NCBI RefSeq assembly: GCF_004768545.1
Contig: NZ_CP038634.1
Span: 2,232,001 to 2,296,000 of the forward strand
DNA: 64,000 bases
Direction: 5' to 3'
Source: Cupriavidus oxalaticus
Lineage (GTDB): Bacteria > Pseudomonadota > Gammaproteobacteria > Burkholderiales > Burkholderiaceae
In this document: positions 1-64,000 of the stretch, one piece after another
How the letters are laid out: each line of letters opens with the position of its first letter
Position numbering within the stretch: the first letter of the stretch is position 1
Program-made: the position numbers and the translations under genes
Notes under the pieces: generated by a model
What the model saw: the letters and a program-made list of their open reading frames with translations, nothing else
What the model was told of the DNA's origin: nothing
The model's database searches: none

Positions 1-73
1 TGGCGCGGCCGATGCCGCGGCTGGCGCCGGTCACCAGCGCAATCTTTCCTGTCAGTTTCCCGTGTCCGGTCAT
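1..73 (-). CDS. short-chain dehydrogenase/reductase, N-terminal end only
   Basis: Only the first 24 codons are in the window; the gene runs off the left edge. Read on the minus strand, the protein begins MTGHGKLTGKIALVTG and continues ASRGIGRA. This is the first beta strand and the TGxxxGIG dinucleotide-binding loop of classical SDR enzymes, which oxidise or reduce alcohol and ketone groups with NAD(P). The start codon overlaps the stop of the upstream gene in an ATGA junction, so the two are very probably co-transcribed and translationally coupled. The substrate cannot be told from this fragment. Confidence 0.8.
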   Translation of the reverse strand, partial: MTGHGKLTGKIALVTGASRGIGRA

Positions 74-729
74 GGCGCGTATTCCTCTGTGCGGTTGTGG
101 TTGGCAATCAGGCTGGTTTCGATTGGGCAGAAGGCATGGGAGATCGCCTGGACTGTCCATTCGGGAAACTCGGGGTCGAACCACCGGTCGACGCGGCCCC
201 AATGGAAGGGGTGCATCAGGTATTCGCCCAGGAGGTCCTCTGCGCTGGCGAACTCCTGCTGCCAGACGTGGGTCCATGTGCCGGGCGACAGGACGCGGGC
301 AAGCCGCCAGTTGAGGATGCCGGGCATGTACCCAGGCATGCGCAGCAGGTCCTGCTCAAGGCCGCGGACCTGCCAGTCAGGTGCTTCGGGCCTGACCCGG
401 AACATCAGCGTGCGCCAGATCCCCTGGCGCAACAGGGGCGCCCGCAGTCCGTCCGAGATCGGGCTGTAGGCCACGCGATCCACCTCTGCCAGGCCGTCCA
501 GCGCGGCAGCCAGGCCGGGGTCGTGGCCGGGCGGGCAGGACGCCACCGGGTCGAACTGCAGGTCGAGCGTGTAGTCGCCAGCGCCCCAGCTTCCCGCCAG
601 GTTCCGGCCAATCGCAACCTGGCGCAGGCCTGGCAGGGTTTCGATCCCGGCAAGCAGTGCCTGCTCCTGTGTATTCGCCCCGGTGCAGATGCCGGGGTGA
701 ATTCTTATCTGCGCTGTCTCATGCCGCAT
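70..729 (-). CDS. A/B-barrel (Dabb/EthD-like) protein of unknown function
   Basis: About 219 residues. I chose the ATG at 729 because it lies just inside the end of the preceding gene; an in-frame ATG at 768 would add 13 residues. The sequence has no signal peptide or membrane segment. Its pattern (an alternating strand/helix first half, then a Trp- and His-rich second half with THVWQQEF and LMHPFHWGRVDRWF) resembles tandem dimeric alpha/beta-barrel domains of the stress-responsive A/B barrel type. The family assignment is inference, and no catalytic motif is visible. It sits between another small barrel-like protein and an SDR with overlapping ends, so the three probably serve one pathway, opposite an AraC-type regulator. 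Confidence 0.6.
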   Translation of the reverse strand: MRHETAQIRIHPGICTGANTQEQALLAGIETLPGLRQVAIGRNLAGSWGAGDYTLDLQFDPVASCPPGHDPGLAAALDGLAEVDRVAYSPISDGLRAPLLRQGIWRTLMFRVRPEAPDWQVRGLEQDLLRMPGYMPGILNWRLARVLSPGTWTHVWQQEFASAEDLLGEYLMHPFHWGRVDRWFDPEFPEWTVQAISHAFCPIETSLIANHNRTEEYAP

Positions 730-1063
730 CGCATGGCTCCTTGCGCTGGGGCAGGCCACATGCCGCATCGGCCATCACATGGCGGCGGCGGGTATCGCAC
801 AGCGTGCTGACTGTTGACCAGAAGGCGAGGGCCGGAGCGTCGATGCTGGCGCGCATGGCGTAATAGGCTGGCGCATCAGCCACTTGCCACAGCAGCCACA
901 ACGTATTGGGTGCATCTTCCAGCGCCACCGGTGGCGAAACCCAGCGCTGCAGCAGCGCCAGGCCCCTGGCGGCGCTGCCGGGCAGGTACTGGCTCTCCAG
1001 CAGGCTCAGCACAGTGGCCAGGTGCCGGGGCGCGAGCACGATTTCATCGAGTATGTGGATCAT
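719..1063 (-). CDS. small barrel-like hypothetical protein
   Basis: A 114-residue soluble protein starting MIHILDEIVLAPRHL at 1063; the frame is open further upstream to 1222, but that extension looks like non-coding sequence. The composition and the strand-helix-strand pattern, ending with a Trp-rich stretch (TLWLLWQVADAPAYYAMR), suit a single dimeric A/B-barrel or NIPSNAP-like fold, as in enzymes and accessory proteins that act on small hydrophobic substrates. It is the first gene of a minus-strand operon with the next barrel protein and an SDR, and its end overlaps the next gene by 11 bases. I do not recognise a specific function. Confidence 0.55.
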   Translation of the reverse strand: MIHILDEIVLAPRHLATVLSLLESQYLPGSAARGLALLQRWVSPPVALEDAPNTLWLLWQVADAPAYYAMRASIDAPALAFWSTVSTLCDTRRRHVMADAACGLPQRKEPCDAA

Positions 1064-1329
1064 GGTTGTGTCTCGCGCGGCGCAGGCAGGGTGCAGCGAG
1101 GCTGCGATGTCGGCGCCGCAGACTTGCAGGCGGAATGCGCGGTCATGGGTTTCCCGTGGGTTGTCCCGTATGGGCATGGCGTTCATGGCGTGGCAACCTC
1201 CATGGCCCATGGCCGTGCGCAACCTGTCGCGCGGGTGGAAGTGCCGGGATGATTATGGAAGGCCCCGCCGCACGGGATCCCTACCCGGACGATCAACAAC
1301 CGCTACCGAAGCAATCAGGACAAGCAACC
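1064..1329. promoter_or_regulatory. divergent promoter region, AraC regulator / barrel-SDR operon
   Basis: This is a 266-base gap between two divergently transcribed units. It should hold promoters in both directions and the AraC-type binding site, but I could not point to a convincing -35/-10 pair or direct repeat. The frames that stay open through it look like chance in GC-rich DNA. Confidence 0.35.
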
Positions 1330-2337
1330 ATGAATGCCTACATACCGGGGAATCCCGTACCTGTTCCGGATGGCATGGTGCTGCGCTTGCTGGACGAGTT
1401 GAAGCGGCAGGGCGTCGAGGTGCCGCCTGCCGCCGGCGCATCGGCGCATGCGCCGCCCGCGCAGTTCACCGCGCTCTATCGCGCCGCGATCGAGCAGCTG
1501 GAAGCCCTGGTCGCCAAAGGCAACGGCCACCCTCCGATGCGCAAGCAGGAAGTGGACTTGCTGTGCCGTTGCGTGTTGAGCAGCCAGACGCTAAGGGAAG
1601 CGATCCGCTGCGCGGCCGACTTCTGCGTGATGCTGTACCCGCGCGCCGGTTCGCTCAGCCTCGGGCAAAGCGCGGGCCAGGCGGTGTTCCGCATGGATTC
1701 ACTGCGGCGCGCAGAAAGCTCTGCGGCTTGCCTGGTGGACCTGACCGGGCTCTTCTTCTACATGCTCCTGTTCGGCTGGCTGATCGGCCAGCCGATACGT
1801 CCGACCCACGTTTACCTGGCGCATCCCCGGCGTGAGGACGCCATGCCGTTCCTTGGCCTGTTCCATGCCGCTGTGACCTCAGGCGCCCAGACCTACGGAT
1901 TCGAGTTCGATGAAGCCTTGCTCGACCGGCCGGTCGTGCGCCAGGCAGCGGAGCTCGATGCCTTCCTGGAAGACTTTCCTTACCGGCTGATCGGTGCGCC
2001 GGTCGAGGTCGTATCACTGAGCCAGCAGGTGCGTGGCATCCTGCATGCAGCGCTGGTACATGGCGCGCGACTGCCCACGCTCGCTGAACTTGCCGTGCGC
2101 TTCGATGTGAGCGAACCGACGCTGCGCCGCCGCCTCGCAGCCGACGGCAGCAGTTACCGGATACTGCGCGAGCACAACCTGCAGGAGTACGCCGAACAAT
2201 GCCTGTGCACGACCAACTGGCCGATCGGCAGGATTGCGGAGCAGCTTGGCTTTGCCAGCGAGGAGGCGTTTCGCCGGGCGTTTCAGCGCTGGACCGGGCA
2301 TGCGCCGACGTGGTTCAGGCGCGAGGGGAGAAGGTGA
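1330..2337 (+). CDS. AraC/XylS-family transcriptional regulator
   Basis: About 335 residues from the ATG at 1330 (MNAYIPGNPV), which follows an AGGA-type ribosome site; the frame is open upstream but that part has no regulator-like sequence. The N-terminal two thirds match the arabinose-binding-like effector domain of OruR/ArgR-type AraC proteins. The last 90 residues hold the two helix-turn-helix motifs: the first near LAVRFDVSEPTLRRRLAADG and the second near IGRIAEQLGFASEEAFRRAF, followed by the usual TGHAPTWFRR ending. It is divergent from the SDR/barrel operon and probably controls it in response to a small effector I cannot identify. Confidence 0.85.
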   Translation: MNAYIPGNPVPVPDGMVLRLLDELKRQGVEVPPAAGASAHAPPAQFTALYRAAIEQLEALVAKGNGHPPMRKQEVDLLCRCVLSSQTLREAIRCAADFCVMLYPRAGSLSLGQSAGQAVFRMDSLRRAESSAACLVDLTGLFFYMLLFGWLIGQPIRPTHVYLAHPRREDAMPFLGLFHAAVTSGAQTYGFEFDEALLDRPVVRQAAELDAFLEDFPYRLIGAPVEVVSLSQQVRGILHAALVHGARLPTLAELAVRFDVSEPTLRRRLAADGSSYRILREHNLQEYAEQCLCTTNWPIGRIAEQLGFASEEAFRRAFQRWTGHAPTWFRREGRR

Positions 2338-2424
2338 GGCGCTGGGGGGACAGCGCTCCGGGAGGCGCCGCAAAAAGCCGGCCCCGGTGCCCGAGGCCTC
2401 AGAACATGGCCCCCGAGGCATAGA

Positions 2425-2952
2425 ATGTTGGTTTTGCGATCAGTACAAGAGAATATGCACCGCACCGACGAATCACTTTCGGAGCAAGAACCGGCAGCCA
2501 TCCACGAACCCCGACTGTGGCGAGACAAGGGCTGGACTGCCCGAGTGATCAAGAACGAGGATGGCGACGGCTGGGCCGTCGAAATGATCCGGGATGGCAG
2601 CGCAGAGCCGGCGCTTGTCGGTCCCTGGACCATGGGGCGCAACAAGGTCGATCCGAAGCCGCTCGATGCCACGGCTCACCAGACGCTGGTCAAGACCGCC
2701 GCCGAAGTCATTCGGCGGCATGAGCAGCAACTGCACGCCCAACTCAACAAGCAGACCAGCTTCGAGACCGAATCCGGAACCGTGACCGTCAAGCTCGTTG
2801 TTACGCCGGATGAGTTCGAGCCTTTCGGCACGCTTACGGCAGTGGATCCCTTCGGGGACGTGATCGCGACCGTCAAGGTGCCGCCAGATTTTCGCCTGAC
2901 GCGGGATAGCGCCGCCCGCTGGGCGGCTGATGGCTTTTGCAAGATCCGCTGA
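2425..2952 (+). CDS. conserved hypothetical protein
   Basis: About 175 residues. A CGAGG element sits roughly nine bases before the ATG at 2425; an alternative ATG at 2455 (MHRTDES) has a poorer ribosome site. The protein is hydrophilic and lacks signal peptide, membrane segment and Cys pair. The middle reads like a small strand-rich domain (WTARVIKNEDGDGWAVEM), then a helix (TAAEVIRRHEQQLHAQLN) and more strands. I do not recognise the family. Codon use matches the neighbours, which supports a real gene. It stands alone between the AraC regulator and a convergent lipoprotein gene. Confidence 0.65.
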   Translation: MLVLRSVQENMHRTDESLSEQEPAAIHEPRLWRDKGWTARVIKNEDGDGWAVEMIRDGSAEPALVGPWTMGRNKVDPKPLDATAHQTLVKTAAEVIRRHEQQLHAQLNKQTSFETESGTVTVKLVVTPDEFEPFGTLTAVDPFGDVIATVKVPPDFRLTRDSAARWAADGFCKIR

Positions 2953-3126
2953 CGTCGCACGCGATAGAGACCCTTTTCGTCGACGACAAGATCTCGCCTG
3001 AGCTTGGGCAGCAGGCCACTGAACCGCTCATCATCGCGCATCGCGCCAGCGTGTTCTTTGGTACCGACCAACCCGCGAGAGCGAGTACATTGGCGACGTT
3101 CTTCAGGGGACGAAGACGCCACGGCC

Positions 3127-3366
3127 TCACTTTCCCGGCTCGCTCCCCTGGCTTTCCGTCATGCAGGAATAGAACGCGGCCCGCACAACGGACAGAGGCG
3201 CGGCCCCGAGAAGCGCGTCGGCCTCTGCCTGGCAGTCGCGCGGGGGGCCGGCTGGCATGCCAGGCCGCTCGCCCGCGGCCGTCTTGCCGGGCTGGCTGCC
3301 GTCGTTCGCGGCGCAGGCGCCCAGCAGGACCAGGGCGGCGAGGACTTGCACGGATCTGAGGCGCAT
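3127..3366 (-). CDS. small putative lipoprotein
   Basis: A 79-residue protein with a classical lipoprotein signal: basic start (MRLRSVQ), hydrophobic stretch and the lipobox LLGAC at residues 14-18, so a mature lipoprotein of about 62 residues is predicted. The mature part has two further cysteines (RDCQAEADALLG and FYSCMTE), which could pair. I do not recognise it. It is convergent with the preceding hypothetical gene and has no operon partner. Confidence 0.6.
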   Translation of the reverse strand: MRLRSVQVLAALVLLGACAANDGSQPGKTAAGERPGMPAGPPRDCQAEADALLGAAPLSVVRAAFYSCMTESQGSEPGK

Positions 3367-3736
3367 ATTGCAAGGCGCTCCATGGCAGGTCTGGGCATAG
3401 CCCGGCGCAAGCGGGGCTTCCGGTAGGCACTATACGCCGCCAACCAGCGATGTGACGCCCGCGCGGGCCGAAGCGAACGACTATGGTACGCGCCGATCAA
3501 GGCCTGATGGTTAGGGCCGCAGCGACATCCAGCAGAGGACTCCCCTCGCACATGGCATGAACTGCAAAGCCGTCGGCGGACCAGGCAAAGCGTGCCAGCC
3601 TCCGGTGGCCTACCTTGATTATGAGTTCGCGACGTCAATCCGAACGAAAATCGACATCAGGGACGCGCTGCAGGCACGGAATAAAGATGCGGCGCCTTGC
3701 TGATGATTACCAGATCAATTGAAGAGGCTCCTTTAC
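3367..3736. other. intergenic stretch without a recognisable gene
   Basis: A 370-base stretch upstream of the small lipoprotein gene. Open frames in it are short and look like chance. It presumably carries the lipoprotein promoter on the minus strand; no clear promoter, repeat or RNA structure was identified. Confidence 0.4.
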
Positions 3737-3832
3737 ATGCACTACCATCCGGCTTTAGATCCCGTGGCGCTTGCCGCTTGCCTTGCCGGAATGGCCTTGG
3801 TTGGATGGGCGCTTGCCGTTTTCGTGCTGTGA
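3737..3832 (+). CDS. possible 31-residue single-span membrane peptide
   Basis: An ATG preceded by AAGAGG at nine bases opens a 31-codon frame ending in TGA. The product begins MHYHPALDPVALAACLAGMA and ends in VFVL, that is, a short polar N-terminus and one hydrophobic helix of about 22 residues reaching the C-terminus. That is the architecture of many bacterial small membrane proteins. No family is recognised. The evidence is the ribosome site plus the hydrophobic composition; a chance frame is possible. Confidence 0.4.
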   Translation: MHYHPALDPVALAACLAGMALVGWALAVFVL

Positions 3833-3961
3833 GACATCAGTTCAGAAATACCAAAACGTCTCCCCGCATCGTCCACTGACGAGAACGGCGCAATGCTCCA
3901 ATTCTGAATGCTTCTTCTTACGGGATGGCATCGCCGCAAAGCGATCCCTCGCGCGCAGGCA

Positions 3962-5152
3962 TCAGACCAGGAATGTCTCCGCCAGCCGGCACCAGAACGC
4001 TGCTCCCAAGGCCAGGTTCCTGTCATCGAAGTCGTAGCGGGGGTTATGCAAGCCACGCCCACCGTCCGACGGGCCGTTGCCGATACGGACGAGGGCGCCC
4101 GGGCATTCCTGCAGCATGTACGCGAAGTCTTCGCTGCCCATCATCCTGGGATAGTCGCGGTCTACGTCCTCCTGGCCAACAAGCTCCGTGGCAACTTCGG
4201 CCGCCAGGGCTACCGCGTCGGCGGCGTTATCGACGACCGGGTAGCCCTCCACATAGCGGATTTCCGCTTTCGCGCCGTACGATTCGGCGGTCATGTGGAC
4301 CAGCGTTGTGATGCGGTCCTTCAGTAGTGCGCGCACTTCCGGACTGAACGAGCGCACGCTGATGCCGATTTCGGCATCGGCCGGAATGACGTTCAGTGCG
4401 TCCCCAGACCGTAGCCGGCCAACAGTGAGCACTGCCGACTCGTTGGGGGGGACGTTGCGCGAGACCACGGTCTGCAGCCCCATCACGATGGCAGCCGCTG
4501 CCACAAGCGGGTCAACCGCCAGGTGAGGGCGCGCGGCGTGGCCGCCCAGGCCCACGACCTTGATAAACACCCGGTCGCCCGCGGCGAGAAACGGTCCCGG
4601 ACGCATCAGGAACCGGCCCTGGGGGGCACCGGGATGGTTGTGCATGGCAAATACCATGTCGCAAGGAAAGCGCTCGAACAGGCCGTCCGCCACCATGGAC
4701 TTGGCGCCGCTGTCGAACCCGCGCTCCTCCGCTGGCTGAAAAACCAGGTTCAGCGTGCCGGAGAAGTTGCGCGTGGCCGCGAGGTGCTTTGCCGCGCCAA
4801 GGAGCATGGCAGTATGGCCGTCGTGCCCGCAGGCATGCATGAGGCCGGGCCGGCTGCTGGCGTATGGAAGCCCGGTCTCTTCCTGGATGGGCAGGGCATC
4901 CATGTCGGCGCGCAGGCCAAGCCGCTTGTCCCCCTCTCCTACGCGCAACTGGCCGACCAGCCCCGTCTTTCCGATGCCGCGGGTCACCTGGTAGCCCCAT
5001 TCCTGCAACTTGCCGGCAACCAGATCCGCGGTGTCGTGCTCCTCGAAAGCCAGTTCCGGGTGCCGGTGGATATGCTGCCGCAGGGCAGCAAGTTCGTCGT
5101 GTAGCGGGAGCAGGTCGGGAAGCGCTGTACCAGCCTTGGAATCGATGGTCAT
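3962..5152 (-). CDS. M20 family metallopeptidase/amidohydrolase (hippurate or IAA-amino-acid hydrolase type)
   Basis: A 396-residue cytoplasmic enzyme, the normal length for the M20D amidohydrolases that cleave N-acyl amino acids (hippurate, indole-acetyl amino acids and similar). The zinc motifs are present: HACGHDGHT near residue 105, the catalytic QPAEERGFDSGAK segment, and a MGSEDFAYML C-terminal metal site. The dimerisation domain holds VGLGGHAARPHLAVDP. The ATG at 5152 lies two bases past the stop of the Bug gene, so the two form one operon: the binding protein may sense or bind the amide substrate and this enzyme hydrolyse it. The exact substrate is not readable from sequence. Confidence 0.85.
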   Translation of the reverse strand: MTIDSKAGTALPDLLPLHDELAALRQHIHRHPELAFEEHDTADLVAGKLQEWGYQVTRGIGKTGLVGQLRVGEGDKRLGLRADMDALPIQEETGLPYASSRPGLMHACGHDGHTAMLLGAAKHLAATRNFSGTLNLVFQPAEERGFDSGAKSMVADGLFERFPCDMVFAMHNHPGAPQGRFLMRPGPFLAAGDRVFIKVVGLGGHAARPHLAVDPLVAAAAIVMGLQTVVSRNVPPNESAVLTVGRLRSGDALNVIPADAEIGISVRSFSPEVRALLKDRITTLVHMTAESYGAKAEIRYVEGYPVVDNAADAVALAAEVATELVGQEDVDRDYPRMMGSEDFAYMLQECPGALVRIGNGPSDGGRGLHNPRYDFDDRNLALGAAFWCRLAETFLV

Positions 5153-5154
5153 CG

Positions 5155-6141
5155 TCAGTCCAGGGTAATGCGATTGTCTTTGGCGATGCGCTGGTAGAAC
5201 CTGATACGCTGCTCCGTTTCCCTGGTATAGGCCTCTGGCGTAATGTCTTCCGGCACGATCATGCCCTTCGCGACCCAGGTCGAGCGGGTCGCAGGTTCCG
5301 CGAGAATCTTGCGTACCGCCAGATAGAGTTGCTGCACGATCGCATGCGGTGTCCCGGCCGGGGCGGCAAGGCCGTTCCATGAAGTCTCATTCAGGTCAGG
5401 CAGCTTGAGTTCGGCAAAGGTCGGCACATCCGGCAGTTGCGGCACGCGCGCGGGTGCGGCTACCGCCAGCGCACGCAGCTTGCCCTGGAGGATGTGGTCC
5501 AGGTTGGAGGACAGGTTATTCCAGGTCAGGTGCACCTGTCCGCCCAGCAGGTCGGTCAGCGCCGCCCCGGCACCCCGATAGGGAACATGCGTCATCGGGA
5601 TACCCGCCTGATTCTTGAGAAGTTCCATGCTGACGTGTGACACCGAACCCGTTCCGGCACTTGCATAATTCAGGGCGGTCGGATGGGCGCGCGCATACTT
5701 GACCAGCTCGGCGAAGTTGCGAACCGGCAGCGATGCATTGCACAGCAGCACGTTTGACAGCCGGCTGATGAGCGTGATATTCGAGAAGCCCTTCACCGCG
5801 TCATAGGGCAGCTTGGGGTTCATCGCGGGATTCACGACATGCGTGCTCTGCGAGGTGACAATGAGGGTGTAGCCGTCGGGCTGTGCTTTCGATACGTATG
5901 TCGAGCCGATAGCGCCCCCGGCGCCGGGCCGGTTGTCGACCACCACGGGCTGGCCAAGCGCCTTGCCCAACCTCTCGGCGATCAGGCGGCCGGACACGTC
6001 AACCGAGCCGCCCGGGGGAAACGGCACCACCAGCGAGATTGGACGGGCAGGATACTTGTCAGCGGCGAAGGCGGGCAGCTCCAGCCCGCTCAGGCTGCTG
6101 AGGGCGGCTGCTTTGAGAAAGGTGCGACGATTGATGGTCAT
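5155..6141 (-). CDS. Bug/TctC-family periplasmic binding protein with Tat-type signal
   Basis: About 328 residues, typical for Bug proteins, which bind carboxylates or amides in the periplasm, mostly as orphans without a transporter. The start at 6141 gives a signal with a twin-arginine motif (NRRTFLK) and an AFA cleavage region, so export by the Tat route is likely. The family signatures are visible: PISLVVPFPPGGSVDVSGR, NRPGAGGAIGSTYV, the ASAGTGSVSHVSMELL loop and THVPYRGAGAALTDLLGG. It is first in an operon with the M20 hydrolase and divergent from a LysR regulator, so the ligand is probably that enzyme's substrate. Confidence 0.88.
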   Translation of the reverse strand: MTINRRTFLKAAALSSLSGLELPAFAADKYPARPISLVVPFPPGGSVDVSGRLIAERLGKALGQPVVVDNRPGAGGAIGSTYVSKAQPDGYTLIVTSQSTHVVNPAMNPKLPYDAVKGFSNITLISRLSNVLLCNASLPVRNFAELVKYARAHPTALNYASAGTGSVSHVSMELLKNQAGIPMTHVPYRGAGAALTDLLGGQVHLTWNNLSSNLDHILQGKLRALAVAAPARVPQLPDVPTFAELKLPDLNETSWNGLAAPAGTPHAIVQQLYLAVRKILAEPATRSTWVAKGMIVPEDITPEAYTRETEQRIRFYQRIAKDNRITLD

Positions 6142-6240
6142 TGCCGGCGTGCGAGTTAGAGTATGTCCCAAGGTTAAGCAGACGCAGACCCGCAGGCAAA
6201 CGACAAAACCATTGATCACGATAACAAAATGTAATTGAGC
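6142..6240. promoter_or_regulatory. divergent promoter region for Bug operon and LysR gene
   Basis: A 99-base gap, AT-richer than its surroundings near the LysR start. This is the expected place for a LysR T-N11-A site and two promoters. I see no perfect dyad that I would call an operator. Confidence 0.4.
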
Positions 6241-7167
6241 ATGAAGATTCGCTCTCCTTCACTGGTGGAACTGCACGCCTTCCTGGCGGTTTGTCGGCTG
6301 CGCAGCTTCCGCCTGGCGGCCGAGGAACTCTGCGTCACCCAGGCTGCTGTCAGCCGGGCGGTGCAACGCCTCGAGCAGCACCTGGGCGATTGCCTGTTGT
6401 TCGAACGGTCCTCGCAAGGCGTGGCACTGACCGAGCAAGGCCGCCAGTTGCGCAAGTTGACGGAGCGCCATGTGCTGGCACTGGAGGCGGCCGCGAACCG
6501 GCTGCAGGGGCCGCGCGCCGACGGGAAACTACGGCTGAGTGTGATTCCTACGCTTGGTACCCAATGGCTGCTTCCACGCCTCGCGCGCTTCAGGACGACG
6601 CATCCTGAAGTGGACGTCGAGATGCGGCAGTTTCGCCATGACGAGGACTTCAGCCGCGACGACGTAGACATCTGGATCGAGGTGAAGCGACCCAAGCGAC
6701 GTTGGCCGGCCAGGATGCAGGTGCAATACCTGCTCGGCCGCGAGCTCGTTCCCGCCTGCGCGCCATCGCTGCTGCCGCGCCTGAAACGCCCCGGCGACTT
6801 GCTCAAAGAGGTGCTGCTGCACCATACGAACTTCCCGGAGAACTGGGCGCTCTGGGCCAAGGCGGCCGGACTCAGGGCCGCGCCGAAGCTGGGCCCTGGC
6901 TATGACCTGAGCATCAACCTGATCTTCGCGGCCAAGGCCGGACTGGGTATCGCGCTGACGCAATCCTGCCTGATCGAGCGCGAACTGGCAGCCGGTGAAC
7001 TGGTGAAACCTTTTGACATGCCGGTAGACACCGGGCGCGGCTATTTCATCTGCGTGGACGCACAGCGGCCGCGCAGCGCGGCACAGAACGCATTTCTGGA
7101 CTGGATCCTGGCCGAGGCGCATCGCATCGAGCCGGCTGACGCCGTCGTACCGGGGCAGCGGCGCTGA
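6241..7167 (+). CDS. LysR-family transcriptional regulator (GcvA-like)
   Basis: About 308 residues from ATG 6241; a TTG two codons upstream (6235) is an alternative. The N-terminal winged helix-turn-helix is typical, with FRLAAEELCVTQAAVSRAVQ as the recognition region, followed by a linker helix and a two-lobed effector domain. The PRLARFRTTHPEVDVEM segment and the compact ending resemble GcvA-type regulators. It is divergent from the Bug/M20 operon across 99 bases and probably activates that operon in response to its substrate. The next gene on the same strand is 132 bases downstream and probably has its own promoter. Confidence 0.88.
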   Translation: MKIRSPSLVELHAFLAVCRLRSFRLAAEELCVTQAAVSRAVQRLEQHLGDCLLFERSSQGVALTEQGRQLRKLTERHVLALEAAANRLQGPRADGKLRLSVIPTLGTQWLLPRLARFRTTHPEVDVEMRQFRHDEDFSRDDVDIWIEVKRPKRRWPARMQVQYLLGRELVPACAPSLLPRLKRPGDLLKEVLLHHTNFPENWALWAKAAGLRAAPKLGPGYDLSINLIFAAKAGLGIALTQSCLIERELAAGELVKPFDMPVDTGRGYFICVDAQRPRSAAQNAFLDWILAEAHRIEPADAVVPGQRR

Positions 7168-7299
7168 CGCCGCGGCGCCTTCGTTGGTTGTTTGCCCCGT
7201 GCGGGCCGTGGGACGATCAGCCAAGCAACTGTCCCGATCTGCAAAACGGACGTGAGGGCCGGTTGGTACAATCGCGAGCCCTATGCAGCCCGGTCTCGC

Positions 7300-7950
7300 A
7301 TGCCACCACGTACCCTCTCCGCCGTGATCGCGGACGATCACCCGGTGATTCAACTCGCCGTCAAGACCACCCTGAGCGAGATCCCGAATGTCCACGTATC
7401 CGCAATGTGTTCTTCCGGACGGGAGCTTTTCGCTGCGCTGGAGGCGCACCGGCCGGATCTCATTGTTACGGATTTCACAATGGGACATTCCGAAGAGAGC
7501 GATGACGGCCTTCGCCTGCTCCAGCGACTCAGGCAGGCCAGCCCCTGTACGCCGATCGTCGTCTTCACGATGCTGACCAACGGCGGCCTGCTCACGCGTA
7601 TCCAGGAGACAGGTATCGCCGGCATCGTGGGGAAGAACGAGGATCCACGCATCCTGCGGCAGATCTGCATGGATGCGGTCTCCGGTCAGGGCCTGCGCCT
7701 GTCGCCGGGAGTATCGGCCAGGATGTCGAGCGCCGGCGCGCTGGCCGGCGCAAGCGCGAGCGCGCTGTCTCCGAAAGAGATCGAAGTCGTGCGGATGTTC
7801 GCCGCGGGCAGCACCGTCACCGAAATCGCCGGATACCTGCGCCGCACGCTGGCAACCGTGGCGACACAGAAGCGCTCGGCCATGCGCAAGCTGAACATCA
7901 CCAGCAACGCGGATCTTGTCGCGTACGCGCGCGACAACGGCCTGACCTGA
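7300..7950 (+). CDS. response regulator, receiver plus LuxR-type HTH
   Basis: About 216 residues from ATG 7300; the frame is open upstream without receiver-like sequence. The receiver domain carries the acidic pair (IADDH), the phospho-acceptor Asp58 in VTDFTMG, the conserved Thr in VVFTM and the Lys in GIVGKNEDP. The C-terminal part (about 150-210) is a LuxR/NarL-type HTH: LSPKEIEVVRMFAAGSTVTE, then TVATQKRSAMRKLN. The arrangement resembles RcsB/BvgA/EvgA regulators. Its stop overlaps the ATG of the hybrid kinase gene by one base, so it is the kinase's output partner. Target genes are unknown. Confidence 0.9.
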   Translation: MPPRTLSAVIADDHPVIQLAVKTTLSEIPNVHVSAMCSSGRELFAALEAHRPDLIVTDFTMGHSEESDDGLRLLQRLRQASPCTPIVVFTMLTNGGLLTRIQETGIAGIVGKNEDPRILRQICMDAVSGQGLRLSPGVSARMSSAGALAGASASALSPKEIEVVRMFAAGSTVTEIAGYLRRTLATVATQKRSAMRKLNITSNADLVAYARDNGLT

Positions 7951-10865
7951 TGGCGGGCACGTTCGAGCCGTCGCCCGACCTGCGCACCGTTGAACGGAAC
8001 CTGAAGCGGGAACGCCGGGTTTTCTCGATGGTGATTGCGTTGCTGGGGCTGGTCGCCGTCGCGATCGCCGCCACGGGCGTGTGGGTCCGGCTCAATGGCT
8101 CGCTGCGCGCCCAGGAGCAGGTGGCCCGCCTGTATGAGCAGGGTGTCGTCGATGCCGTCCTCGAACGCCGGAGCACCCTGGCCGCCAGCAACCTGCTCCT
8201 GGAGTTGCGTGCCAATGGCACGCTTCCGCTCTCACCGGACCGTAGGGGCGGCCTCTGCACGCAGGTGTTTCCGTCCGCGCCCGCCGACGACGTTCTGCAC
8301 CAGAGTTGCGACCAGTCGGTCCGCACGCTGATTGCCGCCAGCCAGCGGCCGTCGATCGAAATGATCTCGATCGCCAGCGGTGCGACGTATCGCTATGAAT
8401 CGCCCGATGCGTCGGGATCGGGGGCGCGGCCGCTGCCGCCGCCAATGCCGCCGACGCTCATCACCAGCATGATCCTGGAGCGCTTCCGGAGTCGCGATAT
8501 CGACGTCCTGCAGGCCGCGAGGGAGAAACGCGTCGAATGGCTCGGCGTCCCGGGCAGCGCCGCAGGCGCCGGTCCGGAGATGGTTGGCGCATCGCTGGTG
8601 GCAAAGGGCGACACGCTCTACGCGGTGGTGCTGACGCGCATCCCGCTATACGATCTGCTGCGGCCTGCCGGGCCAAACCTGTCGATCCCCGAACCGATCG
8701 TGTTCGACAGGCTCGGCACGCCGCTGCTCGCGGCCGGCGCACGGTCCAACGCGCAACGCCTGGATGCCAGGCTGGAAGCGCGGCAGGACGGGATGTTCCA
8801 TTGGGTCCCGGACTATGGCTGGGCACTGCGCCGCCCGCCACTCGTGGCGGATTTCGGGCACCTGATTTTCGCGCTGCCGATCGGCCATCAGGGGCGGGCG
8901 ATGATGGAGGACCTGGTTGTCATCGGCGCCATCACCGCGGTGCTGCTTGCTTTGCTGTTCGCGATGTACCGCTACTGGAACTATCGCTTCCTGACCGGCA
9001 CCTATGCGGAAGCAGCGCGTGCGCAGCGGCTGCTGCACGAAGCCCGGCTCGCGACCGAAGCGGCCGCCAGGGCCCGGGTGGCGTTCTTCGCGTCGATGAG
9101 CCACGAGATACGCACGCCGCTTGCCTCGCTGCTGGGGAACATGGAGCTCGTGGCGATGGGGCCGCTGGATCCGGAGCAGCGGAGGAGGGTGGATGCGATG
9201 CAGGTGTCGGCCGGAGGGCTGCTGCAGATCGTCGATGAAGTGCTCGACTTCTCCAGGATCGATGTGGGCGCATTGCGCATCGAGGTGCAGCCCGTATCCG
9301 TCACGGAGCTGCTCGGCCGCATCGCGATCGCCCATGCGCCGCTTGCCGCGCAGCGCAGCCTGAGCTTCCACGCGGTGTACGGCAGCAATATTCCCTCGCA
9401 GCTCGAGCTTGATCCGGCGCGCCTGACCCAGATCGTCAACAACCTGCTTGGCAATGCGTTCAAGTTCACGCCGGCGGGCAAGATCGTGCTGCGCGCGCGA
9501 TGGCTGGAAGGGAACCTGGAGATCGTCATTGCCGATACCGGCATCGGCATACCGGATGCGTACCGGGACCGGCTCTTCCAGCCGTTCTCGCAGGTCGCCG
9601 ACAAGCGGATCGCCCAGGCGGGTGGCACCGGCCTTGGCCTGTCGATCTGCATGCGGCTGGTGGAACGGATGGGCGGCAGCATCATGCTGGACAGCACCCT
9701 GGACGTGGGAACGCGCGTCACGGTTCGTCTGCCGCTGGGCGTTTCCGACGCGCCGCCGCCGGTGCGCCCGCGCTTGCCGCGGAACCGGACGGTGGTGCTG
9801 TCCCGCGATCCCGAGTGCATCGAGGGAGTGCTGAACCATTTCGACTGGGGCGCGTGCCCGCCTTCGGCGCGCTCAGACCTGGACGAGCCCGTGGATGGGG
9901 ACGGCCATGACTGCCTGCTGGTGACCGAGGCATTTGATCCTGCGCGCGTCCTGGCCTGGTGGCCAAAGCCGGCCTCGGTGGTCTGGCTGAAGCAGCTGGG
10001 GCCGCTGGTCGCGACTATCCGGCCGGATGGCGGTCGCGAGGTTTCCAGCTACAGCCTTGCCGGCATCCATGCGGCAGCGCTGGCGGTCATCACCGGGGCA
10101 CAGCCGCCAAAGCGGAGCGAGGCAGGCCCTGCCGGGCGGCCCGCATCGCCGCTTGCGGGCCATGCCGTGCTGATCGCGGAAGACAACTTGCTGAACCGGA
10201 ACCTGCTGCGCGACCAGCTGCGGGCGCTGGGCGCGGGCGTCATCGTCGCGGGCAATGGCAGCGAGGCCATGGCGGCGCTGGCGGAGCAGCGCGTGAACGC
10301 GGTGCTGACCGATATCGACATGCCCGTCATGAACGGCTTCGACCTGCTCCGGGAAATGAGGCACGCCGGCATCGACATCCCCGTCTATGCCGTGAGCGCC
10401 AGCGCGCGGCCCGAGGACGTCGCCGAGGGACGGGCGAGGGGATTCACGGGCTATCTGACCAAGCCGGTATCTCTCGCCGAACTGGCGTCGGTACTAGCAC
10501 GCAGCGACGATGGCATGGGCCATGAGGATGAGCAGTCAGTCGCATCGTGCGGTGACGATGATCTCCCCGAACTGCCGCGGATCCCTGCCGCGTATGCCGA
10601 AGCCTTCCTTGCCCAGGCCGGGGCGGATCTCGATGAATACGACGCGATCCGGTCCGGACGGGACGTGACCTGGCTGGCGCGGTTGCTGCACCGCATCGCG
10701 GGCAGCCTCGCGGTCGTCGGGCCGTCGGAACTGGCCGAGCTGTGCGAAGACCTGCGCGAGTACGCCGCGGATGCGGATGGCTGGGACGACGAGATCGAAA
10801 CGCAGTCAGCGTATATCGCTCGGAGTCTCAGGCAGTTGTGCGGGCGCCTGTCCGTGGCCTCTTGA
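7950..10865 (+). CDS. hybrid sensor histidine kinase (BvgS/EvgS-like phosphorelay)
   Basis: A 971-residue inner-membrane kinase. Membrane spans are at about 24-46 and 318-340, enclosing a 270-residue periplasmic sensor region I cannot assign to a named domain. Then come a HisKA domain with SMSHEIRTPL near 380, an ATPase domain (NNLLGNAFKF near 500, ADTGIGIP near 528, GGTGLGLS near 558), a receiver (VLTDIDMPVMNG, Asp near 790; Lys in YLTKPVS) and a C-terminal HPt domain around LLHRIAGSLAVVG near 913. This is the His-Asp-His-Asp order of BvgS/EvgS. In the HPt motif the usual Lys after His is replaced by Ala. Start and stop codons overlap with the response regulator gene. Confidence 0.92.
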   Translation: MAGTFEPSPDLRTVERNLKRERRVFSMVIALLGLVAVAIAATGVWVRLNGSLRAQEQVARLYEQGVVDAVLERRSTLAASNLLLELRANGTLPLSPDRRGGLCTQVFPSAPADDVLHQSCDQSVRTLIAASQRPSIEMISIASGATYRYESPDASGSGARPLPPPMPPTLITSMILERFRSRDIDVLQAAREKRVEWLGVPGSAAGAGPEMVGASLVAKGDTLYAVVLTRIPLYDLLRPAGPNLSIPEPIVFDRLGTPLLAAGARSNAQRLDARLEARQDGMFHWVPDYGWALRRPPLVADFGHLIFALPIGHQGRAMMEDLVVIGAITAVLLALLFAMYRYWNYRFLTGTYAEAARAQRLLHEARLATEAAARARVAFFASMSHEIRTPLASLLGNMELVAMGPLDPEQRRRVDAMQVSAGGLLQIVDEVLDFSRIDVGALRIEVQPVSVTELLGRIAIAHAPLAAQRSLSFHAVYGSNIPSQLELDPARLTQIVNNLLGNAFKFTPAGKIVLRARWLEGNLEIVIADTGIGIPDAYRDRLFQPFSQVADKRIAQAGGTGLGLSICMRLVERMGGSIMLDSTLDVGTRVTVRLPLGVSDAPPPVRPRLPRNRTVVLSRDPECIEGVLNHFDWGACPPSARSDLDEPVDGDGHDCLLVTEAFDPARVLAWWPKPASVVWLKQLGPLVATIRPDGGREVSSYSLAGIHAAALAVITGAQPPKRSEAGPAGRPASPLAGHAVLIAEDNLLNRNLLRDQLRALGAGVIVAGNGSEAMAALAEQRVNAVLTDIDMPVMNGFDLLREMRHAGIDIPVYAVSASARPEDVAEGRARGFTGYLTKPVSLAELASVLARSDDGMGHEDEQSVASCGDDDLPELPRIPAAYAEAFLAQAGADLDEYDAIRSGRDVTWLARLLHRIAGSLAVVGPSELAELCEDLREYAADADGWDDEIETQSAYIARSLRQLCGRLSVAS

Positions 10866-10885
10866 CGCCCTGCCGCCGCGAAACG

Positions 10886-11332
10886 CTATAGCACAGCGCA
10901 GGCTTCCGCGGTGGCGACGACGGTCAGGCTCGCTCGCGCGTCATTGCCCAGCAACACGCACAGGTAGCCGCCCGTCATGTCTTCGGGGCGGGGGTCTTCG
11001 TGCCATAGCGGCGGCGGCAGCACCATGGCGGCGTGTTCCCCGCCGACGCTTGCATCGCTCCAGGTGATCGGGATTGGCCCCTCGGGCCTGGTGCCGAGGA
11101 AGCAGTATGCCGGAGTGGATTGCGATTGCCGCAACGCGCTCCCGGTTTCGCAATTGCCCGCGCGCACCGCCAGCACGTCGTGATCGGTGCGATTGACAGC
11201 GACGATCTTCGTCCATGGCCACGGTTCCTGGAATGGGCTGATGAATTCGGCGGTCGGGATTGCACACCCGGACAGGGCGCTTGCGGCGGCAACGGCAGCC
11301 AGGCTCGCGGGGATCGGAAAAACAACATTCAT
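10886..11332 (-). CDS. putative outer-membrane or periplasmic lipoprotein
   Basis: About 148 residues from ATG 11332, with a lipoprotein signal ending in ALSGC near residue 22. The mature protein is polar, with cysteines in GNCETG, PAYCFLG, GYLCVLL and AEACAVL, so disulfides are possible if it faces the periplasm. I do not recognise the family. It is convergent with the hybrid kinase gene (21 bases between stops) and divergent from a small exported protein. Confidence 0.6.
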   Translation of the reverse strand: MNVVFPIPASLAAVAAASALSGCAIPTAEFISPFQEPWPWTKIVAVNRTDHDVLAVRAGNCETGSALRQSQSTPAYCFLGTRPEGPIPITWSDASVGGEHAAMVLPPPLWHEDPRPEDMTGGYLCVLLGNDARASLTVVATAEACAVL

Positions 11333-11599
11333 AGGGTTCTGCAGGCCGGGCAAGTCTGGACTACACCCGAGCGATATACGACGGCGGACAGGTTAGGCCG
11401 CTCACGCCGTCAGGGCTATCAATGGAATTCGAAAAGCGCCGCCGTACCGGGAGCGGATCGGTGCCGCGTTCCCGCACTTTCTAAGTTCTTTGATAGCCGC
11501 GACTGACGCATTGCCATAACGTGTGCGCTCCATCGGGATGTGGCGGCAGTGCCAACGCACGTCGACGACATCCGAATCCATTCGAAGGAACCTGCAGAC

Positions 11600-11929
11600 A
11601 TGACAAACAACCATCGCTCGGCCGTCCGGGCCCTTGGCGCTGCGCTGCTGATCGCGGGCGCTGGCCAGGCTTATGCGCAGCACTCACGGGGACTGGAATC
11701 GCAAACGACGCGAGATCAGCCGGATGCGTGCGCCGGAGCCGGACTTGCCGCGAAGCCCGCCGGCTGCCGCGCTGCCAGCGATACTGCCAACAGTAAATAC
11801 AACCTTCTGTACGTCGAGGGTGCGGCAGCGGACGAACGCGAGGACAAGGCAGTATCCCGCCGGTCCGCAGGACGCGCGCGCGCGGACGCCTACCGGGGCG
11901 GCTCGCGCAGCGACCCCACCGGCTCCTGA
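11600..11929 (+). CDS. small exported protein of unknown function
   Basis: About 109 residues from ATG 11600, which is preceded by GAAGGA. The first 27 residues form a clean Sec signal (hydrophobic ALGAALLIAGAG, then QAYAQ as cleavage site). The mature part is short, hydrophilic and low in predicted structure, with one Cys pair (DACAG and AGCRAA) and an Arg/Ser/Gly-rich end. No family is recognised. It lies 53 bases upstream of the DUF3302-HlyD-outer membrane factor genes on the same strand and may belong to that transcript. Confidence 0.55.
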   Translation: MTNNHRSAVRALGAALLIAGAGQAYAQHSRGLESQTTRDQPDACAGAGLAAKPAGCRAASDTANSKYNLLYVEGAAADEREDKAVSRRSAGRARADAYRGGSRSDPTGS

Positions 11930-11982
11930 CCGGACAGTGCATTGTGTAACCGAGCGCCAACGCTCCATCTCAAGACAATTCG

Positions 11983-12417
11983 ATGAAACTGCGCCCCTAT
12001 CTGCTGGCGGGCATCGGCCTGCTGGCATCGAGCGAACCTGCCTTCGCATCCCTACTGAGCGGCAAGGCCCTTGAGACCGCGGCCAACGCCATTTCCTGGG
12101 TGGTCCTGATCTTCGTGCCGGTGGCAGGGGGCTACCTGTTCTGGATGCTCCATATCTGGCCCGAGAAGATCGCGCAGCGCAAGCGCCATCCGCAAAAGGA
12201 AGCCATCCACTCGCTATGCCTGCTGTCGCTTCTCTTCGGCGGCTTGCTGTGGCCCCTGGCCTGGCTCTGGGCCCACACGAAGCCCGTGTTCTACCGCGCC
12301 GCGTACGGCACCGACAAGGCCCCGGAGGACGATGACGCGCCCGACCATGGCACCCGGCAGCCAGCCGCGACGATGGAAATCGCCAGCAGCATGCGCGCCG
12401 GACAGGAGCGGATCTGA
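11983..12417 (+). CDS. DUF3302 inner-membrane protein (YibI/YiaW-like)
   Basis: A 144-residue protein with a signal-like N-terminus (ending PAFAS) and two membrane spans, about residues 37-58 (SWVVLIFVPVAGGYLFWML) and 75-95 (LCLLSLLFGGLLWPLAWLW). This resembles the DUF3302 proteins YibI/YiaW of enteric bacteria, which are encoded beside a HlyD-type adaptor just as here. The polar C-terminal tail is acidic. The stop codon abuts the ATG of the HlyD-like gene, which implies tight coupling. A role as membrane partner of the adaptor is inference; the biochemical function of the family is not established to my knowledge. Confidence 0.75.
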   Translation: MKLRPYLLAGIGLLASSEPAFASLLSGKALETAANAISWVVLIFVPVAGGYLFWMLHIWPEKIAQRKRHPQKEAIHSLCLLSLLFGGLLWPLAWLWAHTKPVFYRAAYGTDKAPEDDDAPDHGTRQPAATMEIASSMRAGQERI

Positions 12418-13596
12418 ATGGATGCACTGCTGCTTGGTGTCTACGCGCTGGCCGTCTGGCTGATCTTCTTCAAGTTCAAGTGGCTGCCGTGGAACACGAC
12501 GTCGATGGTCATCGTATTCACGATTCCCGTGGTTGCGCTGCTGCTGCTGATCCTGACGCTCAATGTGGTGGCGCCGTCCACCCATGACGTACGCGTGGTC
12601 GGCAAGGTCCTGCAGGTTGTGCCGCAGGTTCGCGGCCGCATCGTCGAGCTGCCGGCCGAAGGCAACCGGCGCTACAGCAAGGGCGATGTCCTGCTGCGGA
12701 TCGATCCGACTCCCTATCAGGCCGCGGTCAGGCAACTCGAAGGCAGGCTGCGGGCCGACGATGCCGCGCTGGCGGAAGCCGAGGCCTCGGCGCGCCAGCT
12801 CGGCGAATCGGTTCGCGGCGCGGCCGGCCGGGTCGGCACCGTGCAGGCCAGGCTGTCGCTTGCCCGCCAGCGCGTCAAGGAGCATGAGGCGCTGCTCGCG
12901 GCAGGCGCCGGTTCAAAGTTCGACCGGGAAGACGCGCTGGCCCGCCAGCGTGAACTGGAAGGCGAACTGGTCAGCGCGCAGGCCGCCGAGGACGAGGCCC
13001 GGCAGAAGTTGTCGGCCAGGAGCCAGGGCGAATTTGCCGCCATTGCCACGGCGCGCGCGAAGCGGGCGGAAACCGAGGTCATGCTGGAGAACGCCCGCTG
13101 GGAACTTGAGCAGACCGTCTACCGGGCGCCCTCCGATGGCACCGTCGTGAACCTGCAGGTACGGGTGGGCACCATGCTCGTGCCGTTCCCGTTCTCGCCC
13201 GCGTTCAGCTTTGTCGAGGATCAGCAGGAAGTCATTGCCTTTTACCGGCAGAACGAGCTTTACAACGTCAAGGCGGGCGACCTCGCCGAGCTCTATCTGC
13301 CGACACATCCGGGCGAGATCATCAAGGCGAAAGTCAACTCGGTCGTGTGGGCGCAATCGCAGGGCCAGATTGCTCAGGGCGGCATGATTCCCAACACCGG
13401 CGCCACCGATGCGGTGCCGAACCGCTTCGCGGTCAAGTTCGACCTGCGCGACGAATCCCGCGGGCGGATGCTTCCGGTCGGGGCAGTCGGGGCGGGCGCG
13501 ATCTATACGAAGCATATGGAAGTGTTTCACATCATCCGCATGGTCTTCCTGCGCGTCAGTTCCAAGCTGAACTACCTGGTGTTCAAGCTTCACTAG
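12418..13596 (+). CDS. HlyD-family membrane fusion protein (YibH-like)
   Basis: A 392-residue periplasmic adaptor. Two N-terminal membrane segments (about residues 5-20 and 30-50) are followed by a lipoyl/barrel-sandwich half (VVPQVRGRIVELPAEGNRRY), a long coiled-coil region (about 100-215, rich in Ala/Glu/Arg heptads), and the second half (RAPSDGTVVNLQVRVGTML) with a beta-barrel domain. Length and double-span N-terminus fit YibH/AaeA-type adaptors. Its neighbours are DUF3302 upstream with no gap and an outer-membrane factor downstream, so export of a compound across both membranes is likely. No ABC, MFS or RND pump gene is adjacent. Confidence 0.88.
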   Translation: MDALLLGVYALAVWLIFFKFKWLPWNTTSMVIVFTIPVVALLLLILTLNVVAPSTHDVRVVGKVLQVVPQVRGRIVELPAEGNRRYSKGDVLLRIDPTPYQAAVRQLEGRLRADDAALAEAEASARQLGESVRGAAGRVGTVQARLSLARQRVKEHEALLAAGAGSKFDREDALARQRELEGELVSAQAAEDEARQKLSARSQGEFAAIATARAKRAETEVMLENARWELEQTVYRAPSDGTVVNLQVRVGTMLVPFPFSPAFSFVEDQQEVIAFYRQNELYNVKAGDLAELYLPTHPGEIIKAKVNSVVWAQSQGQIAQGGMIPNTGATDAVPNRFAVKFDLRDESRGRMLPVGAVGAGAIYTKHMEVFHIIRMVFLRVSSKLNYLVFKLH

Positions 13597-13653
13597 GTTC
13601 ACTGGATCCGAGGTTCGACAGAGATTCGATAGAAATTTGGTAAAGGGAAGTCC

Positions 13654-15039
13654 GTGTCGTCGTTTCAACCAATGAAGACCTTGCTGCTGGCGTTTCCGCT
13701 CGCCATGCTTTGCGGCTGCGCCCTGCAGGCACCGCCCGAGGGCGCGGACCTTCGGCGCCAGGCCGTGCCCGCGCTCGAAGGACACGCCACGTGGGCGAAC
13801 GCGGCCACAGCCGGTGACGCCGCCAACGGCTGGCTTGCCACCTTCGACGATGCCGGACTGCAACGGCTGGTGCACGAGGCCATTGCGCACAACGGCGATC
13901 TCCGGCTGGCCGTGGTGCGCGTGCAGCAGGCGCAGGCGCTGGTCGCCATCCAGCGCAGCGGCCTGCTGCCGGACGCGGGCGTGAAGGGCAGGGCAGGCAA
14001 TTCGGAAACGCAGATCCTGTCGATCGGCGCAAGCTGGGAAATCGACCTCTGGGGACGCATCCGCGCCCAGTCGCGCGCGGCGGAATCGCAGTACGCGGCC
14101 ACCAGGGACGACTATCTCTGGGCCCAGCGCGTGGTGGCAGCGACCACTGCCAGGGCATGGTTCACGCTGATCCGGAACGCGCAGCTGGAGGACCGGCTGC
14201 GGCAGTCCGCCGCCATCCAGGAAGAGCTGGTGCGGATTACCGGCCAGCGTGTCGAGATCGGGGTAGCGCCGGACACCGAGCTGCTGGATGCGCGCAATGC
14301 ACTCCGCGCGCAACGCGACGCAATCGGAAAGGCCGAACTGGCCCGAGGCCAGGCCGCGCAGGCGCTGGAGCTGCTGCTGGGCCGCTATCCCGCCGGAGAA
14401 ATCGCGACGGCGCCGGAACTGCCCGCCATGCCACCGGCCCCGGCCGCGGGCTTGCCGGCGAACCTGCTCGGGCGTCGGCCTGACCTGACCGCGTCGGCGC
14501 ACCGCGTCGCGGCGGCCTTCGATATGCGGCAGTCTGCGCAAGCGGCACGCCTGCCGCGGGTCTCCATCAGCGCAGCCATCACCGGCATCCGCAGCGACGT
14601 GTTCCTGCTCAACCAGGCCGGCACCCCGATCAAGGGGCTCAATGGTTCCTTCTTTGCGCCGCTCTTCACGGGCGGCGAGCTCAAGGCCAGGGCGGACTAC
14701 TACAGCGCCGAAGAGAAGGCCGCCCTGATCGCCTATGGCAACACCGCGCTGCAGGCACTGGGCGAGGCCGAGGCAGGACTGCGGGCCGAATCCGGCTATG
14801 CCGGGCGCACCAGGCAACTGCGGGAGCGGGTGGATGAAAGCCGTGAACTGGTGCGGCGAACGGAGGCGCGCGCAGCCATCGGCGCCACGGATACGCGCAG
14901 CCTGCTAAAACAGCGGCAGGCACTCGTGGCCGCCGAGATGGATCTAGTCAACGTGCGGGCCGATCATCTCGACCAGCGCATTGCGCTATTGCTGGCGCTG
15001 GGTGGCGACTGGAGGGACGAGGCAGGCGCGGGCGGCTGA
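13654..15039 (+). CDS. efflux outer-membrane factor lipoprotein (NodT/OprM family)
   Basis: About 461 residues. I chose the GTG at 13654 because AAGGGAAG lies just before it; ATG 13672 has no ribosome site. The lipobox AMLCGC is at about residues 18-23. Two copies of the outer membrane efflux repeat follow, with the typical long helices (LRLAVVRVQQAQALVAIQRS), the IGASWEIDLWGRIRAQSRAA segment and the FFAPLFTGGELKARADYYSA segment. It forms a TolC-like trimer channel and would complete a tripartite system with the HlyD-like protein. The 3' end overlaps the convergent MFS gene by 54 bases. Confidence 0.9.
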   Translation: MSSFQPMKTLLLAFPLAMLCGCALQAPPEGADLRRQAVPALEGHATWANAATAGDAANGWLATFDDAGLQRLVHEAIAHNGDLRLAVVRVQQAQALVAIQRSGLLPDAGVKGRAGNSETQILSIGASWEIDLWGRIRAQSRAAESQYAATRDDYLWAQRVVAATTARAWFTLIRNAQLEDRLRQSAAIQEELVRITGQRVEIGVAPDTELLDARNALRAQRDAIGKAELARGQAAQALELLLGRYPAGEIATAPELPAMPPAPAAGLPANLLGRRPDLTASAHRVAAAFDMRQSAQAARLPRVSISAAITGIRSDVFLLNQAGTPIKGLNGSFFAPLFTGGELKARADYYSAEEKAALIAYGNTALQALGEAEAGLRAESGYAGRTRQLRERVDESRELVRRTEARAAIGATDTRSLLKQRQALVAAEMDLVNVRADHLDQRIALLLALGGDWRDEAGAGG

Positions 15040-16353
15040 CTTGTCTGCCGATGCCGACCGCCTGTGATCGATCAGCAGGACCGCCACCATGCCAATCACG
15101 GCGGGAATCGCAATCGCAATGAAGTTCTGCTGCAGCGGCAGGTTCATGGCGACGAGTACGCCAATGACGATTGGCGCCAGGATGGCCCCACAGCGGCCGA
15201 CACCCAGCGCCCAGCCGAGTCCGGTGGAACGGATCGCGCTCGGGTAGAACTGCCCGGTGTAGGCGTTCGCTACGATCTGCGTGCCGATCGTAGAAGCGCC
15301 GGCAAGGCCCACCACGAGATACTGCAGTTCCGCGGGCAGCCTGAACCCGAGCAGCGTGATCGAGACCGCGGCCAGCGCATACATCGCGGCAAGCACGTAC
15401 TTGATGTGATAGCGATCGGCCAGCCATCCGCCGCCGACGGCACCGATCATGGCGCCGATGTTGAGGACCAGCACGAACGTCAACGCGGAGCCCAGGCTGT
15501 AACCCGCGCTTGCCATCAGCCTGGTCAGCCATGAACTCAGGGCGTACACCATGAACAGGCACATGAAGAACGCGATCCAGAACATGAGGGTGCTGAAGCC
15601 GCGGCCGTCGTGGAACAGGTGCCGGATCGGCGCGCTGTCGGCCTTGTCCTGGGCAGGCACGGAGAACCGGTCGGTTGCGGACCAGCGGCGGCCTGGTGCG
15701 AGTCTGGCAACGATGCGGCGCAATGCCTCGTCGTCGCCCCTTGCCAGCAGGAAGGGCATCGATTCCGGCAGCGACCTGAGAATGGCGGGAACAAGCAGAA
15801 CGGGAAGGCCGGCAGCTAGGAAGACCGATTGCCAGCCATACGTTTCGATCAGGCCCTTGCCGAGGATGGCGGCGAGCATCCCGCCGACGGCATAGCCGCT
15901 GAACATCAGGGTGACCAGCGTCGCCCGCATCCGCTTCGGTGCGTACTCTGTCATCTGCGCGACGACATTGGGCATGACGCCGCCGATGCCCAGCCCGGCG
16001 AGGAAGCGCGCAATGCCGAAGAGCAGCGGATCCTTGACCATGCCAGCCGCGGCGGTGAACACGCTGAACAGGATGACGCAGATCGCGATGGCCCAGCGCC
16101 GGCCGATCCTGTCGGCCAGGGTGCCGAGGAAGATCGCGCCGAATACCATGCCGAACAGGGCGGAGCTGACCATGAGACCGGCCTGCGCCGGTGCCACGCC
16201 GAGGTCCTTCATGATCGACGGCAGTGCGATGCCGACGACTGCCAGGTCATATCCGTCGAAGATGATGATGATCGCGCACCAGAACAGCACGCGCGCATGG
16301 AAGCGATTGAAGGAGGCCTCGTCGGCCAGCTTGTGGACGTCGATTTGCGACAT
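14986..16353 (-). CDS. MFS aromatic acid:H+ symporter (AAHS family)
   Basis: A 455-residue transporter with 12 predicted spans. The N-terminal IIIIFDGYDLAVVGIALP carries the DGYD motif of BenK/PcaK-type aromatic acid symporters. The MFS loop GTLADRIGRRWAI and the RFLAGLGIGGVMPN segment are intact. A GGAGA ribosome site precedes ATG 16353. It lies 35 bases downstream of the dioxygenase reductase gene and is the last gene of that operon, so it most likely imports the aromatic acid that the dioxygenase attacks. Confidence 0.9.
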   Translation of the reverse strand: MSQIDVHKLADEASFNRFHARVLFWCAIIIIFDGYDLAVVGIALPSIMKDLGVAPAQAGLMVSSALFGMVFGAIFLGTLADRIGRRWAIAICVILFSVFTAAAGMVKDPLLFGIARFLAGLGIGGVMPNVVAQMTEYAPKRMRATLVTLMFSGYAVGGMLAAILGKGLIETYGWQSVFLAAGLPVLLVPAILRSLPESMPFLLARGDDEALRRIVARLAPGRRWSATDRFSVPAQDKADSAPIRHLFHDGRGFSTLMFWIAFFMCLFMVYALSSWLTRLMASAGYSLGSALTFVLVLNIGAMIGAVGGGWLADRYHIKYVLAAMYALAAVSITLLGFRLPAELQYLVVGLAGASTIGTQIVANAYTGQFYPSAIRSTGLGWALGVGRCGAILAPIVIGVLVAMNLPLQQNFIAIAIPAVIGMVAVLLIDHRRSASADKSAARACLVPPVATQRQQ

Positions 16354-16388
16354 GGGGGCTTGTCTCCGGTATTTTTTTATCTAGTGGA

Positions 16389-17654
16389 TTACTGCTTTGC
16401 CATCGGAACGTTCGGGTCGGCGAGGCGGGTGGGATCGACTTGCGTGCGCTGCTCGATCAGGCGGCGTGCGATGCGCAGGTCGCGCGCCGCGTTGGCACCG
16501 GCCGCGGCCTGGACGACATCGCCGTCGAGATAGCACAGCAGGAAGCTGTCCTCGCCAGGCGTGCCCCGTGCCACCATGCGATGCGACGGCAAGGGAATGC
16601 CGTAGATCTGCAGGTTCATCCCATACTGGTCCGACCAGAACCACGGCAGGGGCGCATAGTCGACCGGGAGGCCGAGCGCCGCTCGCGCCGCGGCGATACC
16701 CTGGTCCTGCGCGTTCTGCCAGGATTCCAGCCGCAAGCGCCGTCCGGCCCACGGATTCGGTGTCACCGCCACATCTCCCGCGGCGAAAATATCGGGGTCG
16801 GAAGTGCGGCAACCCTGGTCGACGATCACGCCGCCATCGCATGCCAGCCCGGCGTCACGCGCCAGCTCATCGTTGGGCACGAGACCCACACCAGCGACGA
16901 TGGCGTGGCACGTCAGCGTGCTGCCATCGGCAAGAGTCACCACGGCCTGGCCGTCGGCGCCTGGCGCGATGCCGGCGATGCGGGCGCCGAGCATGACGCG
17001 GGTGCCGTGCGCACCATGCAGCCCGTGCAGGTGTTCGGAGATCTCCGGCGGCACGGTACGCTCGCACAGCCGTCCTTGCGCTTCGACCACGGTAACGTCC
17101 GCGCCTTTCAGCCGCGCGGTGGCGGCGACTTCCAGCCCGATCCAGCCGCCGCCCACGACGACGATGCTGCGGCCCGGCCGAAGCTCCGGCGCCAGCGACA
17201 AGGCATCGCCAATCGTGCGCAACGTATGGCTCGGGGTCGTATCCGCGCCCGGGACGGCAAGCGCGCGCGCCTTGCCGCCGGTACAGAGGATCAGCTTGTC
17301 ATAGGACAGCATCTCTCCATCGGACATCTCCAGGCACTTCGCGGCCCGGTCTATGCGGGCCACGCGCGTGTCCACCCACCACTCCACCCTGAGCGCCTCG
17401 AACGCCTCCGGCTTGTGCAGCCACGTGCTGGCGGGCGCCGCTTCGCCGGCAAGCACGGCCTTGGATAACGGTGGCCGCTCGTACGGTGGATGGGCCTCGT
17501 CGCCGATAAGCACGAGCCGGCCGGCGAAACCTTCGCTGCGCAGCGTCTGGGCGGCCCAGCCGCCGGCCTGTCCCGCGCCGACGATGACGATGGTGGCGGC
17601 TGGCGCCATGGCCGTCGCTACGGCCGTCGCGCCCGGTGGTCGTTCGGAAGTCAT
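16389..17654 (-). CDS. FAD-dependent ferredoxin reductase of the ring dioxygenase (BphA4/AndAa type)
   Basis: About 421 residues from ATG 17654. Motifs in order: an FAD-binding GAGQAGGWAAQTL near residue 26, PPYERPPLSK, an NAD-binding VVGGGWIGLEVAATARLKGA near 168, and the FAD/C-terminal segment DIFAAGDVA. This is the glutathione-reductase-like ferredoxin reductase class. It passes electrons from NADH to the Rieske ferredoxin encoded just upstream. An unrelated plant-type reductase serves nag-type salicylate hydroxylases, so the reductase class argues for the anthranilate (And) type organisation alpha-beta-ferredoxin-reductase. The 32-base gap to the ferredoxin gene supports one operon. Confidence 0.87.
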   Translation of the reverse strand: MTSERPPGATAVATAMAPAATIVIVGAGQAGGWAAQTLRSEGFAGRLVLIGDEAHPPYERPPLSKAVLAGEAAPASTWLHKPEAFEALRVEWWVDTRVARIDRAAKCLEMSDGEMLSYDKLILCTGGKARALAVPGADTTPSHTLRTIGDALSLAPELRPGRSIVVVGGGWIGLEVAATARLKGADVTVVEAQGRLCERTVPPEISEHLHGLHGAHGTRVMLGARIAGIAPGADGQAVVTLADGSTLTCHAIVAGVGLVPNDELARDAGLACDGGVIVDQGCRTSDPDIFAAGDVAVTPNPWAGRRLRLESWQNAQDQGIAAARAALGLPVDYAPLPWFWSDQYGMNLQIYGIPLPSHRMVARGTPGEDSFLLCYLDGDVVQAAAGANAARDLRIARRLIEQRTQVDPTRLADPNVPMAKQ

Positions 17655-17686
17655 GTGCGTCCCTTGTGGTTGCTGGCCGGCACTTC

Positions 17687-18001
17687 TCAGCCGAGGTCGA
17701 GGTAGACCTTGTCGCCTTCGATGCGGACCGGATAGGTGCGGATGCCTTCGGTCAGCGGGGCGCACATCGCCGCGCCGTTGCGGATGTCGAACCTGCCCTG
17801 GTGGAGCGGGCATTCGATCTCGTGTCCTTCAAGAAAGCCGTCGCACAGGCGCGCATGGCCATGCGTGCAAATGTTGTCGGTTGCATAGACGTCGCCGTCG
17901 ACGCCATACAGGGCGATCTCCTTGCCCTCCACGGCCACGGCGATCACATCGTCCTGCGGGACGCTGGACAGCAGCGCTGCCTCGATCCAGGTTTCAGTCA
18001 T
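17687..18001 (-). CDS. Rieske-type [2Fe-2S] ferredoxin of the dioxygenase
   Basis: 104 residues, the normal size for these small electron carriers. The Rieske ligands are in [12 protein letters not shown] and [10 protein letters not shown] (Cys-X-His ... Cys-X2-His). It accepts electrons from the FAD reductase and passes them to the oxygenase alpha subunit. It lies 12 bases after the beta-subunit gene. The sequence fits biphenyl/anthranilate-type ferredoxins, not the Rieske domain of an oxygenase. Confidence 0.92.
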
Positions 18002-18013
18002 GAATGGCTCCTG

Positions 18014-18484
18014 CTAGATGGGGTAGATCAGCGAGTTGGGGATCATCTCGCTATCGAACACGCAGATGCGCGACGCGAAGCGCCAGCCCTCGGGCGTGCG
18101 CACGATGGTGTCGAGGTAGCGGCCGGCGTTGTACACATCGGTCATCTGGTCCGGCTTGGTGCGCAGCACGGCATAGTTGGCCTCGGCCACGATCCTGTCG
18201 GCACCGGCCTCCCGGATCAGGGGCGCCCCGACGATGTGGCGCTGGTAGTAGGGATCGTGGAACAGCGTCTCCCGGATGCCGTAGATGCGGTCTTTCAGCA
18301 TCCCCTTGCCCTCGAGCGACAGCGTGGCGAGCGGCAACCCGCGTTCGTGGTTCTCGCGCGGCTGAACCCGGTAGAGGCAGTCGTCGGTGAAGAACTCCGG
18401 CCAGCGGTCCCATTCGCCGTTGTCCACGGCGCTGGTGTAGTCGGCGTACAGCGCGAGCAGCGCGTAGTAGTCGGTAAAGTCCAT
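18014..18484 (-). CDS. ring-hydroxylating dioxygenase beta subunit
   Basis: A 156-residue NTF2-like protein that forms the structural small subunit of an alpha3beta3 oxygenase. Family features are the YALLALYADYTSAVDNGEWD start, FFTDDCLYRVQPREN and the GWRFASRICVFDSEMIP end. The gene begins four bases after the alpha-subunit stop. Length and sequence style match NagH/AndAd-type subunits. Confidence 0.88.
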   Translation of the reverse strand: MDFTDYYALLALYADYTSAVDNGEWDRWPEFFTDDCLYRVQPRENHERGLPLATLSLEGKGMLKDRIYGIRETLFHDPYYQRHIVGAPLIREAGADRIVAEANYAVLRTKPDQMTDVYNAGRYLDTIVRTPEGWRFASRICVFDSEMIPNSLIYPI

Positions 18485-18488
18485 GGCT

Positions 18489-19754
18489 TCAGACCTCCAT
18501 CACCTTGCGCCAGTAGGCGTACATGCCGCGGATCAGGGTCTCGGTGACCATGTGTTCGGTGTTCTCGGCGGTCTTGCCGCCCAGTTCGGCAATCACGCGA
18601 TGCCAGGGCTTCTGGGAGAAGCCTTCCTGCGAGCATTCGATGGCTTCGCCGTCGTCGGCTGACACAAAGCCGGCGGGCCCGAACAGATTGGCCTGGCGCA
18701 GCCGGCGCCGCGTCATGTCCTCGGTGTCGTCCTCGAAGCCGAAGTGCGTCCAGACGAAGTCGAAGGAGTCTGGGCCGTTGGGCTGGATATGGCGCGTGGA
18801 CACCGAATTGACCTGCTGCTGGAAGATCACGCTCGGGAAGACCGTCATCATCACCGCGGTTGGCTCGCCCCACCACGGCTCGTGGACGATGTCGAGGATG
18901 CGGTCGTCGTGCAGGGCCATCTGGTCCTTGAAGCTGGACACGCCGGAGGTCACGTCGCTCTTGCCGCCCTGGCCGCGGGTCGACACCATCGCGGCATGGC
19001 GGAACTCGGCATCCATCACCAGGCGGGCCTTGTTGTCCGCGCGCCAGAGCCCGAACGTGACAAACCACGTATGCAGCAGCCCGGGGTGGTAGGGGTCCTT
19101 GATGTTCTCCTGCATCAGCTTCCAGTTGCCCGGAATGCGCTGCTTGTTGTAGCCGAGGACCTTCAGCTTGCGGCCATTGAACAGCCGGTCGAAGTAGCCG
19201 AGGATGTCCGGCCCGAGGTAGTCCTCGAGCGAAGGGACGTCATGGTCGAACGAGGCGAACACCACCCCGCCGCGCGTGGCGACCCTCAGCTGCGTGAGCC
19301 CGTGCTCCTGCGGCCTGAAGTCGGCGGGCATGCCCCCGTTGACCTTGCCGTCCTGCTTGACGCCACGACGCAATGGCACCCCTTGCAGGTTGCCCTTCAG
19401 GTCATAGTTCCACTGGTGGTAGGGGCAGTGGAAATCCTTCCGGTTCCCGCTGCGCTCGCGGCAGAACTTCATGCCGCGATGGGCGCATACGTTCTCGATG
19501 ACGTTGATGTCGCCGTCCTGGTCGCGCACCAGGATCACGGACCGCTCGCCAAGCGTGGTGCGCTTGAAGTCGCCGGGATGCGGGATCTCGGCCTCCAGGC
19601 CGAGATAGTTCCAGTGACCCTGGTAGAAGCAGCGTTCGAGCTCGCGCTGGTAAAGCTGCGCGTCGGTATAGACGCGGAACGGGATGCGGCTGATGCTGTC
19701 GTCGGCCCACACTGGGCGGTCTTCATGGGAGGCTGTTGCCATGGCGGTTTCCAT
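18489..19754 (-). CDS. ring-hydroxylating dioxygenase alpha subunit (AndAc/NagG type)
   Basis: 421 residues from ATG 19754; ATG 19742 (MATASHEDRP), with GGAA at -8, is an alternative start. The Rieske centre is in VCAHRGMKFC and FHCPYHQW near residues 80-105. The mononuclear iron site is in NWKLMQENIKDPYHPGLLH near 205-225, with the carboxylate expected in the FDFVWTHFGFEDD region near 335. The enzyme adds O2 to an aromatic ring using electrons from the ferredoxin. Long stretches resemble, from memory, salicylate 5-hydroxylase (NagG) and anthranilate 1,2-dioxygenase (AndAc), so the substrate is probably an ortho-substituted benzoate. It is first in a five-gene operon and divergent from a NahR-like regulator. 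Confidence 0.88.
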   Translation of the reverse strand: METAMATASHEDRPVWADDSISRIPFRVYTDAQLYQRELERCFYQGHWNYLGLEAEIPHPGDFKRTTLGERSVILVRDQDGDINVIENVCAHRGMKFCRERSGNRKDFHCPYHQWNYDLKGNLQGVPLRRGVKQDGKVNGGMPADFRPQEHGLTQLRVATRGGVVFASFDHDVPSLEDYLGPDILGYFDRLFNGRKLKVLGYNKQRIPGNWKLMQENIKDPYHPGLLHTWFVTFGLWRADNKARLVMDAEFRHAAMVSTRGQGGKSDVTSGVSSFKDQMALHDDRILDIVHEPWWGEPTAVMMTVFPSVIFQQQVNSVSTRHIQPNGPDSFDFVWTHFGFEDDTEDMTRRRLRQANLFGPAGFVSADDGEAIECSQEGFSQKPWHRVIAELGGKTAENTEHMVTETLIRGMYAYWRKVMEV

Positions 19755-19959
19755 AGAGCGAACGGAGTCCGCGCGCGGGCCCGGTGGGCCTGTGCGGCGT
19801 CTGTGTGCTTGGGGTGACTTCAGGGGGGGATTCCCCGGGGCGGGCTATCGCCAGGGAAGGGCGGGATTCATGGGGCGTCTCCGTATGTGCCTATGTCTTT
19901 TCGTATGGGAAGGATCATCGGACATCGACCGCAATAAACCAATAGAATCCCGGCTATAG

Positions 19960-19978
19960 TTGATATTCACGGAATCAA
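19960..19978. promoter_or_regulatory. candidate LysR operator for the dioxygenase operon
   Basis: TTGAT, nine bases (ATTCACGGA), then ATCAA: a perfect dyad with the T-N11-A layout of LysR sites. It contains ATTCACG, which also occurs in NahR-type boxes as I remember them. It sits 12 bases before the LysR start codon, where an autoregulatory site would be, and about 205 bases from the dioxygenase start. Function is inferred. Confidence 0.5.
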
Positions 19979-19990
19979 TAAAGGTGCGCG

Positions 19991-20893
19991 ATGGAACTGA
20001 AGGACGTCGACCTGAACCTGCTCGTCGTGTTCGATCAGCTGTTGCGGCAGGGGACCGTTTCCGGCACGGCCAGGGCCATGAACCTGAGCCAGCCGGCAGT
20101 CAGCAACGCGTTGGCACGCCTGCGGACCCTGCTGGGCGACCAGCTCTTTGTACGAAGCAGCAGGGGAATGCTGCCGACACCACTTGCGCAGGAACTGGCC
20201 GAGCCGGTCGGCCATGCGCTGGAATCGCTGCAGGCAACGCTCAGCCGCAAGATGACTTTCGATCCTCTGCGCAGCGAGCGCGCATTCCGGATCGCCATGA
20301 CGGATATCGGCGAGGTGCACTTCATTCCGCCGCTGATGGGTGCGCTCGGGCAACGGGCGCCGGGCGTGACCGTGACCACGGTGCGCAATACGGCGGTCGA
20401 CCTGGCGGCCGAGATGAGCCAGGGCAAGATCGACCTTGCTGTCGGCCACCTGCCTGAACTCAGTACGGAATTTTTTCAGCGGCGCCTGTTCCGCCAGCGC
20501 TACGTCTGCCTGTTCCGTCCCGGCCACGCGATGGACAAGAAGAAGGTCAGCATGCGGGACTTCGAAGCCGCCGAGCATGTCGTGGTCACGGCGGCGGGAA
20601 CGGGGCATGCGCGCGTCGACGAGCTGCTGGCCCAGGGCGGCGTAAAGCGCAGCATCCGGCTGCGCGTCCCGCATTTCGTGGCACTGGCGGACATCATTGC
20701 CACCACCGACCTGGTTGCCACCGTGACCTGGACGTTTGCGGAACGGTGTGCCAAGTATTTCGGGCTCAGGTATATCAATCATCCGTTCGCGCTGCCGGCC
20801 ATCCAGATCAACCTGTTCTGGCATGCCCGATATCATCGCGACCCTGCGAATCAGTGGCTGCGCAACGAGTTTATTGAATTGTTTTCGGAATAG
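19991..20893 (+). CDS. NahR/NagR-like LysR regulator
   Basis: 300 residues, preceded by AAAGG. The start MELKDVDLNLLVVFDQLLRQ, the HTH segment AMNLSQPAVSNALARLR, the MTDIGEVHFIPPLM segment and the closing NLFWHARYHRDPANQWLRNE closely follow the NahR/NagR/DntR group, whose known effectors are salicylate and related nitro- or hydroxybenzoates. It is divergent from the dioxygenase operon and most likely activates it. The combination suggests a salicylate-like or anthranilate-like inducer; which one cannot be settled by reading. Confidence 0.9.
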   Translation: MELKDVDLNLLVVFDQLLRQGTVSGTARAMNLSQPAVSNALARLRTLLGDQLFVRSSRGMLPTPLAQELAEPVGHALESLQATLSRKMTFDPLRSERAFRIAMTDIGEVHFIPPLMGALGQRAPGVTVTTVRNTAVDLAAEMSQGKIDLAVGHLPELSTEFFQRRLFRQRYVCLFRPGHAMDKKKVSMRDFEAAEHVVVTAAGTGHARVDELLAQGGVKRSIRLRVPHFVALADIIATTDLVATVTWTFAERCAKYFGLRYINHPFALPAIQINLFWHARYHRDPANQWLRNEFIELFSE

Positions 20894-21113
20894 GGCCTCG
20901 GCTGAAAGCGAGTGCGATTCGCATCCTGCATTTAGTACTATGTCTGGCACTTACGCTTGAGTTTCGGGGCAATCGAGTAAATGGACAGCGCTTCCCGAAG
21001 TCGTGGAAATTGTCGTTGATTGGTATGCGCAGGCTTGTGCCTGGAATCTCGGGAGCGGCAGTCCGGAAGGCACAACGGTGCGGTGGCGAAGCCGACGCAA
21101 CGTGCTCTCCAGT

Positions 21114-21229
21114 CTAGTTCAGCGAACCCGTCGGGCCAACCCGGAATCCCGTGCGGCAACGAACCGACGGACTGAACCGCGGCTCCGCGCCGAAGTAGAT
21201 GTCGACTGATGCGTCGGCATTGCGCTGCA
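21114..21229 (-). pseudogene. possible C-terminal remnant of a DUF1254/DUF1214 protein
   Basis: In the 375-base gap between the LysR gene and the CoA ligase gene, the minus strand encodes QRNADASVDIYFG before running out at a stop in 21114. The NAD(G/A)SVDIYFG string resembles the closing motif of DUF1214-type proteins, but the rest of the domain is absent both upstream and downstream. It may be the stub of a deleted gene or a coincidence. No other gene is seen in this gap. Confidence 0.22.
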
Positions 21230-21268
21230 GCCCTCGCCGGGAAGGGCGCGGGGTGCCGCCACGCTGCG

Positions 21269-23368
21269 CTAACGTGGCACCCCTGCCACCTCGATCAGCG
21301 CATCGACCACCACCACGCCGTCGGCGCTCGCCATCACCGGGTTGAGATCGACCGAGCGGATCGTGCCGCCGGCCGCGTGGACCAGTTGGCCGACTTGCAC
21401 CGCCAGCCGGCACAGCGCGGCGATGTCGGCCGCCGGCTCGTTGCGCACGCCGCGCAGCAGCGGCGCGATGCGCAGGCTGTCCACAGCGCGGGCGACATCG
21501 GCTTCGCTGCACGGCGCCAGCAGCACGGCGGTGTCGCGCAAGGTCTCGACATACTTGCCGCCGTCGCCGACCACCAGCACCGCGCCGAATACGGGATCCC
21601 AGTGCGCGCCGATCATGCATTCGCGCTGGCCGCGCACCATGCGCGCGATGACGATGCCTTCGCAATGCGCGTCCATGGCCTGCAGCGTGCGCATCTGGGC
21701 GCTGAACGCACGCGCTACTGCCTCCCGATCATTGCAGTGCAGGGCGACCAGCCCGTGCTCGCTCTTGTGCGGCACCTGGGGCGAGCTCGCCTTGACGGCA
21801 ACCGGCGCGCCGATGCGCTGCCACGCGGCCACGGCGGCGTCGATGTCGTGGCAAAGATAGTGCTCGACCACCGGCACGCCTGCCGCGGCGAGACGCTCCA
21901 GGCTGGCGGCTTCGCTCAGCGTCGTACCTTTCACCGGTGACGCCGGCACGGCAGGTGCAGCGGGTAGCGGCGGCTCGCCCTCGGCCGCGATCTGCCGCAG
22001 CCGCTGCTGGTGCGAGACCAGTTGCGAGAACGCTGCCAGCGCTTGCGCCGCGCAGGCGTAGGTCGGCACGTTGGCCTGCCGGAAGGCATCGGCCACCGGC
22101 GCTTGCCATACGGCGACCGCGATGGGCTTGCCCGCGGTGTCGGCAAACGCGGCGGCGTCGCGGGCAAAGCGCGGCACGTCGTAGCCCATGCCGGAGACGG
22201 GGATATCGAGCAGGAACAGGTCGGCGGCGGGATCGCGCGCCACCACCGGCAGCACCTCGCCGAACAGCGCGCTGTTGGTGAGCAGTGCGGCGGTGACATC
22301 GACCGGGTTGGCGGTGGCGGCGAAACCGGGCAGGCGCTCCGCCAGCGCGGCCTGCGTGGCATCGGACAGCGGCGCCAGCGCCAGGCCGGACGACGGCGCT
22401 GCATCGGCGGCCATCACGCAGCTCGCGCCGGAGTTGCTGACGACCACCAGCCGCCTTCCCCCGGCTTGCCAGCCGCGCAGGTACATCGGCGCGCAGCGTG
22501 CCAGCGCATGCGCATCGTCGACGCGCCAGATGCCGTGGCGCTGCAGGAAGGCATCGACCGCGCGGTCCTCGTTGGCGATGGCGCCGGTGTGCGACGCGGC
22601 GGCGCGCTGCCCGTCCTGCGAGCGGCCGGCCTTGGCCGCCACCACCGGCACGTTGCGCGCCCGCGCCACGCGCGCCGCCTCGGCCAGCATCTCGGGGTCG
22701 GTCAGGCTTTCCAGGTACAGCAGCACCAGCCGCACGCCAGGATCGTGCGCCACCGCCAGTGCCAGCTCGCCGACGGTGATGTCGGCCTGGTTGCCGGTGG
22801 CATGCACGTGGCGCACGCCGATGCCCTGGCCGCGCAGCAGACCATAGACCATCGCCGCCACGCCGCCGCTCTGGCTGACCACGGCGACCGGGCCATCCTG
22901 CGGCGGCACCTCGATGAACATGGTCGAAAAGCTGGCGATGGCGCCGCTGCCGAAATTGGCCAGCCCCTGGCTGTTGGGACCAACCAGCCGCAGCCCGCTG
23001 GCGCGCGCGGCGCGCACCATCTCGTCCTGCTGGCGCCGGCCTTCGGCACCGCCCTCGCCGAAGCCCGATGCGATCACGATGGCCGCCGCCACGCCCAGCC
23101 GCGCGCAGTCCCGCACGGCCTGCACGGCGGCATCTCCGGCGACGATGATGATGGCGAGTTCGGGGACTTCGGGCACCGCGTCCAGCGTGGGACAGGCGCG
23201 CAGGCCCTGGATGGTGTCGCGCTGCGGGTTGACCGGGTAGAGCGTGCCGACGTAGCCGTGCGCCTTCATGTAGTGGATGGGGCGGCCGCCGATCTTGTGG
23301 ATATTGTCGGAGGCGCCGATCACGGCGATGGAGCGGGGAGCGAGCAGTGACTGGAGGGGAGCGGTCAT
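21269..23368 (-). CDS. ADP-forming acyl-CoA synthetase (acetate-CoA ligase family), fused alpha-beta
   Basis: About 699 residues from ATG 23368. Domains in order: CoA-binding (SIAVIGASDNIHKIGGRP at about residue 13), a ligase-CoA domain with the phospho-His segment ASHTGAIANEDRA near 270, and a C-terminal ATP-grasp domain (PVAVKASSPQVPHKSEHG near 520). These enzymes join a carboxylic acid to CoA with formation of ADP, or run in reverse. It is the last gene of the IclR-headed operon, 40 bases after a Bug gene, and presumably activates the acid handled by the pathway. The natural acid is unknown. Confidence 0.87.
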   Translation of the reverse strand: MTAPLQSLLAPRSIAVIGASDNIHKIGGRPIHYMKAHGYVGTLYPVNPQRDTIQGLRACPTLDAVPEVPELAIIIVAGDAAVQAVRDCARLGVAAAIVIASGFGEGGAEGRRQQDEMVRAARASGLRLVGPNSQGLANFGSGAIASFSTMFIEVPPQDGPVAVVSQSGGVAAMVYGLLRGQGIGVRHVHATGNQADITVGELALAVAHDPGVRLVLLYLESLTDPEMLAEAARVARARNVPVVAAKAGRSQDGQRAAASHTGAIANEDRAVDAFLQRHGIWRVDDAHALARCAPMYLRGWQAGGRRLVVVSNSGASCVMAADAAPSSGLALAPLSDATQAALAERLPGFAATANPVDVTAALLTNSALFGEVLPVVARDPAADLFLLDIPVSGMGYDVPRFARDAAAFADTAGKPIAVAVWQAPVADAFRQANVPTYACAAQALAAFSQLVSHQQRLRQIAAEGEPPLPAAPAVPASPVKGTTLSEAASLERLAAAGVPVVEHYLCHDIDAAVAAWQRIGAPVAVKASSPQVPHKSEHGLVALHCNDREAVARAFSAQMRTLQAMDAHCEGIVIARMVRGQRECMIGAHWDPVFGAVLVVGDGGKYVETLRDTAVLLAPCSEADVARAVDSLRIAPLLRGVRNEPAADIAALCRLAVQVGQLVHAAGGTIRSVDLNPVMASADGVVVVDALIEVAGVPR

Positions 23369-23408
23369 GACAGGGGCCGTGGGGTTTGCGTGAGCTATGC
23401 GTAGGGGA

Positions 23409-24395
23409 TCAGTCGATGGTGGCGCCGGATGCCTTGACGACCCGGGCCCATTTGTCGATTTCGTGTTCGAGGAACCGCGCGGTGGCCGGTGGCGAGGTCC
23501 ATTCCGCGGCAAAGCCCTGCGTGGCGAAGCGCGCACGCACGTCCGCATCGTCGAGCACGGATTTCAGCGCCGTCCCGAGCGCAGCGAGCGCCGCGGGCGG
23601 CGTGCCGGCGGGCGCCAGCAGCGCGTTCCAGGCGCTGGCCTCGTAGCCCGGCAATCCTGACTGCGCGATGGTCGGCGTGTCCGGCGCGGCCGGCGAGCGC
23701 GCCGCGCCCGTGACCGCGAGCGCCTTGAGCTTGCCGTCGCGCACGAACGGCATGGCCGACAGCATGGTGTCGAACATCACCGTGGCCTGGCCGCCCATCA
23801 CGTCGGTCAGCGCAGGCGCACTGCCTTTGTACGGTACGTGCGTCATGCGCACGCCGGCCATGCTGTTGAACAGTTCCGCGGCAAGGTGGGTGGACTGGCC
23901 ATTGCCAGAGCTGGCAAAGGTGACCTGGCCGGGCCTGCTCCTGGCCAGCGCGATCAGATCGGCGACATTGCCCGCGGGCGTGGCGGGCGCGGTGACCAGC
24001 ACCAGCGGGCCGCGCGTGAGCAGGCTTACCGGCGCGAAGTCCTTGCGCGTGTCGTAGCCGGGCTTGCGGAACAGCGTCATGTTGATGGCATGCGCGGTGG
24101 TGGCCACCAGCAGCGTGTAGCCGTCGGGCGCGGCCCGGGCCGCTGCCTCGGCGCCGATATTGCCGCCGGCGCCGGGGCGGTTCTCCACCACCAGCGGCTG
24201 GCCGAGCTTGTCCGAGAGCTTCTGGCCGACCACGCGCGCAACGATGTCGGTGGGGCCGCCGGGCGGGTAGGGCACCACCAGCCGGATCGGCTTGACGGGG
24301 AAGGACTGCGCCAGCGCTGGCGGCATAAATGCCGCGGACAAGGCGAGGCAGGAAAGCAGGGCGAGCGCGTGCCGCCGGGATCGATTCGGTGCCAA
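23409..24395 (-). CDS. Bug/TctC-family periplasmic binding protein
   Basis: About 328 residues if translation starts at the TTG in 24395, which I prefer because GGAGA lies six bases before it and the product then has a proper Sec signal (RSRRHALALLSCLALSAAF, cut near PALAQ). No ATG lies at a suitable place. Family marks are PIRLVVPYPPGGPTDIVARV, NRPGAGGNIGAEAA, ASSGNGQSTHLAAELF and MTHVPYKGSAPALTDVMGG. Like most Bug proteins it has no transporter beside it. It lies inside the thiolase/CoA-ligase operon and probably captures or senses the acid substrate. Confidence 0.87.
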   Translation of the reverse strand: MAPNRSRRHALALLSCLALSAAFMPPALAQSFPVKPIRLVVPYPPGGPTDIVARVVGQKLSDKLGQPLVVENRPGAGGNIGAEAAARAAPDGYTLLVATTAHAINMTLFRKPGYDTRKDFAPVSLLTRGPLVLVTAPATPAGNVADLIALARSRPGQVTFASSGNGQSTHLAAELFNSMAGVRMTHVPYKGSAPALTDVMGGQATVMFDTMLSAMPFVRDGKLKALAVTGAARSPAAPDTPTIAQSGLPGYEASAWNALLAPAGTPPAALAALGTALKSVLDDADVRARFATQGFAAEWTSPPATARFLEHEIDKWARVVKASGATID

Positions 24396-24463
24396 GGGGA
24401 TTCTCCGGTTGTGGGTGCCGGCTGGGATGGAGGCGGACGCGCGCCGGCTGGCGCCGGAAGGCG

Positions 24464-24817
24464 CTATTCGCGCAGGAAACGCAGCAGCGTCCCTTCGCCG
24501 AAGCGCAGGAAGCCTGCGCGCACGCGCTCGCCGATCGCCACGCCGGGCTCGGCATGGCCCATCACCCGCGGGCCTTCGTCCAGCGTGGCCAGCACCAGCG
24601 TGTAGGGCGCCAGCGCGCGGAAGGCCCCGGCCGGGGCGCGGCTGATCTCGGTGACCGCATACACCGTGGCCAGCCCGCCGGCATCGCGCCAGCGCAACTG
24701 CAGGCTGCCGCAGGCGCGGCAGGCGTGCCGTTCCAGCGGCTGCCAGGCTCCGCAGTCGTCGCAACACTGGTAGCGCACCACGCCGGCATCGAGTCCGTCG
24801 GTATAGGGATGGCTCAT
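24464..24817 (-). CDS. DUF35 OB-fold protein with N-terminal zinc ribbon
   Basis: 117 residues. The zinc ribbon uses Cys19/Cys22 and Cys33/Cys36 (CDDCG and CRACG), followed by an OB fold (TVYAVTEISRAP ... YTLVLATLDEGPRVMGHAE). DUF35 proteins are obligate partners of certain thiolase-like enzymes, including the aldolase Ltp2 of steroid side-chain degradation. The start codon overlaps the stop of the thiolase-like gene by four bases (ATGA), as expected for subunits of one complex. It probably binds acyl-CoA and completes the active site of that enzyme. Confidence 0.88.
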   Translation of the reverse strand: MSHPYTDGLDAGVVRYQCCDDCGAWQPLERHACRACGSLQLRWRDAGGLATVYAVTEISRAPAGAFRALAPYTLVLATLDEGPRVMGHAEPGVAIGERVRAGFLRFGEGTLLRFLRE

Positions 24818-25956
24818 GGCGCGGCCTCCAGCACCAGGCTGACATGCGACGACAGCACGCCACCGTCGGCATGGAACAGCGCGCGGCGGCGCTTGCTCAG
24901 TTGACGTTCCCCGGCGCGGCCCGCGAGCTGGCGCGCGGCTTCGGCAAGATGCATCAGGCCGCCTGCCGCGCCGGAATGGCCGAACGCAAGCAGCCCGCCA
25001 TGCGTGTTGAGCGGCAGCGCGCCGGCGCGGCTGAAATCGCCGGCTTGCAGGCGCGCGTGCGCTTGCCCGCGCGGCGCCAGTCCGAGTTCTTCCAGCAGCA
25101 TGACCAGCGTGATGGTGAACGAGTCGTAGATCGCGAGGCAGTCGATGCCGTCCACGCTGCCGCCCGCCTCGGCGAAGGCGCACTGCGCGGCCTCGGCGGC
25201 GCCGGTCTGCATCACGTCGTCGATGGCGCCCAGGTGCTGGTGCCGGTGTGCCTGCCCTGCGCCGGCGATGCGCACCGGCGTGCCCGCGCCGGGTTCCGCG
25301 GAAACGATCACCGCCACCGCGCCATCGGAAATCGGGCAGCAGTCGGACAGCCGCAGCGGCGTGGCGATCGGGCGGGCGGCGCGCGCCTGCGCGAGCGACA
25401 GCGGCTCGCGCAGGTGCGCATCCGGATGGCCGGCGGCATGCTCGCGCATCAGCACGGCAAAGCCGGACAGCGCATCGGCATCCATGCCGGTCTCATGCAG
25501 GTAGCGCGACGCCAGCAGCGCGTAGTAGGCCGGCACCGAGGCGCCGTTGGGCACCTCGGCATGCGGCTCGCCCACCTGCGCCAGCGTCTGGATCGACTGG
25601 TCACGGCTCTGGCCGCTGAGGCGGTTCTCGCCCGCCACCACCAGCACGTGGCGGCAGCGGCCGGCGCGCACCAGCTCATGCGCCAGCATGGCCATCACGC
25701 CGCCGGTGGCGCCGCCCGCGGCCACGCCGTGGGCGTAGGCGGGCGTGAGCGAGGCGTATTCGCAGAAGCGGTCGGCCAGCATCAGGTGCGGCAGCGTGGT
25801 GGCATAGCCGCACAGCACGCCGTCGATGCCGGCGCGCGCCAGCCCGGCATCGGCCAGCGCGGCATCGGCGGCCTGTGCCATCAGCGCCAGCGGCGTGCTG
25901 CCCTCGATGCGGCCGAAGCGGGTGTTGCCGCTGCCGCGCAGGTAGGTGGCGAGCAT
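24814..25956 (-). CDS. SCP2-type thiolase-like enzyme lacking the nucleophilic cysteine (probable aldolase)
   Basis: 380 residues, close to the length of Ltp/SCPx thiolase-like proteins. The N-terminal region where thiolases carry Cys-Ala-Ser-Gly reads AAGGATGGVMA, with Gly82 in place of Cys. The C-terminal NTHGGLLAFGHSGAAGG, holding the two His regions, and a Tyr in AIYDSFTITLVMLLEELGL are present. That pattern, with a DUF35 partner encoded in an overlapping frame, matches Ltp2-like retro-aldolases better than beta-ketothiolases. It would cleave a hydroxyacyl-CoA. This is inference from motifs; alternatives are an inactive thiolase or a lipid-transfer-like role. Confidence 0.82.
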   Translation of the reverse strand: MLATYLRGSGNTRFGRIEGSTPLALMAQAADAALADAGLARAGIDGVLCGYATTLPHLMLADRFCEYASLTPAYAHGVAAGGATGGVMAMLAHELVRAGRCRHVLVVAGENRLSGQSRDQSIQTLAQVGEPHAEVPNGASVPAYYALLASRYLHETGMDADALSGFAVLMREHAAGHPDAHLREPLSLAQARAARPIATPLRLSDCCPISDGAVAVIVSAEPGAGTPVRIAGAGQAHRHQHLGAIDDVMQTGAAEAAQCAFAEAGGSVDGIDCLAIYDSFTITLVMLLEELGLAPRGQAHARLQAGDFSRAGALPLNTHGGLLAFGHSGAAGGLMHLAEAARQLAGRAGERQLSKRRRALFHADGGVLSSHVSLVLEAAP

Positions 25957-25957
25957 G

Positions 25958-27199
25958 TCAGTGCTTGAGCAGAGGGCATTGCGACTTCGATGCCGGCATG
26001 AAGGCCTGCTCGCCGGGTACTGTCGCCACCACCTTGTAGTAGTCCCATGGATACCGGGATTCGGCCGGCGTCTTCACCTCGAACAGGTACATGTCGTGGA
26101 TCATGCGGCCGTCCTCGCGGATGCGGCCGTTCCTTGCGAAGAAGTCGTTGATCGGCAGCGACTTCATCTTCTTCATCACCGCCGCGGTCTCGTCGGTGCC
26201 CGCCGCCTGCACCGCCTTCAGGTAGTGCATCACCGACGAATACGCGCCGGCCTGGCTCATGTTGGGCATCTTCTTCAGCTTCTCGAAATAGCGGCGCGAC
26301 CACGCGCGCGTGGCATCGTTCATGTCCCAGTAGAAGGCTTCGGTGAGCACGAGGCCGCCCGCGGTCTTCAGCCCGATGGCGTGGATATCGTTGATGTAGA
26401 GCAGCAGTCCCGCCATGCGCTGCGCGCCGTTGCGCGTGAGGCCGAACTCCGACGCCGCCTTGATCGCATTGATGGTGTCGCCGCCCGCATTGGCCAGTCC
26501 CACGACTTGCGCCTTGCTGGCCTGCGCCTGCAGCAGGTACGAGGCAAAGTCGCTGGCGCCGATCGGGTGGCGCGCGGCGCCCACCACCTTGCCCCCGGTT
26601 TCGTTGATCACCGCGGTGGCGGAGTCCTGCAGCGTATGCCCGAAAGCGTAGTCGGCGGTCAGGAAGAACCAGGTCTTGCCGCCGCGCTGCACCGTGGCGC
26701 GCGCGGTGGTATTGGCAAGCGCATAGGTGTCGTAGGCGTAGTGCACCGACACCGGCGTGCACAGGTCGTTGGTGATGCGCTCGGTGCCCGGCCCCGAGAA
26801 CACCACGATGCGGTTCTTCTGCTTCGCCACTTCCAGCACGGCCAGCGCTGGCGCCGAGGCGGCCACGTCGAGGACGGCATCGACATTGCCGGTGTCGTAC
26901 CACTCGCGCGCCTTGTTGGCCGCGATATCGGCCTTGTTCTGGTGATCGACCACCACCAGCTCGATCTTCCTGCCCAGCACCTTGCCGCCGAAATCGTCGA
27001 TGGCCATCTGCGCCGCGGTGGCGCTGCCGCGGCCGGTGACATCGGCGTACAGGCCGCTCATGTCGAGCAGCATGCCGAGCTTGACCACGTCGTCGGAGAT
27101 CGCAGTCTTGGGCTGTGCGTGCGCGGCGCCGCAGGCAAGCGCCGCGGCCAGGGCCAGGACGCCGGCGGCCCGGCGCTGGATCGAATGGCGAAGCTTCAT
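25958..27199 (-). CDS. ABC transporter substrate-binding protein (branched-chain amino acid/aromatic type)
   Basis: 413 residues with a Sec signal cleaved near GAAHAQ. The periplasmic-binding-protein fold of the Leu/Ile/Val family is clear: VVKLGMLLDMSGLYADVTG at the start of the mature protein, KIELVVVDHQNKADIAA, and FLTADYAFGHTLQDSA in the hinge region. In beta-proteobacteria such proteins often bind aromatic or other carboxylates. There are no permease or ATPase genes nearby, so it is an orphan or borrows a transporter encoded elsewhere. It lies one base from the thiolase-like gene in the same operon. Confidence 0.88.
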   Translation of the reverse strand: MKLRHSIQRRAAGVLALAAALACGAAHAQPKTAISDDVVKLGMLLDMSGLYADVTGRGSATAAQMAIDDFGGKVLGRKIELVVVDHQNKADIAANKAREWYDTGNVDAVLDVAASAPALAVLEVAKQKNRIVVFSGPGTERITNDLCTPVSVHYAYDTYALANTTARATVQRGGKTWFFLTADYAFGHTLQDSATAVINETGGKVVGAARHPIGASDFASYLLQAQASKAQVVGLANAGGDTINAIKAASEFGLTRNGAQRMAGLLLYINDIHAIGLKTAGGLVLTEAFYWDMNDATRAWSRRYFEKLKKMPNMSQAGAYSSVMHYLKAVQAAGTDETAAVMKKMKSLPINDFFARNGRIREDGRMIHDMYLFEVKTPAESRYPWDYYKVVATVPGEQAFMPASKSQCPLLKH

Positions 27200-27235
27200 G
27201 GTGTCTCCTCTGGCGTGTTGTGGTTCTTGTTTGGG

Positions 27236-28291
27236 CTAGACGGTAGCAATCGGCGTCACCGGCGACCCCACCGCCCCCGGCAGCCGCAGCGGCGGCGCGG
27301 TCAGCTGGAAGCGGGTGCGGCCATTGGCGCGCAGCCAGTCGGCCAGCTCGCGCAGGTACCACAGCTCGCCCAGCGGCAGGCCCAGCTTGAACAGGCAGTG
27401 GTGGTGCAGCGGCAGCAGCGGGTGGTGCCGGTCGCCATCGGGCGCGGGGCGGGCCGGGTAGCGCTCGACCGCGTAGTTGTCGGCGATCAGCGCGGCGATG
27501 CCGGCGTCGGTGATCCACTGCAGCAGGCGGTCGTCGCGGCCGTCTAGCGCGCAGCAGCTGTGGTGCAGCACGGCTTCGTCGGGCTCGCGCTGCATCGACA
27601 GCACCACCTCGGCAAAGCCGGTGCGCAGCAGCAGCATGTCGCCGGGCTCGACCTCGGCCTTGCCGGCGTCCATGGCGCGCATCAGCTCGTCATAGCCGAT
27701 GTTGCGGAAGTCCTGGCCGTACACGTGCGCCAGATCCACCAGCACGCCGCGGCCCTGCATGCCCTTGACCGCGAAGTTCTCGATGCCAAGCGCCTGCGCG
27801 GCGCTGTGGTCGTGGCCGCAAGGGTGGGCGGCGAAGTGGTCGTCTTCGGCGTAATCCACCGGACCGACGATATGCTCGTTGGCGCGGAAGCCGTTGTAGT
27901 AGACGCGCTCGGGCCGGCCGTCGCCGTCGGCATCGAACAGCGCGCCCACGTGCGCCAGCGCATCCCACTGCGTGCTGTACTGCAGGCACATCAGCACCTG
28001 GTCGTCGCTGATCACGTCGGTGGCGGCGGGATCGACCTTGGCGAGCGGGAAGTTGAGGTAGGGGCTGTCGTCGCGAAATGTCGGGCGCAACTGCGGCGGG
28101 TGCCGGCGCGGGTTGAGCTTGTTGCCGCCCGGGTAGTCCAGCGGCAGCGACAGGCAGAAGCTGATGCCGGCCCGCACCTCGCGCGCGCCCTTGACGACCT
28201 GCTCGGGGCCGATCAGGTTGACGCGGCCGAGCTGGTCGTCGGGGCCGAAATCGCCCCAGTTGGAGCCTTGCGGACGTTGCTTCCAGCGCAT
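27236..28291 (-). CDS. cyclase-family (kynurenine formamidase-like) hydrolase
   Basis: 351 residues of the cyclase superfamily, whose members hydrolyse amides, esters or lactones with bound metal. The metal site region reads QYSTQWDALAHVG, where formamidases have a His-Gly-Thr-His-X-Asp motif; one or both His residues are replaced, while Asp and the later His of the ALAH part remain. This seems to define the long subgroup to which the protein belongs. Further His-rich segments (HPCGHDHSA, LLPLHHHCLF) may also bind metal. It is the second gene after iclR, two bases apart. A role opening an ester or lactone before CoA activation is a guess. Confidence 0.75.
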   Translation of the reverse strand: MRWKQRPQGSNWGDFGPDDQLGRVNLIGPEQVVKGAREVRAGISFCLSLPLDYPGGNKLNPRRHPPQLRPTFRDDSPYLNFPLAKVDPAATDVISDDQVLMCLQYSTQWDALAHVGALFDADGDGRPERVYYNGFRANEHIVGPVDYAEDDHFAAHPCGHDHSAAQALGIENFAVKGMQGRGVLVDLAHVYGQDFRNIGYDELMRAMDAGKAEVEPGDMLLLRTGFAEVVLSMQREPDEAVLHHSCCALDGRDDRLLQWITDAGIAALIADNYAVERYPARPAPDGDRHHPLLPLHHHCLFKLGLPLGELWYLRELADWLRANGRTRFQLTAPPLRLPGAVGSPVTPIATV

Positions 28292-28292
28292 G

Positions 28293-29117
28293 TCATGCCT
28301 CCTCTCGCGTACGTGGCCGGGTAGCCGGCCGTTGGATGTCGGGTTTGATATCTGGCTTCACGGCGGCGTGCGAGCGCCAGTGCTCGCAGATGGCGTCGGC
28401 CTCGCGCAGCAGTGCTCGCGCCATCGCGGCCTCGCGGCTGGTGATGCGATCGTTGAGCGCCGCAATGCTGATCGCGCCCAGCGGGTAGCCGTCGGGGCCG
28501 GGCAGGGCGATGGCGATGCCGCCCATGCGCTCGACCACGACGTCCAGCAATACGGCGTAGCCGCGCTCGCGCGTGGCCTGCACATGGCCCAGCAGCATGT
28601 CGCGGCTGAAGCGCGGGTAGCGGCGCATGGCCGGGGCGATGCCGTCGAGCACAGCGTCGACCTCGGCATCAGGCAGCGCGGCCAGCAGCGCCAGGCTGCC
28701 GGCGCCGATGCCCAGCGGCCGGCGGCTGCCGATGTCCAGGTAGTTGGCGCGGATCGGGAAGGTGCCCAGCCGCAATTCGATGCAGACCGATTCGCAGCCG
28801 CTCGGCACGGACAGGATGGCGCTGTCCTCGAAGGCATTGGCCAGCCGGATCAGCGCGGGGCGTACCAGCGGGCGCAGGTCGGTGCGCGCCAGCGTGGCGG
28901 CATGCAGCGCCAGCCATTCGCGCCCCGGCGTGAAGGCCTTGGTGGCGGGATCGCGCTCAACCAGTCCCTCGGCCGCCAGCGTTTCAAGCAGGCGCAGCGC
29001 CGAAGCCTTGTCGACGCCGGCGGCCAGCGCCAGATCGGTCAGGCGGCTGTTGCGGGCATCGGTCAGCGCGCGCAGCAGGCGGCAGGCTTTCTGCAGCGAG
29101 GTGCTCGGGGTGGTCAC
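28293..29117 (-). CDS. IclR-family transcriptional regulator
   Basis: 274 residues. The N-terminal winged helix (SLQKACRLLRALTDARNSRL, then LALAAGVDKASALRLLETLA) and the C-terminal GAF-like effector domain (GIGAGSLALLAALPD, then RGYAVLLDVVVERMGGIAIA) are typical. The protein ends in a short charged tail. It heads the seven-gene minus-strand operon and, as usual for IclR proteins, probably senses the aromatic or carboxylic substrate of that operon. Its stop codon is one base from the start of the cyclase gene. Confidence 0.9.
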   Translation of the reverse strand: MTTPSTSLQKACRLLRALTDARNSRLTDLALAAGVDKASALRLLETLAAEGLVERDPATKAFTPGREWLALHAATLARTDLRPLVRPALIRLANAFEDSAILSVPSGCESVCIELRLGTFPIRANYLDIGSRRPLGIGAGSLALLAALPDAEVDAVLDGIAPAMRRYPRFSRDMLLGHVQATRERGYAVLLDVVVERMGGIAIALPGPDGYPLGAISIAALNDRITSREAAMARALLREADAICEHWRSHAAVKPDIKPDIQRPATRPRTREEA

Positions 29118-29255
29118 GGCGGCGGTCTCCTGGTCCGGTTTTCGTCACGTGAAACCGGTTGAAGCCGTTATAAGCCATCCGTCGCCGCCCGTCATTCTGC
29201 GTTGCCAAAAAATTTTGCCGGATGAAATCAATGGCTGTCGGCGACTGGATAAACC

Positions 29256-29274
29256 ATTGTTGTCGTACAACAAT
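29256..29274. promoter_or_regulatory. 19-base perfect palindrome, GntR/FadR-type operator candidate
   Basis: ATTGTTGT-CGT-ACAACAAT: eight-base perfect arms around three bases. It fits the T-N-G-T-N3-A-C-N-A pattern of FadR-subfamily GntR regulators, which often control sugar-acid catabolism. It lies in the 345-base divergent gap between iclR and the galactarate dehydratase gene. No GntR gene is in the window. Confidence 0.55.
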
Positions 29275-29402
29275 CGATGGAAATCAACAGATGTCAACGA
29301 AAAATTCGCGTCTATGCGGCAATTTAATGCAGGATATGACGCATAGGCTACTCGAAGGCAGGGTAAGCCCGGACACAAGCTTGCGCCATAGCCTCTACAA
29401 TG

Positions 29403-29413
29403 TCGTCAGACAA
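29403..29413. promoter_or_regulatory. second GntR/FadR-type half-palindrome near garD
   Basis: TCGT-CAG-ACAA matches the same T-N-G-T-N3-A-C-N-A layout as the 19-base palindrome upstream, with shorter arms. It lies 50 bases before the garD start codon, where a repressor would block transcription. Confidence 0.4.
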
Positions 29414-29462
29414 CGTAACACGTGACTGGCATAGTGCCGTCCCCTGAAGAAAGCCTGCAATC

Positions 29463-31022
29463 ATGAGCGAAGCGACTCCAGCACCGGCATCGCGCCCCCT
29501 CTACATCACGATGCACCCCGACGACAACGTCGCCATCGTCGCCAACGACGGCGGGCTGCCGGCCGGCGCCACGTTCCCCTGCGGCCTGACGCTGGTCGAA
29601 GGCGTGCCGCAGGGTCACAAGGTCGCATTGACGGACTTGCGCGAAGGCGACGAGGTGATCCGCTACAACGTCGTGATCGGCTACGCGTTGAAGGAGCTGC
29701 CGCGCGGCAGCTGGATCAACGAGCGCGTGATCCGCATGCCGGCCGCGCCGGAGCTGCACGACCTGCCGGTCGGCACGCGCGTCAGGCCGCTGCCGCCGCT
29801 GGAGGGCTACACCTTCGAGGGCTACCGCAATGCGGACGGCTCGGTCGGCACGCGCAATATCCTCGGCATCACCACCACCGTGCAGTGCGTGGAGGGCGTG
29901 GTCGAGTTTGCCGTGCGGCGCATCAAGGAAGAGCTGCTGCCGAAGTACCCCAACGTCGACGACGTGGTGGGCCTGGAGCACACCTACGGCTGTGGCGTGG
30001 CGATCGATGCGCCGGATGCCGGCATCCCCATCCGCACGATCCGCAATATCGCGCTGAACCCCAACTTCGGCGGGGAAGTGATGATCGTCAGCCTGGGCTG
30101 CGAAAAGCTGCAGCCCGCGCGGCTGGTCAGCGCCGGCACCATCCCGATCCAGAAGGAAGGCGAGCCCGACGTGGTCTGCCTGCAGGACGAGCAGCACGTC
30201 GGCTTTGCCTCGATGATCGAGTCGATCATGGCTACGGCCGAGAAGCACCTGCAGCGCCTGGACGCGCGCCGGCGCGAGACCTGTCCCGCGTCCGACCTGG
30301 TGGTGGGCGTGCAGTGCGGCGGCAGCGATGCCTTCTCGGGAGTTACCGCCAATCCCGCGGTGGGTTTTGCCACCGACCTGCTGGTGCGCGCCGGTGGCAC
30401 AGTGATGTTCTCCGAGGTCACCGAGGTCCGCGACGGCATCGACCAGCTCACCGCGCGCGCGGCCACGCCCGAAGTGGCCGAGGCGCTGATGAAGCAGATG
30501 GCCTGGTACGACGCCTACCTCGAGAAAGGCAAGGTCGACCGCAGCGCCAACACCACGCCGGGCAACAAGAAGGGCGGCCTGTCCAATATCGTGGAAAAGG
30601 CGATGGGCTCGATCGTCAAGTCCGGCACCGGGCCGATCCATGGCGTCAGCGGACCGGGCGAGAAGGTCACGCAGAAGGGTTTGATCTATGCCGCCACGCC
30701 GGCGGGCGATTTTGTCTGCGGCACGCTGCAGCTGGCCGCCGGCATGAACCTGCACGTTTTCACTACCGGCCGCGGCACGCCGTATGGGCTGGCCGAGGTG
30801 CCGGTGATCAAGGTCTCGACCCGCAACGACCTGGCACGCCGCTGGCACGACCTGATGGACGTCAACGCCGGCCGCATCGCCACCGGCGAAGCCACCATCG
30901 AAGAGGTGGGCCGGGAGCTGTTCCACACGCTGCTGGCGGTGGCCAGCGGCAAGAAGTCATGGGCGGAACACTGGAAGATCAGGAACGCGCTGGTGCTGTT
31001 CAATCCGGCGCCGGTGACTTGA
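29463..31022 (+). CDS. garD: galactarate dehydratase
   Basis: 519 residues, close to the length of GarD, which removes water from galactarate to give 5-dehydro-4-deoxyglucarate. The N-terminal SAF domain (about residues 10-100) is followed by the UxaA-type catalytic domain: [17 protein letters not shown] near 125, [15 protein letters not shown] near 175, [13 protein letters not shown] near 212 and [18 protein letters not shown] near 285. Cys and His residues in these motifs should hold the catalytic iron. Altronate dehydratase shares the domain, but the full SAF-UxaA length and sequence favour GarD. Aldolase and reductase genes of the pathway are not adjacent. Confidence 0.87.
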
Positions 31023-31094
31023 GGTATCGGCTGTCGGGTCTGTGATGGCGGCGGCGGCTGCTATTCGCCACCGGGTGTAGCCGGCCAGCATATG

Positions 31095-32417
31095 TCATCC
31101 ACCGTACCCCAGCCTGGAACACGATTGAGGCGCAAGGTGCCTCTCGAACCAGGCTATCGTGAGTGTTGCGACGTCTTCCAGGGCCTTGCGGTCTTCGAAT
31201 CCTCGGCCATTCGTCGGGATGAGCCTCAACTGCCGCGGGCAATGCATTTGCTCAAACGCAAGATTGTTGATCTGAATGTTCTTTGGGTCGCCGCTTGCAC
31301 ATATCAGCAGCGCAGGGATATCGAGGCGCTGCAGGCTGGCGGCACCAGCGAGATCCGGTCGTCCTGCAACACAGGCCACCGCGCGAAGTTGTGCCTCGCC
31401 GTACGCGGCCGAGCGCAGGGCCGCAGCTGAGGCGGTGCCGGTACTAAGCAGGCCGACAGGGAGGTCTGCGCAGGGTGTTCCGCCATGCAGGAAGCCCAGC
31501 GTCCGGTTCAACCTTGCCACCAGCTCATCGACATCCGACTCGGGCGCGTCGTCGAAGCGGCTGTCAGGCTGCAGGTCCACAAGCACGGTGGCGAATCCTT
31601 TCGCGCGTAGCTTGCGTGCCAGGTAATGACTGCGGACGTCGCGGCGTTCCGCGCCACCGGCATGAATCATCACCGCGACCCCGATGGGATTCGCGGCGGT
31701 TTCGAACATGACTCGCAGGCAAGTCGTCCCATATGGAACCAGCATCGCTCTGCTGATTGCCGGCACGCGCGCCTCCACCCCTGGCCGGGCATGGCCTGGG
31801 GATTGCACTGGCAGCATGGCTGTCACCTGCCGGACAAAATCGTCGGTGACCAGACTGAACTCGTGATAGAAATGCGCGAGATTTTCGATGGACTCCGGGG
31901 TATCCAGGCAGATGACTTCATCCACCAGCGCCCGGATCCTGTCCAGTCCCGCTCTTGAGGCGATCGGAAGCGCGCATATGAGTCGAGCGGGCTGCCGCTT
32001 GCGCAGGCGCGAGAGGGCCGCATACATCGTCGCGCCGCTCACCAGGCCGTCATCCACGACAATCACCACGCGACCGCCCGGATCCGCCTGCTTGCGAACC
32101 GGCTTATAGACCGCGCGCTGCCTGCGAAGCTGGTCGAACTGGGCGTCACGCTGTCGGCTGGCGTCGCCATGCGCATTCGCTTCGCCCGTGCACCACGTCA
32201 TGCCTGTGTCGTCCAGCGCCATCCCTGGGGTGATGCGGCGCGCCATCACGAGATCGAATTCGGCGTCCAGCGCGTCGGCGACGACGCGCCCGACCGGCAC
32301 TCCGCCACGAGGGATCGCCAGAACCAGGGCGCCGGTTCCCCGATACGCATGCAAGGCCCGCGCCAGTTCCGTTCCGGCATGTTCACGGGTCTGAAAACGT
32401 GTTTGATATGGGCGCAT
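31095..32417 (-). CDS. phosphoribosyltransferase-like domain fused to a dienelactone-hydrolase-like domain
   Basis: 440 residues in two parts. Residues 1-210 are a type I PRTase-like domain with VVIVVDDGLVSGATMYAAL near 120 as the PRPP loop. Residues about 220-430 are an alpha/beta-hydrolase core (VAVMIHAGGAERRDVRSHYL, then LPVGLLSTGTASAAALRSA, and DIPALLICASGDPKN). The nucleophile elbow reads GTASA, so a Ser is available although the classic Gly-X-Ser-X-Gly is altered. There is no ribosome site before ATG 32417, so coupling to the upstream adh gene, 18 bases away, is likely. Similar fusions occur in stress or anaerobic gene islands; the reaction is unknown. Confidence 0.8.
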   Translation of the reverse strand: MRPYQTRFQTREHAGTELARALHAYRGTGALVLAIPRGGVPVGRVVADALDAEFDLVMARRITPGMALDDTGMTWCTGEANAHGDASRQRDAQFDQLRRQRAVYKPVRKQADPGGRVVIVVDDGLVSGATMYAALSRLRKRQPARLICALPIASRAGLDRIRALVDEVICLDTPESIENLAHFYHEFSLVTDDFVRQVTAMLPVQSPGHARPGVEARVPAISRAMLVPYGTTCLRVMFETAANPIGVAVMIHAGGAERRDVRSHYLARKLRAKGFATVLVDLQPDSRFDDAPESDVDELVARLNRTLGFLHGGTPCADLPVGLLSTGTASAAALRSAAYGEAQLRAVACVAGRPDLAGAASLQRLDIPALLICASGDPKNIQINNLAFEQMHCPRQLRLIPTNGRGFEDRKALEDVATLTIAWFERHLAPQSCSRLGYGG

Positions 32418-32435
32418 TCTAGAACTGAAGGAGAA

Positions 32436-33446
32436 TCAACGATGAATCTGCAAGACCGCGGCGCCGGAAAGGCGGCCGTCACGCAGATCGGCCAAAGCCT
32501 CATTGGCCTGCTCAAGCGGATACGCGGTGGTGTGTGTATGCAGCAAGGTGCGGGCGGCGATCTCCATCAGCGCAATCCCGTCGGCGCGCGTCAGGTTGGC
32601 GACGGAACACAGGCGCCTCTCTTCCCAAAGCAGTTCGTAAGGCATGCCTGGGATATCGCTCATGTGGATGCCGCCGCAGACAACGGTGCCACCTTTATCG
32701 ACGGCGCGTAGCGCTTTGGGCACCAGTGCGCCCACCGGCGCGAAAATCAGCGCGGCGTCCAGAGGCACCGGAGGCGGGAGGTCGCTCGAGCCGGCCCAGC
32801 ACGCTCCAGTCTGGTATGCCAGTTGCTGGGCGCCCGTGTCGCCAGTGCGGGTGAAAGCGTAGACTTCCCGGCCTTGTGCCACGGCAATTTGCGAAACCAG
32901 GTGGGCGGCTGCGCCGAAGCCATAGATGCCGATGCGGCGTGTATCGGCGGCAGGCCCTGCCATGCGCAGCGTCCGGTAGCCGATCAGGCCGGCACAGAGC
33001 AGCGGGGCAGCGTGTTCGTCATCGTAGGCAGGCGGAATCCGAAAGCAATACCTGCTGTCTGCGACAACATATTCAGCGTAGCCGCCATCGCGCGTATAGC
33101 CCGTAAATAGCGGTGCATCGCAGAGGTTTTCGTGACGACGCTGGCAGTAGCGACAGTGGCCGCAGGTATGGCCAAGCCATGGCACACCCACGCGGTCGCC
33201 CGGCCCGAAGGCGGTGACACCCGCTCCGCAAGCATCCACCCGTCCAACGATCTCGTGTCCGGGGATGAGCGCCGGTTTGGGATGGCGCAGGTCGCCGTCT
33301 ACGATATGCAGGTCGGTCCGGCATACGCCGCAGGCAGAAACAGCGATGCGTACCTCATCCGGCCCGGGCTCGGGGACTGGCCCGTGTACCAGGACCAAAG
33401 GCTGCCCCGCGCCTGCAAATTGCATGGCTCGCATGGTCTCGGGCAT
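32436..33446 (-). CDS. zinc-dependent alcohol dehydrogenase
   Basis: 336 residues of the medium-chain dehydrogenase family. The catalytic zinc site is in SACGVCRTDLH and PGHEIVG; the structural zinc uses the four cysteines of CGHCRYCQRRHENLC. The cofactor domain begins at RIGIYGFGAAAHLVSQIA, with GFGAAA in place of the usual GxGxxG. It probably interconverts alcohols and aldehydes with NAD(P). It sits between the universal stress protein and the PRTase-hydrolase fusion on one transcript. In this setting it may act in redox balancing at low oxygen. Confidence 0.87.
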   Translation of the reverse strand: MPETMRAMQFAGAGQPLVLVHGPVPEPGPDEVRIAVSACGVCRTDLHIVDGDLRHPKPALIPGHEIVGRVDACGAGVTAFGPGDRVGVPWLGHTCGHCRYCQRRHENLCDAPLFTGYTRDGGYAEYVVADSRYCFRIPPAYDDEHAAPLLCAGLIGYRTLRMAGPAADTRRIGIYGFGAAAHLVSQIAVAQGREVYAFTRTGDTGAQQLAYQTGACWAGSSDLPPPVPLDAALIFAPVGALVPKALRAVDKGGTVVCGGIHMSDIPGMPYELLWEERRLCSVANLTRADGIALMEIAARTLLHTHTTAYPLEQANEALADLRDGRLSGAAVLQIHR

Positions 33447-33480
33447 GCAGGTGTCCTTGTCGGTGCCCCGGCGTGGGGCG

Positions 33481-33936
33481 TCAGCCTTCGATTTCGCTGC
33501 GGACCAGCAAGACCGGCTTGGTTGTCTGGGCCAGTACGCCTTCCGCCACGCTGCCCATCAGCAGCCGCCTGACGCCGCGCCGCCCGTGCGTGCCCATGAC
33601 AATCATGTCGGCATTCCAATTGTCGGCTTCGGTGGCGATGGTCGTGGAGATCCGCCCGGGAGCCACCGGCTTTTCGTCCAATTGCGTATGGCATCGGATT
33701 CCCGCCTGGCTGAGGCGTGCCGTCGCGGCGTCCAGTGCCTTGCGGCCGTACGAGATCTGCTGGTTCGCCAGTTCGCGGGGATCGAAATAGCCTGCCTCAA
33801 AGTACACATCGCTGTCATCGACCACAAACAACGCCTTGACTTCGGCGCCGGTGGCCGCGGCGATTGCGATGGCCTGGCTGAGCGCCAGGTCGGAGGAGTG
33901 GCTGCCGTCCACGGCGAGCAAGAGGCGCTGGTACAT
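33481..33936 (-). CDS. universal stress protein (UspA family)
   Basis: 151 residues from ATG 33936, with AGGAG seven bases ahead. The family start YQRLLLAVDGSHSSDLALSQ and the ATP-binding end MGTHGRRGVRRLLMGSVAEG are intact, followed by the usual closing strand TKPVLLVRS. It is the first gene of an operon with the alcohol dehydrogenase and the PRTase-hydrolase fusion, and an FNR-type box lies upstream, so it is probably induced when oxygen falls. Confidence 0.9.
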   Translation of the reverse strand: MYQRLLLAVDGSHSSDLALSQAIAIAAATGAEVKALFVVDDSDVYFEAGYFDPRELANQQISYGRKALDAATARLSQAGIRCHTQLDEKPVAPGRISTTIATEADNWNADMIVMGTHGRRGVRRLLMGSVAEGVLAQTTKPVLLVRSEIEG

Positions 33937-34013
33937 GCGATGCTCCTGTGGGATGGGACTGCATAGTCCCTGGGTCTGATGCATTCAGCCTAGGCGGCAG
34001 TGTTGGATGGAAC

Positions 34014-34027
34014 TTGATATTGGTCAA
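34014..34027 (-). promoter_or_regulatory. FNR/ANR box of the universal stress protein operon
   Basis: Read on the minus strand: TTGAC-CAAT-ATCAA, one mismatch from the FNR consensus TTGAT-N4-ATCAA with the right spacing. Assuming the usual class II position (-41.5), a -10-like TAGGCT falls at about -13 to -8 and transcription would start near 33979, some 43 bases before the usp start codon. This geometry supports low-oxygen control. Confidence 0.65.
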
Positions 34028-34177
34028 ACCAAGGCGCGGCCCCCCGCATCGTGAGCAGGCCGGTGCAGCGGCCAAGCGCTTGCCAGTTCCCATTCCTGGA
34101 GGCGGCGCCTTGGGGCGGTGCCGCCTGCTGCACCCGACAAGAATCCATGCATTGTCAGTGACAAGAGCGGCACTTGT

Positions 34178-34504
34178 TCAACTCGGGTGACGCTGGGGCA
34201 CAGGTGGCGCAGACGGCGGCGATGCCGAATCCCGGGACGGAAAGAGGGCCCTGCCGCTTGCCCACTGCATGACGAAGGCCTGCATTGCGAGGATGTCACG
34301 CGGCCTCTGCATTGCCAGGAACTGTCTGGTGCATGCATGGGTGCCGGGAACGGCGCCATGGAACCATTGAAGGTTCCATTCCATCAGCGTCTCGAACTGT
34401 GAAAATGCTTTCTCGGAAAAGCACAGTACATCTGCCATACCCCTGAGGACTTCAAGATTGGCTTGCTGAGCCGCTGAAAGCTGGGCAAAGGGCAATCGAT
34501 TCAT
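34178..34504 (-). CDS. short phasin-like protein
   Basis: About 108 residues from ATG 34504, with GGGAG eight bases ahead. The sequence MNRLPFAQLSAAQQANLEVL followed by MADVLCFSEKAFSQFETLME has the Gln/Ala-rich amphipathic helix of phasins, the proteins that coat polyhydroxyalkanoate granules. The family is usually near 180 residues; this one is much shorter and ends in a Pro/Ser-rich tail. It could be a reduced member or a stress-island phasin. It lies upstream of the usp operon, on the same strand, with the FNR box in between. Confidence 0.6.
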   Translation of the reverse strand: MNRLPFAQLSAAQQANLEVLRGMADVLCFSEKAFSQFETLMEWNLQWFHGAVPGTHACTRQFLAMQRPRDILAMQAFVMQWASGRALFPSRDSASPPSAPPVPQRHPS

Positions 34505-35097
34505 GATCACGCTCCCGCATGTGAGCGCCACAGTCATCGGTTCGCAGTATGGCGCTCCGAGTGGAGACACTCCGGCAGAACCGGCTGGAGCCCCGCTCGA
34601 AAAATATGAAGCCCGACCCGTGCCTGTCCCGACTTGAGAATGCACCCCGGCCACGATCAAATATCGCCATGGCTTCAAGAAGCAGGGGTACGCAATCCCG
34701 ATGAGACAAACAACGGGGGGATGAGTCGCTATCCGAGGGGATATCCGGAGCCGCCAGGCGCGTTAGTGCGCCCTTGGCCGGCTCCGGACTAATAGAGGCA
34801 GGCGAGACCTACGCCTTGGAGTGGCCGCTCGCTGTCGAGCCGGCGCGGAATCGTCATTGCAGCGCCCATTTGCGAGGGTTTGGCCGCAACTTGGGAAAAC
34901 GGCAGCGCATGCATGCTTCGTGAGCACAAATTATCGAAAGCGCGCGCCGTGATGTCCATCGCTCAGTTCCTCTGAAGAAGATTGAAAACGAGGTTCAGGG
35001 CATCATATCCACTTCGCAAGGAAAGGGCAAACCACTCCGGGCCGATGCCGTGCTGGTGGCGGCGATAATGCCGGGCGGGTGGTTCGGCTCGTCTGCG
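34505..35097. other. 593-base gene-free stretch
   Basis: No convincing coding sequence on either strand. It contains a strong inverted repeat (listed separately) and probably the promoter of the phasin-like gene. I found no FNR box or clear promoter here. Confidence 0.45.
34744..34788. repeat. 45-base inverted repeat in gene-free DNA
   Basis: TCCGGAGCC, 27 bases, then GGCTCCGGA: perfect nine-base arms with partial pairing continuing inward. There is no T-run on either side, so it is not a standard terminator. It could be a small-RNA fold, a protein-binding dyad or a mobile-element footprint. Confidence 0.5.
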
Positions 35098-35778
35098 CTA
35101 ATGCGGCGATGGCAGCTGGATGCCGCTGAATGCCAGCGCCAGCCCACCGACAAGCACCAGGCTGAGCGCCCACACCACGTCGAGGTTGAACCAGCTGCGC
35201 GACACGAATTTAAGCCCGACATAGCGATAGACCAGCCAGGCCACCACGCCCCCGGTGGCGATCAAGGCCGCGGCATGCACGACGGACACGAGCAGCGCCA
35301 TCGAGACATTGGCGCCCATCAGCGCGGCGGCGGCCTTGTGGCCGGCATCCTCGTCGGCGCGGCACAGCCCGAGATAGATCGGCACCAGCATCAGCCCGGC
35401 GCCATGCGCGATTGCCACGGCGAAGGACCATAGCGCCAGGCGCCCCGGCCGAATGCGCGCCAGCGAGCGCGGATGGCGGCGCCAGGCCAGCAGCGCCAGC
35501 CCCCAGCCGATCACCAGCAACCCCGCGGCAAACTGCAGCGGCGCCTGCCAGCGGGCCACCATGGCCAGCACGCCGAACGGCAGCATGACCGCGATCATCG
35601 CCAGCAGGTGGCCCAGCGCCAGCCATCCGAGCGCCGACACCACCGCGCGGTCCTGCCGCGCCAGCAACCCGTTCGACACGGCCAGCGGCCATCCCATCGC
35701 GGGATTCAGGCCGTGATAGATGCCGCTGGCCAGGACCGCCGACCACAGGCCGGCATGCTCCCAGGAGAACGCCGTCAA
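35098..35778 (-). CDS. integral membrane protein encoded with the SBP56 protein
   Basis: 226 residues with six or seven hydrophobic spans, beginning FSWEHAGLWSAVLASGIYHG. Charged loops include ARQDRA and AWRRHPRSLARIRPG. His and Asn residues in spans (YHGLNPAMGWP, HGAGLMLVP) could bind metal. I do not recognise the family. Its start overlaps the stop of the SBP56/methanethiol oxidase gene by four bases, so the two are translated together; it may be involved in copper or substrate transport for that enzyme, which is inference only. Confidence 0.72.
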   Translation of the reverse strand: MTAFSWEHAGLWSAVLASGIYHGLNPAMGWPLAVSNGLLARQDRAVVSALGWLALGHLLAMIAVMLPFGVLAMVARWQAPLQFAAGLLVIGWGLALLAWRRHPRSLARIRPGRLALWSFAVAIAHGAGLMLVPIYLGLCRADEDAGHKAAAALMGANVSMALLVSVVHAAALIATGGVVAWLVYRYVGLKFVSRSWFNLDVVWALSLVLVGGLALAFSGIQLPSPH

Positions 35779-37181
35779 GACCGGACCGACGGATAGCAGA
35801 ACGAGTCAGTCGAGCAGTCGCCGCCTTCCAGCCGCACCTGGTGCGCGCGGTAGCCGTCGGGGAATTCCAGCCAGTAGTCATCGGCCAGCGCCAATCCGCC
35901 CTCCGGCTCGGCGCGTCCCATCACCTGCACGCCGGGCACGCCGTCTGGATAGAACTGGTTGTCCCAGGTGGAGTAGAGCGAGTTGGTCCAGTAAACGCGC
36001 TTGCCGTCGCGGCTGATCTCGACCATCTGCGGGCCGCCGGCGAAGGTCTTGCCGTTCGGATGCGGCGTGCGCCGTGCAATGCCGCCGAGATGGACCGAGC
36101 CCGACAACCGTGGCTTGCGCGGGTCGGTGACGTCGTACTGGCGCATCTCGCCGGTGCCCCAGCACGACACGTACAGGAATTTGTCGTCGAGCGACAGGTC
36201 GATGTCGGTGATCAGCGGCGGCACCGCGCCGAAGCCCTGCAGCAACGGCGGCAGCAGGTCGGCCGAGGCCGGCTCGGGCGGGATGGTCGCGGTCTTTTCC
36301 GCGTGGAACTTGCCGCCTTCGCGCCACCAGGTCCAGATCGAGCCTTCCAGGTTGGTGGTGTCGACCACCACGCCGACAAAGCCGTATTCCCGCACCGGAT
36401 CGTGCGCGGGCCTGACTTCCAGCGCCATCTGGTGGTTGGCGCCCAGGTCGATGGTCTGCACATTGCGCCGCGCGCGCAGGTCCCAGAAGTGCAGCTTGTG
36501 GCCGTACTTGTTGGAGAGCAGGTCTTCGGCCACCAGGCCGTTCTCGAACTGCGGCGGCAAGGCCCACTCGCTCGACACCATGTAGTCGCGCGGCAGGTTC
36601 CACCAGAAGTCGTAGTGCTTCTCCTGCTCGCCGCGGTCGATTTCCCAGCGGCCGAGCACCTCGAAGGTCTCGCAGTCCATGATGAAGATGCCGGGGAACC
36701 CGTCGGTGCCGTCCTGCCCCGCGCCGCCGAGCGTGCTGACGTAGATCCCTTCGGGGCCGCAATGCACGGTGTGCGGCCGCGAGTAGCCGGTCTTGCCGAT
36801 GATCTCGTCCGGCTCGATGATCTTGTGGATGCGCGCCTGCGTGGGATGCGGCTTGGTGTCGACGATATAGATGCGCGACGAGCGCATGCCGGGAATGATC
36901 AGGTAGCGCCGCTCCAGGAACGCGTGGCCGGTCAGCGGCGACAGCGCGGAGGAACAGGCATTCCAGCCGAAGTGGTGCAGCTCGTCGCCCTTGTTGGTCA
37001 TCGGCACGGTATGCACCACCGTGCTGTAGGTGGGCGAGCCGGGCTTGACGTCGATCACGGCCAGTGCGTCGGGGCGCGAGCCGTCGGGGCTCAGCAGCAG
37101 GGTGTAGGCGAATTCTTCCGGCGGTGCGCTCATCGCGAGCTGGGGCGACGGGTAAAACGTGGGATCCGGCCGCATGTTCAT
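35775..37181 (-). CDS. mtoX: SBP56/selenium-binding protein homologue, probable methanethiol oxidase
   Basis: About 468 residues from ATG 37181, the normal length of the family. Conserved blocks match human SELENBP1 as I recall it: DELHHFGWNACSS, SSRIYIVDTKPHPTQARIHK, FEVLGRWE, DKFLYVSCWGTGEMRQYD, AGGPQMVEISRDGKRVYWT and the ending GGDCSTDSFCYPS. Known bacterial members are copper enzymes that oxidise methanethiol to formaldehyde, hydrogen sulfide and hydrogen peroxide. No signal peptide is obvious. The gene overlaps a membrane-protein gene. The substrate here is inferred from the family. Confidence 0.88.
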   Translation of the reverse strand: MNMRPDPTFYPSPQLAMSAPPEEFAYTLLLSPDGSRPDALAVIDVKPGSPTYSTVVHTVPMTNKGDELHHFGWNACSSALSPLTGHAFLERRYLIIPGMRSSRIYIVDTKPHPTQARIHKIIEPDEIIGKTGYSRPHTVHCGPEGIYVSTLGGAGQDGTDGFPGIFIMDCETFEVLGRWEIDRGEQEKHYDFWWNLPRDYMVSSEWALPPQFENGLVAEDLLSNKYGHKLHFWDLRARRNVQTIDLGANHQMALEVRPAHDPVREYGFVGVVVDTTNLEGSIWTWWREGGKFHAEKTATIPPEPASADLLPPLLQGFGAVPPLITDIDLSLDDKFLYVSCWGTGEMRQYDVTDPRKPRLSGSVHLGGIARRTPHPNGKTFAGGPQMVEISRDGKRVYWTNSLYSTWDNQFYPDGVPGVQVMGRAEPEGGLALADDYWLEFPDGYRAHQVRLEGGDCSTDSFCYPSVRS

Positions 37182-37427
37182 GGTTAGCCCTCCTTGTTCT
37201 ACGCCGGTCACATGCCGCGAGATCGCGCAGGCCGGCATGGCAGCGTCCGCGCACGGAAGTGGACTTCAAGCGTACTTAGCCTAGGTCGTTCTCTATCCCT
37301 AGTCAAACGGGCCGGCACGCCGCCGCAGGGCCGTTCTCGTCACGCTGGAGATGCGTGGCGCGTGGGCATGCGCCGGCCGCACGCGACTCAATGCGACTTG
37401 GCGCGCTTTAGCGTGCCTTGGCGCGGC
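37182..37427. promoter_or_regulatory. upstream region of the SBP56 gene
   Basis: A 246-base gap between the SBP56 start and the stop of the LysR gene. It must carry the promoter of the SBP56/membrane-protein operon. TACTTAGCCTAGG near 37273 is AT-richer than its surroundings, but I cannot define a -35/-10 pair. Confidence 0.3.
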
Positions 37428-38366
37428 TTAACGCACCGGCCGGATACCGGCATCAAAGCGCGCCGCCAGCCCGTGGTCGCGGAACGCCGCTACCACGAAG
37501 TCGATGAACACGCGCGTCTTCGGCGGCAGCAGCGTCTTGTTCGGGTAGTACAGCGAGATCGGCCCGTTGTCGGCATGCCATCCGGGCAGCAGGCGCACCA
37601 GCGCACCGCTTTCCAGCCATCGCGCCGCATGCGGCGTCGGCAGCAGGGCCACGCCGTAGCCGAGCATGGCCGCGTGCGCCATTGCCTCGGGGTCGTCGAA
37701 GATCATGCGCGTGCGCTGCGTGACCGGTGCTTCTTCGCCCGACTCGCTGCGCAGCGTCCAGGTGCGCAGCCGGCCGGTCGGGCCCGAGCGCCGCACGATG
37801 CCGTCCAGCGCGGCCAGCTCGCCGGGGTGGCCCGGCATGGGCCTGCCCGCCATATAGGCGGGCGATGCGGTCGCGACGATGCAGGTCCGCGCCAGTTCGC
37901 GCGCCACCACGCCGTCGGTCAGTTCGATGCCGCCGCCGATGGCCGCGTCAAAACCGTCCTGGATCAGCTCCGCGGGGCGGTTGTCGAAATGCCAGTCCGG
38001 CACGATCGCCGGATAGCGCTGCAGGAACTCACCCAGCAGCGGCACCAGGTGTTCGCGGCCGAAGGCGAGGGCCATGCTGACCTTGAGCGTGCCCGCTGGC
38101 TTGCCGGCGTCCTGCGAGGCGCTGGCAAAGGCATCGCGCAAGGTCGAGAACGGGCCCGAGACCTGCCGCAGGAACTGCTCGCCGCTGGCGGTCAGCGTCA
38201 GCTGGCGCGTGCTGCGCTGGAACAGCCGCAAGCCCAGGTGCGACTCCAGCCGCGCCACGTTCTTGCTGACCGCCGCTGGCGTCATGCCGAGCTGGCGTGC
38301 CGCCGCCGAAAAGCTGCCGGCTTCGGCACTCCGGACAAAGGACTCGAGCAGGTTCAGGGCTTCCAT
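37428..38366 (-). CDS. LysR-family transcriptional regulator
   Basis: 312 residues. The start MEALNLLESFVRSAEAGSFS and HTH segment ARQLGMTPAAVSKNVARLES are typical, with a Lys in the AAVSKNVARLE recognition helix as in the large DmlR/YafC-type subgroup. The effector domain carries VSMALAFGREHLVPLLGEFL and ends AARFDAGIRPVR. It is divergent from an SDR gene (111 bases), a very common pairing in which the LysR protein controls the dehydrogenase. Confidence 0.9.
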   Translation of the reverse strand: MEALNLLESFVRSAEAGSFSAAARQLGMTPAAVSKNVARLESHLGLRLFQRSTRQLTLTASGEQFLRQVSGPFSTLRDAFASASQDAGKPAGTLKVSMALAFGREHLVPLLGEFLQRYPAIVPDWHFDNRPAELIQDGFDAAIGGGIELTDGVVARELARTCIVATASPAYMAGRPMPGHPGELAALDGIVRRSGPTGRLRTWTLRSESGEEAPVTQRTRMIFDDPEAMAHAAMLGYGVALLPTPHAARWLESGALVRLLPGWHADNGPISLYYPNKTLLPPKTRVFIDFVVAAFRDHGLAARFDAGIRPVR

Positions 38367-38477
38367 GGCCTCAGCTTATACCAACGGTTGAAAAAGCTGA
38401 TGCCGGCTTGTGGCTAGCGAAGGGGCAATCCGCGAACGATACTGGGTTTGCCAACCAACCATTTCCCGGAGCATTCC

Positions 38478-39218
38478 ATGGCCACCCTGACAGGAAAAAC
38501 TGCATTCGTTACCGGCGGCGCCCGCGGCATCGGCGCGGCAATCGTGCGCCGGCTGGCGCGCGAAGGCGCCGCCGTCGCCTTCACCTACCAGAGCTCCGCG
38601 GCCGGCGCCAACGCGCTGGCGGAGGAAGTGGAAGCCTCCGGCGGACGCGCGCTGGCGTTTCAGGCCGACGCCGCGGACGCCGCCGCGCTGACCCGCGCCA
38701 TCGACGACGCTGCGCGCCAGTTCGGCAAGCTTGACATCCTGGTCAACAACGCCGGCGTGCTGCGGCTGGGATCGGTAGAGACCCTGTCGCTGGAAGACTT
38801 CGACGAGACCCTGGCCGTCAATGTGCGCGCGGTGTTCGTCGCGGCCAGGGCGGCGCTGACGCACATGGGCGAGGGCGGCCGCATCATCAACATCGGCAGC
38901 ACCAATGCCGAACGCATGCCGTTCCCCGGCGGCAGCGCGTATGCAATGAGCAAGTCCGCGCTGCTGGGGCTGGTGCAGGGCATGGCACGCGACCTGGGGC
39001 CGCGCGGCATCACCGTGAACAACATCCAGCCGGGACCGACCAATACCGACATGAACCCGGAAGCGGGGGATTTCGGCGCGGCGCTGCATAGCCTGATGGC
39101 GTTGCAGCGGCATGCCACGCCGGAGGAGATTGCCGGCATGGTGGCTTATGTCGCGGGTCCTGAAGCGGGCTTTGTCACTGGCGCCAGCCTGATGATCGAC
39201 GGCGGTTTCAGCGCCTGA
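38478..39218 (+). CDS. SDR-family oxidoreductase (3-oxoacyl reductase-like)
   Basis: 246 residues from ATG 38478, with GGAG ahead. Motifs: the TGGARGIG cofactor loop near residue 13, NNAGV near 90, the catalytic Ser in INIGSTNAERM, the YAMSK catalytic Tyr/Lys near 157, and the ending GASLMIDGGFSA. The acidic-residue position after the second strand is replaced by YQSSAA, which suggests NADP(H). It is divergent from the LysR regulator and has no operon partner. The substrate is not readable. Confidence 0.88.
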   Translation: MATLTGKTAFVTGGARGIGAAIVRRLAREGAAVAFTYQSSAAGANALAEEVEASGGRALAFQADAADAAALTRAIDDAARQFGKLDILVNNAGVLRLGSVETLSLEDFDETLAVNVRAVFVAARAALTHMGEGGRIINIGSTNAERMPFPGGSAYAMSKSALLGLVQGMARDLGPRGITVNNIQPGPTNTDMNPEAGDFGAALHSLMALQRHATPEEIAGMVAYVAGPEAGFVTGASLMIDGGFSA

Positions 39219-39252
39219 GCGCCAGGCAAGTAAGCCTTACGCACGCCAGCCA

Positions 39253-39277
39253 GCACGCCGGCCCCACGCCGGCGTGC
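39253..39277. terminator. bidirectional hairpin between SDR and TetR genes
   Basis: GCACGCCGG, seven-base loop, CCGGCGTGC: a perfect nine-base-pair stem between two convergent stops. There is no long T-run, so termination strength is uncertain. Confidence 0.5.
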
Positions 39278-39278
39278 C

Positions 39279-39974
39279 TCAGTCTTTCGTCGCCTTGCGC
39301 AGTGCCGCGCTGACCTCGCCGTAGAAGCCCCGCAGCTTCTCCAGCTCCAGGTCCACCGGCTGCAGCGCCGGCCACAGCAGCGCCACCATGTCACGCGCGG
39401 TCTTCTCGATATCGACCTCGCGCTGCCGCGCGATCGCATCCCACAGGATGTGTTCCATCGGCCCCAGGATGGCCGAGCGCAGCAGGCTCAGCGGCAGGTC
39501 GCCACGGATCTCGCCATTGCTGCGCGCCCGCGCTAGCAGATCCATCAGCGGCGCCGTATAGCGGCGCTGCAGCGGCAGGAACACCTCGCCCAGCCCGGGC
39601 CCCTTGGCCCGGCCTTCCGACAGCACCAGCGCGCACAGCCCGGTCCCCTGGATCAGGAACAGGCGCAGGTGCGTCTTCACGTAGAACTCCAGCTGCGCCT
39701 TGGTGGGCTGGCCGTGCGGCATGCCCTGTTCCAGCGTGCTGATGATCTCGTCGTACCAGTCTTCGATCACGCGCACGCACAGCTCGCGCTTGCCGTGGAA
39801 ATAGGTAAAGACCGTCCCCTCGGAGACGCCCAGGCGCTGGGCGATCTCGGTGGTGGTGGCGCGCTCGTAGCCAAGCTCGGCGAACACGTCGCGGCTCACG
39901 CGCAGGATGTCGCGGATGCGCTGCTCGGCCTTGGCTCCGGCGGGAACGCGGCGCCGGGAACTGGTGTCTTCCAT
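39279..39974 (-). CDS. TetR-family regulator of the liu operon
   Basis: 231 residues. The N-terminal HTH reads ILRVSRDVFAELGYERATTT, then EIAQRLGVSEGTVFTYFHGK. The C-terminal ligand domain is all helix and ends with a charged tail. It is divergent from the acyl-CoA ligase gene that begins the leucine/isovalerate operon. Two copies of the same palindromic site lie in the gap between them, so it most likely represses both directions and is released by a pathway acyl-CoA. It corresponds in position to TetR-type liu regulators of beta-proteobacteria. Confidence 0.85.
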   Translation of the reverse strand: MEDTSSRRRVPAGAKAEQRIRDILRVSRDVFAELGYERATTTEIAQRLGVSEGTVFTYFHGKRELCVRVIEDWYDEIISTLEQGMPHGQPTKAQLEFYVKTHLRLFLIQGTGLCALVLSEGRAKGPGLGEVFLPLQRRYTAPLMDLLARARSNGEIRGDLPLSLLRSAILGPMEHILWDAIARQREVDIEKTARDMVALLWPALQPVDLELEKLRGFYGEVSAALRKATKD

Positions 39975-40035
39975 GTTGTCGGGGGTGTGGACGTCGGTCT
40001 CGTGGCGAGGATTATAGTGCGCCGCTCGCCAAAAC

Positions 40036-40050
40036 TTGAGTAAAGCTCAA
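40036..40050. promoter_or_regulatory. TetR operator candidate 1 (tetR side)
   Basis: T-TGAGT-AAA-GCTCA-A, an inverted repeat 62 bases upstream of the tetR start. It shares the TTGAGT-N3-RCTCA layout with the second site 155 bases further on. Confidence 0.55.
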
Positions 40051-40204
40051 AATTAATATTGCGTTCTGCCTCCCGAGCGTGTACTTTTCACTCGTCGGCG
40101 CCACAGGCCGCACCGGCGGGCGAGGGCAGGTGCCGAAGGATTTAAGGGATTTCCCTGATGTGATGTCCCGCCAGCCCATCAAAGACAATGACCACGGCGT
40201 GAAT

Positions 40205-40217
40205 TGAGTGATACTCA
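40205..40217. promoter_or_regulatory. TetR operator candidate 2 (liu operon side)
   Basis: TGAGT-GAT-ACTCA, a perfect dyad 46 bases before the start of the acyl-CoA ligase gene. It has the same half-sites and spacing as the tetR-side copy, which makes a common regulator likely. Confidence 0.6.
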
Positions 40218-40262
40218 CAAAACGCCGGGCGCACGGAACGCCACCGAGCTTTGGAGACCAGT

Positions 40263-41987
40263 ATGACGATGCAGGGCGAGTCCCAATCCACCATCCTGCC
40301 CCTGGGCGGGCTGTCGCATGTACGAGGCGAAACCAATATCCCGCTGTCCGAGCAGACGGTGCCGGAGCTGCTGGCGCAGACCGTCGCCCGCTTTGCGCAG
40401 CGTGACGCGGTCGCCTTCCGCGAGCAGGGCGTGCGCTGGACCTGGCAGCAGTTCGCCGAGGCCATCGATGCGCTGGCGGCGGGGCTGCACGCGCTCGGCC
40501 TGGTCCGTGGCGACCGCGTCGGCATCTGGTCGCCCAACCGCGTGGAATGGGTGGTGACGCAGTTTGCCACCGCGCGGCTCGGGCTGGTGCTGGTCAATAT
40601 CAACCCGGCCTACCGGCTGTCCGAGCTGGAGTACGCGCTGAACAAGGTTGGCGTCAAGGCCATCGTCGCGGCCGAGGCGTTCAAGACCTCGCGCTACCTG
40701 GAGATGCTGCAGGCGCTGGCGCCGGAACTCGCTACCAGCGAGCCGGGAGCGCTGCAGGCCACGCGGCTGCCGTCGCTGCGCTGGGTGATCCGCATGGGCG
40801 CGGGCGAGACCCCGGGCATGATCCGCTATGACGACGTGGTGGCGCGTGGCGCCGGCGTGGGCCGCGAATCGCTCGACGCCATCACCGCGCAGCTCGACCG
40901 CAACGACCCGATCAACGTGCAGTTCACCAGCGGCACCACTGGCGCGCCCAAGGGCGCCACGCTGACGCACCGGAACATCGTCAACAACGCGCGCTTTATC
41001 GCCATGGCGATGCGCTTTACCGAGCAGGACAAGCTGTGCATCCCGGTGCCGTTCTACCACTGCTTCGGCATGGTGCTCGCGGTGCTGGCGTGCGTCTCGA
41101 CCGGCGCAGCGATGGTGTTCCCGGGCGAAGCCTTCGAGCCGGAAGCCACCATGCAGGCCGTCAGCGAGGAACGCTGCACCGCGCTGCACGGCGTGCCGAC
41201 CATGTTTATCGCGCAGCTCGACCATCCGCGCTTCGGCGACTATGACTTCTCTTCGCTGCGCACCGGCATCATGGCCGGCTCGCCGTGCCCGATCGAGACC
41301 ATGAAGCGCGTGGTATCGCAGATGCATATGTCCGAGGTGACGATTGCCTACGGCATGACCGAGACCAGCCCGGTCTCGTTCCAGAGCAGCACCACCGATC
41401 CGCTGGACAAGCGCACCACCACCGTCGGCCGCATCCAGCCACACCTGGAAGTCAAGGTGGTCGATGCCACCGGCGCCACGGTGCCGGTGGGCGAGAAGGG
41501 CGAGCTGTGCACGCGCGGCTACTCGGTGATGCTCGGCTACTGGGACGACGAAGCCCGCACCGCCGAAACCATCCGCGATGGCTGGATGCATACCGGCGAT
41601 CTCGCCACCATCGACGAAGAGGGCTACTGCAATATCGTCGGCCGCGTGAAGGACATGCTGATCCGCGGCGGCGAGAACATCTACCCGCGCGAGATCGAGG
41701 AATTCCTGTTCCGCCATCCCAAGGTCCAGGCCGTGCAGGTGTTCGGCGTGCCGGACCAGAAGTACGGCGAGGAAGTGTGCGCGTGGATCGTGCTTAAGCC
41801 GGGCGAAAGCGCCACCGAGGAAGAGATCCGCGAGTTCTGCCGCAACCAGATCGCCCACTACAAGATCCCGCGCTACATCCGCTTCGTGAACGAGATGCCC
41901 CTGACGGTGACCGGCAAGGTGCAGAAGTTCGTGATGCGCGACCAGATGGTGCGCGACCTGAACCTCAGCGAATCCAAAACGGCCTGA
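40263..41987 (+). CDS. AMP-forming acyl-CoA synthetase of the liu operon
   Basis: About 574 residues from ATG 40263 (TTG at 40251 and ATG 40269 are alternatives). The adenylate-forming signatures are present: [19 protein letters not shown] near 220, YGMTETSP near 363, [19 protein letters not shown] near 440 and the catalytic Lys in [11 protein letters not shown] near the end. As first gene of an operon for isovaleryl-CoA breakdown, it probably activates isovalerate or another branched or medium-chain acid to its CoA ester, letting the cell use the free acid as well as leucine. The exact chain length preference is unknown. Confidence 0.88.
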
Positions 41988-42033
41988 TCCCCACGCCGAC
42001 ATCGATTACCAGAACTTTCAAGACAACACTGCC

Positions 42034-43215
42034 ATGACTACCTTGCCCGGCCTGAAATTCGACCTCGGCGAAGACATCGAGATGCTGCGCGATTCCGTGC
42101 GTACCTGGGCCCAGGCCGAACTGGCCCCGCGCGCGGGGGAGATCGACCGCACCGACCAGTTCCCGATGGACGCCTGGAAGAAGATGGGCGACCTCGGCGT
42201 GCTCGGCATCACCGTGGCCGAGGAATACGGCGGCGCCAACATGGGCTACCTGGCGCACATGATCGCGATGGAAGAGATCAGCCGCGCCTCGGCGTCGGTG
42301 GGCCTGTCGTACGGCGCGCACTCGAACCTGTGCGTGAACCAGATCCACCGCAACGGCACGGCCGCGCAGAAGGCGAAGTACCTGCCCAAGCTGGTGTCGG
42401 GCGAATGGATCGGCGCGCTGGCGATGAGCGAGCCCAACGCCGGCTCCGACGTGGTCAGCATGAAGCTGCGCGCGGAACTGAAAGGCGACCGCTACGTGCT
42501 CAACGGCACCAAGATGTGGATCACCAACGGTCCGGACTGCGACGTGCTGGTGGTTTACGCCAAGACCGAGCCCGAGCTGGGCGCGCGCGGCATGACCGCC
42601 TTTATCGTCGAGAAGGGCATGAAGGGCTTCTCCGTGGCGCAGAAGCTGGACAAGCTGGGTATGCGCGGCTCGCACACCGGCGAGCTGGTGTTCGAGGACG
42701 TGGAGGTGCCGGCCGAGAACATCCTCGGCGCCGAGAACAGCGGCGCCAGGGTGCTGATGAGCGGGCTGGACTACGAGCGCGCCGTGCTGTCGGGCGGCCC
42801 GGTCGGCATCATGCAGGCGTGCATGGACGTGGTGACGCCGTATATCCACGACCGCAAGCAGTTCGGCCAGAGCATCGGCGAATTCCAGCTGATCCAGGGC
42901 AAGGTGGCCGACATGTACACCACGCTGCAGGCGGCGCGCAGCTACCTGTACACGGTCGGCAAGAACCTGGACGCGCTCGGCAGCGACCACGTGCGCCAGG
43001 TGCGCAAGGACTGCGCCGCGGTGATCCTGTACACGGCCGAGAAGGCCACCTGGATGGCGGGCGAGACCGTGCAGATCCTGGGCGGCAACGGCTATATCAA
43101 CGAATACCCGGCCGGGCGCCTGTGGCGCGACGCCAAGCTGTACGAGATCGGCGCCGGCACCTCTGAGATCCGCCGCATGCTGATCGGCCGCGAGCTGTTC
43201 GCGGAAACGATGTAA
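42034..43215 (+). CDS. liuA: isovaleryl-CoA dehydrogenase
   Basis: 393 residues, the family length. It oxidises isovaleryl-CoA to 3-methylcrotonyl-CoA with FAD. The two acyl-CoA dehydrogenase signatures are present ([18 protein letters not shown] near 130 and [17 protein letters not shown] near 350). The catalytic base that marks isovaleryl-CoA dehydrogenases lies in a different helix from that of other family members, and its Glu is present here as Glu248 in [13 protein letters not shown]. It lies between the ligase and methylcrotonyl-CoA carboxylase genes, as expected. Confidence 0.93.
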
Positions 43216-43267
43216 GCCCACCACGCGATGGCTGCACCCTACAACGAACCGACTGGCCGAGGCTGAT

Positions 43268-44875
43268 ATGGCGGCAATTGAGACAAAGCTGAACGCGCGT
43301 TCCGAAGCGTTCAAGACCAACGCGCAGGCAATGCAGGCACTGGTTGCCGACCTGGAAGCAAAGATCGCGAAGCTGGCGGAAGGCGGCGGCGAGGCCGCGC
43401 GCGACAAGCACCTGTCGCGCGGCAAGCTGCTGCCGCGCGACCGCGTGCAGCAACTGCTCGACCCGGGCACGCCGTTCCTGGAGCTGTCGCAGCTTGCCGC
43501 CTACGACATGTATGACGATGCCGCGCCGGGCGCGGGCATCATCACCGGTATCGGCCGCGTGGCCGGGCAGGAGTGCGTGATCGTCTGCAACGACGCCACC
43601 GTCAAGGGCGGCACGTATTATCCGATGACGGTCAAGAAGCATGTGCGCGCGCAGGAGATCGCCGAGCAGAACAACCTGCCGTGCATCTACCTGGTCGATT
43701 CCGGCGGCGCCAACCTGCCCAACCAGGACGACGTGTTCCCCGACCGCGACCACTTCGGCCGCATCTTCTACAACCAGGCCAACCTGTCCAAGCAGGGCAT
43801 CCCGCAGATCGCGGTGGTGATGGGCTCGTGCACCGCCGGCGGCGCGTACGTGCCGGCGATGAGCGACGAGTCGATCATCGTCAAGAACCAGGGCACTATC
43901 TTCCTGGGCGGCCCGCCGCTGGTGAAGGCCGCCACCGGCGAGGAGGTGAGCGCCGAGGACCTGGGCGGCGCCGACGTGCATACGCGCCTGTCCGGCGTGG
44001 CCGACTACTTCGCGCAGAACGACCACCACGCGCTGAGCCTGGCGCGCAATATCGTGCAGCACCTGAACCGCCGCAAGCCGGACCAGATCCGCCTGCACGA
44101 GCCGGTCGAGCCGCTGTACCCGGTGGAAGAACTGTATGGCGTGATCCCCACCGACACGCGCAAGCCCTATGACGTGCGCGAGGTAATCGCGCGCATCGTC
44201 GACGGCTCCGAGTTCGACGAATTCAAGGCGCGCTACGGCACCACGCTGGTGTGCGGCTTTGCGCGCATCTGGGGCTACCCGGTCGGCATCGTCGCCAACA
44301 ACGGCATCCTGTTCTCGGAGTCGGCGCTGAAGGGCGCGCACTTTATCGAGCTGTGCTGCCAGCGCAAGATCCCGCTGGTGTTCCTGCAGAACATCACCGG
44401 CTTCATGGTGGGGCGCAAGTACGAGAACGAAGGCATCGCCCGCAATGGCGCCAAGATGGTGACCGCGGTGGCGACGGCGCAGGTGCCCAAGTTCACGGTG
44501 ATCATCGGCGGCTCGTTCGGGGCCGGCAACTACGGCATGTGCGGGCGTGCCTATTCGCCGCGCTTTTTATGGATGTGGCCGAACGCGCGCATCTCGGTGA
44601 TGGGCGGCGAGCAGGCGGCGAGCGTGCTGGCGACGGTGCGCCGCGATGGTATCGAAGCGAAAGGCGGCAAGTGGAGCGCGGAGGAAGAGGATGCGTTCAA
44701 GCAGCCGATCCGCGACCAGTACGAGCACCAGGGCCACCCGTACTACGCCAGCGCGCGGCTGTGGGACGACGGCGTGATCGATCCCGCGCAGACGCGCACG
44801 GTGCTGGGGCTGGGCCTGTCGGCCAGCCTGAACGCGCCGATCGAGGACATGAAATTCGGCGTGTTCCGCATGTAA
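43268..44875 (+). CDS. liuB: methylcrotonyl-CoA carboxylase, carboxyltransferase (beta) subunit
   Basis: 535 residues, the usual length. The protein transfers CO2 from biotin to 3-methylcrotonyl-CoA. Family segments are [20 protein letters not shown] near 50, [20 protein letters not shown] near 155, [17 protein letters not shown] near 190 and [15 protein letters not shown] near 375, with [16 protein letters not shown] near 415 forming the oxyanion region. It partners with the biotin subunit encoded 91 bases downstream. In most liu operons a hydratase gene (liuC) lies between the two; here it is missing. Confidence 0.93.
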
Positions 44876-44900
44876 TTCGGCATGTAATTCGGCATGTAAG
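44869..44900 (+). repeat. 12-base tandem repeat across the liuB stop codon
   Basis: The unit CATGTAATTCGG occurs twice with a partial third copy. It duplicates the last codons and stop of liuB, so several in-line stop codons follow one another. Replication slippage explains it; no function is proposed. Confidence 0.8.
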
Positions 44901-44966
44901 CCTGCCCTCCAGGCATCCCAGAATCGTATTCAAGAACGCTCCCCGCGAGGAGCGAAAGGCGAAGTC

Positions 44967-46982
<2,016 letters not shown>

Positions 46983-47004
46983 TACTTTTACGGAGATCCG
47001 GCAG

Positions 47005-47871
47005 ATGCATGCGGACAAGGTCAAGGTCGTTGAAGTCGGCCCGCGCGACGGCCTGCAGAACGAGAAGAATCTGATCCCCACCGAGACCAAGGTGGCGTTG
47101 ATCGACCAGCTCACCGACGCGGGCTTTCCCAATATCGAAGTGGCATCGTTCGTCTCGCCGAAGTGGGTGCCGCAGATGGCTGACGGAGCGCAGGTCATGG
47201 CCGCGATCAGGCGGCGCCCCGGCACCATCTACTCCGCGCTGACGCCGAACATGAAGGGCCTGGAAGGCGCGCTTGCAGCAGGCGCCGACGAGGTCGTGAT
47301 CTTCGGCGCGGCCAGCGAGGCGTTCTCGCAGAAGAACATCAACTGCTCGATCGCCGAGTCGATGGCGCGCTTCGAGCCCGTGGCCGCGGCCGCCAAGGCG
47401 AAGGGCGTGCGGCTTCGCGCCAGCGTGTCGTGCGCACTGGGTTGTCCTTACCAGGGCGAGGTGCCGGTCGATGCCGTGGTCGACGTGGTCCGGCACATGC
47501 GAGAGCTGGGCTGCGACGAGATCGATATCGCCGACACCATCGGCGTGGGCACGCCAGACAAGGTAAAGATCGTGATGCTGGCCGCGGCCACCGAATTCCC
47601 GCTGGCGCAGCTGTCCGGGCATTTCCACGACACGTATGGCCATGCCCTGGCCAACGTCGAGGCGAGCCTGGAAGCCGGCATCCGTGTCTTCCATGCGTCT
47701 GTCGCCGGGCTTGGCGGGTGCCCGTACGCGAAGGGCGCGACCGGTAATGTGGCGACCGAGGCTTTGCTGCTGCGTCTGGCGAGCCTGGGGATGGAGACGG
47801 GGGTTGATCTGGATAAGGTCATTGCCGCTGCCGAACTGATTTCCAGGGCTATTGGCAAGCCAGTACTCTAG
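47005..47871 (+). CDS. liuE: hydroxymethylglutaryl-CoA lyase
   Basis: 288 residues from ATG 47005. It cleaves 3-hydroxy-3-methylglutaryl-CoA to acetyl-CoA and acetoacetate, ending leucine degradation. The start VKVVEVGPRDGLQNEKN, the metal and substrate residues in VSCALGCPYQG and HFHDTYGHALAN, and the family signature GLGGCPYAKGATGNVATE with its catalytic Cys are all present. It is the last gene of the operon, 22 bases after liuD. Confidence 0.93.
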   Translation: MHADKVKVVEVGPRDGLQNEKNLIPTETKVALIDQLTDAGFPNIEVASFVSPKWVPQMADGAQVMAAIRRRPGTIYSALTPNMKGLEGALAAGADEVVIFGAASEAFSQKNINCSIAESMARFEPVAAAAKAKGVRLRASVSCALGCPYQGEVPVDAVVDVVRHMRELGCDEIDIADTIGVGTPDKVKIVMLAAATEFPLAQLSGHFHDTYGHALANVEASLEAGIRVFHASVAGLGGCPYAKGATGNVATEALLLRLASLGMETGVDLDKVIAAAELISRAIGKPVL

Positions 47872-47901
47872 TAGCGCGGGCTTCCCTCGATGCCGGGCGC
47901 T

Positions 47902-47940
47902 TGTCTCATATTGAGACACCGCCTGCATCAACCTGAGACA
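47902..47940. promoter_or_regulatory. upstream activator sites of the sigma-54 regulator gene
   Basis: A perfect 17-base dyad TGTCTCA-TAT-TGAGACA (47902-47918) is followed by an imperfect copy TGCATCA-ACC-TGAGACA (47924-47940). Both have the same three-base spacer and their centres are 22 bases apart, about two helical turns. Such paired dyads are typical of enhancer-binding proteins, and a related pair lies before the aldehyde dehydrogenase gene. Confidence 0.65.
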
Positions 47941-47967
47941 GCCCTGGCCAAACCTGCCACGCAACGC

Positions 47968-47995
47968 TTGAATTCGCCCGGGGGCTCTCTTAAAG
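47968..47995 (+). promoter_or_regulatory. possible sigma-70 promoter of the AcoR-like gene
   Basis: TTGAAT, 16 bases, TTAAAG, about 150 bases before the start codon and just downstream of the activator dyads. The fit is moderate. Confidence 0.35.
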
Positions 47996-48144
47996 TACCT
48001 TTCCAGTTCGCGCCGCCGCCACCACCGCAGCACAGTCCGGCGCGCATAGATGACCCGGCCGCAACGACGGCCAGGCGTGCCACGGCATCGCCGCAGACCG
48101 CCGCCTCGCGGCACCGCGCGACGCCGACCACTGGAGACAAGGCA

Positions 48145-50034
48145 ATGCCCCCTGCACCGACAAGCCTGCTGTGCGATGCCAACGTCGCGCGGCGGGACTT
48201 CCTCGATGGCAAGGATGTCCCCGCCGGCTTGGTGTCCGACCTGATCGTGCGTTCGTGGCAGCGTGCCGCGCGTGCGGGCGTGCGTCCCGAGCAGCGCATG
48301 CTGTTTTCGGATGTCATCACGCACAGCGAAGTCCGCCGCAGCGAAGAAGAGAACCGGACCCTGATCGAACTGGCCGGCGCCGACATGGAAGTGCTGGCCG
48401 GCGCCTTTCCGTCGCAGCAGTGGATCGTGCTGTGTACCAATGCCGAAGGCGTGATCGTGTCCTCCCACGGGCGCCTGGGCGCTGGGCCTGGCGGGCCGTC
48501 GCCGCTGCAGCATGGCCGGCGCATCTGCGAGACCGGCATCGGCACCAACGCACCCGGCTGCTTGCTGGCGGAGGGCGGCAGTGCCGTCGAAATCCGTCGC
48601 GGCGAGCATTTCCTGCACGAACTGGTCGACGTGGTCTGCGCGGCCGCGCCGATCTATGACTGCCATGACCGCCTGATCGGCGTGCTCGATATCACCGGCT
48701 TCGGCGTCGACTTGCCGGCCTACGCGATCAACCATGTGCGCGCGGCGGCCACGTCGATCGGCAATCGCACCTTTGAGCGGCTGCCCGGTTGCTGCATCGT
48801 GCGCCTGCACCACGACCGCCGCATGCTGCATACGCCGGCGGAAGGCATCGTGGCGGTGTCCGCCGACGGCGTGATCGTGGCGGCAAACCATACCGCCCGC
48901 GATATGCTGCGGCTCGGCAGCGCCGAGATCGGCGCGATCGATCTCGGCAGCGTCTTTGCCGAAGGCATGCATGGCCCCGGAGGCGCGGTGCAAAGCGTCG
49001 TGCGCACGGTCGCCGGCGCGCGCCTGCATGTCTCGGCGAGCGAAACCCAACGTGCGCGTTCCCGTGGCGCCACGCCACGCGCCGAGGACGCCGGTCCGCT
49101 GGCCGGCCACCTCATTGCCGATGCCACGCTGGCGCGCGCCTTCGACAAGGCCAGCATGGCGGTCGGCGCGCAGGTGCCGGTGATCCTGCTGGGCGAGACC
49201 GGCACCGGCAAGACCATGCTGGCGCGCGCGCTGCATGAGGGCAGCCGGCCGGACGGCAACTTTGTCTCGATCAACTGCTCGGCTATTCCCGAAGGGCTGG
49301 CCGAAGCCGAGCTGTTTGGCTATGCCGACGGCGCCTTTACCGGCAGCCGCCGCGGCGGCTGCGCGGGCAAGATCGAGCAGGCCAACCATGGCACGCTGTT
49401 CCTCGACGAGATCGGCGACATGCCGCTGGCACTGCAGACCCGGCTGCTGAGCGTGCTGCAGGAGCGCTGCGTCACGCGCGTCGGCGCGGCCAAGCCGATC
49501 CCGGTCGACCTGTCGGTGATCTGCGCCACGCACCGCAGCCTGCCGGAACTGGTGCGGCAGGGCGCCTTCCGTGAAGACCTGTATTTCCGCATCAACGGCA
49601 TGGCGATCCGCGTTCCGGCGTTGCGCGACCGCACCGACCTGCCCGAGCTGATCGCGGCGATGCTGCAGACGCTGGCGCGCGGCCGGCGCAAGGCGCTCGA
49701 TGCCGATGTGATGGCGCTGCTGATGTCGCATGCCTGGCCCGGCAATGTGCGCGAGCTGCACCAGGTGCTGCGCACTGCGGTGGCGCTGTCTGGCCTCAGC
49801 GAGGAAATCCGGCGCGAGCACCTGGACGAAAGCTGGCTGGATGCTGCAACGCGCGTGGCAGTGACTGACATCCTGCCCGCGGCGGGCCAGCCGATGCTGC
49901 TGGCGCAGGCGCAGGACGCGCTGATCCAGCGCACCCTCGACGAGCTCAGCGGTAACCGCTCCGAAGCCGCGCGCGCGCTCGGCATCTCGCGCGCAACGCT
50001 GTACCGCAAGATGGCGCGCGCCAAGATCCGCTAG
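48145..50034 (+). CDS. AcoR-like sigma-54-dependent activator (GAF, AAA+, Fis HTH)
   Basis: About 629 residues from ATG 48145, preceded by GGAG. The N-terminal 300 residues hold the GAF-like sensor of AcoR/acetoin-type regulators (WQRAARAGVRPEQRM near 37; RRICETGIGTNAPG near 130). The AAA+ domain carries Walker A GETGTGKT near 350, the sigma-54 contact loop as GYADGAFTGS near 395 (usually GAFTGA), Walker B TLFLDEIGDMP near 420 and the R-finger region FREDLYFRIN. A Fis-type HTH closes the protein (NRSEAARALGISRATLYRKM). It sits just upstream of a sigma-54 promoter driving alcohol/aldehyde oxidation genes and presumably activates it when an alcohol or aldehyde is sensed. Confidence 0.92.
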   Translation: MPPAPTSLLCDANVARRDFLDGKDVPAGLVSDLIVRSWQRAARAGVRPEQRMLFSDVITHSEVRRSEEENRTLIELAGADMEVLAGAFPSQQWIVLCTNAEGVIVSSHGRLGAGPGGPSPLQHGRRICETGIGTNAPGCLLAEGGSAVEIRRGEHFLHELVDVVCAAAPIYDCHDRLIGVLDITGFGVDLPAYAINHVRAAATSIGNRTFERLPGCCIVRLHHDRRMLHTPAEGIVAVSADGVIVAANHTARDMLRLGSAEIGAIDLGSVFAEGMHGPGGAVQSVVRTVAGARLHVSASETQRARSRGATPRAEDAGPLAGHLIADATLARAFDKASMAVGAQVPVILLGETGTGKTMLARALHEGSRPDGNFVSINCSAIPEGLAEAELFGYADGAFTGSRRGGCAGKIEQANHGTLFLDEIGDMPLALQTRLLSVLQERCVTRVGAAKPIPVDLSVICATHRSLPELVRQGAFREDLYFRINGMAIRVPALRDRTDLPELIAAMLQTLARGRRKALDADVMALLMSHAWPGNVRELHQVLRTAVALSGLSEEIRREHLDESWLDAATRVAVTDILPAAGQPMLLAQAQDALIQRTLDELSGNRSEAARALGISRATLYRKMARAKIR

Positions 50035-50057
50035 ACCGGTCCGCCGATCCCTCATGA

Positions 50058-50094
50058 CCCCCGCCCGCCACGCCGTGGCGGCGGGGGTTTTTCC
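50058..50094 (+). terminator. intrinsic terminator after the AcoR-like gene
   Basis: A long GC-rich stem (CCCCCGCCCGCCACG pairing with CGTGGCGGCGGGGG, one bulge) is followed by TTTTT at 50088-50092. This is a textbook rho-independent terminator, isolating the regulator from the aldehyde dehydrogenase gene. Confidence 0.85.
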
Positions 50095-50103
50095 TTGATG
50101 GCG

Positions 50104-50142
50104 TGTCTTGCCTGTATCGAGACATTGGATCAGATTGCGACA
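50104..50142. promoter_or_regulatory. upstream activator region of the aldehyde dehydrogenase promoter
   Basis: TGGATCA-GAT-TGCGACA (50126-50142) has the same layout as the dyads before the regulator gene, and the half-sites TGTCTTG (50104) and CGAGACA (50118) lie just upstream. The region is about 80-115 bases ahead of the -24/-12 promoter, the usual distance for enhancer sites. Confidence 0.5.
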
Positions 50143-50218
50143 CACAGGGGCAGCGTCGCAACCACGCTGCCATGCGCAACTGGCGCAAAGACAAGCGCAG
50201 GTGCGCGATTTGTGCGCC

Positions 50219-50234
50219 AGGCACGCCGCTTGCG
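50219..50234 (+). promoter_or_regulatory. sigma-54 (-24/-12) promoter
   Basis: AGGCAC-GCCGC-TTGC matches the consensus TGGCAC-N5-TTGC with one mismatch and exact 12-base GG-to-GC spacing. Transcription would begin near 50245, about 38 bases before the aldehyde dehydrogenase start. Confidence 0.8.
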
Positions 50235-50282
50235 TTGCAGGGCATCGCATTCCAACCAGGGAACAACATGAGGAGACAAGCG

Positions 50283-51701
50283 ATGCACGGCAATGCAGGA
50301 CTGCTGATCAACGGAAAAATCGTGCAGGGCAGCGCCACGCTCGACGTGGTCAACCCCGCCACCGGCAAGGTGTTCACCACGGTGTCGCGCGCCACCGAGC
50401 GCGAGGCTGCTGCGGCGGTCGCCGCCGCCAAGGCCGCGCAGCCGGGCTGGGCCGCGCTGGAACTGCCGCAGCGGCGCGCGCTGCTGCTGCGCTTCGCCGA
50501 CGCGCTGCACGGCAACGCGGAGGACCTGGCCGCCACGCTGGTGCTGGAGCAGGGCAAGCCGCTGGCCGAGGCGCGTCAGGAACTGCAGTTCGCCGAAGCC
50601 TTCGTGCGCCATATCGCCGGGCTGGAGCTGCCGGTATCGCTGGTGCAGGACGACGCCACCCACCGCATCGAGCTGCACCACAAGCCGCTGGGTGTGGTGG
50701 CCGCCATCGCGGCATGGAATTTCCCGGTGCTGATCGCTGCCTACAAGCTCGCGCCGGCGCTGCTGATGGGCAATACCGTGGTGCTCAAGCCCGCGCCGAC
50801 CACACCTGTGGCAACGCTGCAGCTTGGGGCGATCCTGTCCGACCTGCTGCCGCCGGGCGTGGTCAACATCATCACCGATGCCAATGACCTGGGCAGCTAC
50901 CTGACTTCGCACCCCGACGTGGCCAAGGTCTCGTTCACGGGCTCGACCGCGACCGGCAAGAAGGTGATGGCAAGCGCCGGCCCGGGGCTGAAGCGCATCA
51001 CGCTGGAACTGGGCGGCAACGACGCGGCCATCGTGCTCGACGATGCCGACGTGGCGGAAATCGCGCCGAAGATCTTCGGCAGCGCTTTCTACAACTGCGG
51101 GCAGGTATGCCTGGCGCTGAAGCGGCTGTACGTGCATGCGTCGGTCCATGACGCGCTGTGCGACGCGCTGGCCGACCTGGCCGGGCGCACGGTGGTAGGC
51201 AATGGCGCGGAAGCCGGCGTCACGATGGGCCCGCTGCAGAACGCCATGCAGTACGACAAGGCCGGCCGCTTCCTGGCCAGCGCGCGCCGCGACGGCAAGA
51301 TCCTGGCGGGTGGCGCCTTGCTCAAGGGCGATGGCTACTTCGTCGCCCCGACCATCGTGCGCGACCTGACCGACCAGAGCGAGCTGGTGACCGAGGAGCA
51401 GTTCGCGCCGATCCTGCCGGTGCTGAAGTTCGACAGCATCGACGAAGCCGTGGCGCGCGCCAACGGTACGCCGTATGGGCTGGGTGGCTCGGTGTGGTCC
51501 AGCGACGAAGAGCGCGCCTATGGGGTGGCGTGGCGTCTCGACGTGGGTACGGCATGGGTCAACCACCACCTGCATTTCGGCCCGCACATCCCGCTGGTGG
51601 GCGCCAAGGAGTCCGGCGTCGGCGTGGAATTCGGGCCGGAAGGGCTGGCCGAGTATGCGCAACTGAGCGTGATCAATATCGCGCGCGCGCAGGCCTGCTG
51701 A
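50283..51701 (+). CDS. NAD(P)-dependent aldehyde dehydrogenase
   Basis: About 472 residues from ATG 50283, chosen for the AGGAG nine bases ahead. Signatures: AAWNFPVLIAAYKLAPALLM near 145 for cofactor binding, VSFTGSTATGKKVM near 218, the catalytic Glu in LELGGNDAAIVLDDADV near 242, and the nucleophile Cys276 in NCGQVCLALKR. It converts an aldehyde to its acid. Behind the sigma-54 promoter and ahead of the quinohemoprotein alcohol dehydrogenase, it probably handles the aldehyde made by that enzyme. Confidence 0.92.
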   Translation: MHGNAGLLINGKIVQGSATLDVVNPATGKVFTTVSRATEREAAAAVAAAKAAQPGWAALELPQRRALLLRFADALHGNAEDLAATLVLEQGKPLAEARQELQFAEAFVRHIAGLELPVSLVQDDATHRIELHHKPLGVVAAIAAWNFPVLIAAYKLAPALLMGNTVVLKPAPTTPVATLQLGAILSDLLPPGVVNIITDANDLGSYLTSHPDVAKVSFTGSTATGKKVMASAGPGLKRITLELGGNDAAIVLDDADVAEIAPKIFGSAFYNCGQVCLALKRLYVHASVHDALCDALADLAGRTVVGNGAEAGVTMGPLQNAMQYDKAGRFLASARRDGKILAGGALLKGDGYFVAPTIVRDLTDQSELVTEEQFAPILPVLKFDSIDEAVARANGTPYGLGGSVWSSDEERAYGVAWRLDVGTAWVNHHLHFGPHIPLVGAKESGVGVEFGPEGLAEYAQLSVINIARAQAC

Positions 51702-51720
51702 CGCGGCCACGCCCGCTGCG

Positions 51721-51882
51721 CGGCGGGCGACACAGGCAAGAAGAAAACCGGAAGTCGCGCAGCGCGACCGCGTCTATGCGGGTGGCAACGGCGTCGCCGG
51801 CGGCAACCTGGATTCGGACGTAGGCATTATTCGCTATGGGCGCTTCATGGAGGTCGGTGTTCTGACACGCCAAATCAATTAA
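51721..51882 (+). other. unexplained open tail between aldehyde and alcohol dehydrogenase genes
   Basis: The 200-base gap contains a frame that stays open to TAA at 51880-51882 without a plausible start codon and reads EVAQRDRVYAGGNGVAGG and GIIRYGRFMEVGVLTRQIN near its end. It has protein-like composition but no family I recognise. It could be the 3' stub of a lost gene or chance. A GC hairpin (CGCCCGC/GCGGGCG, 51710-51729) lies at the left end. Confidence 0.25.
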
Positions 51883-51901
51883 GAAGACAGAGGAGACCAA
51901 G

Positions 51902-54049
51902 ATGCATAGCAACAAGCAACGCCTGCTGGTGAGCATGGTGGCCGCGGCCAGCGTGGCGCTGCCGGCGCCGATGGCATTCGGCGCCGAAGGCAACGCCGCT
52001 CCCCGCCCGGCAAAAAAAAAGGCGCACAAGCCGGCGAACGCAGCCGCGCGCGTGGACAGCGCCGCGATCCGCGCCAACGAGGCCGGCACGCCGAACTGGC
52101 CCAGCTACGGCCTGGATTACGCCGAGACCCGCTTCAGCAAGCTCGAGCAGGTCAACGCGGGCAACGTCAAGGACCTGGGGCTGGCCTGGTCCTACGACCT
52201 GGAATCGACGCGCGGCGTGGAGGCGACGCCGCTGGTGGTCGATGGCGTGATGTACGTCTCCGCACCGTGGAGCGTGGTGCATGCCATCGACGCGCGCACC
52301 GGCAAGCGCCTGTGGACCTACGACCCGCAGGTACCGCGCGACCAGGCCTACAAGGGCTGCTGCGACGTGGTCAATCGCGGCGTGGCGCTGTACCAGGGCA
52401 AGGTCTTCGTCGGCGCGTTCGACGGCCGGCTGGTGGCGATCGATGCCGCCACCGGCAAGAAGGTGTGGGAGCAGGACACCATCGTCGATCGCAGCAAGTC
52501 CTATACGATCACCGGCGCGCCGCGCGTCTACAAGGGCAAGGTGATCATCGGCAACGGCGGCGCAGAGTACGGCGTGCGCGGCTACATCACCGCCTACGAT
52601 GCCGAGACCGGCAAGCAGCAATGGCGCTGGTACACGGTTCCGGGCGACCCCGCCAGGCCCTTCGAGAACGAAGCCATGGCAAAGGCCGCGGCCACCTGGG
52701 ACCCCAGCGGCAAGTACTGGGTCAACGGTGGCGGCGGCACGGTCTGGAACACCATGGCGTTCGACCCCGGCCTGAACCTGATGTACATCGGCACCGGCAA
52801 CGCCGGCCCGTGGAGCCGCAAGCTGCGCAGCCCGAAGGGCGGCGACAACCTCTACGCGGCCTCCGTGGTGGCGCTGAACCCGGACACTGGCGAATACGTC
52901 TGGCACTACCAGGAAACCCCGGGCGACAACTGGGACTACACCTCGACGCAGGACATCATCCTGGCCGACCTGAAGATCGACGGCCAGCCGCGCAAGGTGA
53001 TCCTGCACGCGCCCAAGAACGGCTTCTTCTTCGTGATCGACCGGACCAATGGCAAGTTCATCTCGGCCAAGAACTTCGTCGACGTCAACTGGGCCTCGGG
53101 CTATGACAAGGACGGCCGGCCGATCGAGACGCCGCAGTCGGACACTTCGGGCAAGCCGGCGGATATCGTGCCGGGGCCGTTCGGCGCGCACAACTGGCAT
53201 TCGATGTCGTTCCACCCGAAGCTGGGGCTGGCCTTTATCCCGGCGCAGCACGTGCCGCTGACGCTGGCCGACAACAAGGAGTGGGCCCACAACCAGAAGG
53301 ACTCTCCCGAGGCGCATCGCGGCGTGGGCTGGAACCTGGGCATGCTGGTCAATGCCGAGCCCCCCAGGAGCAAGCCGATGGGGCGGCTGATCGCGTGGGA
53401 CCCGCTGGCGCAGAAGGCGGTATGGCACCAGGACCATGCCGGCCCGTGGAACGGCGGCACGCTCGCGACCGCCGGCAACCTGGTGTTCCAGGGCACGGCG
53501 GACGGGCGGCTGGTGGCGTATCACGCCGGCACCGGCGAGAAGCTGTGGCAGGCGCCGACCGGCTCCGGCGTGGTGGCGGCGCCGGTGACCTACCTGCTCG
53601 ACGGCAAGCAGTATGTGTCGGTGGCGGTGGGCTGGGGCGGCGTGTATGGCCTGAGCCAGCGCGGCAGCGACAGGCAGGCGCCGGGACGGGTCTACACCTT
53701 TGTGCTCAACGGCAAGAAGCCGATGCCCGAGTCGGCGCCCTACGCGATGGCGCCGCTGCTGAGCGGGGTGAAATACGACCCGGCCAAGGTCGCCGACGGG
53801 CAGAAGCTCTACGTCAACAACTGCGTCTTCTGCCATGGCGTGCCGGGTGTCGACAAGGGCGGCAATATTCCCAACCTGGCCTATGTCGGCGCGCCGATGA
53901 TCGAGCACCTGGACAAGATCCTGTTCAACGGGCCGTTGGTGCAGAAGGGCATGCCGGATTTCACCGGCAAGCTGACGGCGGAGGAGGTGGTCAAGATCCA
54001 GGCATTTATCCAGGGCACCGCCGACGCGGTGCGGCCGAAGAAGCCCTGA
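51902..54049 (+). CDS. PQQ-dependent quinohemoprotein alcohol dehydrogenase (type II)
   Basis: 715 residues with a Sec signal cut near AFGA; GAGGAG precedes the ATG. The eight-bladed PQQ propeller (about 55-610) carries the adjacent-Cys disulfide C153-C154 in YKGCCDVVNRG and the catalytic region GDNWDYTSTQD near 345. The C-terminal cytochrome c domain has CVFCH (641-645) and a Met ligand in KGMPDFTG. It oxidises primary alcohols in the periplasm and passes electrons through heme c. The residue two after the catalytic Asp is Thr, not the extra Asp of lanthanide enzymes, so calcium is the likely metal. It follows the aldehyde dehydrogenase gene. Confidence 0.93.
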   Translation: MHSNKQRLLVSMVAAASVALPAPMAFGAEGNAAPRPAKKKAHKPANAAARVDSAAIRANEAGTPNWPSYGLDYAETRFSKLEQVNAGNVKDLGLAWSYDLESTRGVEATPLVVDGVMYVSAPWSVVHAIDARTGKRLWTYDPQVPRDQAYKGCCDVVNRGVALYQGKVFVGAFDGRLVAIDAATGKKVWEQDTIVDRSKSYTITGAPRVYKGKVIIGNGGAEYGVRGYITAYDAETGKQQWRWYTVPGDPARPFENEAMAKAAATWDPSGKYWVNGGGGTVWNTMAFDPGLNLMYIGTGNAGPWSRKLRSPKGGDNLYAASVVALNPDTGEYVWHYQETPGDNWDYTSTQDIILADLKIDGQPRKVILHAPKNGFFFVIDRTNGKFISAKNFVDVNWASGYDKDGRPIETPQSDTSGKPADIVPGPFGAHNWHSMSFHPKLGLAFIPAQHVPLTLADNKEWAHNQKDSPEAHRGVGWNLGMLVNAEPPRSKPMGRLIAWDPLAQKAVWHQDHAGPWNGGTLATAGNLVFQGTADGRLVAYHAGTGEKLWQAPTGSGVVAAPVTYLLDGKQYVSVAVGWGGVYGLSQRGSDRQAPGRVYTFVLNGKKPMPESAPYAMAPLLSGVKYDPAKVADGQKLYVNNCVFCHGVPGVDKGGNIPNLAYVGAPMIEHLDKILFNGPLVQKGMPDFTGKLTAEEVVKIQAFIQGTADAVRPKKP

Positions 54050-54058
54050 CGGAAGTGC

Positions 54059-54086
54059 GCGCGCGGGCCGGCACTGGCCCGCGCGC
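54059..54086 (+). terminator. GC-rich hairpin after the alcohol dehydrogenase gene
   Basis: GCGCGCGGGCC, six-base loop, GGCCCGCGCGC: an 11-base-pair perfect stem nine bases after the stop codon. Only a short, weak T stretch follows, so it may act as a terminator or as 3' stabiliser. Confidence 0.55.
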
Positions 54087-54188
54087 TTCGTGCACGCCAA
54101 AGTGGCTGTTCGCCAAATCGGAATTGTTTGGGGCCGCGAATCGCGAGGAAATACTGCCTGGACAAATTTAGCCGTGGTGAGCAGTGAA

Positions 54189-54620
54189 ATGAAAATCCAA
54201 GCAACGGAAATCGTGATGGAGGGTGGCGCCGGCGGCGGTTTCTCTCTCGACAATCCCGCCCTCGAAAGCATCGGTGTCCGCATCACGCAGTGGCGCCCCG
54301 ATTACGTGGAGCTTGAACTGCCGGTCACGTCCAGCATGCTGAACCGCAGCCGCGTGGTCCATGGCGGCACGATCTGCACGCTGCTGGACGCCGCCACCGG
54401 CTATGCCGGCCTGTTCTCGGCGCCGGGCGAGGCGGCGCGGCATGCGGTGACGCTGTCGCTGACTTCCAACTTCCTGAGCAACGGCACGGGCAGTGTGTTG
54501 ACGGCCAAGGGCACCGTCGATCGGCGCGGGCGCTCGATTTTCTTTTCGCGTGCCGAGGTCTGGCTTGACCAGGAGTTGCTGGTGGCGACCGGCGTTGCCA
54601 CGATGAAATACCTGAAGTAG
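54189..54620 (+). CDS. PaaI-family hotdog thioesterase
   Basis: About 143 residues from ATG 54189 (ATG 54216 is a shorter option). The hotdog fold is clear: the helix SRVVHGGTICTLLDAATGYA carries the VHGG motif, followed by VTLSLTSNFLSNGTGSVLTA and an ATMKYLK end. These enzymes hydrolyse acyl-CoA or aromatic acyl-CoA esters and often serve to release trapped CoA. It stands alone between two hairpins; the substrate is not predictable. Confidence 0.85.
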   Translation: MKIQATEIVMEGGAGGGFSLDNPALESIGVRITQWRPDYVELELPVTSSMLNRSRVVHGGTICTLLDAATGYAGLFSAPGEAARHAVTLSLTSNFLSNGTGSVLTAKGTVDRRGRSIFFSRAEVWLDQELLVATGVATMKYLK

Positions 54621-54626
54621 GCCCAC

Positions 54627-54653
54627 GGGGCGTTCGCGCCCCTTTCTCTTCTT
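54627..54653 (+). terminator. intrinsic terminator after the thioesterase gene
   Basis: GGGGCG-TTCG-CGCCCC, a six-base-pair stem with a TTCG tetraloop, followed by TTTCTCTTCTT. Confidence 0.75.
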
Positions 54654-54748
54654 CGGAGGCGGAGCCCGTCCGCCCGATCCGTTCCTCCGGTGCTCCGCGC
54701 ACCACCCTGGCATCCTTCGCGCGTCTACCCCTTGCGCTTGCCTCGATA

Positions 54749-54764
54749 CTGTATAAATATACAG
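54749..54764. promoter_or_regulatory. LexA (SOS) box of the imuA-imuB-dnaE2 operon
   Basis: CTGTATAAATATACAG, a perfect CTGT-N8-ACAG match to the LexA consensus, 51 bases before the imuA start. It overlaps the spacer and -10 area of a plausible promoter (TTGCCT, 16 bases, TACAGT), so LexA would block it until DNA damage. Confidence 0.92.
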
Positions 54765-54815
54765 TTATCGTAAATATCCTATTTCCTCGCTTCCCGCGAG
54801 CGACACCGACTTCAC

Positions 54816-55739
54816 ATGCCTGCGCAATCGTACGCAGCCCCGCCCATGGCGGCGGAGGGCGTTCTTTTCCCTGCGCCGACGCCGGCCAGGTCCGCAGCCC
54901 CGGCAGCCCCGGCAGCCCACGCTACCCGGCAGCAGGCGCTGTCGGCGCTCGAGCAGCGCTATCCCGGCCTGTGGCGCGCCGGCCAGCTTGGCCGTGCCGG
55001 CAGCGCCGCGGTGTGCCCGACCGGGTATGACGCGCTCTCGGCCGAACTGCCGGGCGGCGGCTGGCCGGCGGGCGGACTGACCGAACTGCTGACCACGCAG
55101 GGCGGCGCGGGCGAACTGCGCCTGCTGCTGCCGGCGCTGCGCGTGCTGGCCGGGGCAGGGCGCCGCATCGCGCTGGTGGCGCCGCCTTGCTTGCCCAATG
55201 CCATGGGCCTGGCCGCGGCCGGCCTGCCGGCGCGCCAGCTGTACTGGCTGCGCCCGCCAGCCGGCGCGGCCAAGGCTGCGCAACAGGCCGACATGCTGTG
55301 GGCGGCCGAGCAGGTGCTGCGCAGCCAGGCCTTCGGCGGCGTGCTGGTGTGGCTGCCCGCGGCCCGGCCCGAGGCGCTGCGCCGGCTGCAGGTGCTGGCC
55401 CAAGCCGGCGACGCGGTGGTGTGGGCGCTGCGCCCGGCCGCGGCGCTGCGCGAGTCGTCGCCGGCGGTGCTGCGCCTGCTGCTGGCGCCGCAGCCTGGCA
55501 ATGTGCTGTCGATCACCTTCCACAAGCGACGCGGGCGGGTGCGCGATACGCCGTTGCTGCTGCGCCTGGGCGGGATGGAGGCAGCCATGCGCACGGCCGC
55601 CTGGCCCGTGCCCGCCGGCGCCCCGGCCGCCGCGCCTTCCGTTGTGTCTTCGTCTTCTCAGTCTTCTACCGATGCCGTACTGGATCGCGGTGCACCTGCC
55701 GCGCCTGCCCCTGGACGCACTGCAGCCCAACTGGCCTGA
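54816..55739 (+). CDS. imuA: ImuA, SOS mutasome protein
   Basis: 307 residues. The protein is RecA/SulA-like without a clear ATP-binding loop: SALEQRYPGLWRAGQLGR near 43, LPGGGWPAGGLTELLTTQGG near 78, and GVLVWLPAARPEALRRLQVL near 175. The C-terminus is a Ser/Ala/Pro-rich tail. ImuA supports error-prone repair with ImuB and DnaE2. It is first after the LexA box; its last 68 bases overlap imuB in another frame. Confidence 0.88.
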   Translation: MPAQSYAAPPMAAEGVLFPAPTPARSAAPAAPAAHATRQQALSALEQRYPGLWRAGQLGRAGSAAVCPTGYDALSAELPGGGWPAGGLTELLTTQGGAGELRLLLPALRVLAGAGRRIALVAPPCLPNAMGLAAAGLPARQLYWLRPPAGAAKAAQQADMLWAAEQVLRSQAFGGVLVWLPAARPEALRRLQVLAQAGDAVVWALRPAAALRESSPAVLRLLLAPQPGNVLSITFHKRRGRVRDTPLLLRLGGMEAAMRTAAWPVPAGAPAAAPSVVSSSSQSSTDAVLDRGAPAAPAPGRTAAQLA

Positions 55740-57236
55740 GCCGGCTGCCTCCAGCCCATCCTCCGTCACCGGCACGCTGCACCATGCGCTGCCGGTGGCG
55801 GTGATGGCGCAGGAGCAGGTGGTGCTGGCCAACGGTCCCGCGATGCAGCTGGGCGTGCGCTACGGCATGCGCCGCGGCGGCGTGCAGGCGCTGTCGGCGG
55901 ACATCGTGCAGCTGGAACGCGACCTGGTTGCGGAAGAGGCGCTAATGGAAACGGTGGCGCTGGCGCTGCTGCGCTTCACGCCGGCCGTGACCTTCGACGA
56001 GGAACCGGAAGCGGCCACCGTGATGCTCGACGTCACCGCCAGCCTGCGCCTCTTTGGCGGCCACCGCGCGCTGTGCCGCGCGGTGCGCGCCTGCGTGCGC
56101 CAGCTCGGCACCATTGCCCAGGTGGGCAGCGGCCCGACCGCGCACGGCGCCGCCTGGCTGGCGCGCCAGCCGCTGCGGCGCACCCGCCGCGGCGTGGTGC
56201 GGCCCGCGCGCCGGGCGGTGGGCATGGCGCGGCTGCACCGGCTGCTCGACCGCCTGCCGGTCGAGGCGCTGCACACGCTGGCCGACCCGGCCTGGCTCGA
56301 CGGCATCGGCTGCCGCACGCTGGGCGAGGTGCGGCGCCTGCCGCGCGCCGGCCTGACCCGGCGGCTGGGCCCGGCGCTGCTGGCGCGGCTGGACCAGGCC
56401 TATGGCGAGGCCCCGGCGCGCTTTGCCTGGTACGCGGCGCCGCCCACGTTCGCGCAGCGCATGGACCTGCCCGGGCGCATCGAATCCGCCGAAGGCGTGC
56501 TGGCCGGCGCGCAGCGCCTGCTGCTGGCGCTGGCCGGCTGGCTGGCGCTGCTGCAGGCCGGCGTCACGCGCTGCGCGCTGGTGCTGGAGCATGAGCGCTA
56601 CCGGCGCGGCGTCGATACCGAAGGGACGCCGGTCGCGCTCGGCCTCGCCCAGCCCAGCCGCGATCCCGCGCACCTGTCGCGGCTGCTGCGCGAAAAGCTC
56701 GACAAGCTCAACTTCCACGCCCCGGTCACCGGCCTGGCGCTGCGCGTGGAAGCGATGCAGGCCTGCGTGCCGCAGAGCGACGCGCTGTTCCCAGAGCCCG
56801 GCGGCTCGCCGGAAGACCTGGGCCGCCTGCTCGATACGCTGATGGCGCGGCTGGGCCGTAACAACGTGCTGCAGCCGCGGCCCTTGGCCGACCACCGTCC
56901 CGAGCGCGCCAACCGCTGGGTGCCGGTCGACGAACCGCAGCCCGGTGGCAAGGCTGGCGGCATGCCCGGCCCGCTGCCGGAGCGCCCGCTGTGGCTGCTG
57001 CCGCAACCGCTGCCGCTGCCGGTGCAGCAGCACCGCCCCAGCCACGGCGGGCCGCTGGCGCTGCTGAGCCGGCCCGAGCGCATCGAGGCCGGCTGGTGGG
57101 ACGGTGCATTAGCCACGCGCGATTACTTCATCGCCGAGCGTGCCGACGGCCTGCGCTGCTGGATCTATCGCGAGCGCCCCGGCCACGGCGCGGACGAGGG
57201 CAGCGAGTACCGCTGGTTCCTGCACGGGCTGTTCGC

Positions 57237-57240
<4 letters not shown>
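55672..57240 (+). CDS. imuB: ImuB, inactive Y-family polymerase-like adaptor
   Basis: About 522 residues from ATG 55672 (MPYWIAVHLPRLPLDALQPN). The N-terminal half has the Y-family fold (QLGVRYGMRRGGVQALSADI near 60; VMLDVTASLRLFGGHRAL near 115), and a helix-hairpin-like segment follows (LADPAWLDGIGCRTLGEVRR). The family has lost the catalytic acidic residues and works as a hub that binds the sliding clamp and DnaE2. The frame is open far upstream inside imuA, but this start gives the normal N-terminus. It ends in an ATGA overlap with dnaE2. Confidence 0.9.
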
Positions 57241-60650
<3,410 letters not shown>

Positions 60651-60654
60651 GGTC

Positions 60655-60681
60655 TTTGTTTTTTTGTTTTTTTGTTTTTTG
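60655..60681. repeat. T-rich tract just after dnaE2
   Basis: Runs of seven, seven and six T separated by single G. On the plus strand it follows the dnaE2 stop directly and could help termination, though there is no hairpin. On the minus strand it encodes the Lys/Gln-rich tail of the truncated OmpV-like protein. Confidence 0.7.
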
Positions 60682-61360
60682 TCCTGCGGCCTGCATCTGG
60701 TAGATATTTGATATGCCCTGGTTTCGCCCCTTTAGGCCGCCGAGGCTGCGGCGCGCGTCGATGCGCAGCACCAGCGGGAATTCCCTGGACACGGCGTATT
60801 CCGCAAACAGCTTGCCTTCCGGCGCGGGATTGATATTGCCCATGCCATCCGGGTGCTGCGATTCGTTTTGCCCGCGCCGGCCAAAGTTGTACGACAGCGC
60901 AATGCCGGCGCGCCAGTTCTTGCCGCGCAGCACGTTGACACCAATCCCTTCGCCGATCATTGCAAAGGCCAGGTCACGGTAGCAGATATCAATGCTGGGA
61001 CCGCCCACGAAGATATATTCGGACGACCCGTCATAGCGCGGCCGTACCATGGCCGCGGCGCCCAGTCGAACCTGCCAGTCCGGGATGTCGTCCTCGAACA
61101 GTTTCTGCAGCGGGACGCCGGCAGAGAATTGCCATTCAGCCAGAGGCGCCGGGGTCTGGGGGCACGCCGCGGCGGGAAAGAGCGCTGCGCAAGAAGCCGC
61201 CAGCAGGGCGGCGAGGCACGGGGACGGACGCTTCAGGGTGGGGACGTTCACGGCAGCCTCCAGGCCCGCGGCGCGGACAGACAGGTCGCGGGCACTGGCC
61301 CGTGGCGACATCTTTCCATCGGAAGGCCGCTTGCGCAACCACCGGCGTGCCGTCCGGCCG

Positions 61361-63574
61361 TCAGTCCAGCAGCTTGTCGGGCGTCAGCGGCAGGTCGCGC
61401 ACGCGCCGTCCGGTCGCGTGGTACACGGCATTGGCAATGGCGGCGGCGACCCCCACGATGCCGATCTCGCCGATGCCCTTGGTGCCCAGCGCATTGATAT
61501 GCGGGTCGTGCCCGTCCAGCATGTCGACGTCGATCTCGCCCACGTCGGCGCCGACCGGTACATGGTATTCGGCGAGGTTGGCATTGGCCACGCGGCCGGT
61601 GGCGAGGTCCAGTTCACTTTTCTCATGCAGCGCCATGCCGATGCCCCAGACGATGCCGCCCACCAGCTGGCTATGCGCTGTCTTGCGGTTCAGCACGCGG
61701 CCCACGTCGTAGCAGCCGGCCACGCGATGCACGCGGACCTCGCCCAGGTCGGGATCGACATGCACTTCGGCAAAGACCGCGCCGAAGGCGTGCATCGAGT
61801 ACTGCTTGCGCTCATCGCCCGGCCTGGCGCTGGCGTGGGCCTCGACAGGCTGGCCGCCGGCGCGCGTGACGGCGGCGCCGACCGGCTCGCGGCGCGACGG
61901 GTCGCTGCGCAGCCGCAGCCAGCCGTCCACGACCTCCACGTCATCCGGGCGAGCGCCGTAGAACGGCGAGGCGGGATCGGCCACGGCCAGCGCCACCAGC
62001 TTGCCGCGCGCGGCGGCGCAGGCCTGCTGCACCGCCGGCGCGACGCTGGCTGCCGACTGCGATCCGCCCGAGACCGGCGCCTCCGGAAAATCCGTATCGC
62101 CCAGTTCAAAGCGCACGCGCTCCAGCGGCAGGCCGAGCGCGTCGGCCGCCACCTGCGTCATCACGGTATAGGTGCCGGTGCCAAGGTCCTGCGAGCCGCT
62201 GCGCACCAGCGCGGTCCCGTCCGGCAGGATGCGCGCCAGCGCGCTCGCGGCCGAACGGTTGGCAGGGTAGGTGGCGGTGGCCATTCCCAGGCCCACCAGC
62301 TTGCCGCCGGCCTGCATCGAACGCGGCTTCGGATTGCGGCGCGACCAATCAAAGCGCTCGGCCGCCACGCGATAGCATTCGCGCAGCGATTTGCTGGAGA
62401 AGGGCATCTGCTTGTGCGGATCGGTATCGGCGTGGTTGCGCAGGCGCAACTCAAGCGGATCGATGCCGAGCCGATCGGCCAGCTCATCCAGCGCGCACTC
62501 CAATGCGAAGCTCCCCGGAGCCTCGCCCGGCGCGCGCATGAAGGTCATGGTGCCGACCTGCAGCCGTACCACCCGGTGGCTGGTCTGCAGGTTGGGGCAT
62601 GCGTAGAGCGATCGCGTCAGCACGGCGCAAGTCTCGAGCCATTCCTCGAGCTGCGCGCTGCCGATGACGACGTCGTGGCGCATCGCCTGCAGGCGGCCAT
62701 CGCCGCCGGCAGCGGCGAGTACGCGCTGTTCGGTGACGGGCCGCGCGCCCACCGGCCCGAACATCTGCACGCGCTCGATTACCAGCTTGACCGGCCTGGC
62801 GGCCGCGCGCGCCGCCATGGCCGCCAGCACCACGTGCGACCACATCGAACCCTTGCAGCCGAAGCCGCCGCCGACGAAGGGGCAGCGCACGCGCACCTTG
62901 CCGGCCGGGATGCCGAACGTGGCCGCTACCGCCTTGCGCACGCCGCTGACGTACTGGGTGGAGTCGTACAGCGTCAGGTTGTCGTCGTCCCAGGCGGCGA
63001 TGGTGGCATGCGGTTCCATCGGGTTGTGGTGCTCCATCGGCGTGGTGTAAACCGCGTCGACCGTCGCGCTCGCTGAATGCAGCGCGGCGTCGACATCGCC
63101 GCGATGGCTGTCGGCCTCGCCAGCGTCTTCGCCCCGCGGCCTGGCGGCGTGCAGGCGCGCCTGCGCGAAATCCAGCACGGCCGGCTGCTCGCGGTAGCGG
63201 ACCACCAGCCGCGCCGCCGCATCGCGCGCCTGGTCCAGCGTATCGGCCACGACCACGGCGATGGGCTGGTTGTTGTAGTGGACCGCGGTGTCCTGCAGCA
63301 GCGTCATTACGTGTCCGGCGGTCGGCGTATCTGCCCCGGCCTTGCCGCCCCTGGGCAGCTTCGGCGCGTTGAAGGGCGTCATGACCAGCCGGACGCCGGG
63401 CAACTGCTGGCACGCGGCGCTGTCGATCGATTCCACCTTGCCATGCGGGATAGTGCTGGTGACCATCACCGCGTGGACCAGTCCCGGCAGGACATGGTCG
63501 GCCGTGTAGCGTGCGCGGCCGGTGACCTTGAGCACGCCGTCGGTGCGGTCGATGGGAGCGCCGGTAACGCTCAT
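61361..63574 (-). CDS. paoC: aldehyde dehydrogenase/xanthine dehydrogenase molybdenum subunit (PaoC-like)
   Basis: 737 residues, matching PaoC/YagR-type subunits of periplasmic aldehyde oxidoreductase, which oxidise aromatic and other aldehydes to acids with a molybdopterin-cytosine cofactor. Motifs: RARYTADHVLPGLVHAVMV at the start, VRCPFVGGGFGCKGSMWSH near 235, FMRAPGEAPGSFALECALDE near 345, SGSQDLGTGTYTVMTQVAAD near 450 and the catalytic Glu in GTKGIGEIG near 700. The stop of the FAD-subunit gene is 12 bases upstream, so both are in one operon; the iron-sulfur subunit should lie beyond the right edge. Confidence 0.9.
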   Translation of the reverse strand: MSVTGAPIDRTDGVLKVTGRARYTADHVLPGLVHAVMVTSTIPHGKVESIDSAACQQLPGVRLVMTPFNAPKLPRGGKAGADTPTAGHVMTLLQDTAVHYNNQPIAVVVADTLDQARDAAARLVVRYREQPAVLDFAQARLHAARPRGEDAGEADSHRGDVDAALHSASATVDAVYTTPMEHHNPMEPHATIAAWDDDNLTLYDSTQYVSGVRKAVAATFGIPAGKVRVRCPFVGGGFGCKGSMWSHVVLAAMAARAAARPVKLVIERVQMFGPVGARPVTEQRVLAAAGGDGRLQAMRHDVVIGSAQLEEWLETCAVLTRSLYACPNLQTSHRVVRLQVGTMTFMRAPGEAPGSFALECALDELADRLGIDPLELRLRNHADTDPHKQMPFSSKSLRECYRVAAERFDWSRRNPKPRSMQAGGKLVGLGMATATYPANRSAASALARILPDGTALVRSGSQDLGTGTYTVMTQVAADALGLPLERVRFELGDTDFPEAPVSGGSQSAASVAPAVQQACAAARGKLVALAVADPASPFYGARPDDVEVVDGWLRLRSDPSRREPVGAAVTRAGGQPVEAHASARPGDERKQYSMHAFGAVFAEVHVDPDLGEVRVHRVAGCYDVGRVLNRKTAHSQLVGGIVWGIGMALHEKSELDLATGRVANANLAEYHVPVGADVGEIDVDMLDGHDPHINALGTKGIGEIGIVGVAAAIANAVYHATGRRVRDLPLTPDKLLD

Positions 63575-63586
63575 TGCAATGCTCCT

Positions 63587-64000
63587 TCAGGCGCCTTGCG
63601 GGCGGGCTGCCACCTGCAGCGCGCGCACCACGGCGCGTTGCGCCAGCCCGACCTTGAAGGCGTTGTGCTCATACGACCGGGCGCCGTCGAGCAACAGGCG
63701 GGCGGCTTCTGCCGCGCTGTGCGCGCTCAGCGGCCGGCCGGTCAGCGCCTGCTCGGCTCCGGGCACGCGCCAGGGCTTGTGTGCCACGCCGCCCAGCGCA
63801 ATCCGCGCGCTGCGCACGGTATGGCCGGAAAATTCCAGCGCCGCGGCCACCGAGACCAGCGCGAAGGCGAAACTGGACCGGTCGCGCACCTTCAGGTAGT
63901 GCGCATGCGCGGCGTAGGGCGAGGGCGGCAGTTCCAGCGCCACGACCAGTTCGCCGGGCGCCAGCGTCGTGTCGATCTCGGGCTTGTCTTCCGGCAAGCG
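63587..64000 (-). CDS. paoB: FAD-binding subunit of the molybdenum aldehyde dehydrogenase (PaoB-like), C-terminal part
   Basis: The 5' end lies beyond the window; 137 codons are visible. The fragment contains the end of the FAD domain and the CO-dehydrogenase flavoprotein C-terminal domain: AHYLKVRDRSSFAFALVSVA, then SARIALGGVAHKPWRVP and EHNAFKVGLAQRAVVRAL. These fit the medium subunit of xanthine dehydrogenase-type enzymes, which passes electrons between the iron-sulfur and FAD centres. It is followed after 12 bases by the molybdenum subunit. Confidence 0.88.
   Translation of the reverse strand, partial: RLPEDKPEIDTTLAPGELVVALELPPSPYAAHAHYLKVRDRSSFAFALVSVAAALEFSGHTVRSARIALGGVAHKPWRVPGAEQALTGRPLSAHSAAEAARLLLDGARSYEHNAFKVGLAQRAVVRALQVAARPQGA

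Follow-up and report, generated by a model that had tools for sequence, protein, structure and literature searches.

Described and proposed thiolase-fold aldolases with a DUF35 partner

The closest described systems are thiolase-fold proteins that have lost the nucleophilic cysteine and are paired with a DUF35 protein. According to PMC12329534, Tyr294 is the base and Tyr344 the acid of TcLtp2, in which replacement of His296 costs only 14-fold; CtSal uses Tyr302 and Cys304, the C304A, C304S and C304H variants being inactive. Steroid aldolases are coupled to MaoC hydratases via DUF35, and a two-chain ChsH1-ChsH2 arrangement has been described (PMC11321319). An earlier note on this DNA had stated that Ltp2-DUF35 pairs cleave steroid side chains, which is too narrow, as IpfD/IpfE are needed for growth on ibuprofen, and the non-steroid use of such pairs is therefore not new. 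Growth on ibuprofen is lost in a mutant with an insertion in ipfD (PMC9195938); the text and the table of that paper disagree on which loci are hit in MIBU8 and MIBU12, and polar effects of such insertions are possible. IpfD/IpfE have been proposed to remove the acyl-CoA group (PMC6063337). The AtuA-like proteins ThnQ and ThnS are described in PMC12016498, partly as unpublished there, as lyases of tertiary 3-hydroxyacyl-CoA.

On plasmid pIBU218, the gene at L161:13640-14827 lies between dioxygenase subunits and a DUF35 gene. Its location, next to DUF35 and CoA-ligase genes, is the reason for taking it as ipfD. The protein has a Cys-less column, YDAF, and Tyr at the acid position. The gene taken as that of IpfE (L161:13229-13627) has an OB-fold match, no zinc-ribbon match and no CxxC pair.

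The gene pair and its predicted operon

The window, the whole stretch of 64,000 nucleotides analyzed, carries a gene for a thiolase-fold protein (THL) and a DUF35 gene within a same-strand run (Table 1). Judged from sequence, the two proteins most likely make up a retro-aldolase complex that belongs to the Ltp2/Sal/IpfD class, encoded in a conserved catabolic gene run.

Table 1. Genes of the run and features beside it, in window coordinates
Feature	Position	Strand	Remarks
IclR-family regulator	28293-29117	minus	first gene of the run
Cyclase-family hydrolase (PF04199)	27236-28291	minus	family scan; may supply the acid
Peripla_BP_6, ABC-type periplasmic substrate-binding protein	25958-27199	minus	family scan
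Thiolase-fold protein (THL)	24814-25956	minus	380 aa; Gly82 at the nucleophilic Cys column; Tyr277-Asp-Ser279-Phe, His327
DUF35 partner	24464-24817	minus	117 aa; C4 zinc ribbon and OB-fold
Tripartite tricarboxylate receptor (TctC/Bug)	23409-24395	minus	start as read
NDP-forming acyl-CoA synthetase	21269-23368	minus	start as read; may activate the substrate
Divergent LysR gene	19991-20893		beside the dioxygenase-like set, as is an MFS-like gene
Ring-hydroxylating-dioxygenase-like set	16389-19754	minus	alpha, beta, ferredoxin, reductase; read from translations

The THL and DUF35 genes share ATGA, a four-base overlap, and the DUF35 gene thus adjoins as in the Ltp2/Sal/IpfD class. From IclR to the synthetase the intergenic gaps are 1, 36, 1, -4, 68 and 40 bases, with starts as read. 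The start of the TctC/Bug gene is a TTG behind a purine-rich stretch, the frame of the family scan having begun at 24428 with no start codon; that of the synthetase was read as ATG, the longest frame running from 23548 and the frame used in family scans from 23383. The window spans positions 2232001-2296000 of contig C1 in a genome measuring 8.0 Mb, and the nearest named relatives of THL are from Cupriavidus. No steroid-specific gene was found by Pfam among the operon genes scanned, in line with the view that nothing else in the operon is steroid-like.

Sequence features and active site

THL has an SCP2-thiolase-type fold with a Thiolase_C_1 domain (153 bits), and is borderline for Thiolase_N (25.8 bits, 27.5 in the longer frame, against a cut-off of 26.4). 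In the alignment the thiolase segment A-C-A-S-G reads G-G-A-T-G, Gly82 occupying the Cys column, so that the GATG motif noticed earlier is confirmed. The HDxF/NExF motif of thiolases is YDSF, with Tyr277, and Ala363, within HADGG, stands where thiolases have their second Cys (CxGG). The C-terminal GHP-type His is retained as His327 in GHSG, and NTHGG is retained too; the claim that His motifs and the Tyr of Ltp-type aldolases remain was therefore correct. The nucleophilic Cys with HDxF or NExF that marks beta-ketothiolases, classical or SCP2, is missing from THL.

None of the residues Gly82, Tyr277, Asp278, Ser279, Phe280, His319 and His327 varies across an alignment of 44 proteins (the window protein and 43 of the 120 relatives listed, at 64-94% identity). 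The DUF35 partner has the pattern Cys19-x2-Cys22...Cys33-x2-Cys36 and matches both PF01796 and PF12172 above their cut-offs, which agrees with the OB-fold protein with a CxxC...CxxC zinc ribbon first read from the letters. The C4 ribbon is found in 52/52 DUF35 proteins recovered beside relatives, some of which lie outside the sub-clade of the window; 61 loci were tried, nine having no usable match or start codon. The invariance of these residues and of the ribbon argues that the loss of Cys and the motif set are not due to chance.

By alignment columns, CtSal Tyr302 and TcLtp2 Tyr294 correspond to Tyr277, CtSal Cys304 and TcLtp2 His296 to Ser279, CtSal Gln352 and TcLtp2 Tyr344 to His327; CtSal Gly89 corresponds to Gly82, and Tyr165 to Tyr145. 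It follows from this mapping that the Sal dyad is absent from THL. The match of His327 to Tyr344 is alignment-based rather than structural, as Tyr344 is followed directly by a gap of three residues in the Ltp2 row. Should THL be an aldolase, the simplest layout would be Ltp2-like, with His327 as acid.

Phylogeny and fold

The Cys-less proteins (window, CtSal, TcLtp2, IpfD, 4u4e, five paralogues from the same genome, and relatives) form one side of a branch, excluding nine Cys thiolases, with support of 100/100 in trees of 41 and 42 rows, and of 100/99 after removal of three active-site stretches. Tyr-Asp-x-Phe/Tyr is common to the proteins on this Cys-less side. Relatives from the genome search contributed 21/59 sequences to the former tree and 16/59 to the latter; OWN_C2_1206888, which is truncated, and OWN_C1_514661, which aligns poorly, were dropped, and TbSLP and BbsB are absent. 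The sub-clade of the window comprises 17 rows (100/99 in the 42-row tree) and spans Burkholderiales, Alphaproteobacteria and one actinobacterium. Its members from Comamonas, Methylobacterium, Azospirillum, Roseovarius, a Paracoccaceae strain and Cnuibacter all feature YDSF, the column Gly and the GH His. CtSal and TcLtp2/IpfD fall in other sub-clades, and their exact placement is uncertain where end branches are long, which applies to IpfD in either tree and to CtSal in the 41-row tree. THL thus clusters with characterized aldolases rather than with thiolases, and does not group with true beta-ketothiolases, a grouping that the earlier note had named as a refutation of the aldolase assignment.

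In a profile search against solved structures the best match is 4u4e (9.1e-69), followed by CtSal (9myr, 8.4e-62); the Cys thiolases 7yvy and 6esq score 3.9e-52 and 4.4e-47, with TcLtp2 (6ok1, 1.3e-47) between them. Closest folds to the predicted THL model include 6esq, 7pyt and 5m3k, the partner chains of which match the DUF35 model. The fold search was set aside as an arbiter, since within the DUF35-bound group true thiolases fit the model as aldolases do, and it cannot decide the class.

These folds, together with the retention of the GHP-type His as in thiolases, would suit a thiolase or Claisen-type acyl transferase with the nucleophile moved elsewhere (e.g. to Ser279), still making or breaking 3-ketoacyl-CoA, for which the DUF35-bound acetoacetyl-CoA thiolase, BbsAB and PhlABC are models. 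Such an enzyme is unlikely, given that Gly82 is invariant, that Tyr replaces the His/Asn of HDxF/NExF, that the second Cys column is Ala, and that joining the 17-row sub-clade to the nine Cys thiolases is rejected by the AU test (p 0.0196, on the tree without motif columns, for a grouping named after the first trees had been seen). A decarboxylase or hydrolase acting on a beta-keto or malonyl-type CoA ester recalls TbSLP, a Cys-less relative that decarboxylates malonyl-CoA very slowly; in the paper concerned (PMC12329534), CtSal proved to lack this activity, and TbSLP is itself proposed as an aldolase, so this reading has little chance of being right.

Paralogues in the same genome

The genome counts 14 Thiolase_C_1 and eight DUF35 matches. 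Fifteen proteins were compared: that of the window, the 13 others matching Thiolase_C_1, and one further. In THL and five of the others the Cys column is occupied by Gly, and each of these six combines Tyr in YDxF with a DUF35 match within 6 kb; in three of the five (C3_534344 and two on contig C7) a Cys lies one position on (GGCS, GGCA). Eight of the nine other proteins have the column Cys plus the motif His (Asn in one), the ninth being truncated there, and a DUF35 match lies within 6 kb in 2/9. Comparison within a single genome thus reveals that a column Gly and a motif Tyr co-occur throughout the set. Contig C7 (L116:9793-19998) hosts two thiolase-like/DUF35 pairs that closely resemble each other, some 9 kb from one another, the second of which runs beyond the stretch examined; with GGCA, YDDF and GQP they look like another set in the same class.

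Spread and conserved neighbourhood

THL has 4206 relatives at E up to 0.001 among 7998 scored, of which the 120 listed were examined; the names given by the sources, where present, are 'thiolase family protein' or 'acetyl-CoA acetyltransferase'. Close orthologues (1e-158 or better) occur in 20 of the 30 same-genus genomes listed. At the order level, 35/399 genomes, that of the window included, have a match to P0043 at 1e-90 or better.

THL detected 29 contig loci, all titled Cupriavidus bar one Burkholderiaceae and one Ralstonia record. The order in Cupriavidus loci is IclR-cyclase-SBP-thiolase-DUF35-(Bug)-acyl-CoA-synthetase. IclR and the binding protein are found in all 29 loci, the cyclase in 28, an adjoining DUF35 gene in 28 (the remaining locus is cut by the contig end). 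A synthetase gene is present in 28, L048 being truncated, and in 17 a Bug gene intervenes between DUF35 and synthetase. No cyclase gene was detected between IclR and the binding protein in Cupriavidus alkaliphilus (L027), and the cyclase may therefore be dispensable to the unit.

Conservation is looser in 24 order-level loci at 55-76% identity to P0043, where DUF35 is found in 24/24 (once 3.3 kb away), the synthetase in 21 (once on the opposite strand), IclR in 11 and the cyclase in eight; these counts omit eight of 32 loci (L145-L152), relatives of 38-50% identity, among which the genes of L149, L150 and L152 (as L074, L075 and L077) fall outside the sub-clade of the window in the 42-row tree. 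LivKHMGF-type transporter genes belong to the same-strand run in five of the 24 loci (L126, L134, L137, L138, L142).

That the pair cleaves the product of the neighbouring dioxygenase, removing an acyl-CoA side chain from a dearomatized ring as proposed for IpfDE after IpfAB, is suggested by the dioxygenase-like set downstream and by the dioxygenase subunits adjoining IpfD/IpfE on pIBU218, but is highly improbable, since an opposite-strand LysR gene separates set and unit and the set lies beside the unit in one of 29 Cupriavidus loci (L037, L038 and L048 end too early to tell). The ring-hydroxylating dioxygenase was set aside as a partner on this count.

AtuA and MaoC neighbours

AtuA (PF07287) genes lie within 8 kb of THL relatives in 9/24 genomes (G271, G286, G317, G330, G348, G383, G393, G479, G630). 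Had the 41 AtuA rows, fragments among them, been placed uniformly, 0.16 would be expected; the nine cases are not independent, as they come from six genera. AtuA is located further downstream of DUF35 in L130 and L131, and upstream in opposite orientation in the rest. Directly behind DUF35, on the same strand, AtuA and a ferredoxin-like partner reside at L126:10687-12002 and L144:11159-12487, the AtuA gene of L126 being broken by stops (fragmented genome). This layout suggests that the presumed aldolase and an AtuA lyase can act in a common pathway. No AtuA gene was found near the operon of the window, and AtuA was rejected as a fixed partner for this genome, the association elsewhere being strong but partial.

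Nine plasmid-borne relatives, picked rather than drawn at random from 40 listed of 515 records, were also read. In six (Azospirillum, Roseovarius, Paracoccaceae, Salipiger, Achromobacter, Celeribacter) a MaoC-family gene is at most three genes away from the thiolase-like gene; AtuA adjoins it in two (Comamonas, Methylobacterium), and one (Cnuibacter) has neither. Six of the nine were placed in the sub-clade of the window, and three of these have the MaoC neighbour. PF01575 was confirmed in four MaoC neighbour genes; a fifth is annotated MaoC without a Pfam match. In Azospirillum, Roseovarius and the Paracoccaceae strain the PF01575 protein is paired with a second one of 126-127 aa, without Pfam match, named MaoC in the Roseovarius record; we infer a resemblance to the two-chain ChsH1-ChsH2 arrangement. 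The Salipiger, Achromobacter and Celeribacter proteins have YDCF, are nearer to loci outside the sub-clade and were not in any tree; no DUF35 match at 1e-3 was found beside the Salipiger and Celeribacter genes. Plasmid contexts differ, so that no single substrate can be named from neighbours.

Cnuibacter and the Paracoccaceae strain (L169:3481-7200, L172:10333-13966) have in common a glycerol-dehydrogenase/SDR/split-transketolase block beside the thiolase-DUF35 genes, with identities of 44, 38 and, for the transketolase halves, 63-64%. The block is possibly a clue to the carbonyl product.

Proposed function

We regard it as fairly probable that THL and DUF35 form a complex cleaving a beta-hydroxyacyl-CoA by a retro-aldol reaction, which would yield an aldehyde or ketone together with a shorter acyl-CoA such as acetyl- or propionyl-CoA. 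Tyr277 would deprotonate the beta-hydroxyl, like TcLtp2 Tyr294 and CtSal Tyr302, the backbone of Gly82 would bind the beta-hydroxyl, as that of CtSal Gly89, and His327, in the column of TcLtp2 Tyr344, would protonate the enolate; Ser279 is presumably unable to do the job of CtSal Cys304. In the pathway envisaged, uptake of an acid, or of its ring form, would depend on the periplasmic binding protein; ring opening may fall to the cyclase-family hydrolase. The NDP-forming synthetase would add CoA, and the pair would then cleave.

A steroid is probably not the substrate, and gene context supports the non-steroid compound suspected earlier. The substrate would have a beta-hydroxyl, possibly tertiary, from the start or acquire it elsewhere; naming mevalonate-like or further beta-hydroxy acids is speculation. 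The operon of the window carries no hydratase gene, and the source of the beta-hydroxyl in it is the weakest point of the aldolase reading. As to the new acyl-CoA aldolase that the earlier note thought likely, trees place THL in the Ltp2/Sal/IpfD class, in support of a putative aldolase; its novelty does not extend to non-steroid use, already known from IpfDE.

A bolder and rather doubtful proposal is that the sub-clade with Tyr277/Ser279/His327 represents a third catalytic design among thiolase-fold aldolases, with Tyr as base and His as acid, besides the Tyr/Tyr of Ltp2 and the Tyr/Cys of Sal. It would serve a non-steroid pathway in at least two phyla, cleaving beta-branched or tertiary beta-hydroxyacyl-CoAs impassable to beta-oxidation, sometimes with AtuA lyases or MaoC hydratases. 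Searches of open-licence literature, partly narrow (titles, abstract starts), retrieved no description of the sub-clade or operon. If the sub-clade is made up of aldolases, many 'thiolase' and 'acetyl-CoA acetyltransferase' names are wrong, and a non-steroid route for breaking C-C bonds by hindered carbons becomes testable with one operon.

Comparison with known systems

The AtuA-like lyases (PF07287/PF23544), the genes of which lie near several THL relatives, have a described activity on tertiary 3-hydroxyacyl-CoA, but belong to a protein family different from that of THL. The putative thiolase 4U4E of Sphaerobacter thermophilus, the best profile match, resembles THL in the Cys-less column, YDSF and the GHP His, and differs in falling in another sub-clade; as it is uncharacterized, it lends THL no function.

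Sal-Shy(DUF35), the bile-acid side-chain aldolase of Comamonas testosteroni (9MYR; PMC12329534), has fold and DUF35 partner in common with the THL pair. Sal and THL are alike in Gly89/Gly82 at the Cys column, Tyr302/Tyr277, NTHGG and the larger clade. Sal features YDCY, the essential Cys304 and Gln352, in contrast to YDSF and His327 in THL. Its partner has a C3H1 ribbon and is fused to MaoC, whereas the DUF35 protein of the window has a C4 ribbon and is free-standing; Sal acts in a bile-acid pathway, and no steroid gene was seen at the operon of the window. With Ser279, His327 and C4, the pair is not a Sal proper. Ltp2-ChsH2(DUF35), the C3 side-chain steroid aldolase of T. curvata (6OK1), has the Tyr base, the DUF35 partner and the Cys-less column, like THL, and in both the acid column can carry a proton (Tyr344 in Ltp2, His327 in THL). 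Yet Ltp2 has YDHF and Tyr344 and falls in a different sub-clade, and THL, with YDSF and His327, is not an Ltp2 proper.

IpfD of the IpfD/IpfE pair (Sphingomonas Ibu-2; Rhizorhabdus pIBU218) is, like THL, Cys-less with YDxF and an adjoining DUF35, and the proposed target of the pair, the side chain of ibuprofen-CoA, is non-steroid. IpfD has Tyr aligned at the acid position, THL has His327. The IpfD cluster includes dioxygenase subunits, unlike the conserved unit of the window, which is consequently not of the IpfDE type; a CoA ligase adjoins IpfD, as an acyl-CoA synthetase belongs to the run of the window.
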